Source of the DNA: Comamonadaceae bacterium
GTDB lineage: Bacteria; Pseudomonadota; Gammaproteobacteria; Burkholderiales; Burkholderiaceae_C
DNA: 64,000 nt
Assembly: GCA_027484105.1 (NCBI GenBank)
Contig: JAIXUG010000021.1
Location: forward strand, 1 to 64,000
Direction: 5' to 3'
Shown: positions 1 to 64,000 of the stretch, one piece after another
Layout: each line of letters starts with the position of its first letter
Numbering within the stretch: position 1 is the stretch's first letter
Notes under the pieces: generated by a model
Databases searched by the model: none
Told to the model about the DNA's origin: nothing
The model's input: the letters and a program-made list of their open reading frames with translations, nothing else
Position numbers and translations under genes: made by a program

Positions 1-445
1 GGATGATCACCCCCAACTCGGCCGAGGTGGCTTGCAAAGCGGTGGCCCAGGGTTTGGGGTAGCCGTGTTTGATCAAGGCGGGGATCAGGATGGCACCAAC
101 TGCAAAAGTGGTGGCCACAGAGGAGCCCGAAACCGCCGCAAAAATCATGCAGGTCAACACGCAGGTCATAGGCAAACCGCCCTGAATACCCCCCACAATG
201 CTTTTGGCAAACTCCACCAAGCGGCGTGAAATGCCGCCGGTCTCCATCAGGTTACCCGCCAGAATGAAAAACGGGATCGCGGCCAGAGGAAACTTGTTGA
301 GCGAGTTGAACATCTCCTTGACGGAAATGAGCATGTTGGCGTTGGCGATCTGGATGCCGACAATCGCCGACAAACCAATCGAAACGGCCACCGATACCGT
401 CAGTGCAAAGCACAGCAGCATCGTGAAAAGCATGACCGAACTCAT
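1..445 (-). CDS. dctM: TRAP transporter large permease DctM (partial, runs off window start)
   Basis: Reverse-strand translation MSSVMLFTMLLCFALTVSVAVSIGLSAIVGIQIANANMLISVKEMFNSLNKFPLAAIPFFILAGNLMETGGISRRLVEFAKS... matches the DctM family; adjacent to dctQ and dctP. Confidence 0.9.
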   Translation of the reverse strand, partial: MSSVMLFTMLLCFALTVSVAVSIGLSAIVGIQIANANMLISVKEMFNSLNKFPLAAIPFFILAGNLMETGGISRRLVEFAKSIVGGIQGGLPMTCVLTCMIFAAVSGSSVATTFAVGAILIPALIKHGYPKPWATALQATSAELGVII

Positions 446-936
446 TGTGCGCTCTCCAATTCCATGCGCTGGGGATCCAGCCAAAAACCAATGATGCCGA
501 TGATGCTGAACACAGCGCCCACGGGCAGGGCCAAATAAGCCCAAAACATCGAGACGCCCTCCAGGCCAATCATGGTCTGGACGCTGCCGCGATTGGCATA
601 GTCCCAGCCCCACCACAAAATGATGCCGCACAGTGTCATGGCCGTGATGGCCACCACGCTGTCCAAAACCCGCCGCATGCGCTGTCCGCTCAAGCGGTAC
701 AACAAGTCAACGCTCACCATGGAGCCGGTTCGGAAAGCGGTGGGAATGCCGAGAAAAACCATCCAGATCAGGCTGAAGCGGATCAACACTTCGGTCCACT
801 CTGCCGGGGACTCGAGGATGAAACGGGTCACAATTTGGTGAATGGCAAAAGCCGAGGCCAGTGCCATCATCGCGCAGGCGACCATCATCGAGGCGGCGGT
901 TGTCCATTGCTCAAAGCGTAAAAATAAGTGTTTCAT
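442..936 (-). CDS. dctQ: TRAP transporter small permease DctQ
   Basis: Four-TM small protein MKHLFLRFEQWTTAASMMVACAMM...; overlaps dctM start; start placed at the internal ATG. Confidence 0.85.
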   Translation of the reverse strand: MKHLFLRFEQWTTAASMMVACAMMALASAFAIHQIVTRFILESPAEWTEVLIRFSLIWMVFLGIPTAFRTGSMVSVDLLYRLSGQRMRRVLDSVVAITAMTLCGIILWWGWDYANRGSVQTMIGLEGVSMFWAYLALPVGAVFSIIGIIGFWLDPQRMELESAQ

Positions 937-1007
937 GGGGCGTTTCTCGGCCAAATTGAAAAACGCCCGCCAGCCAAAGCCGGTCGGGCGTCCCTGGCAA
1001 TTTCAGA

Positions 1008-1979
1008 TCACTTGAAATTGCGGATGCGGTCCAGGTTGGCCTTGCCAAACTGCTTTTCAAACTCCGCAATGGCCGGAGCCATGGTGGCGATGAACTTGGA
1101 CTTGTCCACGTTCTCGATGATGTTCATGCCTTTTTTGCGCAACTCGGCCACACCGTTGGCATCGTCCCTGTCCACACGGGCGCGGTTGGCTTTGACGGCT
1201 TCCTTGGCGGAATCCAGGAAGATTTGCTTGTCGGCAGCACTCAGCTTGTCAAAGCTGGCTTTGTTCATCAAGATCACGGCGGGTGAGTAGACATGGCCCG
1301 TCAGGGTCAGGTGCTTTTGCACCTGGTCAAAGTTGGCCGCCATGATCACCGACAAGGGGTTCTCCTGACCGTCCACAGTGCCTTGCTGCAAAGCGGTGAA
1401 CACTTCGGTGAAAGCCATGGGGGTGGTCACGATGCCCAAGCTCTTGTAGGCAGTGACGTGCACAGGGTTTTCCATGGTGCGCATCTTCAGACCCTTGAGG
1501 TCGTCTGGACCGTTGACCGCGCGTTTGCTGTTGGTCATGTGACGCACTCCGTTTTCACCCCAGGCCAAAGCCTTGAAGCCCTTGGCTTCGAATTTGCCGA
1601 GCAGTTCTTGACCGATGGGGCCGTCCAGCACAGCACGTGCATGGGCTTTGTCGCGGAACAAGAAGGGCACGTCCAGAATGCGGGTCTCGGGGACAAAGTT
1701 GGGAACCGGGCCGGTGGAGGTGGTGGTCAGTTCTTGGGTGCCCAGTTGCACCGATTCAATGGACTCACGCTCAGCGCCCAAAGCGCCCGAGTAGAAGTTT
1801 TGAATTTTGATGCGACCGTTGGTGCGTCGCTCCACTTCTTTGGCCAAGGTGTCGATGGCTTCACCCTGGTGGGAGTTTTGCGCCACAGAGATGCTGTTGC
1901 GCATGGTGATTTGTGCGGAGGCCGTGGCCACGATGCCCACAGCAAGGCTCAGGCCCAACATCAATTTGCTCAGTTTCAT
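1008..1979 (-). CDS. dctP: TRAP transporter substrate-binding protein DctP family
   Basis: Signal peptide, then ITMRNSISVAQNSHQGEAIDTLAKEVERRTNGRIKIQNFYSGALG... Confidence 0.92.
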   Translation of the reverse strand: MKLSKLMLGLSLAVGIVATASAQITMRNSISVAQNSHQGEAIDTLAKEVERRTNGRIKIQNFYSGALGAERESIESVQLGTQELTTTSTGPVPNFVPETRILDVPFLFRDKAHARAVLDGPIGQELLGKFEAKGFKALAWGENGVRHMTNSKRAVNGPDDLKGLKMRTMENPVHVTAYKSLGIVTTPMAFTEVFTALQQGTVDGQENPLSVIMAANFDQVQKHLTLTGHVYSPAVILMNKASFDKLSAADKQIFLDSAKEAVKANRARVDRDDANGVAELRKKGMNIIENVDKSKFIATMAPAIAEFEKQFGKANLDRIRNFK

Positions 1980-2026
1980 TCAAAAGCTCCTCATGATTCG
2001 GTGGATGACGACAAGGCAGATTTAAC

Positions 2027-2037
2027 TTGTCATACAA
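2027..2037. promoter_or_regulatory. Candidate GntR/FCD-type operator TTGTCATACAA upstream of the TRAP operon
   Basis: Palindrome TTGT-N3-ACAA, 48 bp upstream of the dctP start codon. Confidence 0.45.
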
Positions 2038-2169
2038 ATCGAATTATGGTGTTTGGTGAAACCGTGTCGCCTAGGGTTTTCGCGGGGGTGATGATGCTTT
2101 GGCGACGCCGCATGAAAATTCTTCACAGCCCCATGAAAAAAGAGGCGGGTCAGGCCTCTTGGATGTGCA

Positions 2170-3861
2170 TCACATGCCCGTGTAGTTGGGACCGCCGCCG
2201 CCTTCAGGCGTGACCCAAACGATGTTTTGCGTCGGGTCCTTGATGTCGCAGGTTTTGCAGTGCACGCAGTTTTGCGCGTTGATCTGCAGGCGGTCCGAGT
2301 TGTCTTCGTTCTTGACGTACTCGTACACGCCAGCAGGGCAGTAGCGGCCCTCGGGACCTGCAAACTTGGCGAGGTTGATGCCCACCGGCACCGAGGCGTC
2401 TTTCAGCGTCAGGTGGGCCGGCTGGTTTTCTTCGTGGTTGGTGTTGCTGATGAACACGCTGGAGAGGCGATCAAAGGTCAGCTTGCCGTCGGGCTTGGGA
2501 TAGACGATTTGTTCGCACTCGGCCGCAGGCTTGAGGTAGGTGTGGTCGGCCTTGTCGCGGCGCAATGTCCAGGGGATGTGGCCGCGCAAGACAAACTGCT
2601 CAAAACCGTTCATGAGGGTGGCGACCGTGAGGCCTTTCTTGAACCAGGTCTTGAAGTTGCGCGACTTGTTCAATTCGGTGTAGAGCCAACTGGCTTCGAA
2701 GGCCTCGGGGTAGGCGGCCAACTCATCGTGCTGGCGGCCCGCTTGCAAGGCGTCGTAAGCTGCTTCGGCGGCCAGCATGCCGGTCTTGATGGCGGCGTGG
2801 CTGCCCTTGATGCGGCTCACATTGAGGTAACCCGCGTCACAACCGACCAGCGCGCCACCCGGGAACACCGTCTTGGGCAGGCTCATCAGGCCGCCTGCGG
2901 TGATGGCGCGTGCGCCGTAGCCGATGCGCTTGGCATTGACTTCGCCTTGGTCGTTGGTGAAGTACCACTTGATGTTGTTGTGGGTCTTCCAGCGCTGGAA
3001 TTCTTCAAATGGGCTGAGCCAGGGGTTGGCGTAATCCAGGCCGACCACATAGCCGATGGCGATTTTGTTGTCTTCCATGTGGTACATGAAGGCACCGCCG
3101 TAGGTGTCGTTGTTCATGGGCCAGCCGGCGGTGTGCATGACAAAACCAGGCGTGTGGCGTGAAGGATCAATCTCCCACACTTCCTTGATGCCGATGCCGT
3201 AGGTCTGCGGGTCGCGTCCTGCGTCGAGTTGGTATTTGGGGATCAGCTGTTTGCCCAAGTGACCGCGCGCGCCTTCGGCGAAGACGGTGTACTTGGCGTG
3301 CAGTTCCATGCCCAGCTGGAAGTTTTCTGTGGGTTCGCCGTCCTTGCCCACCCCCATGTTGCCGGTGGCCACGCCCTTGACCGAGCCGTCTTCGTTGTAG
3401 AGAACTTCTGCAGCGGTGAAGCCCGGGAAGATTTCCACGCCGAGGTTTTCGGCTTGCTGGCCCAACCAGCGGGTGAAGTTGGAGAGGCTGATGATGTAGT
3501 TGCCGTGGTTTTGCGCGCATTCCGGCAAGAAGATGCCGGGGGTGCGTGTGGCACCGGTCTCGCTCAAAAAGCTCCAGGCGTCATCGGTCACGGGCTGGTT
3601 CAGCGGGGCTCCGCGTTCCTTCCAGTCGGGAAAGAGTTCGGTCAGGGCCCTGGGGTCCATGATCGCGCCGCTCAGGATGTGCGCGCCGGGTTCGCCGCCT
3701 TTTTCCAGCACCACCACCGACACATCCGTGCCTTTTTCAGCGGCCAGTTGCTTGAGGCGGATGGCCGTGGACAGACCAGCGGGGCCGCCGCCGACCACGA
3801 CCACGTCGTATTCCATGGATTCGCGGGGGCCATAGGTGCTCAAAATTTCTTCGGGGCTCAT
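2170..3861 (-). CDS. Electron transfer flavoprotein-ubiquinone oxidoreductase
   Basis: YDVVVVGGGPAGLSTAIRL FAD motif and C-terminal 4Fe-4S region CPAGVYEYV..NCVHCKTCDIKDPTQNIVWVTPEGGGGPNY. Confidence 0.96.
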   Translation of the reverse strand: MSPEEILSTYGPRESMEYDVVVVGGGPAGLSTAIRLKQLAAEKGTDVSVVVLEKGGEPGAHILSGAIMDPRALTELFPDWKERGAPLNQPVTDDAWSFLSETGATRTPGIFLPECAQNHGNYIISLSNFTRWLGQQAENLGVEIFPGFTAAEVLYNEDGSVKGVATGNMGVGKDGEPTENFQLGMELHAKYTVFAEGARGHLGKQLIPKYQLDAGRDPQTYGIGIKEVWEIDPSRHTPGFVMHTAGWPMNNDTYGGAFMYHMEDNKIAIGYVVGLDYANPWLSPFEEFQRWKTHNNIKWYFTNDQGEVNAKRIGYGARAITAGGLMSLPKTVFPGGALVGCDAGYLNVSRIKGSHAAIKTGMLAAEAAYDALQAGRQHDELAAYPEAFEASWLYTELNKSRNFKTWFKKGLTVATLMNGFEQFVLRGHIPWTLRRDKADHTYLKPAAECEQIVYPKPDGKLTFDRLSSVFISNTNHEENQPAHLTLKDASVPVGINLAKFAGPEGRYCPAGVYEYVKNEDNSDRLQINAQNCVHCKTCDIKDPTQNIVWVTPEGGGGPNYTGM

Positions 3862-4011
3862 GCAGGTCTCAAATGGGTGTGGGTGATGAACAGGTCTTGC
3901 ACCGGTGTGTCGGGCGTGTGACTCATTTTATGCGGGGATCAGGTGCTTGCCACGCACAATGGTGCCTGAAAGTGGCTGTCCACTCTGTTCAACACTGACG
4001 AGGAGTTTGTC

Positions 4012-4794
4012 ATGGCATATGAAATCGATTTGTCGGGCCGCGTGGCCCTGGTCACGGGGGCATCCAGCGGTCTGGGCGCGCAGTTTGCCAAAACCTTGGC
4101 GGCAGCGGGAGCGGGCGTGGTGTTGGCCAGCCGCCGTGTTGAAAAGCTCAAAGACCTGCGCGCCGAGATCGAGGCCGCAGGCGGCGATGCCCATGTGGTG
4201 GAGATGGACGTGACCGACCGCCACAGCATTGCCGCGGCTGTGGCGCACGCCGAAACCGAGATGGGCAGCATCGACATTCTGGTCAACAACTCGGGCGTGA
4301 GCACCACCCAGCGCATCCAGGACGTGACGGAAGAAGACTACGACTTCATCATGAACACCAACGTGCGCGGTGCGTTTTTTGTGGCGCAAGAGGTGGGCAA
4401 GCGCATGCTGGCGCGGGCCAAGGGGGCGGCACCTGGTAGCTTCACCGGTGGGCGCATCATCAACATCGCCTCGATGGCGGGCCTGAAAGTGCTGCCGCAA
4501 ATCGGCGTGTATTGCATGAGCAAGGCCGCCGTCATTCAGATGACCAAGGCGTTTGCGGTGGAGTGGGGGCGTTTTGGCATCAACGTCAATGCGATTTGCC
4601 CGGGTTACATCGACACCGAAATCAACCACCACCACTGGCAAACCGAACAGGGTCAAAAGCTCATCAGCATGCTGCCGCGCAAGCGGGTGGGGCAGCCGCA
4701 GGACTTGGACGCGTTGTTGATGCTCTTGGCCAGCGACCAGAGCCATTTCATCAATGGTGCGGTCATTGCAGCCGACGATGGTTTCGCGGTCTAA
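4012..4794 (+). CDS. SDR family oxidoreductase
   Basis: TGASSGLG, NNSG and Y..SKAA motifs. Confidence 0.92.
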   Translation: MAYEIDLSGRVALVTGASSGLGAQFAKTLAAAGAGVVLASRRVEKLKDLRAEIEAAGGDAHVVEMDVTDRHSIAAAVAHAETEMGSIDILVNNSGVSTTQRIQDVTEEDYDFIMNTNVRGAFFVAQEVGKRMLARAKGAAPGSFTGGRIINIASMAGLKVLPQIGVYCMSKAAVIQMTKAFAVEWGRFGINVNAICPGYIDTEINHHHWQTEQGQKLISMLPRKRVGQPQDLDALLMLLASDQSHFINGAVIAADDGFAV

Positions 4795-4805
4795 GGGCCC
4801 GAGCC

Positions 4806-5228
4806 ATGAAGCTGGAATTGCCCGAACACAAAAAACTGGTGCATCAACTGGTCATCCCCATCCGGTGGGGCGACATGGATGCCATGGGCCACGTCAACAA
4901 CACGGTTTACTTTCGGTACATGGAAAGCACCCGCATTGACTGGTTTGACAAGATCGGCATCATGCCCAACCCGCAAGGCGAAGGACCGGTGATCGTGAAC
5001 GCGTTTTGCAACTTCTACAAACAGTTTGAATACCCTGGCGACATTTTGGCCAAGATGTTTGTGAGCGACCCGGGTCGCACCACCTTCGAGAGTTGGTGCA
5101 CGCTGGAGCGCACCGATCAGCCGGGTGTGGTGTTTGCGGCCGGTGGTGCGACCACGATTTGGGTGGATTTTCCCAATCAAAAAGCGGTGACTCTGCCCGA
5201 TTGGGTGCGGGCCTTGGTCAGCGACTGA
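4806..5228 (+). CDS. Acyl-CoA thioesterase, YbgC/4HBT hotdog family
   Basis: MKLELPEHKKLVHQLVIPIRWGDMDAMGHVNNTVYFRYMESTRIDWF, hotdog motif. Confidence 0.9.
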   Translation: MKLELPEHKKLVHQLVIPIRWGDMDAMGHVNNTVYFRYMESTRIDWFDKIGIMPNPQGEGPVIVNAFCNFYKQFEYPGDILAKMFVSDPGRTTFESWCTLERTDQPGVVFAAGGATTIWVDFPNQKAVTLPDWVRALVSD

Positions 5229-5238
5229 GCGCCGGTTT

Positions 5239-5268
5239 TGTAGGAGCGCACCCCCGTGCGCGAAAGCC
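5239..5268 (+). repeat. REP-like hairpin element, copy A
   Basis: TGTAGGAGCGCACCCCCGTGCGCGAAAGCC in a convergent intergenic gap; second copy at 47045. Confidence 0.6.
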
Positions 5269-6174
5269 TTAAATTGAAGATGCAGCCGGTGCGCCCACCG
5301 CACGCCATTGGTCGGCATGGGTTTCCAGCCAGTCTTTCGACAAAGTGGCGCTGCCCACCTGCAGGGGGTGAAAGTCCTTGCGGGTGTATTCCCACACGGG
5401 TTTGGCCACGCGCCAAACCATGCCGTGGCGACCGAACAAAAACTTGGATGCCGACCACCAGGTGCTGGGCTTGAACAGCGTTTTGTCGTGCCAGAGGTTG
5501 TTGACGGTCTGGCGGAAGACGTCGGTGCTGAACTGGAGGGTGACGTACCAGAACCAGCGCATGCGCCAGGCGTGGTTGCCGCCCAGACGTTGGTACAGGT
5601 CAAAGGCCACGCATTTGTGCTCGGACTCTTCGGCGGCATGCCAGCGCCACAGGGTTTTCAGCGGTTCTTCGGCGCCCGCAAACCAGTCACCGGGCTGATC
5701 GATGCGGTCGAGTGTCAGGTCGCCAAAGATCGAGGTGTAGTGCTCGAAGGCGGCGGTGATGGCCAACTCGTGCAGGTGGCCTTTGGCGCTTTTGTTGAAG
5801 AACTCTTCACGGCCTTTTTTCAGGCGCTGCTCCGCGCGTGGGCCCCAATGGTTGACGAACCCTTGCTTTTCCAGATGGGCGTTGAAGAGGCTATGCAGGT
5901 GGCGGTGGGTGGCTTCCTGTCCTATGAAGCCTTTGGCCACGCTTTTCAGGTCGGCGTTTTCCGGGGTGTCGGGCAAGGCTTTGGCCCCGTTTTTGACCGC
6001 ATCAATGAAGGACTGCTCACCCACGGGGAAGCTCATCGACAAGGCGTTGGCGTAAGCGGTCAAAAACGCATCGCCGCCGTTCCAGTGGCGCGAGAAGCCT
6101 TTGGACAGGTCCACCGACAGGCGTCGGACCGTCAAATCGGTGGGGGCTTGCAGGGCGGTTGAGCTCGGTTGCAT
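5269..6174 (-). CDS. Metal-dependent hydrolase family protein (PF10118-like)
   Basis: MQPSSTALQAPTDLTVRRLSVDLSKGFSRHWNGGDAFLTAYANALSMSFPVGEQSFI...; H/E-rich (QEATHRH, HAAEESEHKCVAFD). Confidence 0.75.
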   Translation of the reverse strand: MQPSSTALQAPTDLTVRRLSVDLSKGFSRHWNGGDAFLTAYANALSMSFPVGEQSFIDAVKNGAKALPDTPENADLKSVAKGFIGQEATHRHLHSLFNAHLEKQGFVNHWGPRAEQRLKKGREEFFNKSAKGHLHELAITAAFEHYTSIFGDLTLDRIDQPGDWFAGAEEPLKTLWRWHAAEESEHKCVAFDLYQRLGGNHAWRMRWFWYVTLQFSTDVFRQTVNNLWHDKTLFKPSTWWSASKFLFGRHGMVWRVAKPVWEYTRKDFHPLQVGSATLSKDWLETHADQWRAVGAPAASSI

Positions 6175-6271
6175 GTTGAGGATTCCATGATGGGTCAGAA
6201 TGTGAGCATTATTCAGCTTTTTATGCGCTGCACAACTCGCAAACTGCTCAGATTTACACAAGGCCATTCAC

Positions 6272-6940
6272 ATGCCCACATCCAGACCCGTCAACAAGCT
6301 GCAAGCCACACCGGATGGGCGTCGCCAGCCAACGCAGGCGCGGGCGCAGCAGACGATTCAAACCCTTTTCAAGGCCGCTGCTCAGATTTTGGACAAGGAG
6401 GGCGAGGCCGGTTTGACCACGAACAAGGTGGCTGCGGCCGCTGGTTTTTCAATTGGCACGCTTTACCAGTACTTTCCCAGCAAGGAAATGCTGGTGCGCG
6501 CCATGTCTGCGCGGGGTCAGGACCTGGTGTTGCAAGAGTTGGAAGGGTATTTGCGCGAGCTCGAAACCCGTGCTGATGTGCAGCACATGGATGGCCGCGA
6601 GTTGCTGGGCAAGGCCATCCACATCCTGCTGCAGGGCTTTGCCAAAGGCAAGGGCTTGAGCCAGACCTTGATTCGTTTGGGCTGGACGCTGGAAAAACCC
6701 GATGAGACCGCCAATGCGGTCCGCCAGGTGGCCGACCGCTTGGCCGTGTTTTTTGAGCGCATTGACCACCCGGCTCTGCAAACGCCCAGCACCGCCCAAA
6801 TGTTTGTGCTGACCCGCTCGGTCATTGGCACCTTGCGCAGCGCCAGCCTCGAAAAATCCCCCTTGCTGGGCAGCCCGGCATTTGAGGAGGCGCTGACCCA
6901 AATGGCCTGGTCCTTGCTGGCCAAGGCGCACGGCAAATGA
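6272..6940 (+). CDS. TetR/AcrR family transcriptional regulator
   Basis: HTH AAAGFSIGTLYQYFPSKEMLVRAM. Confidence 0.9.
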   Translation: MPTSRPVNKLQATPDGRRQPTQARAQQTIQTLFKAAAQILDKEGEAGLTTNKVAAAAGFSIGTLYQYFPSKEMLVRAMSARGQDLVLQELEGYLRELETRADVQHMDGRELLGKAIHILLQGFAKGKGLSQTLIRLGWTLEKPDETANAVRQVADRLAVFFERIDHPALQTPSTAQMFVLTRSVIGTLRSASLEKSPLLGSPAFEEALTQMAWSLLAKAHGK

Positions 6941-7010
6941 ATGCTGTGATGACACCATGATTTCGATTGATGCGGGCAAAAAGTTGGGTATGGACTTCAT
7001 CGTGGGTTGA

Positions 7011-7033
7011 TGTATATACTCGACGTATCTACA
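7011..7033. promoter_or_regulatory. Inverted repeat, probable VapB operator
   Basis: TGTATATAC-TCGAC-GTATCTACA, 9-bp arms with one mismatch, 15 bp upstream of vapB. Confidence 0.55.
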
Positions 7034-7048
7034 CCACAAAGGGCTGCC

Positions 7049-7279
7049 ATGACCTACGCTCGAATTTTCCAGTCCGGCAACAGCCAAGCAGTGCGCTTGC
7101 CCAAAGAGTTTCGTTTTGACACCGACCAAGTCGAGATTTTTCGGCAGGGCAACGACATTGTGTTGCGCCAAGTGCCCATCAGCGCCACAGCCGTGTTTGA
7201 CCTGCTCAGCAGCTTGCCCGCCGACTTCATGGCCGAAGGCCGCCAAGATGCGCCACCTCAAGAGCGCGAGGCCTTTTGA
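7049..7279 (+). CDS. vapB: Type II antitoxin, VapB/AbrB-MazE fold
   Basis: MTYARIFQSGNSQAVRLPKEFRFDTDQVEIFRQGNDIVL. Confidence 0.9.
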   Translation: MTYARIFQSGNSQAVRLPKEFRFDTDQVEIFRQGNDIVLRQVPISATAVFDLLSSLPADFMAEGRQDAPPQEREAF

Positions 7280-7710
7280 ACATGGCCGCCGCCAAAATGG
7301 GTAAGCCCACACGTTACTTGCTGGATACCAACATCTGCATCTACATCGCCAAAGGGCAACCGTTGGCAGTGCGCCACCGTTTTGAAAACCACACCCTACA
7401 AGAGCTGGCCATGTCCACCATCACGGTAGGCGAACTGCGCTTTGGGGCCGAAAAAAGCCAGGCCCGTGAGCGTGCCCTGGCCACCATCGACCAATTGGTT
7501 CAGATGATTCAGCCTTGTGCCCTGCCCTTGACCGCTGCTGACCACTACGGCCAGGTCCGTGCCACTTTGCAGCAGCAAGGCTTGCCAATTGGCAACAATG
7601 ACCTGTGGCTGGCCGCCCACGCACTGGCCGAAGGCTGGACACTGGTCACCAACAACGCCCGAGAATTCAGCCGTGTGCCCGGACTGAAGCTAGAAAACTG
7701 GGTTGAATGA
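7276..7710 (+). CDS. vapC: Type II toxin VapC, PIN-domain ribonuclease
   Basis: YLLDTNICIYIAKG, ELRFGAEKS and NNDLWLAAHAL..LVTNNAREF PIN motifs; overlaps vapB by 4 bp. Confidence 0.92.
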   Translation: MNMAAAKMGKPTRYLLDTNICIYIAKGQPLAVRHRFENHTLQELAMSTITVGELRFGAEKSQARERALATIDQLVQMIQPCALPLTAADHYGQVRATLQQQGLPIGNNDLWLAAHALAEGWTLVTNNAREFSRVPGLKLENWVE

Positions 7711-7744
7711 ACAACACAAAGCCCATGAACCGGCTGATCTTGGT

Positions 7745-8365
7745 TCAGGCTGCAGGTTTCGCCTTAGGCGCGCGGCCCATCAAATAGAACTCGGGGTTGG
7801 GCATCATGCCGCTGAAGTTGGCCATGCGGTTCGACAGGCCAAAGAACGCCGTGATGGCCGTGATGTCCCAGATGTCCTCATCGTCAAAGCCGTGGGCGTG
7901 CAGGGCGGCAAAGTCGGCGTCTTCCACCTCATCGGAGTGGTTGCAGACCTTGAGTGCGAAGTCGAGCATGGCGCGTTGGCGGGGGGGGATGTCGGCTTTG
8001 CGGTAATTGATGGCGACCTGGTCGGCCACCAGGGGTTTTTTCTCATAAATGCGCAAGATCGCGCCGTGGGCCACCACGCAATACAGGCAGTTGTTGGCCG
8101 CGCTGGTGGTGGTGACGATCATCTCGCGATCGCCCTTGCTCAGCCCACTCTCGCGCCCCACGGACTCGGGCACCATCAGGGCGTCGTGGTAGGCAAAAAA
8201 AGCCCGCCATTCAGCAGGGCGGCGGGCTAAGGCCAGGAACACGTTGGGCACAAAACCGGCTTTTTCTTGCACCTCCAGCACCTTGGCGCGGATGTCGTCG
8301 GGCAAGTCCTTGATCTCGGGGGCAGGGTAGCGTGGGGCAGTTGATGGAGGCTGGGGTGTGCTCAT
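7745..8365 (-). CDS. Peroxidase-related enzyme, AhpD/carboxymuconolactone decarboxylase-like
   Basis: AANNCLYCVVAHGAILR CxxC-H motif. Confidence 0.85.
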   Translation of the reverse strand: MSTPQPPSTAPRYPAPEIKDLPDDIRAKVLEVQEKAGFVPNVFLALARRPAEWRAFFAYHDALMVPESVGRESGLSKGDREMIVTTTSAANNCLYCVVAHGAILRIYEKKPLVADQVAINYRKADIPPRQRAMLDFALKVCNHSDEVEDADFAALHAHGFDDEDIWDITAITAFFGLSNRMANFSGMMPNPEFYLMGRAPKAKPAA

Positions 8366-8422
8366 GGTGTCTCCTGTTGGGCGTACCTTTGATTATGCTC
8401 AGGCCTCTTAAAGGAGCCTGTC

Positions 8423-8836
8423 ATGTCCAAAACACCCACCCAAATCGCCCGCGAAGCCCGACCCGACGACGCGGCCTTTCAAGCCGGCTTGACCACCCGC
8501 AGCCAAGTCCTGGGCCCTGAGTATGTCGACCGCGCTTTGGGCGCCGCCACCGACTACACCCAGCCCATGCAGGAATTCATCACCCGCAATGCCTGGGGCA
8601 ACGTCTGGCAGCGTCCGGGTCTTGACCTGAAAACCCGCAGCCTGATCACGGTGGCCATGCTCACAGCGCAAGGCAAGCAACACGAGCTCAAAGCCCATGC
8701 CCGTGGTGCGCTCAACAATGGCGCCACCCCAGAAGAGTTGCGTGAAGTGATGCTGCACGCCACGGTCTACTGCGGCTTTCCGACCGCCATCGACGCTTTC
8801 CGCAGCGTGACCGAAGTGATCGAGTCCCTGGCCTGA
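8423..8836 (+). CDS. Carboxymuconolactone decarboxylase family protein (PcaC-like)
   Basis: RSLITVAMLTAQGKQHELKAHARGALNNGATPEELREVMLHATVYCGFPTAIDAF. Confidence 0.9.
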   Translation: MSKTPTQIAREARPDDAAFQAGLTTRSQVLGPEYVDRALGAATDYTQPMQEFITRNAWGNVWQRPGLDLKTRSLITVAMLTAQGKQHELKAHARGALNNGATPEELREVMLHATVYCGFPTAIDAFRSVTEVIESLA

Positions 8837-8877
8837 AGCGGCGGACTGAAACAGGCAGGTCTGCAAACAGGTGGGCT

Positions 8878-9156
8878 TCAGTTGGCCCGTGCCACCCAGA
8901 CGGTGGCGCCTTGCGGGCCATACAGCTCGGCATGGGCCACATTGCGGGCCAGCCTGAAAAAGTCCCCCGCTTTGAGGTGTTTGACTTCATCGCCGACGGT
9001 CAGCCAATACTCGCCCTGGACCACATAGGCACTCACATCAAAAGGGTGGGTGTGGGTGTCCAGTTTCAAATCAGGCGCCCATTCGCGCACGATGATCTCG
9101 TCAAAACCTTCGTCCATCGATTGGGCGGTGAAGGATTCCAAAGTCGGGGTGTTCAT
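8878..9156 (-). CDS. Cupin domain protein
   Basis: LDTHTHPFDVSAYVVQGEYWLTVGDEVKHLKAGDFFRLARNVAHAE. Confidence 0.85.
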   Translation of the reverse strand: MNTPTLESFTAQSMDEGFDEIIVREWAPDLKLDTHTHPFDVSAYVVQGEYWLTVGDEVKHLKAGDFFRLARNVAHAELYGPQGATVWVARAN

Positions 9157-9169
9157 GGGCAACTCCTGA

Positions 9170-9616
9170 TCATTTGCCGTTGATGGCGAGCAGTTCGACT
9201 TCAAACAACAAAGTAGCGTTGGGGGGGATCACGCCACCCGCGCCGCGTTCACCGTAGGCGGTGGCCGGTGGGCAGGTCAATTTGGCGCTGCCACCCACTT
9301 TCATCATCTGAACGCCTTCGGTCCAGCAAGAAATCACCCGGTTCAAGGGGAATTCAATCGCTTCGTTGCGTTTGTAGGAGCTGTCGAATTCCTTGCCGTC
9401 GGGCAGTGTGCCCCGGTAATGCACCTTGACCTTGTCGGTGGCCTTGGGGCTGGCGCCAGTGCCTTCCTTGAGGGCCCTGTAGACCATGCCGGAGGGTTGT
9501 ACCTTGGCCCCGGGTTCCTGGGCTGCAGCTGCGGTGACCGCATTGGAGGCCGAGGCTGGGAATGCCGTCATCAGGCCCAAGGTGAGGAGGGTGCTGAGCG
9601 CGAAAGAGGTTTTCAT
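9170..9616 (-). CDS. FKBP-type peptidyl-prolyl cis-trans isomerase
   Basis: KVKVHYRGTLPDGKEFDSSYKRNEAIEFPLNRVISCWTEGVQMMKVGGSAKLTCPPATAYGERG. Confidence 0.94.
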   Translation of the reverse strand: MKTSFALSTLLTLGLMTAFPASASNAVTAAAAQEPGAKVQPSGMVYRALKEGTGASPKATDKVKVHYRGTLPDGKEFDSSYKRNEAIEFPLNRVISCWTEGVQMMKVGGSAKLTCPPATAYGERGAGGVIPPNATLLFEVELLAINGK

Positions 9617-9651
9617 GGCAAAAGTGTGTGGAGAGAAGAGAAGAAAGGGAG

Positions 9652-10587
9652 TCAATCGAACGATCGACGCTGGGCCAATTGTCCCAGCCGTTGGCTGATC
9701 TGGTGAAACTCTGCCACCGTTTGGTCGATGATTTGCTGGGCGGTCAACACCGCATGCACCAAACCGGCCGACTGGCCCGCCAGGGCCGGGGCGGCGTTCA
9801 TGTCACCGCCGAAATACACCTCCTGAATGCCGCGGAAAGCGTCGGGGCCCATCAGACCAGCTTCGTGCAGAGCCTGGGTGAACGGGGCCTTGAGCGCCCG
9901 GATGCAGGGGGATGACTTGGTGTTGAGCATGTAAGTGCCCGTGGTGGGGGCGTCCACAATGGCCTGTTTGTAATGGTGGTGCACGGGGCTTTCGGCGCAG
10001 GCCACAAAGCGGGTGCCCATCTGGATGGCTTCTGCGCCCAGCGCAAATGCGGCGGCCATGCCGCGACCGTCCACAATGCCGCCTGCCGCGATCAAGGGCA
10101 AGTCGGTCTTTTCGCGAATGGCCTGCAGCAGCACCAAGGTGCTGACTTCTTCGGGGTTTTTGAAGCCGCCCCCTTCCGAGCCTTCCACCACCAAGCCATC
10201 CACCCCCGCTTCAGCGCATTTGAGTGCGGCTTCGAGCGTGGGCACAGCGTGGTAAACCGCAATGCCCGCCGCTTGCAGTGGGGCCAAAAATTTTGCGGGG
10301 CTGCCGGCTGAGGTGGTGACAAAGCGCAAGCCGGATTCGCAGACAAAGCGCAGCATGGCGTCGTCTTTCAGAAAGCGGATGGGCAGGTTGACACCAAAAG
10401 GCAAGCCCGTTTCTCGCATGATGGCGATTTCACGCTGGCAGTTGGCGGTTTCACCCGATGAGGTTTCGATGATGCCCAAACCGCCGGCGCGCGAGACGGC
10501 AGACGCCAGAGTGCTGCGGGCAATCCAGCCCATGGGCGCTTGCAAGATGGGGTAGGTTGCCCCTGTGTGGGCCAAAACGCGGTTCAT
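9652..10587 (-). CDS. Nitronate monooxygenase / 2-nitropropane dioxygenase family
   Basis: PILQAPMGWIARSTLASAVSRAGGLGIIE...GGIVDGRGMAAAFALGAEAIQMGTRF. Confidence 0.9.
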   Translation of the reverse strand: MNRVLAHTGATYPILQAPMGWIARSTLASAVSRAGGLGIIETSSGETANCQREIAIMRETGLPFGVNLPIRFLKDDAMLRFVCESGLRFVTTSAGSPAKFLAPLQAAGIAVYHAVPTLEAALKCAEAGVDGLVVEGSEGGGFKNPEEVSTLVLLQAIREKTDLPLIAAGGIVDGRGMAAAFALGAEAIQMGTRFVACAESPVHHHYKQAIVDAPTTGTYMLNTKSSPCIRALKAPFTQALHEAGLMGPDAFRGIQEVYFGGDMNAAPALAGQSAGLVHAVLTAQQIIDQTVAEFHQISQRLGQLAQRRSFD

Positions 10588-10706
10588 GCCTGAGCCTTGG
10601 TGGTCAAAAACCCATGATAAGGGGACTCGCACGATGGGGCAGTCGCCTATCTGTCCCAGGTGCTGGCGCTTGCCGCCTAAACTGCGGCATTGTTTTTTTG
10701 AAAGGT

Positions 10707-11345
10707 ATGGCCATGGCCTTGACCCTGTTGGCATTCGACACCCCCAACGCGCGCAAAATCACCGTGGCGCTGGAGGAGATGGCGCTGCCGTACACCGTGC
10801 AGGTGGTCGACATTGGCCGCAATGAGCAGTTTGAGCCTGATTTTTTGAAAATCAGCCCCAACAACAAAATCCCCGCCTTGGTGGACACCGATGGACCGGA
10901 GGGTCAGACGCAGACGGTGTTTGAGTCTGGTGCGATCCTGATGTACCTGGCTGAAAAAACGGGACGCTTTTTGCCTGCGCGGGGTGCTGCCCGCGTGTCC
11001 ACGCTCGAATGGCTGATGTTCCAGGTGGGTGGGTTCGGCCCTGCGCCTGGCCAAGTGCACCACTTTGCGGCCTTGACGGACGAGGGGGACAAGCGCTACG
11101 GTTTGCAACGCTTCATGGCGGAAACCCTGCGCCTTTATGGGGTGATGGACCGCAGATTGGCCGAGCAGACTTTTTTTGCAGGCGACTTGTCGATTGCCGA
11201 CTTTGCCATGGTGGGCTGGGTCTGGCGCTACCCCAGACACCAGGTCGATTTGGCGCAATTTCCCCATGTCCAGCGCTGGTATGCACAGATGATGGCCAGG
11301 CCCGCGGTGCAAAAAGGTTTTGCCAGGGTTTTGCGCCGTGAATGA
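10707..11345 (+). CDS. Glutathione S-transferase family protein
   Basis: Thioredoxin-fold N-terminus plus NKIPALVDTDGP...FESGAILMYLAEKTGRFLP. Confidence 0.92.
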   Translation: MAMALTLLAFDTPNARKITVALEEMALPYTVQVVDIGRNEQFEPDFLKISPNNKIPALVDTDGPEGQTQTVFESGAILMYLAEKTGRFLPARGAARVSTLEWLMFQVGGFGPAPGQVHHFAALTDEGDKRYGLQRFMAETLRLYGVMDRRLAEQTFFAGDLSIADFAMVGWVWRYPRHQVDLAQFPHVQRWYAQMMARPAVQKGFARVLRRE

Positions 11346-11456
11346 AGGCCTGTACCCCGGTGTGTGGCTGCAGGGGTGGCCACTGCGGCCCCAGAAAAAT
11401 TGGGGGCCCATTCTTGTGGCTTAATACGGTTTTGTATTTTTTATCCGGAGCCAGAG

Positions 11457-11627
11457 ATGGGCAACAAAATCGTCACCGAAGCAGATCGTAAATTCACCCC
11501 CCCATTGCCCACATTGCCAGGCGTGACCCTGCGCACAGGCGGCCGTGGCCAGCGCGTGAGCCTGGAGCGTGGTGTCGCCACACGCAGCAAGAAAAACCCC
11601 GGCAAGCGCTCCAAAAAGGGCGGTTGA
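11457..11627 (+). CDS. Uncharacterised 56-aa basic small protein
   Basis: MGNKIVTEADRKFTPPLPTLPGVTLRTGGRGQRVSLERGVATRSKKNPGKRSKKGG; RBS-like GGAG upstream, strong terminator downstream. Confidence 0.6.
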   Translation: MGNKIVTEADRKFTPPLPTLPGVTLRTGGRGQRVSLERGVATRSKKNPGKRSKKGG

Positions 11628-11664
11628 AGCCGGTGCACCCGGTTTTTTGCCGGGGCAGCGCCCA

Positions 11665-11693
11665 GCCACTGAAGAATTCAGTGGCTTTTTTTT
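11665..11693 (+). terminator. Rho-independent terminator
   Basis: GCCACTGAA-GAA-TTCAGTGGC followed by T8. Confidence 0.93.
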
Positions 11694-11744
11694 CGTTTTT
11701 TGATGCACCCCATGGGGTTGCAGCCAAGGATACAGGAGAGCTGA

Positions 11745-12137
11745 ATGTTGATTTCTTATGGCGCCGTGTTGGTGGCGGGCATCATGCCGGTGGTGTGCGC
11801 GGGCATCGCCAAGTCGGGCTTCAAGGGCTATGACAACAGCGACCCCCGGGCCTGGCTGGCCCGGCAGACGGGGTTCCGGGCTCGCGCCAATGCGGCCCAG
11901 GCCAATTGTTTTGAGGCCTTCCCCTTTTTTGCCGTGGGCGTCATTTTGGCCTTGCTCACCGGAGTTGATCCGTCAACCGTTGATGCCATGGCCCTGTTTT
12001 TTGTGGCGATGCGCGTGTCCTATGTGTTTTTTTATGTCACCGACAAAGCCAAATGGCGCACCATCGTGTGGTCTGCGGCCTACCTGAGTGTGGTGGGCTT
12101 GTTTGCCTTGGCGATGCTGAATTTGCACATCGACTGA
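11745..12137 (+). CDS. MAPEG family membrane protein
   Basis: DNSDPRAWLARQTGFRARANAAQANCFEAFPFFAVGV. Confidence 0.9.
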   Translation: MLISYGAVLVAGIMPVVCAGIAKSGFKGYDNSDPRAWLARQTGFRARANAAQANCFEAFPFFAVGVILALLTGVDPSTVDAMALFFVAMRVSYVFFYVTDKAKWRTIVWSAAYLSVVGLFALAMLNLHID

Positions 12138-12176
12138 AGCAGAATCTGGGCTTTATCAAGGCACAATAAGGCATCT

Positions 12177-12268
12177 GCCCCGGTGGTGAAACTGGTAGAC
12201 ACACCGGACTTAAAATCCGTTGCTTCCGTAACAGGGGCGTGCCGATTCGATTTCGGCCCGGGGCACCA
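12177..12268 (+). tRNA. tRNA-Leu (anticodon TAA)
   Basis: GCCCCGG...CCGGGGCACCA acceptor, anticodon loop CTTAAAA, long variable arm, T-arm GATTCGATTTC. Confidence 0.96.
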
Positions 12269-12287
12269 TCGACACTGAAGCACCCTC

Positions 12288-12920
12288 ATGAAACACGACA
12301 ACGCTCCGCTTGAAATTCATGTGCATGGTGATGTGCCCATCAAGCCTGGCACCGACATCAAGGCGATCCAGGAAGCCCTCAAGCCACTTTGGCACTACGC
12401 GGGCGCGCGCAGCCTGAACGAAGGTGCCGTGAGTCTCTACGAAGAAGAACCAGGCATCCGCTTTGACGCCCAGGCCCAGCGACTGAACCTGTGCTGGACC
12501 GTGCGCGGCGATGAGGACTTCCGCATGGTTCTGGACGATTTGTGCATGAACCTCAACGAATTGTCTGCAGCGGGCACCCAGATCGAAGTGACGTTTTACG
12601 ACGCCGAATTTGATGACGAGGACGAGGCTGCCGGCGCTGAGTCGCGCGACGATTTTGTGATGCTGTTTGTCGGGCCCGATCCCGGGGCCATCATGCAGGC
12701 GCAGCGCGATTTGCTGGTGCACGATGTGGTCAACATGATGGAGCGCCATTTTGATGGGGCCGAGTTGTCGGGCGTGGTGTCCGAAATCGACAAATTGTTC
12801 AGCCAGCGCTTTGACAGCTTGGTCAGCTCCCTCGAAATCGGCAAACCGCCGCGGGGTCCGGGAGGCTCAAGCGGTCATGGCGGAGGCGGGGGCGGTCGTC
12901 GCCCCAGGCATTTGCACTGA
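12288..12920 (+). CDS. Uncharacterised protein with Gly-rich C-terminus
   Basis: 210-aa intact ORF starting 20 bp after tRNA-Leu; tail GPGGSSGHGGGGGGRRPRHLH. Confidence 0.85.
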   Translation: MKHDNAPLEIHVHGDVPIKPGTDIKAIQEALKPLWHYAGARSLNEGAVSLYEEEPGIRFDAQAQRLNLCWTVRGDEDFRMVLDDLCMNLNELSAAGTQIEVTFYDAEFDDEDEAAGAESRDDFVMLFVGPDPGAIMQAQRDLLVHDVVNMMERHFDGAELSGVVSEIDKLFSQRFDSLVSSLEIGKPPRGPGGSSGHGGGGGGRRPRHLH

Positions 12921-12932
12921 CAGGAGCGCACC

Positions 12933-14240
12933 ATGAACCTCGACCGTCTTCGTTCTGCATTGAACCCTGGCGTTCGCTTGCGCGAGGTGTTTGGCTGGGC
13001 CATGTACGACTTTGCCAACTCGGGTTATTCCACGGTGGTCATCACGGCGGTTTTTGCGGCCTACTTTGTGGGTGGTGTGGCCGATGGTGCCGATTGGGCC
13101 ACCCTGGCCTGGACTTCGGGGCTGAGCCTGTCTTATTTGATCGTGATGCTCACCATGCCCGGTTTGGGCGCATGGGCTGACCGCGTGGCGGGCAAAAAGC
13201 GCCTGTTGATGTGGGTAACGGCTGGCTGCGTGCTCAGCACCGCGGCTTTGTCGCTGGTGGGGCCGGGGCAAGTGGCGCTGGCTTTGTGCATTTTGGTGCT
13301 GTCCAACACCTTTTTCTCCTATGGCGAATCGCTGACCGCCTCGTTTTTGCCCGAACTGGCCAAGCCCGAGGCCATGGGCCGCGTCAGTGGTTGGGGCTGG
13401 TCGCTGGGCTACATCGGCGGCATGCTCACCTTGGGCGTGTGCCTGGCCTATGTGTTGGCCGCGCAGGCGCGGGGCGAGTCGGGCAGCCAGTTTGTGCCGG
13501 TGACCATGTTGATCACCGCCGCGGTCTATGGCGCTGCGACCTGGGTGACTTTTGCCCTGTTGCGCGAGCATTCTCCCGCTCGGCCCGAGGCCCCGGTGCA
13601 GTCGGTCGCGCAAAGCCTGCGCCGGCTGCGCCAGACCTTGCGTGATGCCTTGCCCTACCGAGATTTCACCCAACTGCTTGCCTGTGCCGTGGCTTACCAG
13701 GGGGGCGTGGCCGTGGCCATCACCCTGGCCGCGATCTATGCCGAACAGGTCATTGGTTTCCAGCCACAAGAGACCATGGTGTTGATCTTTGTGCTCAACA
13801 TCGCTGCTTTTGTCGGGGCCTTGGTGTTTGGCCATGTGCAAGACCGTTTGGGGCACAAGCTGACTTTGTCTCTGACATTGCTGGGCTGGGTGGCCACCTG
13901 TTTCATCGCCGCTTTGTCCACGGACAAAGCCACCTTCTGGTGGGCCGCCGGGATCGCCGGTTTTTGCATGGGCTCCAGCCAGTCTTCGGGGCGTGCCATG
14001 GCGGGCTTGATGGTGCCGCCGCAGCGATTGGGTGAGTTCTTTGGCCTGTGGACCTTTGCGATCCGGCTGGCGAGCATTTTGGGCCCCTTGATGTACGGCC
14101 TGATCACTTGGTTGAGCGATGGCAACCAGCGCCTGGCCATCGGCGCCACTTCTTTGTTGTTTGTGCTGGGCTTGGTTTTGCTGATGCCCGTGAATGTGGA
14201 GCGCGGTCGCCGCATGGCGCTGGGGCCAAGCCCAGCCTGA
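12933..14240 (+). CDS. MFS transporter, UMF1/Atg22-like
   Basis: EVFGWAMYDFANSGYSTVVITAVFAAYFVGGV, many TM segments. Confidence 0.92.
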   Translation: MNLDRLRSALNPGVRLREVFGWAMYDFANSGYSTVVITAVFAAYFVGGVADGADWATLAWTSGLSLSYLIVMLTMPGLGAWADRVAGKKRLLMWVTAGCVLSTAALSLVGPGQVALALCILVLSNTFFSYGESLTASFLPELAKPEAMGRVSGWGWSLGYIGGMLTLGVCLAYVLAAQARGESGSQFVPVTMLITAAVYGAATWVTFALLREHSPARPEAPVQSVAQSLRRLRQTLRDALPYRDFTQLLACAVAYQGGVAVAITLAAIYAEQVIGFQPQETMVLIFVLNIAAFVGALVFGHVQDRLGHKLTLSLTLLGWVATCFIAALSTDKATFWWAAGIAGFCMGSSQSSGRAMAGLMVPPQRLGEFFGLWTFAIRLASILGPLMYGLITWLSDGNQRLAIGATSLLFVLGLVLLMPVNVERGRRMALGPSPA

Positions 14241-14270
14241 TGGGCATCTGGCGCCTGTGGCGCTCAGCCT

Positions 14271-15119
14271 TCAAATGGCCGCTGGGGCTTGGTGACAAGA
14301 CCCGGGCGGCAGACCCAGCCAACGCTCGGCCGCAGCCTGAAGGCCATGCAGGTCTCCGGTGGTGAAAAGCGCCATGCCTTGCGGTGAAGACCGATCAGCA
14401 GGGCCAGCATTCAGCAGGCCAGCGCCTTCCAGCAAGCGCCGGGTCTGGCGGGCCACCGCCTCGCCGGTGGACACCAGACGTACATCGGGCCCTAACAGCG
14501 CCTGGAGTTGCTTTTCGACAAACACGTAATGGGTGCAGCCCAGCACCAGCGTGTCCATCTGGCCTGGGCCAGTGCCAAAGCTGCCCATGGCCGAGGTGTA
14601 TTGCGCCAGCAGTTCGGTGATGCGTTCCTGGGCTGGGGTGGCTTGCTGGGGCAGGGTGCTTTGTTCGATGGCCAAGGCCAGCCCATTGCAAGCCTGCACC
14701 GTGAACCGCGCTTGTCCCTGCACCGAGTCGAGCAAACGCGCGAACTTGTCACTGGCCACGGTGCCGCGCGTAGCGATCACGCCAATGTGGCCTGTCTGGC
14801 TCAGGGCCACCGCGGGTTTGAGGGCGGGTTCTACCCCGACCAAAGGCAGATGTGGGTGTTGCGCGCGCAGTTCGTGGATCGCCGCAGCGGTGGCGGTGTT
14901 GCAGGCCACGACCAGCGCCTTGATCTGGTGATGCGCCAGCAAATACCGGGTGATGGCATGCGTGCGTTGACGCACGTAGAGATCTGTTTTTTCGCCATAG
15001 GGCGCGTGGGCGTTGTCGGCCAAGTACACAAAGTGTTGATGGGGCAGGGCGCTTTGCAGCGCCTGCAGCACACTCAGGCCCCCAATGCCACTGTCAAAAA
15101 CGCCAATGGGGGCGTTCAC
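14271..15119 (-). CDS. murI: Glutamate racemase
   Basis: APIGVFDSGIGGLSVLQAL..ACNTATAAAI..LGCTHYVFVEKQL; GTG start inferred. Confidence 0.95.
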   Translation of the reverse strand: MNAPIGVFDSGIGGLSVLQALQSALPHQHFVYLADNAHAPYGEKTDLYVRQRTHAITRYLLAHHQIKALVVACNTATAAAIHELRAQHPHLPLVGVEPALKPAVALSQTGHIGVIATRGTVASDKFARLLDSVQGQARFTVQACNGLALAIEQSTLPQQATPAQERITELLAQYTSAMGSFGTGPGQMDTLVLGCTHYVFVEKQLQALLGPDVRLVSTGEAVARQTRRLLEGAGLLNAGPADRSSPQGMALFTTGDLHGLQAAAERWLGLPPGSCHQAPAAI

Positions 15120-15121
15120 GT

Positions 15122-16675
15122 TCAGCCGGCGTTGACGCCGATGCCCTTGAACTCGCCCGTGGCGATGCGCTTTTGCCATTCGGCGGGGCCGGTGATGTGG
15201 GCGCTCGTACCGCCCGCATCAACTGCCACCGTCACGGGCATGTCCACCACGTCGAATTCATAGATCGCTTCCATGCCCATGTCGGCAAAGCCCACGACCT
15301 TGGCGTGTTTGATCGCTTTGGACACGAGGTAGGCCGCACCGCCCACGGCCATCAGATAAGCCGACTTGTGCTTCTTGATGGCTTCGATGGCGACGGGGCC
15401 GCGCTCGGCCTTGCCGATCATGGCGATCAGGCCGGTGTTGGCCAGCATCATTTCGGTGAAGCCGTCCATGCGGGTGGCGGTGGTGGGGCCTGCGGGGCCC
15501 ACGGCCTCGTCGCCCACCGGGTCCACGGGGCCGACGTAGTAAATCACGCGGTTTTTAAAACTCACGGGCAGTGGCTCGCCTTTGGCCAGCATGTCTTGAA
15601 TGCGTTTGTGTGCGGCGTCTCGCCCCGTCAGCATCTTGCCGTTGAGCAGCAGGGTCTGGCCAGGTTTCCAAGCGGCGACTTGCTCGGGCGTCAGGGTGTT
15701 CAGGTCCACGCGCTGGCTCTTTTCGGTATCAGCCGTCCAGTTGACGTTGGGCCACAAATCGAGTGATGGTGCTTCCAGATAGGTGGGGCCGGAGCCGTCC
15801 AGCACAAAGTGCGCATGGCGGGTGGCCGCGCAGTTGGGGATCATGGCCACGGGCTTGCTGGCAGCGTGCGTGGGGTACATCTTGATTTTGATGTCGAGCA
15901 CGGTGGTGAGGCCCCCCAGGCCCTGCGCGCCAATGCCCAAGGCGTTGACCTTGTGGTACAGCTCCAGGCGCATTTCTTCGACTTGGTCGAGCTTCTCACC
16001 CTTGCTGGATTTTTCGAGCAACTGGTACATGTCCAGATCGTCCATCAGACTTTCTTTGGCCAACAGCACGGCTTTTTCTGCCGTGCCGCCAATGCCAATG
16101 CCCAGCATGCCGGGGGGGCACCAGCCTGCGCCCATGGTGGGCACGGTCTTGAGCACCCAGTCGACGATGCTGTCGCCTGGGTTGAGCATGATCAACTTGG
16201 ATTTGTTCTCGCTGCCGCCGCCTTTGGCTGCCACGGTCACATGCACATGGTGTCCGGGGACGATCTTTGTGAAGATCACGGCGGGCGTGTTGTCCTTGGT
16301 GTTCTTGCGGTTGAAGTGGGGGTCGGACACGACTGACGCACGCAACATGTTGTCGGCATAGTTGTAGCCACGGCGCACGCCTTCGTTCACGGCGTCTTCC
16401 AGGCTGCCGGTGAAGCCGTCAAATTTCACGTCCATGCCCACTTCAAGGAACACGTTCACGATGCCGGTGTCTTGGCAAATCGGGCGGTGGCCGAAGGCGC
16501 TCATCTTGCTGTTGGTCAGGATTTGCGCAATCGCGTCCTTGGCTGCGGGGCTTTGCTCGCGCTCGTAGGCGCTGGCCAGGTGGGAGATGAAGTCAGCAGG
16601 GTGGTAATAGCTGATGTATTGCAGCGCGGCGGCAACGGATTCGATCAGGTCGTCTTGTTTGATCAGGGTGGTCAT
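15122..16675 (-). CDS. Fumarate hydratase, class I
   Basis: HRPICQDTGIVNVFLEVGMDVKF...MGAGWCPPGMLGIGIGGTAEKAVLLAKESL. Confidence 0.95.
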   Translation of the reverse strand: MTTLIKQDDLIESVAAALQYISYYHPADFISHLASAYEREQSPAAKDAIAQILTNSKMSAFGHRPICQDTGIVNVFLEVGMDVKFDGFTGSLEDAVNEGVRRGYNYADNMLRASVVSDPHFNRKNTKDNTPAVIFTKIVPGHHVHVTVAAKGGGSENKSKLIMLNPGDSIVDWVLKTVPTMGAGWCPPGMLGIGIGGTAEKAVLLAKESLMDDLDMYQLLEKSSKGEKLDQVEEMRLELYHKVNALGIGAQGLGGLTTVLDIKIKMYPTHAASKPVAMIPNCAATRHAHFVLDGSGPTYLEAPSLDLWPNVNWTADTEKSQRVDLNTLTPEQVAAWKPGQTLLLNGKMLTGRDAAHKRIQDMLAKGEPLPVSFKNRVIYYVGPVDPVGDEAVGPAGPTTATRMDGFTEMMLANTGLIAMIGKAERGPVAIEAIKKHKSAYLMAVGGAAYLVSKAIKHAKVVGFADMGMEAIYEFDVVDMPVTVAVDAGGTSAHITGPAEWQKRIATGEFKGIGVNAG

Positions 16676-16720
16676 GGTGGTGTGATCTCGAGAAAATCAA
16701 AAACGGTGGTTGTCAGGCGC

Positions 16721-17320
16721 TCAGTGGGCTTTGTCGTGATGAGACATCAGGCGGTCGGCATAGGCAATGGCGATGGCGCTGAGCAAGAACGCCATGTGGA
16801 TGATGGTTTGCCACATCAGCACTTTTTCGTCGTAGTTGGCCGCATTGATGAAGGTTTTGAGCAGGTGGATCGAACTGATGCCGATGATGGCGGTGCCCAG
16901 TTTGACCTTGAGGACGGAGGCATTCACATGGTCCAGCCATTCCGGCTGGTCGGGGTGACCTTCGAGGTTCAGGCGTGACACAAAGGTTTCGTAGCCGCCC
17001 ACAATGACCATGATCAGCAGGTTGGAAATCATGACCACATCGATCAGGGCCAGCACCACCAGCATGATCACGGTTTCATTGAGTGAGGTGATGGGGGCAT
17101 CGGCTTTGTAGCCAATGCTGGTGATCAGCGCTTGCAAAGCGTCCTGGTTGCCAAAGGCCGCTTCGAGCAGGTGCACCAGCTCCACCCAGAAATGAAACAC
17201 ATACACGGCTTGTGCGGCGATCAAACCCAGATACAAGGGCAATTGCAACCAGCGGCTGGCGAATATGAAACTGCTCAGCGGGCTCAAGGAAGATTTTCGG
17301 GGGGGTGTTGGGTTGGACAT
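16721..17320 (-). CDS. YqhA/UPF0114 family membrane protein
   Basis: [35 protein letters not shown]...[28 protein letters not shown]. Confidence 0.9.
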
Positions 17321-17349
17321 GGGTTTTGGGGCAAAAGGAAGTGCCGAAC

Positions 17350-17391
17350 TTCGGGCAAACCCGAATTCTAGGCCTTGAAACCGTGGTTTCA
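17350..17391. promoter_or_regulatory. Two tandem inverted repeats in the yqhA/acs divergent promoter region
   Basis: TTCGGG-CAAA-CCCGAA (17350-17365) and TGAAACC-GT-GGTTTCA (17376-17391). Confidence 0.5.
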
Positions 17392-17493
17392 GGCGAAAAT
17401 CATGGACGCATTCACTTAGTCAGTGCTTTGTAAGAGCGAACGCCGACATTTACGCCAGTTTTCAAACGCCATGTCATTCAGGAGACAGATCAG

Positions 17494-19455
17494 ATGAGCG
17501 CCACGATTTACCAACCCAGTGCAGATTTTGTCAAAAACGCACATGTTTCCGGCATGCCCGCCTATGAGGCCCTGTGCAAAGAAGCCGAAACCGATTACGA
17601 AGGCTATTGGGCCCGCCTGGCGAAAGAACTGATCACCTGGAAAACCCCCTTCACCAAGGTGCTGGACGAGTCCAATGCCCCTTTCTTCAAGTGGTTCGAA
17701 GATGGCACCCTGAACGCCTCTTACAACTGCCTCGACCGCAACATCGAAAAAGGCTTGGGCGACAAGACCGCCCTCATTTTCGAAGCCGATGGCGGCGAAG
17801 TCACCAAGGTCACTTACAGCCAATTGCTGGCCAAGACCTGCCAATACGCCAACGCACTCAAAAGCTTGGGCATCAAAAAGGGTGACCGTGTGGTCATCTA
17901 CATCTCCATGTCGATCGACGGTGTGGCCGCCATGCAAGCCTGCGCCCGCATTGGCGCCACCCACTCCGTGGTGTTCGGTGGCTTTTCGGCCCAGTCGCTG
18001 CGCGACCGCATCGAAGACACCGGCGCTGTCGCCGTGATCACGGCCGACAACCAAGTGCGCGGCGGCAAGTTGCTGCCCCTCAAAGCCATCGTGGACGATG
18101 CCATCAACCTGGGCGGTTGCGGCTCCATCAAGAATGTCCTGGTCGTCAAGCGCTCGGGCGCTGACATCGCCATGACCGCTGGCCGTGACGTGTGGATGGC
18201 CGAGTTGGCCGACCAACAAGCCACCACCTGCGAGCCCGAGTGGGTCGGTGCCGAGCACCCCCTGTTCTTGCTCTACACCTCGGGCTCGACCGGCAAACCC
18301 AAAGGCGTTCAGCACAGCACGGGCGGCTATTTGCTGCACGCCGCCTTGACCACCAAGTGGACCTTCGACCTGAAGGCCGACGACGTGTTCTGGTGCACGG
18401 CCGACATCGGCTGGGTCACCGGTCACACTTACATCACTTACGGCCCGCTGGCTTTGGGTGGCACCGAGATCGTGTTCGAGGGCGTGCCCACTTACCCCGA
18501 TGCCGGGCGTTTCTGGAAGATGATCCAGGACCACAAGGTCTCGATTTTCTACACCGCGCCCACCGCCATCCGCTCGCTCATCAAGGCCGCAGAAGCCAAC
18601 GATGCGGTGCACCCCAAGAGCTACAACTTGAGCAGCCTGCGTTTGCTGGGTTCGGTCGGCGAGCCGATCAACCCTGCTGCGTGGGAGTGGTACCACCAGC
18701 ACGTCGGTGGCGGCAACTGCCCCATCGTCGACACCTTCTGGCAAACCGAAACCGGTGGCCACATGATCACCCCACTGCCGGGCGTGACCCCCATGGTGCC
18801 CGGTTCTTGCACCCTGCCTTTCCCCGGCATCCAGGCCGCCATCGTGGACGAGACCGGCAAAGACATGCCCAATGGCCAAGGCGGCATTTTGGTGGTCAAG
18901 CGCCCATGGCCTTCGATGATTCGCAACATCTGGGGCGACCCTGAGCGCTTCAAGAAAAGCTACTACCCTGAAGACTTCAAGGGCAAGTACTACCTCGCAG
19001 GCGACGGCTCGATCCGCGACGAAAAGACCGGCTACTTCACCATCACCGGCCGCATCGACGATGTGTTGAACGTGTCGGGCCACCGCATGGGCACCATGGA
19101 AATCGAATCGGCCTTGGTCAGCTGCACCGAGCTGGTGGCCGAGGCCGCCGTGGTCGGCCGCCCCGACGACACCACCGGTGAAGCGATTTGCGCTTTCGTG
19201 GTGCTCAAGCGCTCGCTGCCCAACACCGACGAAGGCAAGGCGATTGCCAAGCAATTGCGCGACCACATCGCCAAGGAAATTGGCCCGATCGCCAAGCCCA
19301 AAGACATCCGCTTTGGCGAGAACCTGCCCAAGACCCGTTCCGGCAAGATCATGCGCCGTCTGCTGCGCTCCTTGGCCAAAGGCGAAGCCATCACGCAGGA
19401 CATCTCGACACTGGAGAACCCCGCCATCCTGGGTCAGTTGGGTCAGGCCTACTGA
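17494..19455 (+). CDS. acs: Acetyl-CoA synthetase
   Basis: [21 protein letters not shown] and C-terminal [14 protein letters not shown]. Confidence 0.97.
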
Positions 19456-19508
19456 CCGTCGTCAACGATCTGCAAAGGGCTTTGAAGCCCTTTGCTGCGA
19501 TGCAAAAC

Positions 19509-19534
19509 AAAAGGCAGCCTTGGCTGCCTTTTGT
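19509..19534. terminator. Bidirectional terminator after acs
   Basis: AAAAGGCAGCC-TT-GGCTGCCTTTTG; preceded by hairpin AAAGGGCTTTGAAGCCCTTT (19474-19493). Confidence 0.85.
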
Positions 19535-19551
19535 CATGGTGCTGGGCCGTG

Positions 19552-20535
19552 TCAGGATTTCATGGCCAAGCCCAAACGCTCGATGGTCGCTTTTTCGGAT
19601 TGGAAGGTGTTGTGGATGAACCGGGTGTATTCCTCGGTGCCCATGTACATCACCGACTGGTCGTACTTGTCAAAACTGGCCAGCACGGCCGGGTCTTGCA
19701 GCGTGCTTCTGAAGGCATCGTGCAGGCGTTTGACCACGGTCGGGTCCATGCCCTTGGGGCCACCGATGCCAAAGGGCGAGTCCGACACCGTGTCATAGCC
19801 CAACTCGTTGAGCGTGGGCACATTGGGCCAGCGCTTGGTGCGTTTGCTGCCATAGGTGGCCAGCAGGCGCATGGTGCCCGCTTCGACCTGCGGGGCCCAG
19901 CCGGTGGCGTCGCTGTGCGACATGACATGGCCGCCCAAGACGGCTTGCAGACCGTCGGTGCTGCCTTTGAAGGGCACATGGGTGACGTCGATCTTGGCTT
20001 TGCTGGCGAATTCGGCAAACGCCAGGTGCGGTGTGGTGCCATTGCCCGTTGAGCCATAGGTGAACTTGCCCGGGTTGGCACGGGCAAAAGCCACCAGGTC
20101 GGCAATCGACCGGATGGGCGAGTCGGCCCTGACCACCACGCCAAAGGTGTAACCGGTCAGGCAGGCGATGTAGGTGAAGTCCTTGAGTGGGTCGAACTGC
20201 ATTTTTTGCATGTGCGGCAAACGCGCGACGCCGATGGTGATTTGCGACAGGGTGTACCCGTCTGGCGCTGCGCGCACCAGTTCGTTGGGGCCCAGCATGC
20301 CGCTGGCGCCGGGTTTGTTTTCGATGACCACCTGAACGCCCAGCGCCTTGGAGGCGCTTTCTGCCAAAGCGCGCATGACAGCGTCGGTTGCACCACCTGC
20401 AGGCCAAGGGCAGATCAGTTTGATGGGCCTGGCAGGGAAGGCCTGGGCTTGGGCCAGCGATGGCAATGCCACCGTGACCGCAGCGGCGGCGGTGCCCTGT
20501 ACAAAAGTGCGTCGTGTCGTGCCTTGGTTTTTCAC
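19552..20535 (-). CDS. Tripartite tricarboxylate transporter (Bug/TctC) substrate-binding protein
   Basis: Tat-like RRTFVQG signal; FPARPIKLICPWPAGGATDAVMRALAESASKALGVQVVIENKPGASG; GTG start inferred. Confidence 0.92.
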   Translation of the reverse strand: MKNQGTTRRTFVQGTAAAAVTVALPSLAQAQAFPARPIKLICPWPAGGATDAVMRALAESASKALGVQVVIENKPGASGMLGPNELVRAAPDGYTLSQITIGVARLPHMQKMQFDPLKDFTYIACLTGYTFGVVVRADSPIRSIADLVAFARANPGKFTYGSTGNGTTPHLAFAEFASKAKIDVTHVPFKGSTDGLQAVLGGHVMSHSDATGWAPQVEAGTMRLLATYGSKRTKRWPNVPTLNELGYDTVSDSPFGIGGPKGMDPTVVKRLHDAFRSTLQDPAVLASFDKYDQSVMYMGTEEYTRFIHNTFQSEKATIERLGLAMKS

Positions 20536-20666
20536 ACCTGTCTCCTTGTTGAATGGGTCAGCAGATTGAAAATCAACACGGTGCATTCGACAAGGGGGCA
20601 AACCTGCACGGGTGTCTCAGCTCGGTCGCGTGTGTGACTGGCGCCCAGGGGGGCAAAGCACCCTGG

Positions 20667-22511
20667 TCAGTCGCCCATCACCACGCCCTCTCGCCGGGGG
20701 TCGGCGCCGCCAAACCAGCCTGAAGGCGTGCGTTCAATGGCTTGCAGACCGCTGGTCATGTCTGTTTCGCGGACTGTGTGGCCACGTGCTGTCAAAGCGT
20801 CAACGGTGGCCTTGTCAAAGCCTTGGGTTTCGAGGACCACAGGACCGCCCAATGTGCCGAAATTGGGCAGGTTGATGGCCTGTTGGGCATTCAGGCCCCA
20901 GTGCAAGGTGCCTGTGAGCCACTTGGCGGTGTAGTGGATGATGAGGGCGCCACCCGGACTGCCGCCACTCATCAGCAACTGTCCCGTTGCGGCGTCGAAC
21001 ACCAGCGTGGGCGACATGGACGAGCGTGGCCGCTTGCCGGGCTCGACCCGGTTGGCGATGGGGCGGCCTTGGGCATCGGCCGGGGCAAAGCTGAAATCGG
21101 TCATCTCGTTGTTGAGCAAGAAGCCGCCGGCCCTGCTGGCAGAGGTGCTGACCATTCGGCGCGCACCAAAGGCGGCCTCGATGGTGGTGGTCATGGCCAC
21201 GGCGCGGCCTCGGGCATCGACCACGCTGATGTGGCTGGTGCCGTACTCGGTTTGCGCGGGCATGGGCGCCCAGCTGCTGCGCGTGCCTGCGGGTTGGCCC
21301 GCCGGTGCGCTGGCCATGGCGCGTGGGCCGATCAACTGGCTGCGCTGACGCAGATAGTCCGGCGCCAGCAAGCTGTGCCAGTGGCCTGCGGGGGCGGCCA
21401 CAAAATCGGGGTCGGCCACGTATTGCGCCCGGTCGGCAAAAGCCAGGCGCGAGGCTTCGCTGTAACGGTGCAACCAGTCGGCCGAGGGTTGACCTTGGAC
21501 CAGCTCAGCGCCCTGTGCTGTGGTGTGCTTCAGCATGCCCAACACCTGCCCAACAGCGATTTGGCCCGATGAAGGGGGCGGAAAGCCGCAGATGCGGTAA
21601 TGGCGTTGCAGGGCGCTGTGTTCAAAGCACAGGGCTTCGCGCACTTTGGGCTGGTAGTCTCGCAGGTCTTGCAGGCTCAGGCTGCCGGGGCGGGGCGGGG
21701 CTTGCGTGCGTTGCACGATGGCCTGGGCCACCGGCCCTTCATGCAGGGCACGGCTGCCGTCCTCGGCGATGCGGCGCAGCACATGGGCGTATTCCGGGTT
21801 GCGCAGCACATGGCCCACGGGCCAGGCTTGGCCATCGGGCTGGTAGAAAAAGCGCAGGGCCAGGGGGTCTTGGCGCAGCAGCGGGTCGGCTTGCAGCAGG
21901 CTGTGCAATCGGGGGCTGACCGCAAAGCCCTGCTCGGCCAGCGCGATGGCGGGGCCAAACAGCTGGGACCAAGGCAGGCGCCCATGTTGTCGGTGCGCGA
22001 CTTCGAGCATGCGCACGACCCCGGGCACGCCCACGGCATGACCGCTTTGCACCGCTTCCTGAAAGGGCAAGGGCTGGCCTTGCGCATTCAGCAGCATGTC
22101 CGGGCGGGCCCCGGCCGGAGCGGTTTCGCGCCCGTCGTGCGCTGTGACTTTTTGACCGTCAAAATGCAGCAAAAAGGCACCGCCGCCAATGCCGCTGGAC
22201 TGCGGCTCCACCAAACCCAGCACCATCTGCACCGCAATGGCGGCATCGAGCGCCGAGCCGCCTGCGCGCAGCACCTGGTGCCCCGCATCGGTGGCCAGCG
22301 GGTTGGCCGCCGCCACCGCCTGGCGCGTGAAAGCCCAGCCCGTTTGGGCGCTGCGGCCGCTGGCCGCTTCGGGTTGCATGGCTTGATCGGGCACGCTGTA
22401 GCGCAAGGCCATGGCGGGCGCCGGTGTGGTGGGCCCGCTTGCGCAGGCGCTCAACAAATACAAGCTGGTGAACACCAGCGGCAGATGAATGGAAGCGGGG
22501 AAGGTTGACAT
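20667..22511 (-). CDS. ggt: Gamma-glutamyltransferase
   Basis: Catalytic region EYGTSHISVVDARGRAVAMTTTIEAAFG and SMSPTLVFD..GGSPGG. Confidence 0.93.
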   Translation of the reverse strand: MSTFPASIHLPLVFTSLYLLSACASGPTTPAPAMALRYSVPDQAMQPEAASGRSAQTGWAFTRQAVAAANPLATDAGHQVLRAGGSALDAAIAVQMVLGLVEPQSSGIGGGAFLLHFDGQKVTAHDGRETAPAGARPDMLLNAQGQPLPFQEAVQSGHAVGVPGVVRMLEVAHRQHGRLPWSQLFGPAIALAEQGFAVSPRLHSLLQADPLLRQDPLALRFFYQPDGQAWPVGHVLRNPEYAHVLRRIAEDGSRALHEGPVAQAIVQRTQAPPRPGSLSLQDLRDYQPKVREALCFEHSALQRHYRICGFPPPSSGQIAVGQVLGMLKHTTAQGAELVQGQPSADWLHRYSEASRLAFADRAQYVADPDFVAAPAGHWHSLLAPDYLRQRSQLIGPRAMASAPAGQPAGTRSSWAPMPAQTEYGTSHISVVDARGRAVAMTTTIEAAFGARRMVSTSASRAGGFLLNNEMTDFSFAPADAQGRPIANRVEPGKRPRSSMSPTLVFDAATGQLLMSGGSPGGALIIHYTAKWLTGTLHWGLNAQQAINLPNFGTLGGPVVLETQGFDKATVDALTARGHTVRETDMTSGLQAIERTPSGWFGGADPRREGVVMGD

Positions 22512-22609
22512 CGCGAATTTCAGCCAAGCAAAAAAATCGGTGGGAAGGGCAGGATGGTGCCGATGTTGTCTGACAGGTTTTTGGGACTGTAGTGGATATT
22601 CACACGCAT

Positions 22610-23521
22610 TCAAGGGGCGAGCTGTTTCTCCAATGCCGCTTTCAGTTGCGGCAAAAGCAGTCGGGCCTCGTCCTCGCCAGACTGCCTGGCCATGCGGAAA
22701 AAATCGGGAGTGGGGCGGGTGGCGAAACCCATGTCCGGGTGGATCACAAAATCAGCGTGTTGGAGCTCTGGATCGATGCGGGCGCGTCTTCGGGCTTCGC
22801 GCTCCAGGCGTGACGCGGATGTGCCCTTTGGGGCGCTGCCCGGACGGGCGGTCACGTCGACCGCGATCACAAACCGGGCACCGGCTTGTCGGGCGGCGCG
22901 AACGGCAACGGGCAAGGATTCGTCCCCGTCTTCGTATTCCACGCCGTGAATGCCCACAGGCGAGAAAATGCGGTGGACGGCGCTGGAGGCGCGTACCGCC
23001 ACCCCCACATTGCCAGAGTTGAAAAACACCGGCTGTTTGTCGTGCATGCGGGTGGCCACCGCAATGAATGGGCGCGGCATGTCCTCGATGTTGCGGTTGT
23101 TCAGGCCCTTGTTCACATAGTCCTGTAAGCGCTGGCCATGGATCCAGCCCCGGTCGGCCCACAAGGAAAAATCAAACACCGTGAGCGGGCCGCCGGTTTG
23201 GGACAAGTCATCCAGGGCTTTGGCCGAGTAGCCATGGGCCCAAAAAGACCCGAGCAAGGCCCCCACACTGGAGCCCACCACCAAGTCCACGCCTATGCCC
23301 GCGTCTTCCAGCACACGCATCACACCAATGTGGGCATAACCTCTCGGTCCACCGCTGCCGAGCACCAAGGCCACGCGCGGCGCGGGCGTGATGGCGGGCA
23401 CCGCGCTCCTGGCCAAGGGGCTGTTGGGCTGTGCATGGTTGAACTGGGCACAGGCCGTCAGGGACCATGTGGCGATGAGCACAGCCGCCCAAGCCCCAAG
23501 CCGTTGTAAATCAGCCTTCAT
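22610..23521 (-). CDS. Patatin-like phospholipase lipoprotein (paralog 1)
   Basis: Lipobox LTAC; GSGGPRGYAHIGVMRVLEDAGIGVDLVVGSSVGALLG (GxSxG). Confidence 0.9.
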   Translation of the reverse strand: MKADLQRLGAWAAVLIATWSLTACAQFNHAQPNSPLARSAVPAITPAPRVALVLGSGGPRGYAHIGVMRVLEDAGIGVDLVVGSSVGALLGSFWAHGYSAKALDDLSQTGGPLTVFDFSLWADRGWIHGQRLQDYVNKGLNNRNIEDMPRPFIAVATRMHDKQPVFFNSGNVGVAVRASSAVHRIFSPVGIHGVEYEDGDESLPVAVRAARQAGARFVIAVDVTARPGSAPKGTSASRLEREARRRARIDPELQHADFVIHPDMGFATRPTPDFFRMARQSGEDEARLLLPQLKAALEKQLAP

Positions 23522-24188
23522 GAGGGGCCTTGGTGTGGGTTGGACTGGCGTGGGATGCTGGGGTGGGACCATGGGTCAGGGCGGTATGGACCATGCCCAT
23601 CAAATACCGCTCGGCCTGCGCAGGCACACCCGGAGAGAGCACCAGGTGCTGCATGACATGGGCCTGTTCGATGCTGGCCATGCCGTGCAGGGCCGACCAA
23701 ATGAACAGGGCTTGCAATTCGGCTTGCGCCAGCAGGGCCAGCATGTCGCTTTGTGTGGCGCTTGCGCGCTGTTGCAATTGCTGCTGCAAATGGTGACGCA
23801 ACAGATCAAAGGCATGCACCGCATGGCGCACCAATTCGGGATGGGCCGCAGGTTCGGGCCAAGGGGTGCCAAACATCAGGCGGTATTCCAGCGGGTGATC
23901 TGCGGCGTATCGCATGTAGGCCTGGCCCATGCCCAGCAGTGCGTCGCTGGGGTGGGCTTTGGAAGCTTGGTCCAGAAAAGCGGCGAAATCCTCAAAGCAG
24001 CGCTGCATGATGGCCGCCAGCAGGTGGTCCCGGCTGGGGTAGTGCCGGTAGGGCGCTTGGTGCGAAACCCCCAGTTTGCGGGCGACATCGCGCAGGCTCA
24101 GGCCTTCCACGCCCTTCTCGGCGATCACCTCGCGGGCTGCTTGAATGCAGGCCTCTTTCAGGTTCAGGTCGTGGATGGTTTTGGCCAT
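23511..24188 (-). CDS. TetR/AcrR family transcriptional regulator
   Basis: SLRDVARKLGVSHQAPYRHYPSRDHLLAAIMQRCF HTH; overlaps patatin start. Confidence 0.92.
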   Translation of the reverse strand: MAKTIHDLNLKEACIQAAREVIAEKGVEGLSLRDVARKLGVSHQAPYRHYPSRDHLLAAIMQRCFEDFAAFLDQASKAHPSDALLGMGQAYMRYAADHPLEYRLMFGTPWPEPAAHPELVRHAVHAFDLLRHHLQQQLQQRASATQSDMLALLAQAELQALFIWSALHGMASIEQAHVMQHLVLSPGVPAQAERYLMGMVHTALTHGPTPASHASPTHTKAPHEG

Positions 24189-24208
24189 GGGGGTATTTTT
24201 GAGGCTTT

Positions 24209-24225
24209 TGTTGACAGTGTCAACA
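24209..24225. promoter_or_regulatory. Palindromic operator 1 (probable TetR site)
   Basis: TGTTGACA-G-TGTCAACA, perfect 8-bp arms. Confidence 0.75.
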
Positions 24226-24240
24226 GCCTAAATCACAATG

Positions 24241-24255
24241 GTTGACAGCGTCAAC
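24241..24255. promoter_or_regulatory. Palindromic operator 2 (probable TetR site)
   Basis: GTTGAC-AGC-GTCAAC, same half-sites as operator 1, centres 31 bp apart. Confidence 0.75.
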
Positions 24256-24266
24256 ATTGGAGCATC

Positions 24267-25061
24267 ATGTCACTTTTACCCATCACTGAAAGCCTGGGCG
24301 GTTCTGGATTGGGGTGGTCCGGTCTGAGCACGGCACAGAAAACACTCTGTGGCTACGGTGTGATGATGGCCTTGGTGCTGTTGCCCACCTTAGTCTTGTC
24401 TTGGGTGGATGAGCGGACACTGCGCGAGGTGGGCATTTGGGCCAAGCCCATGAAGTTCATGGCAGGCACGGCACTGTTTGCCCTGACCACCGTGTGGCTG
24501 AGCACCTGGGTGCCTGGCAATGTGGGCCATGACCGCAGTTTTCAGTGGATCACGGGCTTGATCATCGTCACCTCATTGTTCGAGGTGGTCTACATCACTT
24601 ACCAGGCCTCGCTCGGAGAAGGCTCTCACTACAACACCACCGACCCCGTCCGGGCGTTCCTGTTTGGCTTGATGGCTGTTGCGGCAGTGGGCTTGGTGGC
24701 ATCGCAAGCCTGGCTGGCGTGGGTCATTTGGAAGGCTTTGGGGACTTCGGTGCTGACACCCACCCTCTTGGCGGTGCTTTGCGGTTTGGTCCTGACCTTT
24801 GTGCTGTCCACCGTGAGTGGCTTCATGTTGGGGGCTAAGCAGCCGCCTGCTGGTGTGGGTTGGCCAGTGGTGGGCTGGCACGCCTGGCAAGACTTGCGCC
24901 CCGCGCATTTTTTGGCCGTTCACGCGCAGCAATTCCTCCCCTTGGCGGGCATCTTGGCTGAGCGGGTGGCCGGTCAGGCCGCCATGCCTGTGGTGCAGGC
25001 TTTCGCGGGCATTTACATCGCAGCTTGGTTGGGTTTGAGCTGGATGGGCATGGTGGCCTGA
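24267..25061 (+). CDS. Uncharacterised polytopic membrane protein
   Basis: 264 aa, several TM segments; conserved-looking RPAHFLAVHAQQFLPLAG. Confidence 0.85.
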   Translation: MSLLPITESLGGSGLGWSGLSTAQKTLCGYGVMMALVLLPTLVLSWVDERTLREVGIWAKPMKFMAGTALFALTTVWLSTWVPGNVGHDRSFQWITGLIIVTSLFEVVYITYQASLGEGSHYNTTDPVRAFLFGLMAVAAVGLVASQAWLAWVIWKALGTSVLTPTLLAVLCGLVLTFVLSTVSGFMLGAKQPPAGVGWPVVGWHAWQDLRPAHFLAVHAQQFLPLAGILAERVAGQAAMPVVQAFAGIYIAAWLGLSWMGMVA

Positions 25062-25082
25062 ATCAGCGGGCCTGTTGGGGGC

Positions 25083-25841
25083 TCACTTTGGCGCCAGTCG
25101 AATCGCGCCGTCCAGGCGAATCACCTCGCCGTTGAGCATGTCGTTTTCGATGATGTGCTTGGCCAGTTTGGCGTAGTCCTGGGGCGTGCCCAGGCGGCTG
25201 GGGAAGGGCACGCCAGCGGCCAATGCGTCTTGCACTTCTTGCGGCATGCCAAACAGCATGGGGGTGCCGAAGATGCCGGGGGCAATCGTCATGTTGCGTA
25301 TGCCGTTGCGCGAAAGGTCCCGGGCAATGGGCAAGGTCATGCCGACGACGCCGCCTTTGGACGCGGCATAGGCCGCCTGGCCGATTTGGCCGTCGTAAGC
25401 GGCCACGCTGGCGGTGCTGATCAGCACGCCGCGCTCGCCGGTGGCTTCGGGTTCGTTTTTGCACATGGCTTCAGAGGCCAGGCGGATCATGTTGAAGGTG
25501 CCCACCAGGTTGACCATGATGGTCTTGGTGTAGACGGCCAGGTTGTGTGCGCCGTTCTTGCCCACAGTCTTTTCAGCCGGGGCAATGCCGGCACAGTTGA
25601 CCAAGCCGACCAACTTGCCCATGGAAACGGCCTGTGCCACCACGGCCTGGCCATCGGCCTCCTTGCTCACATCGCATTGGACGAATGCGCCGCCGAGTTC
25701 CTTGGCGATGGCCTCGCCTTTTTCAGTCTGCATGTCGGCGATCACCACTTTGCCGCCGTTGGCCGCGAGCATGCGGGCCGTGCCTTCGCCCAAGCCCGAT
25801 GCGCCGCCGGTGACGATGAAAACCTTGCCTTGAATGTCCAT
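25083..25841 (-). CDS. SDR family, 3-hydroxyacyl-CoA dehydrogenase type-2-like
   Basis: [21 protein letters not shown]...[16 protein letters not shown].. [22 protein letters not shown]. Confidence 0.9.
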
Positions 25842-25860
25842 GTGTTGCTCCTGAATGTGA

Positions 25861-25881
25861 TTGACGTTACGTCAACGTCAA
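25861..25881. promoter_or_regulatory. ACGT-repeat palindromic operator upstream of the hydroxyacyl-CoA dehydrogenase
   Basis: TTGACGTTACGTCAACGTCAA, with three ACGT cores and TTGACG-TTA-CGTCAA symmetry. Confidence 0.55.
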
Positions 25882-25937
25882 TTATGCACAGTTGGCTTGC
25901 GCAAAACGGGGGTGTCCGCCTGAACCGTTCGTGTTGG

Positions 25938-25959
25938 CCGTACCGAAAACACGGTACGG
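25938..25959. other. Intergenic hairpin upstream of cfa
   Basis: CCGTACCG-AAAACA-CGGTACGG, perfect 8-bp arms. Confidence 0.6.
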
Positions 25960-26059
25960 GGCTACCCGCTTTGCTGAATGGACGCTGTCCCAGGGGGCTG
26001 CCTAACATGACACCGTCTTGGGCGATGGGGCCCAAAGGCTGGCACAACAGGAGAACCGC

Positions 26060-27235
26060 ATGGCTTCAGAGCTCACTTGGGTCAAGAGCGAAACAGATTT
26101 GCTGCGCATCGACGACGACTGGCGCCGGGCTTGCGATTTACTGGCCATGGCCGATGTCCGGGTAGGAGGCGGCAGGCCATGGGACATGCGGGTTCACCAC
26201 CCCGCCACTTTTGACCGCATCCTGGCGCAGGGCAGTCTGGGTTTGGGGGAGAGTTATCTGGATGGGTGGTGGGACTGTGACCAGGTGGACGAAATGATCA
26301 CCCGGATTTTGCGGGCGCGGCTGGACGAGCAGGTGGGCCGTGCGGGATGGTTGTGGGCGTCGCTCAAGGCCCGACTGACCAATCTGCAATCACCGCACCG
26401 GGCGTGGCAGGTGGGCGAGCTGCATTACGACCTGGGCAACGATTTGTACGAGGCCATGCTCGACCCGTCCATGGCCTACAGCTGTGGCTATTGGCCTGTG
26501 GCGCAAAGTCTGGCGCAGGCGCAAGAGGCCAAGCTGGATTTGATTTGTCAAAAGCTGCAACTGAAGGCCGGCATGACCCTTTTGGACATTGGTTGCGGCT
26601 GGGGCAGTCTGATGCTGTTTGCGGCCCGGCATTACCGGGTGCAGTGCGTGGGCTTGACCATCTCCAAAGAGCAGGCCCGTTGGGGTGCGCAAAAGGCGGG
26701 TGACTTGCCTGTGCGTTTCGAGCTGGCCGACTATCGGCAGTTCAACCCCTGCGGTGAGCAGCGTTTTGACCGTGTGGCGTCGATTGGCATGTTCGAGCAT
26801 GTGGGCCACAAGAACTACCGCACCTATTTCGACATGGCCCGCCGCAGCCTGCGGGACGATGGCTTGTTTTTGCTGCACACCATTGGCAAAAACCGCGCGG
26901 GTGCCGGGATCGATCCTTGGATCGAAAAATACATCTTCCCGAACGGCGCGCTGCCTTCTGCATCCGACATGGCTTTTTACTGCGAAGAGCAGTTCGTCAT
27001 GGAGGACTGGCACAACTTTGGCGAGGATTACGACAAGACGCTGATGGCCTGGCATGCGCGCTTCGAAGCGGCCTGGCCGTCCTTGAAAGAGCGCTATGGC
27101 GAGCGCTTTTACCGCATGTGGCGCTATTACCTCTTGAGTTGCGCAGGCACCTTCCGCGCCCGAGACAACCAGCTGTGGCAGTTGGTGTTGTCCCCTGGCG
27201 GTCAGGCCGGCGGTTACCGCAGGCCGCTGATCTGA
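26060..27235 (+). CDS. cfa: Cyclopropane-fatty-acyl-phospholipid synthase
   Basis: HYDLGNDLYEAMLDPSMAYSCGYW, LLDIGCGWGSLMLFAA SAM motif. Confidence 0.95.
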   Translation: MASELTWVKSETDLLRIDDDWRRACDLLAMADVRVGGGRPWDMRVHHPATFDRILAQGSLGLGESYLDGWWDCDQVDEMITRILRARLDEQVGRAGWLWASLKARLTNLQSPHRAWQVGELHYDLGNDLYEAMLDPSMAYSCGYWPVAQSLAQAQEAKLDLICQKLQLKAGMTLLDIGCGWGSLMLFAARHYRVQCVGLTISKEQARWGAQKAGDLPVRFELADYRQFNPCGEQRFDRVASIGMFEHVGHKNYRTYFDMARRSLRDDGLFLLHTIGKNRAGAGIDPWIEKYIFPNGALPSASDMAFYCEEQFVMEDWHNFGEDYDKTLMAWHARFEAAWPSLKERYGERFYRMWRYYLLSCAGTFRARDNQLWQLVLSPGGQAGGYRRPLI

Positions 27236-27313
27236 GCGCCTGCAGTTCGGGCGGGCTCTGCTTGCCCGGCATGCTCCAATGCGGTTTGTTGCTTGACCTG
27301 AAACCGTACCGAC

Positions 27314-27736
27314 ATGAACCTGAAGGCACCTCTTTCCAAGACTTTTTGGGCCCGATCATTCCTGAGCCTGGGCGCCTTGAGCGCTGGCTCCAGTGTGGTC
27401 TTGAGTGCCGCCTTTGCGCATTTGCCGGTGTTTGCCGCAGGCATTCCGACCGCGGTGCAAAGCGCTTTGGCCCAACACCAGTTCCATTCATTGGGCTTGC
27501 TGATCACCGGTTTGGCGCTGCACCTGTGTCGGCCGTCTCGTTACTTGTTGGCGGCGGGTGGGCTCATGGTGTTGGGCTTGATCTTGTTCAGCTTCAACCT
27601 CTATGCCCGTCACGTGCTGGCGTGGGACGCCCTGAGGGCTTTGGTGCCATGGGGTGGGGTGGCTTGGATACTGGCATGGCTCAGCTTGGCGGTGGGTTTT
27701 TTCAAGAAGCCCTCTGAGTCCACAGGCGTGGCTTGA
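27314..27736 (+). CDS. DUF423-like small membrane protein
   Basis: LGALSAGSSVVLSAAFAHLP...ALAQHQFHSLGLLITGL. Confidence 0.75.
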   Translation: MNLKAPLSKTFWARSFLSLGALSAGSSVVLSAAFAHLPVFAAGIPTAVQSALAQHQFHSLGLLITGLALHLCRPSRYLLAAGGLMVLGLILFSFNLYARHVLAWDALRALVPWGGVAWILAWLSLAVGFFKKPSESTGVA

Positions 27737-27789
27737 CCCGTCAAAACCTGCAGTCGCCAGCCGCATGGGGCTGGGTTCAAAGGTTTTCC

Positions 27790-27804
27790 CTATCGAGCCC
27801 ATAG
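27790..27804. promoter_or_regulatory. Candidate OxyR site upstream of ahpC
   Basis: CTAT-N7-ATAG core; 5' flank AAAG at the ATAG position. Confidence 0.5.
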
Positions 27805-27902
27805 AAACTACTCATGAGTGGAAACCCTGATTCGAATTATGATTGCGACCAATGAGTTTTCTCATTCGATAGTTTTTTTAAACCAACCCCAAGGAAATGA
27901 CC

Positions 27903-28469
27903 ATGTCCTCTTTGATCAATACCCAAGTCCAGCCTTTCAAAACCCAGGCTTTCCACAACGGCAAGTTCGTGCAAGTGTCCAACGAAACCCTCAAGGGCGA
28001 GTGGTCCGTTCTGATTTTCATGCCCGCAGCCTTCACCTTCAATTGCCCCACAGAAATCGAAGACGCGGCTGACAACTACGCCGAGTTCCAGAAAGCCGGT
28101 GCCGAGGTCTACATTGTGACCACCGACACCCACTTCTCGCACAAAGTGTGGCACGAGACATCGCCTGCGGTGGGCAAGGCCAAGTTCCCCTTGGTTGGCG
28201 ACCCTACACACGCCCTGACACGCGCTTTTGGCGTGCACATTGAAGAAGAAGGCCTGGCATTGCGCGGCACCTTCATCATCAACCCCGAAGGCATGATCAA
28301 GACCGCCGAAGTGCACTCCAACGAGATCGCACGCGACGTGTCCGAGACCCTGCGCAAGCTGAAAGCCGCTCAGTACACCGCCGCCAACCCCGGCCAAGTG
28401 TGCCCAGCCAAGTGGAAAGAAGGCGCCAAGACTTTGGCCCCTTCCATCGACCTGGTCGGCAAGATCTAA
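27903..28469 (+). CDS. ahpC: Alkyl hydroperoxide reductase subunit C (peroxiredoxin)
   Basis: SLINTQVQPFKTQAFHNGKFVQVSNETLKGEWSVLIFMPAAFTFNCPTEIEDAADNY. Confidence 0.97.
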   Translation: MSSLINTQVQPFKTQAFHNGKFVQVSNETLKGEWSVLIFMPAAFTFNCPTEIEDAADNYAEFQKAGAEVYIVTTDTHFSHKVWHETSPAVGKAKFPLVGDPTHALTRAFGVHIEEEGLALRGTFIINPEGMIKTAEVHSNEIARDVSETLRKLKAAQYTAANPGQVCPAKWKEGAKTLAPSIDLVGKI

Positions 28470-28640
28470 ATCTCGGGTGCCCTGCTGGTCAGGGCGCTGA
28501 GTTCAACGCATGCGGGCCACAAGCCTGCGTGCCTTGCGCTCAACGCATTCCCCCCAAATTCACCCCAATTCCCCTTGTTTCCAGGCCTGCGCCAAAAGTG
28601 CAGGTCCAAGTTCACTGCCCCCTGAAAACCGGAGATCACC

Positions 28641-30233
28641 ATGCTCGACGACACCCTCAAAGCCCAACTTCAGCAATACCTGGCCTTGCTGCGCCAGCCG
28701 ATTCGCTTGATCGCTTCGCTGGACGACAGCGAGACCGGCACCGAGATGAAGAGCCTGTTGGAAACCATTACAGGCCTGTCGGACAAGGTCAGCCTGGACA
28801 CCTCGGGAAGCGATGCACGCAAGCCGTCTTTTGTGGTGGCCCGCGAAGGCCAGACCACCGGGGTGCGGTTTGCAGGTTTGCCACTGGGTCACGAGTTCAC
28901 CTCTTTGGTTCTGGCTTTGCTTTGGACCGGGGGGCATCCCCCGAAGGTCGAGGCCGAGGTCATCGACAGCATCAAGGCCCTTGAAGGCAACTTCAACTTC
29001 GAGGTCTACATGTCGCTGAGCTGCCACAATTGCCCCGACGTGGTGCAGGCCTTGTCGCTCATGGCCATCGTGAACCCGAATGTCAAAACCGTGGTGATCG
29101 AAGGTGGCGCTTTCCAGCAAGAGGTGGAAGAGCGCCAGATCATGGCGGTGCCCATGGTCTTCCTCAACGGCCAGGTGTTTGGCTCAGGCCGCATGTCGGT
29201 GGAAGAAATCGTGGCCAAACTGGACACCAACGCCGGTGAACGCGACGCGGCCAAGCTCAGCGCCAAAGACCCCTTTGACGTGTTGATCGTGGGCGGTGGT
29301 CCTGCCGGTGCGGCTGCGGCTGTCTATGCTGCGCGCAAAGGCATCCGCGTGGGCGTGGCGGCCGAGCGTTTTGGTGGCCAGACCAACGACACGATGGCGA
29401 TTGAGAACTACATCTCGGTGCTGGAGACCGATGGCCCCAAGTTTGCAGCGGCTCTGGAAGCCCAAGTGCGCCATTACGAGGTGGACATCATGAATTTGCA
29501 ACGCGCCGAAAAAATCATCCCGGCGACGGCGCCCGGTGGCCTGATCGAGGTGCAAATGGCCAATGGGGGCGCTTTGAAAGCCCGCTCGGTCATCCTCTCC
29601 ACCGGCGCCCGCTGGCGCAATGTGAACGTGCCCGGCGAGGCCGAGTACAAAAACAAAGGCGTGGCATATTGCCCGCACTGCGACGGTCCCTTGTTCAAGG
29701 GCAAGCGCACCGCCGTTATTGGCGGTGGCAACTCCGGCATCGAAGCGGCGATTGACTTGGCGGGCATCGTGGCACACGTCACGGTGTTTGAGTTTGCCGA
29801 CCAACTCAAGGCCGATGCGGTGCTGGTGAGCAAGCTCAAGAGCCTGCCCAACGTCACGGTGCACACCAACGCCCAGACCACCGAAATCACCGGCGCAGAC
29901 GGCAAGGTCAATGGCATCCGCTACAAAGACCGCACCTCGGGTGATGACCACTGGGTGGAACTGGAAGGTGTGTTTGTTCAGATCGGTTTGGTGCCCAACA
30001 CCGAGTTCTTGAAGGGCACTGTCGAGTTGTCCAAGTTCGGTGAAATCGTGGTGGACGCCAAAGGCCACACCAATGTGCCCGGCGTGTTCGCGGCGGGCGA
30101 TTGCACCACGGTACCGTACAAGCAGATCGTGATCGCTGCAGGCGAAGGCGCCAAAGCCGCCTTGAGCGCCTTTGACCACTTGATCCGTTTGCCTGCAGTG
30201 ACTGCTCAGGTCGCTGAACCCGTCACGGCTTGA
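28641..30233 (+). CDS. ahpF: Alkyl hydroperoxide reductase subunit F
   Basis: [47 protein letters not shown]. Confidence 0.97.
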
Positions 30234-30245
30234 TCAGCCTGGTCA

Positions 30246-31301
30246 TCATTTGAAACCCACCCGGTCCAGCATCTGCTGCACCTTGATCTGGTTCATGCCC
30301 ACGGCGCTGATCGGGAGCAACTCGCTTTTGAAGCTGCCGCCGGTCATGGCTTTGAGGGCCGGGTTGTCAAAGCTGACGCCTTTCGCCGCTGGCCACTCGT
30401 TGTTGCCGTTGGCAAAGTGGTTTTGCGCGGCGGGGCTGGCCAGGTACTCCAAAAACTGCACCGCGTTGGCGCTGTTTTTGGCGTGGCGTGCCACCGCACC
30501 ACCGGCCACATTCATGTGCGTGCCCCAGCTGCTTTGGTTGGGAAAGACCACGCCAACTTTTTCGGCCAGGGCTTTGTCTGCAGGGTTGGATGACCGCATC
30601 AAGCGCGCCAAGTAATAAGTGTTGGTGACGGCCACACCGCATTCACCCGAGGCCACGGCTCTGATTTGGTCGGTGTCGCCCCCCTTGGGGCTGCGGGCCA
30701 TGTTGTCCACCAGGCTCTTGAGCCAGGCCTCTGTTCTTTGCGGCCCGATGTGCTCGCTCATGGCGCCAAACAGGCTCAGGTTGTAGGGGTGTGAGCCGCT
30801 GCGGATGCACAAGCTGCCTTTGAATTTGGGGTCGGCCAGTTTTTCATAGCTGTCCGCATCCGTTTTGTTGAATTTGACTTTGTCATAGACCACCACGCGT
30901 GCACGGGTGGACAGGCCGAACCAGGCCGTGCCGCCGTTGTCAGCGGCTTTGGCGCGCAAATTGGCTGGAATGGCGTCTTCCAGAACCTTGGATCTGATGG
31001 GCAAGAAAAGGCCATCGACTTCGGCGCGCCACAGACGCGCCGCATCGACCAGCAAAATCACGTCGGCAGGGGAGGCGGCACCCTCGGCCTTCAGACGGGC
31101 GAGAATACCGGCATCGTCGGCATCAACCCGGTTGATCTTGATGCCGGTGGCTTTGGTGAAATCGTTGTACATCAGCTCGTCACTGGGGTAGTGTCGGGCG
31201 GAATAAATGTTCAGGATTTTGTCTTGTGCCATGGCCGATGTGGCGGACATGAGGCAAGCCAAACTCCACAAGGTGCGAGAGATATTCATGGATGAAGTCA
31301 T
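30246..31301 (-). CDS. Fe(3+) ABC transporter substrate-binding protein (FutA/FbpA-like)
   Basis: LNIYSARHYPSDELMYNDFTKATGIKINRVDADDAGILARLKAEG...VTNTYYLARLM. Confidence 0.92.
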   Translation of the reverse strand: MTSSMNISRTLWSLACLMSATSAMAQDKILNIYSARHYPSDELMYNDFTKATGIKINRVDADDAGILARLKAEGAASPADVILLVDAARLWRAEVDGLFLPIRSKVLEDAIPANLRAKAADNGGTAWFGLSTRARVVVYDKVKFNKTDADSYEKLADPKFKGSLCIRSGSHPYNLSLFGAMSEHIGPQRTEAWLKSLVDNMARSPKGGDTDQIRAVASGECGVAVTNTYYLARLMRSSNPADKALAEKVGVVFPNQSSWGTHMNVAGGAVARHAKNSANAVQFLEYLASPAAQNHFANGNNEWPAAKGVSFDNPALKAMTGGSFKSELLPISAVGMNQIKVQQMLDRVGFK

Positions 31302-31330
31302 GTGTTCCTGGATGGTGGTGCCATTGTAAA

Positions 31331-31349
31331 GCAAATGCGAATCGTTATC
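31331..31349. promoter_or_regulatory. Candidate Fur box
   Basis: GCAAATGCGAATCGTTATC, 14/19 to GATAATGATAATCATTATC; upstream of the iron-binding protein gene. Confidence 0.6.
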
Positions 31350-31369
31350 AATAAGATCTGAGGAAATAA

Positions 31370-32338
31370 ATGTTGTCAGTCGATGCAAACCATCAAAGAA
31401 AGCGATCCCGCCTGGGTTCTGGTGTGGCGGCTCTGGGCGGTCTTGGGCGTTGGAGTTTGCTGTCGCTGGTGATGGTGCTCGCTGCTTGCAGCAGTGTGCC
31501 CAGCACGCCGCCCACAGGCCCGGGTGCCGTGTTGCCCAGTGTCGAGCGCAAAGAGCTGCGCTTGGGTTTGGCTTTGGGAGGCGGGGCCGCTCGGGGCTTC
31601 GCCCATGTGGGCGTGATTCAGGTGCTCGAAGAGGCGGGCCTGCGGCCGGGCTTTGTGGTGGGCACTTCTGCGGGGAGTCTGGTGGCTGCTTTGTACGCCA
31701 GTGGCAAAACACCGGCTGAGTTGGTGCGCGTGGCCGAAACCATGCAAGAGGCCGAGATCACCGATTGGATGCTGCCCATTTTGAACAGGGGGGCTTTGCG
31801 TGGTGAGGCCTTGGCCAAATATGTGAACACCCAGGTGGGGGGGCGCAGCCTGGAGCAGATGAGGATTCCGGTGGGCATTGTGGCCACCGACTTGGGCAAT
31901 GGTGAGGCCATCACGTTTCGGCGGGGCAACACGGGCGCTGCGGTGCGGGCTTCGAGCGCGGTACCCGGGGTGTTTCAGCCGGTGCGGGTGGGAGAGCGTG
32001 AGTATGTCGATGGGGGCCTGGTGGCACCGGTTCCGGTTCGGCAAGTCCGAGACATGGGGGCGAATTTCGTCATCGCGGTGGACATTTCCAGCGACCCAGA
32101 GGGCAACCCCTCTGCAGACACCTTCCAGATCCTGATGCAGACCTTTGCCATCATGGGCAAGAGCATCAACCACCTGGCGCTGAAAGAAGCCGATTGGGTG
32201 GTGCGGCCCGCCTTGTCGGGCGTAAGAAGTGCCGATTTTGGCGCCAGACAGCGCTCCATCGAGGCGGGGCGGGCGGCCATGCGCGAGGCGCTGCCGGGCC
32301 TGAGAGCCCGTTTGGCCGCATTCGAGTCTGGACGTTGA
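31370..32338 (+). CDS. Patatin-like phospholipase lipoprotein (paralog 2)
   Basis: Lipobox VLAAC; GGGAARGFAHVGVIQVLEEAG.. GTSAGSLV.. YVDGGLVAPVPV. Confidence 0.92.
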   Translation: MLSVDANHQRKRSRLGSGVAALGGLGRWSLLSLVMVLAACSSVPSTPPTGPGAVLPSVERKELRLGLALGGGAARGFAHVGVIQVLEEAGLRPGFVVGTSAGSLVAALYASGKTPAELVRVAETMQEAEITDWMLPILNRGALRGEALAKYVNTQVGGRSLEQMRIPVGIVATDLGNGEAITFRRGNTGAAVRASSAVPGVFQPVRVGEREYVDGGLVAPVPVRQVRDMGANFVIAVDISSDPEGNPSADTFQILMQTFAIMGKSINHLALKEADWVVRPALSGVRSADFGARQRSIEAGRAAMREALPGLRARLAAFESGR

Positions 32339-32342
32339 CGGG

Positions 32343-32374
32343 CGAAAAAAAGGGCTGATCTGGCGATCAGCCCT
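32343..32374 (-). terminator. Rho-independent terminator (minus strand) of the phasin transcript
   Basis: Minus strand AGGGCTGATC-GCCA-GATCAGCCCT followed by T-run. Confidence 0.9.
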
Positions 32375-32476
32375 GGAAGGGATCCCTGTTTCCCAGACGA
32401 AATTCAAAAGGATCCGAGGAGACAACTTGCGAAAGAGGAACCGGCCGAGCCCCGGGGGACAGGCCGGTGAAATGCA
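32375..32476 (-). ncRNA. Structured phasin 3'UTR; candidate 3'UTR-derived sRNA
   Basis: Hairpin ACCGGCC...GGCCGGT, C/U-rich UCCUCUUU and UCUCCUCGG segments, second stem GGAUCCUU/AGGGAUCC, then a strong terminator. Confidence 0.4.
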
Positions 32477-33016
32477 TCACTTCTTCTTGGCAGCCTTGGG
32501 CGTGGCCACGACCGATTGGGTCACCGCTGCCAAATTGGATTCGGCCATGTCGGTGGCTTGTTTGACGGCTTTTTGCACCGACTCGTAAGCGCTGTTGGCG
32601 GCGGTCACGGCACCCTTCATCATGGCGACGGCTTGCTCGGAGCCAGCGGGGGCGTTTTGCGTCGCGGTTTCCACCAACGAGGCGAACTGCTTTTGCGCAG
32701 CGGCGCTCTGGGCTTCGAAGGCTTTGGTGAATTCGTTGCCCGTACCCGAGGCAATGTCATAGAGGTGGCGGCTGTAAGCGGCGGTCTTTTCGGCCAAGGG
32801 CTGGAACAGGTTGGCTTGCATGGCCAGCAACTCTTGTGCGTCTTTCACGCTCAGGGCGGCTTGGGTGTTGTTGGCGGACTCGTCGAGGGCCGCCTTGGCA
32901 GCGCTCAGGTTCAACTCGACCAGTTTTTCCACGCCTTCGAAGGCTTTGGCGGTCAAGCCAAACAGGGTTTCCACGTTGGCTTTGTGGGAGGCGACGATTT
33001 GTTCAGCGGTCATCAT
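32477..33016 (-). CDS. Phasin family protein
   Basis: [42 protein letters not shown]. Confidence 0.93.
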
Positions 33017-33207
33017 GAGGATCTCCAGATCAAAAAAGGTTGGGTTTCAACAAGACTGCGCCGTAACTGGCCGGGGCCGTACAACTTTGTTGCAGTGCAG
33101 CATGGTTTGAATTTTAGGGTTTCTACGGGGTATTGCAAGGGGATGAACTTGCTGGCGGCTCAGATTAGAGAGGGTTTTCTAGAATCGAGTCCCCACCCGA
33201 ACTGCCC

Positions 33208-34137
33208 ATGCACGCCTACTACGCCGACCACTTTGTCTTGCCTTTGCCCGAGGGCCACCGGTTTCCGATGCGCAAGTACAGCCGGTTGCGTGACCGCCTC
33301 ACACAAGAGCTGCCCATCGTCAAGATGCAGGAGGCCCCAGCCGCCAGTGATGGCGAGCTGGCGCTGGTGCACACGCCCGCCTACATCCAGGGGGTGAGCA
33401 CCGGGACTTTGGAGCCCGCCTTGCAGCGGGAAATTGGCTTTCCTTGGAGTCCCGCCATGGCCGAGCGGGCCCGCCGCTCGGTGGGCGCCACCGTGGCGGC
33501 TGCTCGCGATGCCTTGAGGCAAGGCGTGGCGGGCAACCTGGCGGGCGGCACGCACCATGCCTATGCGCACAAGGGCGGCGGGTTTTGTGTGTTCAACGAC
33601 ATTGCGGTCACCGCTCGGCTGATGCAGGCCGAAGCCTGGCGACACCAGCGCCAAACCTTGAAGGTGGCGGTGATTGACCTGGATGTGCACCAGGGCAACG
33701 GCACCGCGCACATTTTTGCCCATGACCCCAGCGTGTTCACGCTGTCTCTGCATGGCGAAAAGAACTTCCCCTTCCGCAAGGAGCCCAGCGACCTGGACGT
33801 GGGCCTGCCGGACGGCTGCACCGACGAGCCTTATTTGGCAGCTTTGCACCAGGCGCTGCAAACCCTGCAAGACCGGTTCGATCCGCAGCTGGTGATTTAC
33901 CTAGCGGGAGCCGACCCGCACGAGGGGGATCGGTTGGGGCGGCTCAAACTGACGATGGACGGCATGCAGGCGCGCGACCGGGTGGTACTGGACTGGGCCT
34001 GGCAACGCAGTCTCCCGGTGGTGCTGTGCATGGGCGGCGGCTATGGCCACGACATCGAGACCACGGTTCAGGTGCAAATGCAGACCTGGGACGTGGCCTT
34101 GGCCTATTGGCAACGCTGGCACAATCTCGGGCGATGA
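33208..34137 (+). CDS. Histone deacetylase family protein (acetylpolyamine/HDAC-like)
   Basis: GGTHHAYAHKGGGFCVFNDIAV, VIDLDVHQGNGTA, YLAGADPHEGDRLG. Confidence 0.94.
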   Translation: MHAYYADHFVLPLPEGHRFPMRKYSRLRDRLTQELPIVKMQEAPAASDGELALVHTPAYIQGVSTGTLEPALQREIGFPWSPAMAERARRSVGATVAAARDALRQGVAGNLAGGTHHAYAHKGGGFCVFNDIAVTARLMQAEAWRHQRQTLKVAVIDLDVHQGNGTAHIFAHDPSVFTLSLHGEKNFPFRKEPSDLDVGLPDGCTDEPYLAALHQALQTLQDRFDPQLVIYLAGADPHEGDRLGRLKLTMDGMQARDRVVLDWAWQRSLPVVLCMGGGYGHDIETTVQVQMQTWDVALAYWQRWHNLGR

Positions 34138-34574
34138 ACACGCCCGCCAAACCCCAAGCCGACGAGCGCAGCCGCTACAAGGCGTTTCGCGCCATCAGCA
34201 CCCGCTGGATGGACAACGATGTGTATGGCCATGTGAACAACGTCGTTTACTACAGCTGGTTCGACACCGCCGTGAACGCCACGCTGATTGAGCGCGGTGT
34301 GCTCGACATCCATGCGGGCAGCACCATTGGCCTGGTGGTGGAAACCCAGTGTTTTTATTTTGCGCCGCTGGCCTTCCCCCAAACCATCGACGCAGGCATC
34401 CGCGTGGCCAAGCTGGGCACCTCCAGTGTGCGCTACGAGGTGGGCTTGTTTGCCCAAGGTGAAGATCTGACCGCCGCCCGGGGCCATTTTGTCCATGTGT
34501 ACGTGGACCGTGAAACCCGCCGCCCCGTGCCTTTGCCGGCCCCACTCAAAGCATTTTTGGAGACCTTGACATGA
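34134..34574 (+). CDS. Thioesterase, 4HBT hotdog family
   Basis: ISTRWMDNDVYGHVNNVVYYSWFDTAVNATLIERG; ATG overlaps HDAC stop. Confidence 0.9.
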   Translation: MNTPAKPQADERSRYKAFRAISTRWMDNDVYGHVNNVVYYSWFDTAVNATLIERGVLDIHAGSTIGLVVETQCFYFAPLAFPQTIDAGIRVAKLGTSSVRYEVGLFAQGEDLTAARGHFVHVYVDRETRRPVPLPAPLKAFLETLT

Positions 34575-35308
34575 GCATTTCCCCCATCGGCCCCCAGGTC
34601 AGCACCCGTGTGAGCGACCCCGCCAGTGTGGACGCCGCCATCCTGAGCCGCTTTTCGACCCGCGCCTATTTGCCAAAACCGGTGGACCGTGCTGTGCTGC
34701 AAGAGGTGCTGGACATCGCCGCCCGCGCGCCCAGCGGCACCAACACCCAGCCCTGGAAGGTGTATGTGCTGCAAGGCGCCAAGCGTGACGAGCTGGTGGC
34801 CAAAACCTGCGCCGCGCACGATGCCATCAGCGCCAATCCGGCACTGGCCGCAGACTACGCCGAGGCCTATGACTACTACCCCGAAAAATGGGTCAGCCCC
34901 TACATCGACCGCCGCCGCGAGTGCGGTTTTGGCCTGTATGGCGTGCTGGGCATCGGCAAGGGCGACAAGGCCCAGATGCATGCGCAGCACCAGAAAAACT
35001 TCCGTTTTTTTGACGCGCCCGTGGGCTTGATGTTCACCATCGACAAGGTGATGGGCCGGGGCAGCTTGCTCGACTACGGCATGTTTTTGCAGACCCTGAT
35101 GGTGGCCGCCCGTTCGCGGGGCCTGCACACCTGCCCGCAAGCGGCCTGGAACGGTTTTGCCAAAATCATCTTGCCGCTGGTGGGCGCAGGGGAGAACGAA
35201 ATGCTCGTCTGCGGCATGTCGCTGGGTTATGCCGACGAATCGGCGCTGGTCAACACCTTCCAGACCACCCGGGTGTCGGCGCAAGACTTCACCCAGTGGG
35301 TGGACTGA
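34571..35308 (+). CDS. Nitroreductase family protein
   Basis: ILSRFSTRAYLPKPVDRAVLQEVLDIAARAPSGTNTQPWKVYVL. Confidence 0.93.
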   Translation: MSISPIGPQVSTRVSDPASVDAAILSRFSTRAYLPKPVDRAVLQEVLDIAARAPSGTNTQPWKVYVLQGAKRDELVAKTCAAHDAISANPALAADYAEAYDYYPEKWVSPYIDRRRECGFGLYGVLGIGKGDKAQMHAQHQKNFRFFDAPVGLMFTIDKVMGRGSLLDYGMFLQTLMVAARSRGLHTCPQAAWNGFAKIILPLVGAGENEMLVCGMSLGYADESALVNTFQTTRVSAQDFTQWVD

Positions 35309-35334
35309 TCTTTTTCTCGTGACAAGGTGCTCAA

Positions 35335-37227
35335 TTGGGATTTGAAGCACTGGCGCTGCAGTTGCTCAACGGGCTGAGCCACGCCACCACCTTGTTTTTG
35401 ATGGCTTCGGGTTTGACGCTGATCTTCGGCGTGACCCGGATCGTCAATTTTGCGCACGGCAGTTTTTTCATGCTGGGCGCGCTGTGGGCTGCGCACGCGG
35501 TGACCCACTGGTGGCCCGAATGGGCTGAGTCGGCCTGGACGTATGCGCTGGCCATGCTCTTAGGGGCCGCGCTGGCGGCGCTGCTGGGTGCACTGACCGA
35601 GCTGCTGCTCTTGAGGCGCATGCGCCACGCGCCGCAGCTGTACCAACTGGTGGCCACCTTTGGCCTGACGCTGGCGCTGCACGATGCCATGCGCTGGTTT
35701 TTTGGGCCGCAAGAGGTGTTTGCGCCGCGCTTTCCGGGCCTCAAGGGCGCGGTTCAATTGGGCGAGTCGTTTTTCCCCACCTGGCAGTTGTTCACCCTGG
35801 CGCTGGGACCACTGGTCTGGTTGAGCCTGCACCTCTTGCTCACGCGCACCTTGTGGGGCCAGCGCGTCAAAGCCGCCACGCAAGACCGCGACATGCTGGC
35901 CGCGCTGGGCGTCAACCCCGCGCCGCTGATGCTGGGGGTGGTCATGCTGGGCTGCGGTCTGGCAGGGCTGGCCGGGGCTTTGCAGCTGCCGCGAGAGCCC
36001 GCGCATTTGCAAATGGACATGAATGTGGTGGTCGAAACCTTTGTGGTTGTGGTCACCGGGGGGCTGGGCAGCATTGGCGGAGCGTTTGCTGCGGCGGTGT
36101 TGATTGGCCTGATCCATGCCTTTGGCCTGAGCTTTTTTCCGCAAGCGACCTTGGTGTTGGTGTTTCTGACCATGGCGGTGGTGTTGGTCTGGCGCCCTCA
36201 GGGTTTGGCCGGGTCGGCCGTGCATGCCGAGCAACGCGAAAGCGTGCCGGTGTTTGCGCTGTGGCCGGTGTCGGGCGGGGGCCAGGGGGTATTTGCCTTG
36301 GCCTTTGTGGGTTTGACACTGCTGGCCTGGGGGCAAGGCGACTATGGTCGCAGCCTGGCCGAGGACGTGATGGTGATGATGCTGTTTGGCCTGAGCCTGC
36401 AATGGATGATGGCTTTGGGCGGCTTGGTCAGTTTTGGCCATGCGGCGTTTTTTGCGCTGGGCGCTTATGGCACGGCGTTGTCGCACCTGCATTGGGGGGC
36501 GGGTTTGTTTGCCGCTTTGGCCGCTGGCATGGTGCTGGCGCTGACCGTGGCCTTGGCTTTTGGCGCTTTGGTGGTGCGCAGCAGCGGGGTGTACCTGGCC
36601 ATGCTGTCCCTGGCGCTGGCCCAAATGATTTGGGCCGGGGCCACGCAGTGGGTGGGCCTGACGGGCGGTGACAACGGTTTGATTGGCGTGCGCTTGATCG
36701 CGCCCGAATCGCGTGCTTTGGCGGATGCAGTGCTGTGCGGCTTCATGCTGTTGGCCATCCTGGCCATGGCCCGCGTGGTTCGTTCCAGCCGGGGCGCGGC
36801 TTTGCAGGCGCTGCGCGATGCACCGCTGCGAGCCTCAGCCAGTGGCTTGCCGGTGCAGGCCTTGCGCTACCAGGTGTTTGTGGGCAGCGCCACTTTGGCG
36901 GGCCTGGCCGGAGGCTTGTGGGCCGCGTTCAAGGGTGCGGTGTTCCCCTCGGTGGCTTCGGTGGCCATGTCGGTGGATGCCTTGCTGGTCATCTTGCTGG
37001 GCGGTGTGCACCAGTTGTGGGGCTCCGCCGTCGGCAGCGCCTTGCTGGTGTGGGGGGGCGCGGAGCTGGGGCGGGGGCTGGAGTATTGGCGCGGCATCTT
37101 GGGCCTGGTCATCATGGGGGTCATGGTGCTGGCGCCCAGCGGGGTGTTGGGTTCGGTGCAGCAATGGCTGGCCTTGCGCACAGCACGTCAATCCATGTCC
37201 AGCACCCCTCAAGAGGGCCATGTATGA
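35335..37227 (+). CDS. Fused LivH-LivM branched-chain-type ABC permease (TTG start)
   Basis: N-terminal LivH-like (GLTLIFGVTRIVNFAHGSFFMLGA), C-terminal LivM-like (GLVSFGHAAFFALGAYGTALSHLH), 630 aa in one frame. Confidence 0.9.
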   Translation: MGFEALALQLLNGLSHATTLFLMASGLTLIFGVTRIVNFAHGSFFMLGALWAAHAVTHWWPEWAESAWTYALAMLLGAALAALLGALTELLLLRRMRHAPQLYQLVATFGLTLALHDAMRWFFGPQEVFAPRFPGLKGAVQLGESFFPTWQLFTLALGPLVWLSLHLLLTRTLWGQRVKAATQDRDMLAALGVNPAPLMLGVVMLGCGLAGLAGALQLPREPAHLQMDMNVVVETFVVVVTGGLGSIGGAFAAAVLIGLIHAFGLSFFPQATLVLVFLTMAVVLVWRPQGLAGSAVHAEQRESVPVFALWPVSGGGQGVFALAFVGLTLLAWGQGDYGRSLAEDVMVMMLFGLSLQWMMALGGLVSFGHAAFFALGAYGTALSHLHWGAGLFAALAAGMVLALTVALAFGALVVRSSGVYLAMLSLALAQMIWAGATQWVGLTGGDNGLIGVRLIAPESRALADAVLCGFMLLAILAMARVVRSSRGAALQALRDAPLRASASGLPVQALRYQVFVGSATLAGLAGGLWAAFKGAVFPSVASVAMSVDALLVILLGGVHQLWGSAVGSALLVWGGAELGRGLEYWRGILGLVIMGVMVLAPSGVLGSVQQWLALRTARQSMSSTPQEGHV

Positions 37228-38018
37228 GAACGAGCGCTTTGCAGGTGCAGGGCCTGGCCAAGCATTTTGGCGGCGTGCGGGCGCTGGACGGGGTGGATTT
37301 TGAGGTGGATGCAGGCCAATGTGTGGCCTTGATTGGCCCCAATGGCGCGGGCAAATCAACCTGTTTTGCCTGCCTGGCTGGCCAGCAGGTGCCCACAGCG
37401 GGTGAGGTGCTGTGGCAAGGGCAGTCGCTGTTGGGCAAAGCGCCCGCGGAGCGCCAGCGCCTGGGCGTGGCCCGCACCTTTCAGGTGGCGCAGACCTTTG
37501 AGGCGCTCACGGTCTTGCAAAACATCCAACTGGTGCTGCGCGGTGCAGCGCCCTTGGCCTGGTGGGACCGGCTGGACCGGCGTCAGCCCGAGCGGGCCAT
37601 GCACTTGGCCACGCAAGCGGGCTTGGCGATGATGGTCCACCACACGGTGGCCGATTTGCCCTATGGCGCGAAAAAGCGTCTGGAACTGGCCATGGCGCTG
37701 GCAGGCTTGCCTGAGGCGGGTGCCGATCCAAGCCCCTCTTTGCTGCTGCTGGACGAGCCTGCTGCCGGGCTGGCGGTCGCCGAACGCGCTGACATGATGG
37801 CCTTGGTGCGCGAGGTGGCCGCGCAAGGGGTGACGGTGCTCTACACCGAACACAACATGGACGCCGTCTTTGGCGTGGCGGATCGGGTGCTGGTGCTGAT
37901 GCATGGCCGTCTGGTGGCCGATGGTGCACCGGAGGCGGTGGCGCAAGACCCGCAGGTGCGCGAACGCTACCTGGGGCTGGACTTTGAAATGAAAGGGCTG
38001 CTGGATGCTCGCGGTTGA
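37224..38018 (+). CDS. Branched-chain-type ABC transporter ATP-binding protein LivG-like
   Basis: GPNGAGKSTCFACLAGQ Walker A, LLLLDEPAAGL Walker B. Confidence 0.93.
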   Translation: MRTSALQVQGLAKHFGGVRALDGVDFEVDAGQCVALIGPNGAGKSTCFACLAGQQVPTAGEVLWQGQSLLGKAPAERQRLGVARTFQVAQTFEALTVLQNIQLVLRGAAPLAWWDRLDRRQPERAMHLATQAGLAMMVHHTVADLPYGAKKRLELAMALAGLPEAGADPSPSLLLLDEPAAGLAVAERADMMALVREVAAQGVTVLYTEHNMDAVFGVADRVLVLMHGRLVADGAPEAVAQDPQVRERYLGLDFEMKGLLDARG

Positions 38019-38685
38019 GGGGCTCAATGCCTGGTATGGACAAGCCCAAGCCTTGTTTGACGTCCATCTTGCCGTGGGCGAAGGCGAGTTGGTGGTCATT
38101 CAGGGTTTGAACGGCGCAGGCAAATCGACCCTGCTGCAAAGCCTGATCGGCATCGGTCCCCGCGCGCAGGGGCGCATTGCGTGGCAGGGGCAGCCCATCG
38201 AGGGCTGGCCCGCGCACCGACGCGCCCGTGCCGGTTTGGGCTTTGTGGCCGAAGACCGCCGATTGTTCACCGCTTTGTCGGTCAAAGAAAACCTGTGGAT
38301 AGCCGCCAATGGTTTGTCTCACCCAGGTGCCCATGCCAGCCAACAGGAGACGCCTGCCCAGCGCTGCGATCGCATCCTGAGCTTGTTTCCCCAACTCAAG
38401 GCCATGCTGCAACGGCCAGCGGCTCAAATGAGCGGCGGCGAGCAGCAAATGCTGGCGCTGGCCCGAACCCTGATGACCGGACCGCGTCTGTTGTTGCTCG
38501 ACGAGCCTTGCGAGGGGATCGCGCCGGTGCTGGTGGCTGCGATGCGAGATGCCCTGCTGCAACTGGGGCGCGAAGGTGTGGCCATGTTGGTCGCCGAACA
38601 AAACAACATCCTGTCCCATCATGCCCAACGGGTGCTTGTGCTCTCCAGTGGGCGCGTCGACACCGCTGGCATTGGCCCCGCATGA
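38005..38685 (+). CDS. Branched-chain-type ABC transporter ATP-binding protein LivF-like
   Basis: [50 protein letters not shown]. Confidence 0.94.
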
Positions 38686-38752
38686 GTCTTTGGGGTATCC
38701 CTTACACTGGCCCACAACAAGCAGCGGCCTCAGCCGCCAGAGACAAGCCACC

Positions 38753-39937
38753 ATGATCATCACCAGCCTGCTCGACACCGACCTGTACAAGTTCACCATG
38801 ATGCAGGTGGTGCTGCACCAGTTTCCGGGGGCGCAGGTGCAGTACAAATTCAAGTGCCGCAACCCGGGGGTACCGCTGGCGCCATTTGTGGATGAAATCC
38901 GTCGTGAAATCCGTTCTCTGTGCAGTTTGAATTTCAAGGACTCTGAGCTGCATTACCTGCGAACTCTGCGCTTCATCAAGAGTGACTTCGTGGATTTTCT
39001 GGGCCTGTTCAAGCTCAATGAAAAATACATCCAGGTCTCGGCCTTGCCCTCTGGCGAGATCGACATCACCATCCAGGGGCCGTGGCTGCACACCATCTTG
39101 TTTGAGATCCCGGTTTTGGCCATTGTCAACGAGGTGTATTTCCGCAACACGCAGAAAGTGCCCGACCTGATGCAGGGGCGCCGCCTGCTGGAGACCAAAA
39201 TCGCGCAGTTGCAAGCCCCTGGACTGCAGACCCTCAAGATTGCGGACTACGGCACCCGCCGCCGTTTTTCCCGTGCTTGGCACGAGGAGGTTTTGCGCGT
39301 TTTGTCGGCCCGCCTGGGCACGGGCCCCGAAGGCCAGTTTGCGGGCACCAGCAATGTGTATTACGCCTACCTGCTGGGCCTGACCCCCTTGGGCACCATG
39401 GCGCATGAGTATTTGCAAGCCGCGCAGGCCTTGGGGCCACGGCTGCGTGACAGCCAGGTTTTCGCTTTCGAGTCCTGGGCCAAGGAGTACCGGGGCGATT
39501 TGGGGATTGCCTTGAGTGATGTGTACGGCTTCAACGCCTTCTTGCGCGACTTTGATTTGTACTTCTGCAAGCTCTTTGACGGTGCGCGCCACGACAGTGG
39601 CGACCCCTTCAGTTGGGGCGAGCGCATGATCGCGCACTACCAGCACAACCGGGTAGACCCCAGAACCAAGACGCTGATTTTCAGCGACAGCCTGACCATT
39701 CCGCGCACCATTGAGCTGTTTGAGCAGTTTCGCGGGCGCTGCCAGCTGGCCTTTGGGGTGGGCACCAACCTGACCAATGACCTGGGTTATGAACCTTTGC
39801 AGATCGTCATCAAGATGACCCGGTGCAATGGCCAGCCTGTGGCCAAATTGTCCGACTCTCCAGGCAAGGGGATGTGCGACGATGAAAAATACCTGGCCTA
39901 CCTGCGCCAGGTGTTTGAAATTTCTCCGGTGGTCTGA
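38753..39937 (+). CDS. pncB: Nicotinate phosphoribosyltransferase
   Basis: [37 protein letters not shown]...[16 protein letters not shown]. Confidence 0.96.
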
Positions 39938-39948
39938 AAAGGCTTGAA

Positions 39949-39976
39949 GTGCCCGTTAACATACGGCACCTTTTTT
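39949..39976 (+). terminator. Rho-independent terminator after pncB
   Basis: GTGCCCGT-TAACAT-ACGGCAC (one bulge) then CTTTTTT. Confidence 0.7.
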
Positions 39977-39990
39977 GCAGGAGTGCACTG

Positions 39991-41415
39991 ATGACGTCAT
40001 GGGGTACGAGACGATCCGCCTGGCTGGCTTTGCCCATGCTGATGGCCATGTCCGGTGGGGCTTGGGCTGCCGATTTTGACGGGTCGCAGTTGTCGGTGAT
40101 TTGGGGCGTGCCTTTTGCGGGCATTTTGCTGTCGATCGCCTTGATGCCTTTGTTGACGCCAAATTTCTGGCACCACCATTACGGCAAAGTGGCTGCCGCT
40201 TGGGGCTTGGCGTTTCTTTTGCCTTTTGCCCTCATGTTCGGGCCAGAGATGGCGGGCGTCAACATGGTGCATGCGCTGTTTGCCGAATACATTCCTTTCA
40301 TCATTTTGCTCACCGCACTCTTCACTGTGTCGGGCGGCATTTTCATTCGGGGCAATCTGCACGGCAGCCCGGCATTGAACACGGCCATCTTGGGCATTGG
40401 CGCCGTGCTGGCCAGTTTCATGGGCACCACGGGCGCCTCCATGTTGTTGATTCGCCCCTTGATCCGGGCCAACGACAACCGCAAGCATGTGGCCCACGTG
40501 GTGGTGTTTTTCATCTTCATCGTCTCCAACGCGGGCGGTTCGCTGACCCCGCTGGGTGACCCACCGCTGTTCTTGGGCTTCTTGAAGGGTGTGGACTTCT
40601 TCTGGACCTTGAAGCACATCTTCCCTGAAACCTTGTTTCTATTGGGCAGCTTGCTGACCATTTTTTACATCCTGGACAGCTGGTACTACAAGCGCCGCGA
40701 GGAACTTGTCCCTCAGGACCCCACGCCCGACTCCAAGGCCATCGGTTTTGATGGGGGCATCAACTTCGCTTTGTTGGCCGTCGTGGTCGGTTTGGTGCTG
40801 ATGAGCGGTTTGTGGAAGTCCGACGTGTCTTTCGACATCTATGGCACGGTCGTTGGCCTGCCCGGTGTGGTGCGTGATGTGGGCCTGATCGCCGTGACTT
40901 TCTTGTCGCTCATGATCACGCCTGCCAAAGTGCATGCTGACAACCAATTTTCGTGGGCCCCGATGCAAGAGGTGGCCAAGTTGTTTGCGGGTATTTTCCT
41001 GACCATCATCCCGGTGATCGCCATGCTCAAAGCGGGTGTGAACGGGCCTTTTGGCGCGGTGGTGTCGGCCGTGACCCAGCCCGACGGCAGCCCGGACGTG
41101 ATGATGTATTTCTGGATCACCGGTGCTCTGAGCTCTTTCCTGGACAACGCCCCAACTTACCTGGTGTTCTTCAACACCGCCGGCGGTGATCCGCAGGTCT
41201 TGATGACCACGCTGGCCCCGACCTTGGCGGCTGTCTCGGCGGGTGCCGTGTTCATGGGGGCCAACACCTACATTGGCAATGCGCCCAACCTGATGGTCAA
41301 AGCGATTGCCGAGGACCGTGGCGTGAAGATGCCCAGCTTCTTTGGCTATATGCTCTGGTCGGGTGGCATTTTGCTGCCCTTGTTTGTGGTGATGAGTTTT
41401 ATCTGGTTCAAATGA
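39991..41415 (+). CDS. Sodium:proton antiporter (NhaD/CitMHS-like ion transporter)
   Basis: FIFIVSNAGGSLTPLGDPPLFLGFLKGV, SSFLDNAPTYLVFF, GANTYIGNAPNLMVKAIAE. Confidence 0.88.
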   Translation: MTSWGTRRSAWLALPMLMAMSGGAWAADFDGSQLSVIWGVPFAGILLSIALMPLLTPNFWHHHYGKVAAAWGLAFLLPFALMFGPEMAGVNMVHALFAEYIPFIILLTALFTVSGGIFIRGNLHGSPALNTAILGIGAVLASFMGTTGASMLLIRPLIRANDNRKHVAHVVVFFIFIVSNAGGSLTPLGDPPLFLGFLKGVDFFWTLKHIFPETLFLLGSLLTIFYILDSWYYKRREELVPQDPTPDSKAIGFDGGINFALLAVVVGLVLMSGLWKSDVSFDIYGTVVGLPGVVRDVGLIAVTFLSLMITPAKVHADNQFSWAPMQEVAKLFAGIFLTIIPVIAMLKAGVNGPFGAVVSAVTQPDGSPDVMMYFWITGALSSFLDNAPTYLVFFNTAGGDPQVLMTTLAPTLAAVSAGAVFMGANTYIGNAPNLMVKAIAEDRGVKMPSFFGYMLWSGGILLPLFVVMSFIWFK

Positions 41416-42401
41416 TGTCCAAACCTTCCATTCTGGTGGCGCGCGCCATCTTCCCTGAAGTCCTGCAGTCTTTGGCTCAGGTGTTTGAAGTCGAGAGCAA
41501 CCAGGCCGACGAGGTCTGGTCCCCGGCTGAACTGTCCCGACGCCTGCAAGGCAAAGCGGGCGCTTTGACCACCGGCAGCGAGCGCATCGACGCCGCGCTT
41601 TTGCAAGCCAACCCGCAACTGCGCATCGTGGCCAATATGGCTGTGGGGTTCAATAATTTCGATGTGCCCGCCATGACCGCTGCAGGCGTGCTGGCCACCA
41701 ACACCCCCGATGTGTTGACCGAGACCACGGCCGACTTTGGCTTTGCACTGCTCATGGCCACAGCACGCCGCGTGACCGAGAGTGAGCATTACTTGCGCGC
41801 TGGCCTGTGGAAAAAGTGGAGCTACGACATGTTCGCCGGGGCCGAGGTGCATGGCTCGACCATCGGCATCATTGGCATGGGCCGCATCGGGCAAGGCATT
41901 GCCAGCCGGGCGGCGCACGGTTTTGGCATGAATGTGATGTACCACAACCGCAGCCGCCTGAGCGCCGAGCTGGAAACCGAGTGCAAAGCCCGTTACGTGA
42001 GCAAGCAAGAGCTGCTCCAAACGGCCGACCATGTGATGCTGGTCGTGCCCTACAGCGCCGAGTCGCACCACACGATCGGCGCGGCCGAGTTGGCGCAGAT
42101 GAAACCCACGGCCACCCTGGTCAACATCGCTCGCGGCGGCATTGTGGACGACGCGGCCTTGGCCCAAGCCCTGGCGGCACGCCAGATCGCTGCGGCCGGC
42201 ATCGATGTGTTCGAGGGTGAGCCCTCGGTGCACCCGGACTTGCTCAAGGTGCCCAATGTGGTGCTGACCCCGCACATCGCCAGCGCAACCATCCAAACCC
42301 GCAAGGCCATGGCCCAGTTGGCGGCGGACAATCTGGTGGCTTACCTGACCCGTGGCCAGGCGCTGACGCCCTTGAACAGTTTGCCCGGCAGCGCTGCATG
42401 A
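41412..42401 (+). CDS. D-2-hydroxyacid dehydrogenase (glyoxylate/hydroxypyruvate reductase-like)
   Basis: GIIGMGRIGQGIASRAAHGFGMNVMYHNRS, VNIARGGIVDDAAL. Confidence 0.93.
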   Translation: MMSKPSILVARAIFPEVLQSLAQVFEVESNQADEVWSPAELSRRLQGKAGALTTGSERIDAALLQANPQLRIVANMAVGFNNFDVPAMTAAGVLATNTPDVLTETTADFGFALLMATARRVTESEHYLRAGLWKKWSYDMFAGAEVHGSTIGIIGMGRIGQGIASRAAHGFGMNVMYHNRSRLSAELETECKARYVSKQELLQTADHVMLVVPYSAESHHTIGAAELAQMKPTATLVNIARGGIVDDAALAQALAARQIAAAGIDVFEGEPSVHPDLLKVPNVVLTPHIASATIQTRKAMAQLAADNLVAYLTRGQALTPLNSLPGSAA

Positions 42402-43771
42402 CCGAATGGGCCCTGCTGGCCCTGGCGGGGCTGAATCTGTTCTTGCTGGTGGTCTTGCTGCTGCGTCGCGGCGCTTCGTCGCAAGAGCAAGCGCAACAAA
42501 CCTCCCAGCAGATGGCCGAACAAACCGCTTGGTTACAACAGCAGTTTGGCCATCAGCAAGCCCAGTCGGAGCGGCTTGAACGCGAGCTTCGCACCGAGAT
42601 CAGCCAGTCCGGCGTGCAGGGGCGGCAAGAGGCCATGCAGAACTTCACCCTGTTCCAGCAGTCGCTGCTGCAGCAAAGCGCCGAGGCCACACGCACCCAG
42701 AACCAGCAAATCGACGCTTTGGCACAGCAACTGGCCTTGCTGCAAAAAAGCCTGACCGACAGCCTGGCGCAGCAGGTCCATGCGCTGTCCGAGTCCAATG
42801 CCCGCCGCCTGACCGAGATGCGCGGCACCATGGAAACCCAGCTGGCCCAACTGCAGCAAAGCAACACCGCCAAGCTGGATGAAATGCGCCAAACGGTGGA
42901 TGAAAAACTGCAGGCCACGCTGCAAGCCCGCTTGGGCGAGAGCTTCAAGCAAGTGGCCGACCGCTTGGAGCAGGTGCACAAAGGCTTGGGCGAGATGCAC
43001 CAGCTGGCCCAAGGCGTGGGTGACCTGAAACACCTGCTGACCAACGTCAAGACCCGCGGCATGTTTGGCGAGGCGCAGCTGGCGTCCTTGCTCGAGCAAG
43101 TGCTGACCCCCGAGCAATACGCCGTGCAGGTGGCCACGCGCCCCGGCGACAAAAACCGGGTGGACTTTGCCATCCGCCTGCCGGGCCGATCGGACAGCGG
43201 CCAGCCCGTGTGGTTGCCGATCGATGCCAAGTTCCCGAACGAAGACTACGAGCGCCTGCTGGAAGCCCAAGGCCGGGCCGACCCGGTGCAGGCCGAGCTG
43301 TGTGCCAAGGCGCTGGAGGCGCGCATCAGGCTCGAAGCCAAGTCGATTGCCGAGAAATACCTGGAGCCGCCACACACCACCGACTTTGCGGTCATGTTCT
43401 TGCCCACCGAAGGCCTGTATGCAGAGGTCTTGCGCCGCCCCGGCCTGATGGAGTCCCTGCAGCGAGACCACCGCGTGACGCTGGCGGGTCCGACCAATTT
43501 GATGGCCATGCTCAATGCCCTGCAAATGGGCTTCCGAACGCTGGCTCTGGAAAAGCGCTCCAGCGAAGTCTGGCAAGTGCTGGGCGCCGTCAAGACCGAG
43601 TTTGGCAAGTTTGGCGATGTGCTGGACAAGGTGCGCAACCAGACGCAAACCGTGCTCAACACCCTGGACCAGGCCCAGACCCGCAGCAATGTGATGAACC
43701 GCGCCTTGCGCCAGGTGGACGCCTTGCCCGAAGCCCAGGCGCAGGCCTTGCTGCCGGGCAGCGAGCCATGA
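42398..43771 (+). CDS. rmuC: DNA recombination protein RmuC
   Basis: Long coiled coil then KTRGMFGEAQLASLLEQVLTPEQY...PIDAKFPNEDYERLLEA. Confidence 0.95.
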   Translation: MTEWALLALAGLNLFLLVVLLLRRGASSQEQAQQTSQQMAEQTAWLQQQFGHQQAQSERLERELRTEISQSGVQGRQEAMQNFTLFQQSLLQQSAEATRTQNQQIDALAQQLALLQKSLTDSLAQQVHALSESNARRLTEMRGTMETQLAQLQQSNTAKLDEMRQTVDEKLQATLQARLGESFKQVADRLEQVHKGLGEMHQLAQGVGDLKHLLTNVKTRGMFGEAQLASLLEQVLTPEQYAVQVATRPGDKNRVDFAIRLPGRSDSGQPVWLPIDAKFPNEDYERLLEAQGRADPVQAELCAKALEARIRLEAKSIAEKYLEPPHTTDFAVMFLPTEGLYAEVLRRPGLMESLQRDHRVTLAGPTNLMAMLNALQMGFRTLALEKRSSEVWQVLGAVKTEFGKFGDVLDKVRNQTQTVLNTLDQAQTRSNVMNRALRQVDALPEAQAQALLPGSEP

Positions 43772-43802
43772 GCCATGATGGGCACGCAAGAGGTGGGATG
43801 AG

Positions 43803-44966
43803 GTGAAGACGCTCCCTCGGCTGATTGGGGGCCAAATCTTCCTGCACGCCTGCATGGCAGGCATGCGCATGGCGACACCGCTGTTGGCCCTGAAGCAGGG
43901 CTACAGCCCCTTGGCGGTGGGGGCCTTGTTGGCCCTTTTTGCCCTCACGCAGGTTTTCTTCGCGCTGCCCGCAGGGCGTTACGTGGACCGGGAAGGCCTG
44001 AAAAAGCCTTTGCTCATCAGTGTCACGGTTTCTTGTGTGGGGGCCAGTCTGTCTGCCCTCTGGCCGGTTTTTCCGGTCTTGTGCTTGAGTGCGCTGGCCA
44101 CCGGCGGGGCCACGGGCATGGCCGTGATTGCGCTGCAGCGCCATGTGGGCCGCATGGCCCAAAACCCGGCAGAGTTGCGCGTGGCCTTCAGCTGGTTGTC
44201 GATTGGTCCGGCGATTTCCAATTTTTTAGGCCCGGTGCTGGCGGGCTTGCTGATCGACTATGCCGGACCGGAACCGGCCCACATCTCGGGTTTCCAATGG
44301 GCCTTTTGGATGTTGGCCGCCTTGCCATTGAGCACCTGGTTCTGGGTGCGGTCGGTGACCGAGTTGCACGCCCCCCAGGCCGAAAACCATCAGACACCCC
44401 GCAGAGCGCTGGACTTGTTGGCCGAACCCCTGATGCGCCGCTTGTTGGCGGTCAATTGGTTGCTCTCTTCGTGCTGGGATGTCCATACCTTTGTGGTGCC
44501 CGTGCTGGGCCATGAACGCGGTTACAGCGCTTCGGTGGTGGGCACAATCTTGGGCTCTTTCGCTGTCGCGGCCGCCTTCATCCGGGTTTGTTTGCCATTC
44601 ATTTCCCGCCATGTCAAAGAGTTCCAGATCATCACCGGCTCGATGGCGTGCACTGCCGTCTTGTTTGGGGTCTACCCCCTCATGCCCTCGCCCTGGGCCA
44701 TGGGTTTGTGTTCGATTTTGCTCGGGCTGGTTTTGGGGACGGCCCAACCCATGATCATGAGCACCTTGCACCAAATCACCCCGCCGCACCGCCATGGCGA
44801 AGCCTTGGGCCTGCGTTTGATGAGCATCAACGCCTCCAGCGTGCTGATGCCGATGCTGTTTGGTGCGGCCGGGGCGCTGGCGGGGGTGGCGCCGGTGTTC
44901 TGGGTGGTGGGATCGGTGGTGGGCTGGGGCTCCCACATGGCATGGCGCTTGAGGCCGGTGGAATAG
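43803..44966 (+). CDS. MFS transporter
   Basis: 12-TM-like ORF, GRYVDREGLKKPLL loop motif. Confidence 0.9.
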   Translation: MKTLPRLIGGQIFLHACMAGMRMATPLLALKQGYSPLAVGALLALFALTQVFFALPAGRYVDREGLKKPLLISVTVSCVGASLSALWPVFPVLCLSALATGGATGMAVIALQRHVGRMAQNPAELRVAFSWLSIGPAISNFLGPVLAGLLIDYAGPEPAHISGFQWAFWMLAALPLSTWFWVRSVTELHAPQAENHQTPRRALDLLAEPLMRRLLAVNWLLSSCWDVHTFVVPVLGHERGYSASVVGTILGSFAVAAAFIRVCLPFISRHVKEFQIITGSMACTAVLFGVYPLMPSPWAMGLCSILLGLVLGTAQPMIMSTLHQITPPHRHGEALGLRLMSINASSVLMPMLFGAAGALAGVAPVFWVVGSVVGWGSHMAWRLRPVE

Positions 44967-45000
44967 AAGTCGGCACCGCATTGACCACATCGGTTCAAAA

Positions 45001-45020
45001 TGCTGTTTTTATATCCAGTA
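45001..45020. promoter_or_regulatory. LexA-like SOS box upstream of parE
   Basis: TGCTGTTTTTATATCCAGTA: CTG-N10-CAG; reverse strand TACTGGATATAAAAACAGCA. Confidence 0.55.
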
Positions 45021-45052
45021 TTGCAGCGTAAATCCCACTACAATCCGCCACC

Positions 45053-47035
45053 ATGGCTACCCAATCAACTGTCAAAACCTCCAACGCGTACGCCGAAGGC
45101 TCGATCCGCGTCCTCAAGGGCCTGGAGCCCGTCAAACAACGGCCGGGCATGTACACCCGCACCGACAACCCCCTGCACATCATCCAGGAAGTGCTGGACA
45201 ACGCCGCCGACGAGGCGTTGGCGGGTTTCGGCAAAAAAATCAAAGTCGTCTTGCATGCCGACGGCTCGGTCAGCGTCGAAGACGATGGCCGGGGCATTCC
45301 CTTTGGCCTGCATCCCGAGGAAAACGCCCCGGTGATCGAGCTGGTGTTCACCCGCCTGCATGCGGGCGGCAAGTTCGACAAGGGCAAGGGCGGCGCCTAC
45401 AGCTTCTCGGGCGGCCTGCACGGTGTGGGTGTCTCGGTGACCAACGCGCTGTCCAAGCGCCTCGAAGCCACCAGCTACCGGGAAGGCCAAGTGGCCTCGC
45501 TGGTGTTCTCGGGTGGCGACGTGACCGAGCCGCTGGTGGCCCGCAACGCAGGCGAGGGCGACCGCAAACAGGGCACCACCGTGCGTGCCTGGCCCGACGC
45601 CAAATACTTCGAGTCCAGCGCCCTGCCCATGAACGAGCTGACGCACCTGCTGCGCAGCAAGGCCGTGCTGATGCCGGGCGTGACGGTGACCTTGGTGAAC
45701 GAGAAAACCAAGGAAACCCAACAGTGGCAATACAAAGCCGGTCTGCGCGATTACCTGACACAAACGCTCACCGCAGACCCCGTGATCCCCTTGTTTGAGG
45801 GCGAGGGCTTTGCCGACGGCAACAGCGAAAGCTTTGCCGAAGGCGAGGGCGCTTCGTGGGCCGTGGCCTTCACCGAAGACGGTGCACCAGTGCGAGAGAG
45901 TTACGTCAACCTCATTCCCACCAGCGCAGGCGGCACGCACGACAGTGGCTTGCGCGACGGCCTGTTCACCGCCGTCAAGAGTTTCATCGAGTTGCATGGT
46001 TTGCTGCCCAAAGGCGTCAAGCTCATGCCTGAAGACGTGTTCGCCCGCGCCAGCTATGTGCTGAGCGCCAAGGTGCTGGATCCGCAATTCCAGGGCCAGA
46101 TCAAGGAACGCCTGAACTCGCGCGACGCCGTGCGTCTGGTGTCCAGCTTCGTGCGCCCGGCGCTCGAACTCTGGCTGAATGAGCATGTGGATTACGGCAA
46201 AAAGCTGGCGGAACTCGCCATCAAGGCCGCGCAAACCCGCCAGAAAGCGGGCCAGAAGGTCGAAAAGCGCAAGAGCTCCGGTGTGGCGGTGCTGCCCGGC
46301 AAACTGACCGACTGCGAAAGCCGTGACATCGCGCACAACGAGGTGTTTTTGGTGGAGGGCGACTCGGCCGGCGGCAGCGCGAAGATGGGCCGCGACAAAG
46401 AGTGCCAGGCCATCTTGCCCTTGCGTGGCAAGGTGCTTAACACCTGGGAAGTGGACCGCGACCGCTTGTTTGCCAACAACGAAATCCACGACATCTCGGT
46501 GGCCATTGGCGTGGACCCGCACGGGCCGAACGACAACCCCGACATGAGCAACCTGCGCTATGGCAAGGTCTGCATCTTGTCGGACGCAGACGTGGACGGC
46601 TCGCACATCCAGGTGCTGCTGCTCACCTTGTTCTTCCGCCATTTCCCCAAGCTGATCGAAGCGGGTCATTTGTATGTGGCGCGGCCGCCCTTGTTCCGCG
46701 TCGATGCACCGGCACGCGGCAAAAAGCCCGCGTCCAAAGCCTATGCGCTGGACGAGGGCGAGCTCACCGCCATCATCGACAAGCTGCGCAAAGACGGTGT
46801 GAAAGAAGGCGGCTGGAGCATCAGCCGCTTCAAAGGCTTGGGCGAAATGAGCGCCGAGCAGTTGTGGGACACCACCCTCAACCCCGACACGCGCCGCTTG
46901 CTGCCGATCGAGCTGGGCCCGCTGGACAACGCGGGCACCGAAAACCTCATGACCCAGCTCATGGGCAAAGGCGAAGCCGCCGCCCGCCGCGAGTTGATGG
47001 AGCTGCACGGCGACAGCATCGAAATCGACGTGTGA
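45053..47035 (+). CDS. parE: DNA topoisomerase IV subunit B
   Basis: KQRPGMYTRTDNPLHIIQEVLDNAADEALAG, VEGDSAGGSAKMGRDKECQAILPLRGKVLN. Confidence 0.97.
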   Translation: MATQSTVKTSNAYAEGSIRVLKGLEPVKQRPGMYTRTDNPLHIIQEVLDNAADEALAGFGKKIKVVLHADGSVSVEDDGRGIPFGLHPEENAPVIELVFTRLHAGGKFDKGKGGAYSFSGGLHGVGVSVTNALSKRLEATSYREGQVASLVFSGGDVTEPLVARNAGEGDRKQGTTVRAWPDAKYFESSALPMNELTHLLRSKAVLMPGVTVTLVNEKTKETQQWQYKAGLRDYLTQTLTADPVIPLFEGEGFADGNSESFAEGEGASWAVAFTEDGAPVRESYVNLIPTSAGGTHDSGLRDGLFTAVKSFIELHGLLPKGVKLMPEDVFARASYVLSAKVLDPQFQGQIKERLNSRDAVRLVSSFVRPALELWLNEHVDYGKKLAELAIKAAQTRQKAGQKVEKRKSSGVAVLPGKLTDCESRDIAHNEVFLVEGDSAGGSAKMGRDKECQAILPLRGKVLNTWEVDRDRLFANNEIHDISVAIGVDPHGPNDNPDMSNLRYGKVCILSDADVDGSHIQVLLLTLFFRHFPKLIEAGHLYVARPPLFRVDAPARGKKPASKAYALDEGELTAIIDKLRKDGVKEGGWSISRFKGLGEMSAEQLWDTTLNPDTRRLLPIELGPLDNAGTENLMTQLMGKGEAAARRELMELHGDSIEIDV

Positions 47036-47044
47036 TGAATCCCC

Positions 47045-47073
47045 TGTAGGAGCCCACCCTGTGGGCGATAGGC
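47045..47073 (+). repeat. REP-like hairpin element, copy B
   Basis: TGTAGGAGCCCACCCTGTGGGCGATAGGC, related to copy A at 5239. Confidence 0.6.
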
Positions 47074-47119
47074 CGTTTAGGGCTCATCGCCAGCAAGCGC
47101 GCTGCCACATTGAAAGATA

Positions 47120-49486
47120 TTGATGACCACTGACCTGTTGACCCCTGAAACCGCAGCCGCCCCCGAAGGCGACCACCTGGGCGCCTATGCCCAGCGTGCC
47201 TACCTCGAATACGCGTTGTCCGTTGTCAAAGGCCGTGCCTTGCCCGATGTGTGCGATGGCCAGAAGCCGGTGCAGCGGCGGATTTTGTATTCGATGGACC
47301 GCATGGGCCTGGGTTACAGCGGACCGAACAACAACACCGCAGCCAAGCCCGTCAAAAGCGCCCGCGTGGTGGGCGATGTGCTGGGCCGCTACCACCCGCA
47401 CGGTGACACGGCAGCCTATGACGCGCTGGTGCGCATGGCGCAAGACTTTTCGCAGCGCTACCCGCTGATCGACGGCCAAGGCAATTTTGGCTCGCGCGAC
47501 GGCGACGGCGCGGCCGCCATGCGCTACACCGAAGCGCGCTTGTCGCGCATCACCAGCTTGCTGCTGGATGAGATCGACATGGGCACGGTGGACTTCATCC
47601 CCAACTACGACGGCTCCACCGAAGAGCCGCGCCAGCTGCCCGCCCGCTTGCCCTTCAGCCTGCTCAACGGCGCCAGCGGCATCGCCGTGGGCCTGGCCAC
47701 CGAAATCCCCAGCCACAACCTGCGCGAAGTGGCCGACGCCTGCGTGGCGCTGATCAAGAACGACAAGCTGAGCGACAGCGAACTGATGGCCATCCTTCCC
47801 GGCCCCGACTACCCCGGCGGCGGCCAGATCATCAGCCCGGCCAGCGACATCGCCGACGCCTACCGCACCGGTCGCGGTAGCCTCAAGGTGCGTGCCCGCT
47901 GGAAGATCGAGGAACTCGCCCGAGGCCAATGGCAACTGGTGGTGACCGAATTGCCGCAAGGCGTGAGCTCGCAGCGCGTGCTAGAAGAGATCGAAGAGCT
48001 CACCAACCCCAAGGTCAAAGCCGGTAAAAAAGCGCTCAGCACCGACCAGCTGCAGCTCAAAGCCAGCATGCTGGCGGTGTTGGATGTGGTGCGCGACGAA
48101 TCGAGCAAAGACGCTGCCGTGCGCCTGGTGTTCGAGCCCAAGACCAGCCGCATTGAGCAGCAAGAACTCATCACCACCTTGCTGGCGCACACCAGCCTGG
48201 AGACCTCGGCCCCGATCAACATGACGTCCGTGGGCATCGACGGCAAGCCGATTCAAAAATCGCTGCGCCAGATGCTGGTGGAGTGGATCAGCTTCCGCCA
48301 GACCACGATCACCCGCCGCAGCCAGCACCGCTTGAACAAGGTGCTCGACCGCATCCACATTCTGGAAGGCCGTCAGCTGGTCTTGCTCAACATCGATGAG
48401 GTGATCCGCATCATCCGTCACAGCGACGAGCCCAAGCCCGCGCTGATCGAAGCCTTCCGCTTGAGCGACCGCCAGGCCGAAGACATTCTTGAGATCCGCC
48501 TGCGCCAACTGGCCCGCCTGGAGGCCATCAAGATCGAACAAGAATTGAGTGAACTGCGCACAGAGCAGGGCAAGCTCGAAGAAATTCTGGGCAGCCCCGC
48601 CGCGCTGCGCCGCTTGATGGTCAAGGAAATCGAAGCCGATGCCAAGACCTTTGCCGACCCGCGCCGCACCCTGATCCAGGAAGAGAAAAAAGCCGTCGCC
48701 GAAGTCAAGGTGGTGGACGAGCCGGTGACGGTGGTGGTGTCCGAAAAAGGCTGGGTGCGCGCCCGCACAGGCCACGGCCACGACGCCACCAGCTTCGCCT
48801 TCAAGGCGGGGGACGGCCTGTATGGCACCTTTGAATGCCGCACGGTGGACACGCTGCTGATGTTCGGCAGCAACGGGCGCATCTACAGCGTCGCCGTGGC
48901 CACACTGCCCGGTGCACGTGGCGATGGCCAGCCGGTGACCACGCTCATTGAGCTGGAGCCGACCACGCAAATCGCCCACTACTTCGCCGGGCCCGCCAAC
49001 GCCACGCTGCTGCTGAGCGGCTCGGGCGGCTATGGCTTCATGGCTTCGGTGGAAAACATGGTCTCGCGCAACAAAGCGGGCAAAGCCTTCATCAGCCTGG
49101 GCGAGGGCGAAACCGTCTGCGCCCCCAGCCATGTGAGCGGCTCCAGCGCCACGGTGCCGGCCGACAAACAGCCCATGCCTGCGGCCACCAGCGTGTGCTG
49201 CGCCAGCACGGGCGGCCGTGTGTTGACGTTTGAGATCAGCGAACTCAAAACCATGGAAAAAGGCGGCCGGGGCCTGATGCTCATCGACCTGGAAGCCAAA
49301 GACACCCTCGCAGGCGCTACGGCCTACACCCGCAGCGTCAAGATCGAAGGCATTGGCCGGGGCGGCAAAGCGCGCGAAGAAACGCTGGAAATCCGCAGCC
49401 TGAACAACGCCAAAACCGCCCGCGCCAAGAAGGGCAAGGTGGCGGACTTGGGCTTCAAGCCCCATCGCGTGACGCGGGTGGCGTGA
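47120..49486 (+). CDS. parC: DNA topoisomerase IV subunit A
   Basis: [88 protein letters not shown]. Confidence 0.97.
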
Positions 49487-49518
49487 TCAGGGCGGATCTT
49501 TGGACGCGCCACCCTAAT

Positions 49519-50562
49519 TCAGCGCTTCATCTGCTGCAGTGCACTCGCCACTTCGGTGACCAGTGCCGGGCCTTTGTAGATGAGGCCGGTGTAAATCTGC
49601 ACCACATCGGCTCCGGCTTCGATTTTGGAGATCGCGTCGTGCCCGCTCAGGATGCCGCCCACGCCAATGATGGGAAAGTCTTGGCCCAAGGTGGCGCGCA
49701 ATTGACGGATCACCCGATTGCTGCCCGCCAGTACGGGCGAGCCTGAGAGGCCGCCCATTTCTTCGGCATGCGGCAGGCCGCTCACGGCGTCGCGGGCCAA
49801 GGTGGTGTTGGTGGCGATCACGCCGTCCATGCCATGTTTTTGCAGGGTGGCGGCGATCACGCCCACCTGGGTTTCATCCAGATCGGGGGCGATTTTCAGG
49901 AACATGGGCACGCGGCGGCCGTGTTCGGCAGCCAGCGCTTCGCGGCGAGACACCAGAGCGCCCAGCAGGCCGTCGAGCGCCTCATCGCTTTGCAGTGCGC
50001 GCAGGTTTTTGGTGTTGGGGCTTGAGATGTTCACCGTCACATAGTCGGCATGCGGGTACACACCTGCCAGCGCGATCAAATAATCGTCGGTGGCGTTTTC
50101 AATCGGCGTGGCGGCGTTTTTGCCGATGTTCAGGCCCAACAAGCGGCCTTGCTGGCGGAACTTGGAGCGTTTGACGTTGGCGATGAAGGCGTCCAGCCCG
50201 TCGTTGTTGAAGCCCAGGCGGTTGATCAGCGCGTTGGCCTCGAGCAGGCGGAACATGCGGGGTTTGGGGTTGCCGGCTTGCGCCTTGGGCGTGACGGTGC
50301 CCACTTCGACAAAGCCAAAGCCCATCGCACCCAGACCGTCGATGCAGCGGGCGTTTTTGTCCAGGCCCGCAGCCATGCCGACGCGGTTGGGAAAATGCAG
50401 GCCCGCCAGCGTGATGGGCTGGGCCACAAAGGGCTGGCGGTAAAGGCGGTCAAGCGGGGTGTTTTGGGTGCGGGCCAGGCCTTCGATGGTCAAGTCGTGG
50501 GCCTCTTCGGGGTCCATCCTGAACAAAACAGGGCGGGTCAGGCAATAAGGGATCAGGGACAT
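49519..50562 (-). CDS. pyrD: Dihydroorotate dehydrogenase (quinone)
   Basis: [48 protein letters not shown]. Confidence 0.97.
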
Positions 50563-50665
50563 TGGATAATTCCGGTCTTGTGCAGCGTGCTGCGACGATG
50601 GGCTCAGTTGCCCCGATTGTCTCAAACCCTGACCCGACTTTTGACTTTCCTACCGAGCCCCTTCC

Positions 50666-51337
50666 ATGACCCAAGACGAACTCAAAGCCCTGGTGGGCCA
50701 AGCCGCCCTGAAATACGTTGTACCCGGCGAGATCGTGGGCGTGGGCACCGGCTCCACCGTCAACAAATTCATCGACGCCTTGGCCACGATGAAAGACCAA
50801 ATCAAAGGCGCGGTGTCCAGCTCTGAAGCTTCCACCGTGCGCCTGAAGGCCCTGGGCATCCCGGTGTTTGACAGCAACGAGGTCGAGCGTTTGTCGGTTT
50901 ACATCGACGGTGCCGACGAGATCGACCCCCAAGGCCACATGGTCAAGGGCGGCGGTGCCGCGCTCACCCGCGAAAAAATCGTGGCCGCGCAGAGCCAGCA
51001 GTTTGTCTGCATCGCCGACGAGAGCAAATTGGTCAACGTGCTGGGCGCTTTCCCTTTGCCCGTGGAAGTGATTCCGATGGCCACGGCCCGCGTGATGCGC
51101 CAGTTTGCGGCCATGGGCGGCAGCGCCGTGGTGCGCCAAAAAGATGGCCAGCCGCTGGTGACCGACAACGGCCAGCACATCGTCGATGTGAAGGGCCTGA
51201 AGATCACCGACCCGGTGGCGTTTGAAACCGAAGTCAGTCAGTGGCCCGGCGTGGTCACCGTGGGGGTGTTTGCCCATCAAAAAGCCCAGGTGTGCTTGCT
51301 GGGCACGTCTGAAGGCGTGAAGACGCTGAATTTTTGA
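50666..51337 (+). CDS. rpiA: Ribose-5-phosphate isomerase A
   Basis: [16 protein letters not shown]...[29 protein letters not shown]. Confidence 0.97.
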
Positions 51338-51344
51338 GCTTGAC

Positions 51345-52889
51345 TCAGCCCAGCCGCTGCCGCAGTTCGGTTTTGAGCACTTTGCCGTAATTGTTTTTGG
51401 GCAAGCTGGCCACGATTTGGTAGCGTTTGGGCCGTTTGAATCGGGCGATTTCTTGCAGACACAGCGCATCGAGCGCTGCCGTGTCGAGCGTGTGCCCGGC
51501 TTGGGGCACCACAAAGGCCACCACCACTTCGCCCCATTCGGCGTCGGGCGCGCCCACCACGGCCACTTCGGCCACGCCCAGGGCGTGCAGCAACACTTCT
51601 TCAATTTCGCGCGGGTAGATGTTGGAGCCGCCGCTGATGATCAGGTCTTTGCTGCGGTCTTTCAGGGTCAAAAACCCGTCGGCGTCCAGGCAGCCCATGT
51701 CGCCTGTGAACAGCCAGCCGTTCTGGATGGCATGGGCCGTGGCCTCGGGGTTGCGCCAATAGCCCGTCATCACGCTGTCCCCTTGGATCAGCACCTCGCC
51801 CACTTCGCCCAGGGGCAAGTCTTGCCCTTGCGCGTCGGTCACGCGGATGCGCACCGGCGTTTGCGCCACCCCCACCGAGGCCAAGCGTTCTGCGTGGCGA
51901 GGGTGCGCAGTGTCTTGCAGGTGGTGACGCGACAGGGCGGTGCCCACCATGGGGCTTTCGCCCTGGCCATAAATTTGCACAAAGCGCGGCCCCATGACGC
52001 GCAGCGCCCGCTGAATGTCGGCCGCGTACATCGGCGCACCGCCATAGACCACGGTTTTGAACGCTTGGCCGCATGCCTGCGCAGTCAGTCCTGTCGCTTC
52101 AGCATGGTCCACCAGGCGCTTGACGATGGTGGGCGCAGCAAACAAGGACAGCGGCCCAAGCTGCTGGCCCAGCGCAAACAGCTCGGCCGGATCGAACCCA
52201 CCCGAGGGCGGCACCATGTGCCGGGCCCCCGCCATGAGGTGGGGGATGGCGTAAATGCCCGCACCGTGCGACATGGGCGCGGCGTAGGCGATGCAGTCTT
52301 GCGGGCCGATGGCATCCACATCGCTGAAGTACGCCAGCCCCATGGTCATCAGGTTGCGGTGCGTGATCATCACGCCCTTGGGCCTGCCGGTGGTGCCGCT
52401 GGTGTAGAACAGCCAAGCCAGGTCATCGGGCTGGCGCTCAGTGACAGGTGTGTCGAAGGGCGTTTCGTTGGGACCGGGCCCTTGCCACAGTGCATCGGCT
52501 TCGGGGCTGTCTACGTCAACGATGCGTTCGAGCCCTGTGAGGTCTTCTCCGGTGTCGCTGGTGATGTCCGCCGTGACAAAAGCCCAGCGCGCTTGGGCGT
52601 TGTCGATGATCCATTGCGCTTCGCGCACATGCAGTTTGGCGTTGATCGGCAACACCGCCAGCCCGGCCCACCAGGCACCGAACATCACCTCCAGAGTGCG
52701 CACATGGTTGCGCATGAAAAGCGCCAACCGGTCGCCCGGCTGCAAGCCAGCGGCTTGGAATTGTCGGGCCAGCTGCTGGCAGCGTTGGGCCCATTGCCCG
52801 TGGGTGGCCACCACCTGCGTGCCCAGAAAAATGGCGGGGCGCTCGGGAGCCATGCGGGCCTGGCGTTGCAGCAGATGGGCGAGGTTCAA
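51345..52889 (-). CDS. Acyl-CoA synthetase / AMP-dependent ligase
   Basis: LFYTSGTTGRPKGVMITHRNL, LKDRSKDLIISGGSNIYPREIEEVLL. Confidence 0.94.
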   Translation of the reverse strand: MNLAHLLQRQARMAPERPAIFLGTQVVATHGQWAQRCQQLARQFQAAGLQPGDRLALFMRNHVRTLEVMFGAWWAGLAVLPINAKLHVREAQWIIDNAQARWAFVTADITSDTGEDLTGLERIVDVDSPEADALWQGPGPNETPFDTPVTERQPDDLAWLFYTSGTTGRPKGVMITHRNLMTMGLAYFSDVDAIGPQDCIAYAAPMSHGAGIYAIPHLMAGARHMVPPSGGFDPAELFALGQQLGPLSLFAAPTIVKRLVDHAEATGLTAQACGQAFKTVVYGGAPMYAADIQRALRVMGPRFVQIYGQGESPMVGTALSRHHLQDTAHPRHAERLASVGVAQTPVRIRVTDAQGQDLPLGEVGEVLIQGDSVMTGYWRNPEATAHAIQNGWLFTGDMGCLDADGFLTLKDRSKDLIISGGSNIYPREIEEVLLHALGVAEVAVVGAPDAEWGEVVVAFVVPQAGHTLDTAALDALCLQEIARFKRPKRYQIVASLPKNNYGKVLKTELRQRLG

Positions 52890-52982
52890 TTCGGAGGCTC
52901 CGTCAAAACGTGGACGTATTGTGGTCTGGGTCTGCCCTGATGGCTTGTCTCACGGACGTCTTTCTGACCCTGGACAGGCGTC

Positions 52983-54116
52983 TTATTGGCGGCGCAACAG
53001 CAAGCGCAAATCCGGCCCGATGCGCTCGACCGCGTGGAAGGCCAGCTGAACGGCTTCACTGAGCTCGTTGAGCGCTGGCAAATGGGCCAGGCCCTGGCCA
53101 GGGCCCAACAGTTGCGGGGCCAGATAGACCAAAAATTCGTCCACCAGCCCCTCCCGGATGAAAGAGCCGTTGAGCTTGTGGCCAGCCTCCACATGCAGTT
53201 CGTTGATCTCTCGCCGTGCGAGATCGCGCAACATGGCTTTCAGATCGACTTTGCCGCCAGGCCCAGGGCAGTCGATCACGGTCACGCCGCTTGCGGACAG
53301 TGCGGCACGTTTGTCCAGCTGGTCGGTCGTGGCGGTGTAGATCCAGATGTGCCGGGCTAGTTCGCCCGTGCCTTGCGTGTCCAGCAGCTTGGCGTTCAGG
53401 GGCATGTCCAGGCGGCTGTCCACCACCACCAGGTGCGGTTGGCGCGGGGTCTCCACCCCGCGCACATTGAGCAGCGGGTCGTCTTCGAGCACGGTGCCGA
53501 TGCCCGTCAGGATGGCGCAGGCCCGGGCCCGCCAGCGGTGGCCGTCGCTGCGCGCAGAGGCGCTGGTGATCCACTGGCTTTGGCCGTTGAGCAGTGCGGT
53601 TTGCCCGTCGAGCGAGCTGGCCATCTTCATGCGGACCCAGGGCAACCCGCGCTCCATGCGGCTGAAAAAGCCGATGTTGAGTTCATGCGCCTGCATGGCG
53701 ATGTCGCTTTGGGGGGGCAGGGTGTGGGTCTGCACACCTGCTGCCGACAAGCGGGCCATGCCTTGGCCTGAGACTTTGGGGTTGGGATCGGTCATGGCCG
53801 CCACCACGCGGCCAATGCCCGCAGTGGCCAGTGCGTCGCAGCATGGCCCGGTGCGGCCCTGATGGGCACAAGGCTCCAGCGTGACCCAAGCCGTGGCCCC
53901 TTGAAGGCTGTGTCCGCGTGTGGCGGCATCGCGCAGCGCCATGATTTCGGCATGCGGCCCGCCTGCGCGTTGGGTGTGGCCTTCGCCCAGCACCGTGCCA
54001 TCGGCGGCGGTGATCACGCAACCGACCCGGGGGTTGGGTGAGGTCAGCCACAAGCCCTGCTGGGCCAATTGCAGCGCACGGTGCATGGGGGTGTGTGGGT
54101 CGGGCAAAGAAGGCAC
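52983..54116 (-). CDS. ribD: Bifunctional diaminohydroxyphosphoribosylaminopyrimidine deaminase / reductase
   Basis: HAEIMAL...TLEPCAHQGRTGPCCDAL; reductase region WVRMKMASSLDGQTAL. Confidence 0.96.
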   Translation of the reverse strand: MPSLPDPHTPMHRALQLAQQGLWLTSPNPRVGCVITAADGTVLGEGHTQRAGGPHAEIMALRDAATRGHSLQGATAWVTLEPCAHQGRTGPCCDALATAGIGRVVAAMTDPNPKVSGQGMARLSAAGVQTHTLPPQSDIAMQAHELNIGFFSRMERGLPWVRMKMASSLDGQTALLNGQSQWITSASARSDGHRWRARACAILTGIGTVLEDDPLLNVRGVETPRQPHLVVVDSRLDMPLNAKLLDTQGTGELARHIWIYTATTDQLDKRAALSASGVTVIDCPGPGGKVDLKAMLRDLARREINELHVEAGHKLNGSFIREGLVDEFLVYLAPQLLGPGQGLAHLPALNELSEAVQLAFHAVERIGPDLRLLLRRQ

Positions 54117-54167
54117 GGTGATTGGTATCCAGGATGGTCGTGAGGAGCGATTCAGCGCTCCAATGAA

Positions 54168-54629
54168 CTATGGCAAGGATACGCCAACCCAGGCGGGCAG
54201 GGCAGAGACGCTGGAGCGCCACTCGATCTGGTTTTCTCCAGAAGCTTGAGACCCCCAATCCTGGCCAGGCGTGGTGGAAGCGCTGGTGCGGTGCCTGGTT
54301 CGAGGCCAAGTCACGCGCACGGTGAGGTTGATGGTGGGCCCAGCTGAGGCGCTGCTGCTGAAAATCTGACGCGTATAGGGCACGCCTTGAACCACCCGGG
54401 TTTGCGGTGATGGGCAGGCGGTGCTGTGGGTCAGCGGCTGAGCCTGCACGCAATCCATCGCCTCTTGCGCCCAGTGCTGAGCCACAGTGATTTGACGATT
54501 TTCACGGGCTTTTTGAAGGCTCTGGAGTATCAGCTGCGTGGCCCCCACCAAGCCAATTCCCAGCACCGCCGAGGCCATGAGCGCTTCGATCAAGGCCAAG
54601 CCCGCTTGCTGGGAGGTTGGGTGCCTCAT
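54168..54629 (-). CDS. pilV: Type IV minor pilin PilV-like
   Basis: QAGLALIEALMASAVLGIGLVGATQLILQSL prepilin-like N-terminus. Confidence 0.85.
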   Translation of the reverse strand: MRHPTSQQAGLALIEALMASAVLGIGLVGATQLILQSLQKARENRQITVAQHWAQEAMDCVQAQPLTHSTACPSPQTRVVQGVPYTRQIFSSSASAGPTINLTVRVTWPRTRHRTSASTTPGQDWGSQASGENQIEWRSSVSALPAWVGVSLP

Positions 54630-55849
54630 GGCGAACCTTCGCTCCAACTGCCGTTGACGCGCTGCACGCGGGATGCATCCATGCCGTCTGGCCAGTTCAA
54701 GATGTAGGCATCGCGGCCTTGTGGGGTGGCCAACACCGTGCCTGAGCGCCATTCGGGGATACCAGACTCCACCACCAGTTGGCCCTCGATGCGGCCGCCC
54801 TCCCAGCCGCGCATTTTTTCGTCGTTGCAGCCCGAGTCGATCCAGACGCTGCCGATGATCCGCACACCGGCAGCGATGCGGGGGCAGCGTTGGGCGCAAG
54901 CTTTGGCCGAAAAAGCCAGCAAGACGGGAACCTCGGCGGTGCCCACGCTGAGATGCCAATCGTCGGCGCTGTCGATCCAATAGACCGAGCGCGGCGGCTG
55001 GGTGAGGGCGCTCAAACCGTTGCGCTCTTGCGCGCTGGACCAGTCCTGGAGTTGGGTGTCTTCAATTTGACCGAGCACGCTGAATCTGGCACTGCGCTGG
55101 CAGGGGCTGCGGCTGACGTTTGCAGTCGGCCCCACTCGGGTCCCTCCGCCAGGCATGCTGAGCGAACTCAGGGCCATGCAGGACAGCCTTTCGGCGCTGG
55201 AGATGACCCCATTGCGGTTGGTGTCCACCGCAAAAAGGGTGTGAACAACCGGCGCTTTGGCCGGGCCAGTGCAAGACTCGCCCCTGCTGACCAAGGGGCA
55301 GACCCGCAAAGAGGCGCCAGCGGCCTCGCTGATGCACCCATTCACCACCACTGCCGCTGGCGTTGCCAAGCCTGGTGCGGGTGACAAGACGGGAACGAAC
55401 ACGCTTTCGCGCACATGGGCTTGGCTGGCTTGGGTCGTGTGGCTGGCCTTGGCGTGCAAAGTGACCACATGCGGGGACATCAAGAGATCACGCACGGCAA
55501 TGGCCGACAGTTGCCAATCTTGCGCATCGGCAGGCGGGGTCAGGTTCATGGCGCTGCATGCCCATTGCGGGCCTGCCACGCCCGCAGGGCAGGCCGTGCG
55601 GACGGAAAACAGCTGGTTGACAGGGGTGGTGGCCAGCGTGGACTGCGCATGGGCCAATGCCGCCGCCGCTGCCAGCCGAGCTTGGTTGGCGCGCCCGTGG
55701 TTGTGGCTGGCCAATTGGTCAAAATGCACGCTTCGGGCACTGTAAAGACCGGTCAGGCTGGCCAGAATCACCAGACTCACGGCCACCATCAAAGTGACAG
55801 CGCCTTGTTGCTCCGCAATGCCCGTGTGCGGCTGCATGGCTGAATTCAT
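54626..55849 (-). CDS. Type IV minor pilin PilX-like, enlarged (about 407 aa)
   Basis: QQGAVTLMVAVSLVILASLTGLYSARSV hydrophobic N-terminus; position between PilW- and PilV-like genes; EF-hand-like loop DTNRNGVISSAE. Confidence 0.75.
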   Translation of the reverse strand: MNSAMQPHTGIAEQQGAVTLMVAVSLVILASLTGLYSARSVHFDQLASHNHGRANQARLAAAAALAHAQSTLATTPVNQLFSVRTACPAGVAGPQWACSAMNLTPPADAQDWQLSAIAVRDLLMSPHVVTLHAKASHTTQASQAHVRESVFVPVLSPAPGLATPAAVVVNGCISEAAGASLRVCPLVSRGESCTGPAKAPVVHTLFAVDTNRNGVISSAERLSCMALSSLSMPGGGTRVGPTANVSRSPCQRSARFSVLGQIEDTQLQDWSSAQERNGLSALTQPPRSVYWIDSADDWHLSVGTAEVPVLLAFSAKACAQRCPRIAAGVRIIGSVWIDSGCNDEKMRGWEGGRIEGQLVVESGIPEWRSGTVLATPQGRDAYILNWPDGMDASRVQRVNGSWSEGSP

Positions 55850-56469
55850 GGGCAAAACAGCGCTTGCTGGCTGCCGGGCAGATCGTTGCGCAAGTGCACG
55901 GTGTTGGACAGGCTGATCTGGCGCGATGCATCTCCAGGCCATTGGGCCTTCAAGCTCATCAAAACGCTTCGACGCAGCCAGTTTTCGTGAAGTTCGCAGC
56001 GCAGTTGCCAACGCAGTTCGGTGATCTGCAAATGTTGGCTGTCGGTGATCGACAGCCAGTCTCCACTGGGGTTGCACGACCGTTTGGCTTGCAATGCGGT
56101 GCCTGACAACCTGAACCCCATGCACTCATCCTGGTCTTGCTGGCCGTTGTGGTTGCGGTCGTGACTGAAGTCGATCCAGTCATCCTCGATGCTGAAGTCC
56201 TCCAGGCCATCACAAAAAGTGTCGTCGCAGGCTGTGGGTGAGCGTGTCTCCCAGGCCTGGGCCGAATACTGGGCTTTTCTCAGTTCGCGGGCCATCCAGT
56301 CCACTGCTTGGCGAAGCTCATGGTGCAGATGGCTGTCCAGCAAGGCCGTGCGATGCCCCCGCAACTGGTTGGCCAGCATGGCGGTGCCGGCTGCCAGCAC
56401 CATCAAGCCAACCGACAAGCCCACCATGAGGCCCATCATGGTTTCCCCCCGCTCGTTCGGCGTGGTCAT
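55846..56469 (-). CDS. pilW: Type IV minor pilin PilW-like
   Basis: RGETMMGLMVGLSVGLMVLAAGTAMLANQLRGHR. Confidence 0.82.
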   Translation of the reverse strand: MTTPNERGETMMGLMVGLSVGLMVLAAGTAMLANQLRGHRTALLDSHLHHELRQAVDWMARELRKAQYSAQAWETRSPTACDDTFCDGLEDFSIEDDWIDFSHDRNHNGQQDQDECMGFRLSGTALQAKRSCNPSGDWLSITDSQHLQITELRWQLRCELHENWLRRSVLMSLKAQWPGDASRQISLSNTVHLRNDLPGSQQALFCP

Positions 56470-56474
56470 GGGTC

Positions 56475-56900
56475 TTACTTCCGCCAGCACCGGGCCGGAT
56501 CGCTGTCGGGCGATGGACCCGAGCCCAGCCACACCTGGGCACCGCCCAGTGAGCGCAAGAACAGGGACGAGCATTCGCGGTCAGTCGCTTGGGCACCCAG
56601 GGCCATGGCCTGTGCGGTGTAGCCTTGAGGTGAGGCCTCCAGCAATTGGATGCGGTAATGGCCTGCAGGCGAAAGGTCGCTGCGCCAGCCCAAGGTGCCG
56701 AGACTGTCTGCGTGGCTGTCGTTGGTGCTGCGCCAGCGTTCCTGGTCGGTTTGCAGTTGCAGCAAGGCGGCTTGGCCGTCGTGGCGACGGGCCTGCAGTT
56801 GTTGTTTTTGGTAAGCGGGCAGGGCCAGAGCGCTCAGCACCCCCAAGAGCGCCAAACAGACCAACATCTCCGTCAAGGTCCAACCCTGGTGCTGACCCAT
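56475..56900 (-). CDS. Type IV pilin PilE-like
   Basis: HQGWTLTEMLVCLALLGVLSALALPAYQKQQLQARRHDGQAALLQLQ. Confidence 0.88.
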   Translation of the reverse strand: MGQHQGWTLTEMLVCLALLGVLSALALPAYQKQQLQARRHDGQAALLQLQTDQERWRSTNDSHADSLGTLGWRSDLSPAGHYRIQLLEASPQGYTAQAMALGAQATDRECSSLFLRSLGGAQVWLGSGPSPDSDPARCWRK

Positions 56901-57039
56901 GCCATTTTTCTGGACAAGGATGCGAGGGCTGGGGGGATCGGGCTGGATGGATGGCTCTGGCATCAGCGGTCTCCGGTTGCTTGTTTGGATTGTGTTCTTT
57001 TGTATTCATCTTGTACAGTCCATCGTGGGCCACTCTCTC

Positions 57040-57615
57040 ATGAACCGTCCTTGCAAACCCTCCACCCAGCGCCGTGACAAGTGCAAGCTTCAGGGCTTGA
57101 CCTTGTTGGAAGCCTTGGTGGTCATGGCTGTGCTGGCTGTGTTGCTGAGCCTGGCTGCACCCGCCATGACGGGCATGCGGGCGCGGCATCAGTTGCAAAG
57201 CCAAGCCGAGGCTTTTTTGGACAGCATGGTGGTGGCCCGTTCCGAAGCCTTGCGGCGTCAGCAGCGGGTGGGTGTGTGCGCTCGGGGCGAATCAGACAGC
57301 TGCGATGCCAGCGCTCGGTGGCATCAAGGTTGGTTGGTGTTTGTAGACAGCAACAACAGTGGTTGGCGTGAGGCCGGGGAAGTCTTGATCGAGGCGCGCG
57401 AAGCGGTGCCAAAGGGGGTGACGGTGAGTGTCACCAACACGGTCAAAACCTATTACGCTTACAACAGTGAAGGCCGCAGTGCCAGTGTCAGCGGTGCTTT
57501 CATGGCCGGAACTTGGCGATTTTGCAGCACCACATCACCGCAAGGCTGGCAAGTGGTGGCCAATGCCTTGGGCAAGCCCCGAATTGAGGCGTATCCGGTG
57601 GCGCAGTGCCCCTGA
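57040..57615 (+). CDS. GspH/FimT family pseudopilin
   Basis: LQGLTLLEALVVMAVLAVLLSLAAPAM; WLVFVDSNNSGWREAGEVL. Confidence 0.9.
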   Translation: MNRPCKPSTQRRDKCKLQGLTLLEALVVMAVLAVLLSLAAPAMTGMRARHQLQSQAEAFLDSMVVARSEALRRQQRVGVCARGESDSCDASARWHQGWLVFVDSNNSGWREAGEVLIEAREAVPKGVTVSVTNTVKTYYAYNSEGRSASVSGAFMAGTWRFCSTTSPQGWQVVANALGKPRIEAYPVAQCP

Positions 57616-57639
57616 GGCCTCAGTGCCGTCGGGCGCAGT

Positions 57640-58089
57640 TCAACTTTGCACCTCGTCCACCAGGGTTTTGAATGCATCGATGTCTTCAAAATTCCGGTAG
57701 ACGCTGGCAAAACGCACATAAGCCACTTTGTCGAGTTTTTTCAACTCGCGCATGACGAGTTCACCCAAGCGGTGAGAGGCCACTTCTCGGTCACCCAAGT
57801 TGAGGAGTTTTTCTTCGATCCGCTCGATCGCGCTGTCCACCTGCTCGGTGCTGACTGGCCGTTTGCGCAGGGCCAGGTTCAGGCTGGCGCGGAGTTTGTC
57901 TCGCTGGTAGTCGATGCGCCGACCATCTTTTTTGACGATGGCCGGGAAGTTGACCTCTGGTTTTTCATAGGTGGTGAAGCGCTTTTCACACGCCCCACAT
58001 TGGCGTCGGCGTCGGATGAAATCCCCGTCCTCGGCCAGCCGCGTCTCCACCACTTGGGTTTCGAGGTGGCCGCAGAAGGGGCATTTCAT
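57640..58089 (-). CDS. nrdR: Transcriptional repressor NrdR
   Basis: [17 protein letters not shown]...[17 protein letters not shown] zinc ribbon and ATP cone. Confidence 0.98.
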
Positions 58090-58101
58090 GTCAGTGTCCG
58101 A

Positions 58102-59346
58102 TCAGCCGTAGACGGGGAAGCGGCTGGTGAGCGCGTGCACCTTGGCGCGCACGGCTGCGATGTTGGCTTCGTCGAGTGGGTTGTCGAGCACGTCGGCGAT
58201 CAGGTGGGCGGTGGCGCGGGCCTCTTCGTCTTTGAAGCCACGGGTGGTCATGGCGGGGGTGCCGATGCGCACGCCACTGGTCACAAACGGCTTTTCGGGG
58301 TCGTTCGGGATGGCGTTCTTGTTGATCGTCATGTGGGCGTTGCCCAAAGCGGCTTCGGCCACCTTGCCGGTGATGCCCTTGGAGCGAAGGTCGACCAGCA
58401 TAACGTGGCTTTGGGTGCCGCCGCTGACGATGCGCAGGCCGCGAGCGGTCAAGGTCTCGGCAATGATTTGGGCGTTCTTGATCACTTGGGCTTGGTAGGC
58501 CTTGAACTCAGGTGCCAGCGCCTCTTTGAAAGCCACGGCCTTGGCCGCGATCACGTGCATCAGCGGGCCGCCTTGCAGGCCTGGGAAGATGGCGCTGTTG
58601 ATGGCTTTTTCGTGCTCGGCCTTCATCAAGATGATGCCGCCGCGTGGGCCGCGCAAACTCTTGTGCGTGGTCGAAGTCACCACATCGGCGTGCGGCACCG
58701 GGTTGGGGTACACCCCTGCGGCAATCAAGCCAGCGTAATGGGCCATGTCGACCAAGAAGATCGCGCCTACTTCTTTGGCTACTTTGGCAAAGCGGGCCCA
58801 GTCGATGTGCAGCGAGTAGGCCGAAGCGCCCGCGATGATGAGTTTCGGCTTGGTCTCACGCGCCTTGGCTTCCATGGCCTCATAGTCGATGGCCTCGTTC
58901 TTGTCCAAGCCGTAGGAGACCACGTTGAACCACTTGCCCGACATGTTCAGCGGCATGCCGTGGGTGAGGTGGCCGCCTTCGGCCAGGCTCATGCCCATGA
59001 TGGTGTCGCCGGGCTTTAAGAAAGCCAAAAACACGGCTTCGTTGGCCGAGGCGCCGCAGTGCGGCTGCACGTTGGCGGCTTCGGCGCCAAAAATTTGTTT
59101 GATGCGGTCGATGGCCAACTGCTCGGCCACGTCGACGAATTCGCAGCCACCGTAGTAGCGCTTGCCGGGGTAGCCTTCGGCGTATTTGTTGGTGAGCTGG
59201 CTGCCTTGGGCGGCCATGACGGCGGGCGAGGCGTAGTTCTCGCTGGCGATCAGCTCGATGTGGTGTTCTTGGCGAGCGTTCTCGGCCTGGATGGCGGCGA
59301 ACAGCTCGGGATCGGTTTGTTCAATCAGGTGGTTGCGGTGGTACAT
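58102..59346 (-). CDS. glyA: Serine hydroxymethyltransferase
   Basis: [56 protein letters not shown]. Confidence 0.98.
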
Positions 59347-59394
59347 GGCAGTCCTTCGGATGATGGAACCTTGGCATGAAAGACAAGGGCTGCC
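59347..59394 (-). promoter_or_regulatory. Predicted SD-sequestering expression platform of the glyA riboswitch
   Basis: Minus strand GGCAGCCCUU (59394-59385) pairs with AAGGACUGCC (59356-59347) adjacent to the ATG, 9 of 10 positions. Confidence 0.6.
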
Positions 59395-59546
59395 CAGGCG
59401 AACGGCTTCAAGCTTGCCTGACAACAGTCTCAGACCCGCTGTGCGCTTCCCAGTGGTTCTGGGGCGACTTTGCAATCGCCACGCTCCACGTCAGAGTGGT
59501 CTGTTTTGACTACAAAACAGGCTCCTATCGCCAGTCGCGCACCCCG
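59388..59546 (-). ncRNA. ZTP (pfl) riboswitch upstream of glyA
   Basis: Minus strand GUGCGC-GACUGGCGA ... ACGUGGA ... ACCACUGGGAAGCGCAC ... GCCGUUCGCCUGGGCA; P1 GUGCGC/GCGCAC and pseudoknot GGCG/CGCC visible. Confidence 0.88.
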
Positions 59547-59590
59547 AGAGTGTAGCCCAGACGAAGTCCGGATTGACCGGCTCAAGGCGG

Positions 59591-60337
59591 TTACAGCCGG
59601 CTGTTTGGCGTTACTTGCGCGCTTTTGGGCAACTGGGTCATGGTTTCCAGTTGTTTTTGTTCGGCCAGCACACGATGGACGTAATCCAGGCCGTTGCTTT
59701 GTCCGGTGGCCAAAGCGTAAAGCTGCAGGGCTGCCTCGACCGAGGCGCTTTGTTCGATCAGGGCTTGTAAATGCCGGGCTCCCACACGCAGATTGGTCAG
59801 CGGGTCAAACGCCGCCAAAGGGCCGCCGTAGGGCAGCAGGGCACGGTGTTGGGCTTCAGGCTCGATTTGCATCAGGCCCATGCCGCCTTGGGGGCTTGAG
59901 GCGAAGGGGTTGAACCGGGATTCGATGGCAATCACGGCCAAAAGCAAAGTGGGTGAGACCTGAATCCGGTCACCCACTGTCCAGGCTTCGTGGACCAAAG
60001 CCCCCAGGGGTTCGGGCGACACCTTGTACCTTCGGCTCAGCCAGCGGGTCACAGCCGCCTGTTCTTCGCTGAGTGTTCCCGCAGGCATGATGGGCAAAGC
60101 CGAGACCACGGGGTCATCGGCGGTTGGTGTTTCAGTGTTTGCCACGGCGTCGTGCCGAGACTCCAGCCAGCCCAGCAAACGTTCACTGGCGCTGAGCCGC
60201 CAATCGGGTTGGCTGGCAAACACCAGCAGCAGAGCCAAACACACCGTGCCAAACAAGGCCAGGCTGTGTCGGGTGATGTTGAGCAGGCCCCAATTCAAGC
60301 GCGTCTGAAGAGACCGGATTTTCAATTGGACAGTCAC
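59591..60337 (-). CDS. Lytic transglycosylase (SLT domain)
   Basis: LLAVIAIESRFNPFASSPQGGMGLMQIEPEAQ. Confidence 0.93.
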   Translation of the reverse strand: MTVQLKIRSLQTRLNWGLLNITRHSLALFGTVCLALLLVFASQPDWRLSASERLLGWLESRHDAVANTETPTADDPVVSALPIMPAGTLSEEQAAVTRWLSRRYKVSPEPLGALVHEAWTVGDRIQVSPTLLLAVIAIESRFNPFASSPQGGMGLMQIEPEAQHRALLPYGGPLAAFDPLTNLRVGARHLQALIEQSASVEAALQLYALATGQSNGLDYVHRVLAEQKQLETMTQLPKSAQVTPNSRL

Positions 60338-60734
60338 AGATTTCCTCTCATGCAGAGCGATGGCAACGCTTGTGGCGAAGCCAGCTCATAGGGTTGGATG
60401 GTTCGATGGTCTCAAGTGCGCTGGACTTGGACCCATGGCGCCTGATGGGCGACACTATCGGGTTATCCCTAGTTTTTGGAATGCCGCGATTCTAGGGGGA
60501 ATGAACTACTCAATCAATCATATTAAAAAGAATTTTTATTCAAATTTAAATATATAAATGGCTTCATTGAGTGTTAAATGGCAGAGATTGCAAGCGATTG
60601 AGCGGCCGTGTTCAGCTTGCACCAAATAACAGCGAAAATACACACCCAGTGCCCGGCTGCATCCCCAAGGTTCGATCCTTGCGCAGACCGAACTTGATGC
60701 CACGCCAGCATGCCTGTGTTCTAAAGTTTTTACC

Positions 60735-63485
60735 GTGATTACATCATCCAAACCCTTCGATCTTGCCAACCTGGACCCTTTGACCGCCGGGATTTTTCAT
60801 GCAGCCACCTCAGGGGAGCGCAGCACCCGCTTGCGTGAATGGCTCCAGACTGAACCCAGCGAGGCACAGTTGAATGCGGTTTACCGTGAGTTGTCATCGA
60901 AGGACAAAGGGGTGGCCAAACTGCTCAAGGAAAGAATCGACGAAATCAAACGCAGCCAGGGGCAGGAAGCATTGGCCAGTGATTGGGCCCAAAAGGCCGA
61001 GTTGATTTTGTCTGCCCCGCGTCTGAACATGGCCGACGCACTGGCCTGGCAGCGGGATGCCGCCAAAGCCGGTGCACCCCTGTCGCGCGACCCATTGGCC
61101 ACACTCAAAGTCCGCTTGCTTGAAAGGGTCAAAGGGGTGGAAGATTTGCAGCACCAGGTCATGGTGCAGCGCGAGTCTGCTGTTTTGCTTGCCCAGCGCA
61201 TTGAAGTCTTGTCGACCAAACCCATGGCCGAGGCACAACATGGCCAAGGGGGTCTGCAAAACGATGTCAGCCAGTGGCAAAACCAGGCGCAAGCCCTCAC
61301 GAGCAACGGGTCCTGGGCCAGCATCGACCTCAAGTACCCCGGTCAGCTCGAAGTGGCGGGCCAACAATTGCAAGCTGTTTGGGATGCCTTTTCTGCAGCA
61401 CTGGTCTCGGCCAATGCGGCATGGTCCGATGCACAAGCCGCACTGCCACCTGTGCCGGTGTGGGCAGATGAGATCCGCCGCCAGCGTGGCGAAAACGTGC
61501 AGGCGCCTGCTCCTGCTGCAAGCCCTGTGGCCAGTGCGGCGACCGAAAAAGCCGAGAAACCGGCCAAACCCAAAGTTGACCCGGCCCAAAGACAAGCCTT
61601 GCGCGAGCAGGCTTTGCTGACCGTTCAACCCGCTCTCGATGCCCTCGAAAAGTTGATCTCCGAGTCCCCGGGCGCCAAGCTCACGGAAGCTTGCGCCGCC
61701 TTGCAAGCCATCCTCAAGACCCATGGCAAACAGCTCGACACCAGCCTAGATGAGCGCCTGCACAAAGCCCTCCTGGCCGCTGGTGACCCCCAGGGTTGGC
61801 CACGTTGGGTGACCGACCAAGTGCGGCTGGATTTGGTGACCCAAGCTGAAGCCTTGCTGGACGCCAACAAGACCCCCACCTTGGGCGGGCGCAAGATGCA
61901 AGACAAGTTGCGCCAACTGCGCGACAGCTGGAAACAGATGGACCAGGGCGGCATGCCCAACCACGGTCTTTGGAAGCGCTTTGATGCAGCCTGCAACGAG
62001 GCCTACAAAACCGTTTTGGCCTGGCTGGAGCAGATGAAAAAAGACTCGGCTGACCAGCGTGCCCAGCGCCTTGCACTCGTGGAAGAGGTCAAGGCCTGGA
62101 CAGCAGAACAAGCCAACAACCAGGACTGGCGCGCCCAGTTGCGGGCTTTGCATCAGTTCGCCGACCGCTGGCGAAATGCGGGGCATCTGAGTGAAAAAGC
62201 CTTCAGTGAAATGCAAACGCAGTGGAAGGGCGTTTTCAAAGCTGCAGCGGCTCGCCTTGAAGCGGCTCAAAAAGCCAGCATTGAGCGACGTCAAGCCCTG
62301 ATTGAAGAAGCCAAAGCCTTGGCCGCTGCGCCTTTGCGTGTGGACGCGGTCAAAGCCCTGCAGCAACGCTGGCAAGTCGAAGCCCAGTCGGTTCCCCTGG
62401 ACCGCAAGACCGAACAAAAACTGTGGGAAGTTTTCCGTGCCCCATTGGACGAAGCTTTCCAGCGCAAAGGCAACGACCGTCTGAGCACAGCGGCCCCCTT
62501 GACCGCGCACGACCGCGCCGTGATCGACGCTTCGAAAGCGCTGGACGAAGCCAATGCGGGAGGCGATGCCGCCCAGATCCGTGCGGCCATGGCGGCACTC
62601 GATGCCGCTTTGCGTGGCCAGGCGCAACAAGCGCGTCAAGCGGCCCAAGCCCCGACGGTTGCGTCTGCAAACGTCTCAGATGCCAGCGCAAGCCCCGTAC
62701 CGGCCACCGAAGCCACGGCACACGCCGAAGCCTCCGCCGATGCGAACGCAGAACAGAGCTCGGTGGATGCCACCGCGCAAGAAGCCGAGCCCGCAGCCCC
62801 GTTGGTGGCAGCCAAACCCGCCAAGCCGGTGATTGCTGTGCGTGGCGATGACCGCCCTGGCCAAAAGAAAACAGAGCCTGCCGCCGGACGCGATGGTGGT
62901 CGCCGAGACGGCCGTCCTGGCGAGCGCGGCGCGCGAGCAGCGGGTGAGCGCGGTGGTGACCGTTTCGCCGACCGGGGTGCCCGAGGCAACGCACGTGAAG
63001 GCCGCGATTTCCGCGAAGAACGCGGACCACGTTTGGGCGATGCGGCTTTCCGCGCCCAGCGCGAGGCCATGGAGCGTGCAGAAATGTCGTTGCGGAAATT
63101 GGCCGCGCAAGCCCATGGCGAAACCCTCACACGCCTGATGAGCGCTTGGCAAGACCGTCAGGCCGATGCCCTGCCCAGTGCGCAAGAGCTGGGCCGTGCC
63201 ATCAATGCCGCCACTCGCCAGGCCTGGGCCCAAGCCATCAGCCAAGCGGCCAAAGCGCCGGCGTCTACCGCTTTGTTGCGTCTGGAGATGGCGGCTGAAG
63301 TGCCGACACCTGCCGACAAGCTCAGCGAGCGCCGCATGTTGCAATTGCAACTGCTGACCCAGCGCAACCAACCCGGCCCGAGCGAAACCTGGGGGCAGGA
63401 TGTGGCACAGGTGTTGTCGGGCCCGCACGAAGAAGCCACGGCACGCCGCCTGCAAAATGTCTTGAAGAGTCTGCTGCGCGGCTGA
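60735..63485 (+). CDS. DUF349 domain-containing protein with RG-rich disordered region
   Basis: Repeated DUF349-like helices (LRDSWKQMDQGGMPNHGLWKRFDAACNEAY; LHQFADRWRNAGHLSEKAF..MQTQWKGVF), then Ala-rich linker and RGG/RDG tract. Confidence 0.88.
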   Translation: MITSSKPFDLANLDPLTAGIFHAATSGERSTRLREWLQTEPSEAQLNAVYRELSSKDKGVAKLLKERIDEIKRSQGQEALASDWAQKAELILSAPRLNMADALAWQRDAAKAGAPLSRDPLATLKVRLLERVKGVEDLQHQVMVQRESAVLLAQRIEVLSTKPMAEAQHGQGGLQNDVSQWQNQAQALTSNGSWASIDLKYPGQLEVAGQQLQAVWDAFSAALVSANAAWSDAQAALPPVPVWADEIRRQRGENVQAPAPAASPVASAATEKAEKPAKPKVDPAQRQALREQALLTVQPALDALEKLISESPGAKLTEACAALQAILKTHGKQLDTSLDERLHKALLAAGDPQGWPRWVTDQVRLDLVTQAEALLDANKTPTLGGRKMQDKLRQLRDSWKQMDQGGMPNHGLWKRFDAACNEAYKTVLAWLEQMKKDSADQRAQRLALVEEVKAWTAEQANNQDWRAQLRALHQFADRWRNAGHLSEKAFSEMQTQWKGVFKAAAARLEAAQKASIERRQALIEEAKALAAAPLRVDAVKALQQRWQVEAQSVPLDRKTEQKLWEVFRAPLDEAFQRKGNDRLSTAAPLTAHDRAVIDASKALDEANAGGDAAQIRAAMAALDAALRGQAQQARQAAQAPTVASANVSDASASPVPATEATAHAEASADANAEQSSVDATAQEAEPAAPLVAAKPAKPVIAVRGDDRPGQKKTEPAAGRDGGRRDGRPGERGARAAGERGGDRFADRGARGNAREGRDFREERGPRLGDAAFRAQREAMERAEMSLRKLAAQAHGETLTRLMSAWQDRQADALPSAQELGRAINAATRQAWAQAISQAAKAPASTALLRLEMAAEVPTPADKLSERRMLQLQLLTQRNQPGPSETWGQDVAQVLSGPHEEATARRLQNVLKSLLRG

Positions 63486-63505
63486 GGGCTTCTTGAACCC
63501 AGAGC

Positions 63506-63533
63506 AAAATGGTCGCTTTCAAGCGGCCATTTT
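63506..63533. terminator. Bidirectional terminator between DUF349 gene and lpxH
   Basis: AAAATGGTCGCTT-TC-AAGCGGCCATTTT. Confidence 0.85.
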
Positions 63534-63544
63534 CTGGGCTGGGG

Positions 63545-64000
63545 TCAAGCTGGGACGGTCAGATCCAAGCGCTGCGCGCTGCCATCGCGCCCCAGGCGAA
63601 GCGCCTGCGCCCGTGTTGGTGCGTGGTCAAGCGACCAGTCGCTGAGCACCTGGCGCAAAGACAAGCCATCCCGTCCTGCCGGGTGGTTGGCGGGTCGGTG
63701 GGTGTGGCCGTGCACCAAACGCGTGGCTTGTGCGCCCTCCAGCCAATCTGCGCACAGCGAGGGATCCGCGTCGGCATAGACCGTGTGGGTCTGTTTTTGG
63801 TTTTCGCTTTGCTGTCGCATCGCGCGGGCCAGGGCCAGGCGTTCGTTCAGGGGTTTGGCCAAAAACCCGCGTTGCCAGGCAGCGCTGCGCACTTGCTGGC
63901 GAAAGGTCTGGTAGTCCCTGTCGTCCAGACACAGCGCATCGCCATGGCTGAGCACAATGCGTTGGTCACCCAGTTGCAGCACCGTGGGGTCGGCCAGGGC
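63545..64000 (-). CDS. lpxH: UDP-2,3-diacylglucosamine hydrolase (partial, runs off window end)
   Basis: VLSHGDALCLDDRDYQTFRQQVRSAAWQRGFLAKPLNERLALARAMR.. TRLVHGHTHRP metallophosphoesterase. Confidence 0.93.
   Translation of the reverse strand, partial: ALADPTVLQLGDQRIVLSHGDALCLDDRDYQTFRQQVRSAAWQRGFLAKPLNERLALARAMRQQSENQKQTHTVYADADPSLCADWLEGAQATRLVHGHTHRPANHPAGRDGLSLRQVLSDWSLDHAPTRAQALRLGRDGSAQRLDLTVPA

Follow-up and report, generated by a model that had tools for sequence, protein, structure and literature searches.

The window analyzed here is the whole 64,000-nt stretch of contig DNA from a Comamonadaceae bacterium. On its minus strand, glyA (58102-59346, with the ATG at 59344-59346) encodes a serine hydroxymethyltransferase of 414 aa; the match to NF000586.1 (649 bits, cut-off 335) bears out the preliminary description of this DNA, which had named glyA as the partner gene of the leader RNA considered below. 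The nrdR gene (57640-58089, minus strand; TIGR00244, 186 bits, cut-off 124.65) starts 12 nt past glyA in the same orientation, and the two genes are probably carried on one transcript. The product of nrdR, a ribonucleotide reductase regulator, may also be affected by the riboswitch. Just downstream of nrdR lie open reading frames (56475-56963 and 54168-56574 on the minus strand, 56899-57615 on the plus strand) whose N termini, by eye, have the look of type IV pilins or pseudopilins.

The glyA leader had been assigned to the ZTP riboswitch class. A covariance scan with RF01750 (ZMP/ZTP riboswitch), named in that description as a check, placed a 164-nt aptamer at 59385-59548 on the minus strand, to which all coordinates of leader features refer, with a score of 40.7 bits against a curated gathering score of 39 and an E value of 0.0032 against the whole Rfam library. 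The 3' end of the aptamer lies ~40 nt upstream of the glyA start. This is the single RF01750 copy above the cut-off in the whole 3.1-Mb genome, no other cis-regulatory RNA was detected in the window by the Rfam scan, and the leader folds with a z score of -2.19 relative to shuffled sequences. What riboswitches of the ZMP/ZTP class sense is an intermediate of purine synthesis. The class was reportedly validated by Kim et al. in 2015.

Every motif quoted in the preliminary description was found at its minus-strand position. P1, in which GUGCGC (59537-59542) pairs with GCGCAC (59441-59446), is followed by J1/2 and P2 (GUGG/CCAC, 59453-59489, strands 59489-59486 and 59456-59453) in a helix-junction-helix arrangement with GACUGGCG. 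P3 and its pseudoknot loop, GCCGUUCGCCUGGGC (59392-59406), contain CGCCUGGGC together with CGCC (59397-59400), the complement of GGCG (59529-59532). The P1, pseudoknot, P2, and P3 positions are kept in 33/33 Limnohabitans leaders. In the alignment of these leaders, 99.5% of the P1 cells are paired, with a GC-to-AU change on both strands in six sequences, while GGCG and the P3 elements are invariant in all 33, so that the pseudoknot pairing carries no covariation information. The RNA stands, as members of this class do, upstream of a purine or one-carbon gene, here glyA.

We infer that the window comes from Limnohabitans, a freshwater bacterium, because a pattern for the expanded form of the aptamer, scanned against named genomes, matched 54 stretches; by far most of those with a name belonged to Limnohabitans or to Comamonadaceae or Burkholderiales metagenome bins. 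The riboswitch precedes glyA in 33 of 36 Limnohabitans genomes. Across the family, RF01750 matched in 260 of 301 genomes, and 125 of 141 genera had a match. These counts are lower bounds: four family genomes that gave no Rfam match contain exact GCCGTTCGCCTGGGCAG sites, and these sites lie in glyA leaders carrying large inserts. The family glyA leaders L225, L226, L231, and L233 have large P2, J1/2, or linker inserts and are not listed by the family-level Rfam search at an E value of 0.1. P3 alone was discarded as a search pattern because it occurs too often in GC-rich DNA. An even sampling of the phylum gave a match in 21 of 299 genomes, and outside the family the matched RNAs were 80 to 126 nt long, mostly 80 to 107 nt. 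Because the Rfam score exceeds the cut-off and the RNA recurs before glyA in the genus and the family, the match is more than a chance resemblance; judged by its sequence, the glyA leader is a genuine member of the ZMP/ZTP riboswitch class, and ZMP/ZTP is its presumed ligand.

At about twice the 86-nt consensus length, the aptamer owes its size to inserts in the junction, the P2 loop, and the linker, which are the known variable regions of the class. For comparison, 149 leaders, 33 from Limnohabitans and 116 others, were cut at conserved anchors. The median J1/2 insert is 42 nt in Limnohabitans and 35 nt in the other leaders, and the linker between P1 and P3 measures 42 and 32 nt, respectively. 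The P2 loop spans 24 to 36 nt in 33/33 Limnohabitans leaders compared to a median of 4 nt in the others, where it reaches at least 20 nt in just 8 of 116, a rough frequency given that these leaders were mostly high-scoring matches plus some picked for length. A quick tree indicated that the P2 extension has changed about nine times.

Two extra hairpins had been proposed to enlarge the periphery, and both are supported by folding relative to shuffled sequences and by paired substitutions: the J1/2 hairpin (59494-59524), with its closing helix (59524-59522/59496-59494) and distal stem CUGUUUUG-UAGU-CAAAACAG (59501-59520), and the P2 extension hairpin GGCGAUU-GCAA-AGUCGCC (59463-59480), in which 5 of 7 pairs have changed on both sides. 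A third hairpin, in the P1-P3 linker (59439-59412; GC-gg-GUCUG ... CAGGC-aa-GC), had been overlooked, and the expansion is not specific to this locus. Across the family, pairs in the J1/2 closing helix and in the linker helix often swap among G-C, C-G, A-U, and U-A, with the expected diagonal the most enriched by far. One J1/2 closing pair is C-G in 61 leaders and G-C in 40, only the correct diagonal being enriched, and one linker pair is GC in 31, CG in 25, AT in 21, and TA in 7; the window's own linker hairpin is an irregular version. The three inserts fold better than dinucleotide shuffles, with a mean z score of about -2 in the genus; in other genera, the linker and J1/2 inserts gave z scores of -2.4 to -2.6. 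Over the genus alignment, 82.7% of the pairs in the aptamer structure are standard ones, compared to 33 to 44% when the structure is slid along the alignment, and the covariation score is 0.235, compared to 0.142 ± 0.008 for shuffled alignments. The comparison thus assigns the J1/2 and linker hairpins to the family as a whole and the P2 extension, rare elsewhere, to Limnohabitans. These accessory hairpins probably serve to stabilize the fold of the aptamer or to tune it.

A continuous GGCAGCCCUU/AAGGACUGCC duplex that directly sequesters the Shine-Dalgarno (SD) sequence in the OFF state was the switch originally put forward. The complement does exist: GGCAGCCCTT (59385-59394), at the 3' end of the aptamer, pairs with AAGGACTGCC (59347-59356) at 9 of 10 positions in the window, with one C.A mismatch, and 98.6% of the cells of this duplex are paired in the genus. 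Its GGCAG/CUGCC half is conserved. GGCAG (59390-59394) contributes its GGC to the P3 3' strand, followed by AG as a possible toehold; CUGCC (59347-59351) lies between the SD, AAGGA (59352-59356), and the AUG. Both strands are invariant in 33/33 Limnohabitans leaders, and RNAalifold proposed the same pairing independently. Of 134 leaders in which AG still follows P3, 114 have CUGCC before the start; of 12 that have lost AG, none does. This association reflects few independent events (three on supported branches, nine on all) and never runs in the opposite direction. A search of the leader comparison for compensatory changes in GGCAG/CUGCC found none, only joint loss; within the genus, none could appear, because both strands are invariant there.

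The CCUU/AAGG half of the duplex, in contrast, has no comparative support. CCUU belongs to a segment, CCUUG, that can instead pair with CAAGG in a hairpin, P4 (59369-59388), enclosed by the clamp strands. In partner-swap comparisons, whose figures still contain shared ancestry, at least 5 of 6 P4 pairs form in 94 of 111 family leaders, compared to 64.5 ± 3.7 with partners swapped, and of 71 leaders with a variant CCUU, 57 pair with the intervening segment (37.1 ± 3.2 expected) while 7 pair with the SD region (7.0 expected). Folding likewise favors the clamp plus P4, and we consider the continuous duplex unlikely. Since GGCAG/CUGCC is conserved as a unit while CCUUG follows the intervening segment, the best model for the expression platform is a predicted 5-bp GGCAG/CUGCC clamp around P4, in which CCUU would pair with CAAGG and not with the SD. 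No description of such a platform was found in the ZTP literature surveyed, whose scope did not extend to Kim et al. 2015, and we make no claim of first description. RNAalifold also suggested pairing of the P1 5' strand with the start codon region (swap z score of 8.0); this candidate was rejected as probably due to shared ancestry, since P1 changes do not track start changes on the tree. It is conceivable, if doubtful, that Limnohabitans has an enlarged subtype whose J1/2, P2-extension, and linker hairpins take part in added tertiary contacts that tune affinity or folding speed, in combination with the family-wide CUGCC translational platform.

Immediately upstream of the aptamer is a -10-like hexamer, TACACT (59549-59554), which lies at a conserved spacing of 19 to 20 nt before ACUGGCG in 33/33 genus leaders; a -10-like hexamer occupies a similar place in 110 of 116 other family leaders. 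A promoter scan detected no -35/-10 consensus promoter, and TACACT has no recognizable -35 element. Transcription probably starts close to the first bases of P1, and the aptamer would then form the very 5' end of the transcript.

We think it likely that the glyA(-nrdR) transcript begins with a ZMP/ZTP-sensing leader that acts as a translational ON switch. This reading is plausible rather than demonstrated, and we infer both which way the switch acts and that translation is the step under control. Transcription would start at or just before P1, after which P1-P2 and P3 would dock via the GGCG/CGCC pseudoknot and bind ZMP/ZTP. Without the ligand, the late-transcribed CUGCC would pair with GGCAG, opening the P3 3' strand from the AG toehold, and the clamp closed over P4 would hold the start region shut. 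With the ligand, P3 and the pseudoknot would resist displacement, leaving the SD and AUG open for GlyA synthesis. The clamp and the ligand-binding fold are mutually exclusive because the GGC of GGCAG is the P3 3' strand, and this sharing of an aptamer strand with the helix that closes the ribosome-binding site is conserved. Such a switch would make physiological sense: ZMP/ZTP accumulates under a shortage of 10-formyl-THF, and GlyA is a source of one-carbon units (PMC2864571, PMC7266159).

When the region from P3 to the start was folded locally with P3 locked, the mean unpaired fraction of the ribosome-binding site rose from 0.42 to 0.60 in the genus, with an increase in 33/33 leaders, and from 0.41 to 0.59 in 81 other leaders with CUGCC, compared to only 0.56 to 0.60 in 32 leaders without CUGCC. 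Full-length folding with P2 and P3 locked gave no gain in SD accessibility (0.33 to 0.34), in a model that lacks the pseudoknot and ligand, permits false long-range pairs, and leaves P1 free to mispair. Other points against the switch model are the clamp length of only 5 bp and the chance that, with or without ligand, a local hairpin covers the SD. In predicted folds, a local hairpin, UCCAUC-AUCC-GAAGGA (59352-59367), can itself cover the SD through UCC (59367-59365), and several relatives retain some pairing there.

Rho acts on long untranslated leaders, and a block in translation often gives polarity. A genuine riboswitch could on these grounds control transcription, through Rho-dependent termination or RNA decay, and not initiation directly. 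We regard this as quite improbable: CUGCC sits between the SD and the AUG, a place suited to translational control, and a scan of the minus strand over 57600-59750 detected no terminator-like site, in agreement with the absence of a U-run noted in the preliminary description. The translational switch remains our preferred reading. With 14 of 33 genus copies below the Rfam cut-off (19 lie above it), one might suspect that this enlarged RNA has decayed or shifted its ligand and no longer senses ZMP/ZTP, but this is very improbable: the long inserts suffice to explain the low scores, none of the 33 sequences departs from the others at the class-defining positions, and paired changes have kept the helices intact. 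Routine annotation would miss these 14 Limnohabitans copies.

Both the class and its gene partner are known, and what distinguishes this leader is a lineage-specific elaboration; the association of the pfl motif (RF01750) with glyA was already listed by Weinberg et al. in 2010 (PMC2864571). Our analysis adds the family-wide anatomy, a corrected switch, the genus-specific P2 extension, and the under-calling of this group by Rfam. The window copy has P1-J1/2-P2, the linker, P3, and the GGCG/CGCC pseudoknot in common with the pfl motif and departs from the consensus by its hairpins in J1/2, the P2 loop, and the P1-P3 linker, the last of which has been described as variable in sequence within the class (PMC10085676). 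A close known case is Hsnc029 of Herbaspirillum seropedicae, a betaproteobacterium, which belongs to the same class and precedes the same gene, glyA, but is ~100 nt long (59.3 bits), without inserts as large as those of the window copy (PMC7011215). In the ligand-free Clostridium beijerinckii pfl riboswitch, a platform strand invades P3 on its 3' side (PMC10085676), the scheme that we propose here; there, however, the invader builds an intrinsic terminator, whereas here CUGCC lies between the SD and the AUG and no terminator was found. A translational lacZ fusion to the ZTP riboswitch of Pectobacterium carotovorum is induced by antifolates and responds to trimethoprim (PMC10117056); that organism belongs to another lineage, and the comparison made here concerns the type of reporter. 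The models of ZTP switching drawn on here, structural and kinetic, derive from transcriptional members. With their single conserved platform, the many glyA leaders of this family are natural and apparently translational counterparts, which allow strand invasion at a start codon to be compared with terminator formation inside one aptamer class.
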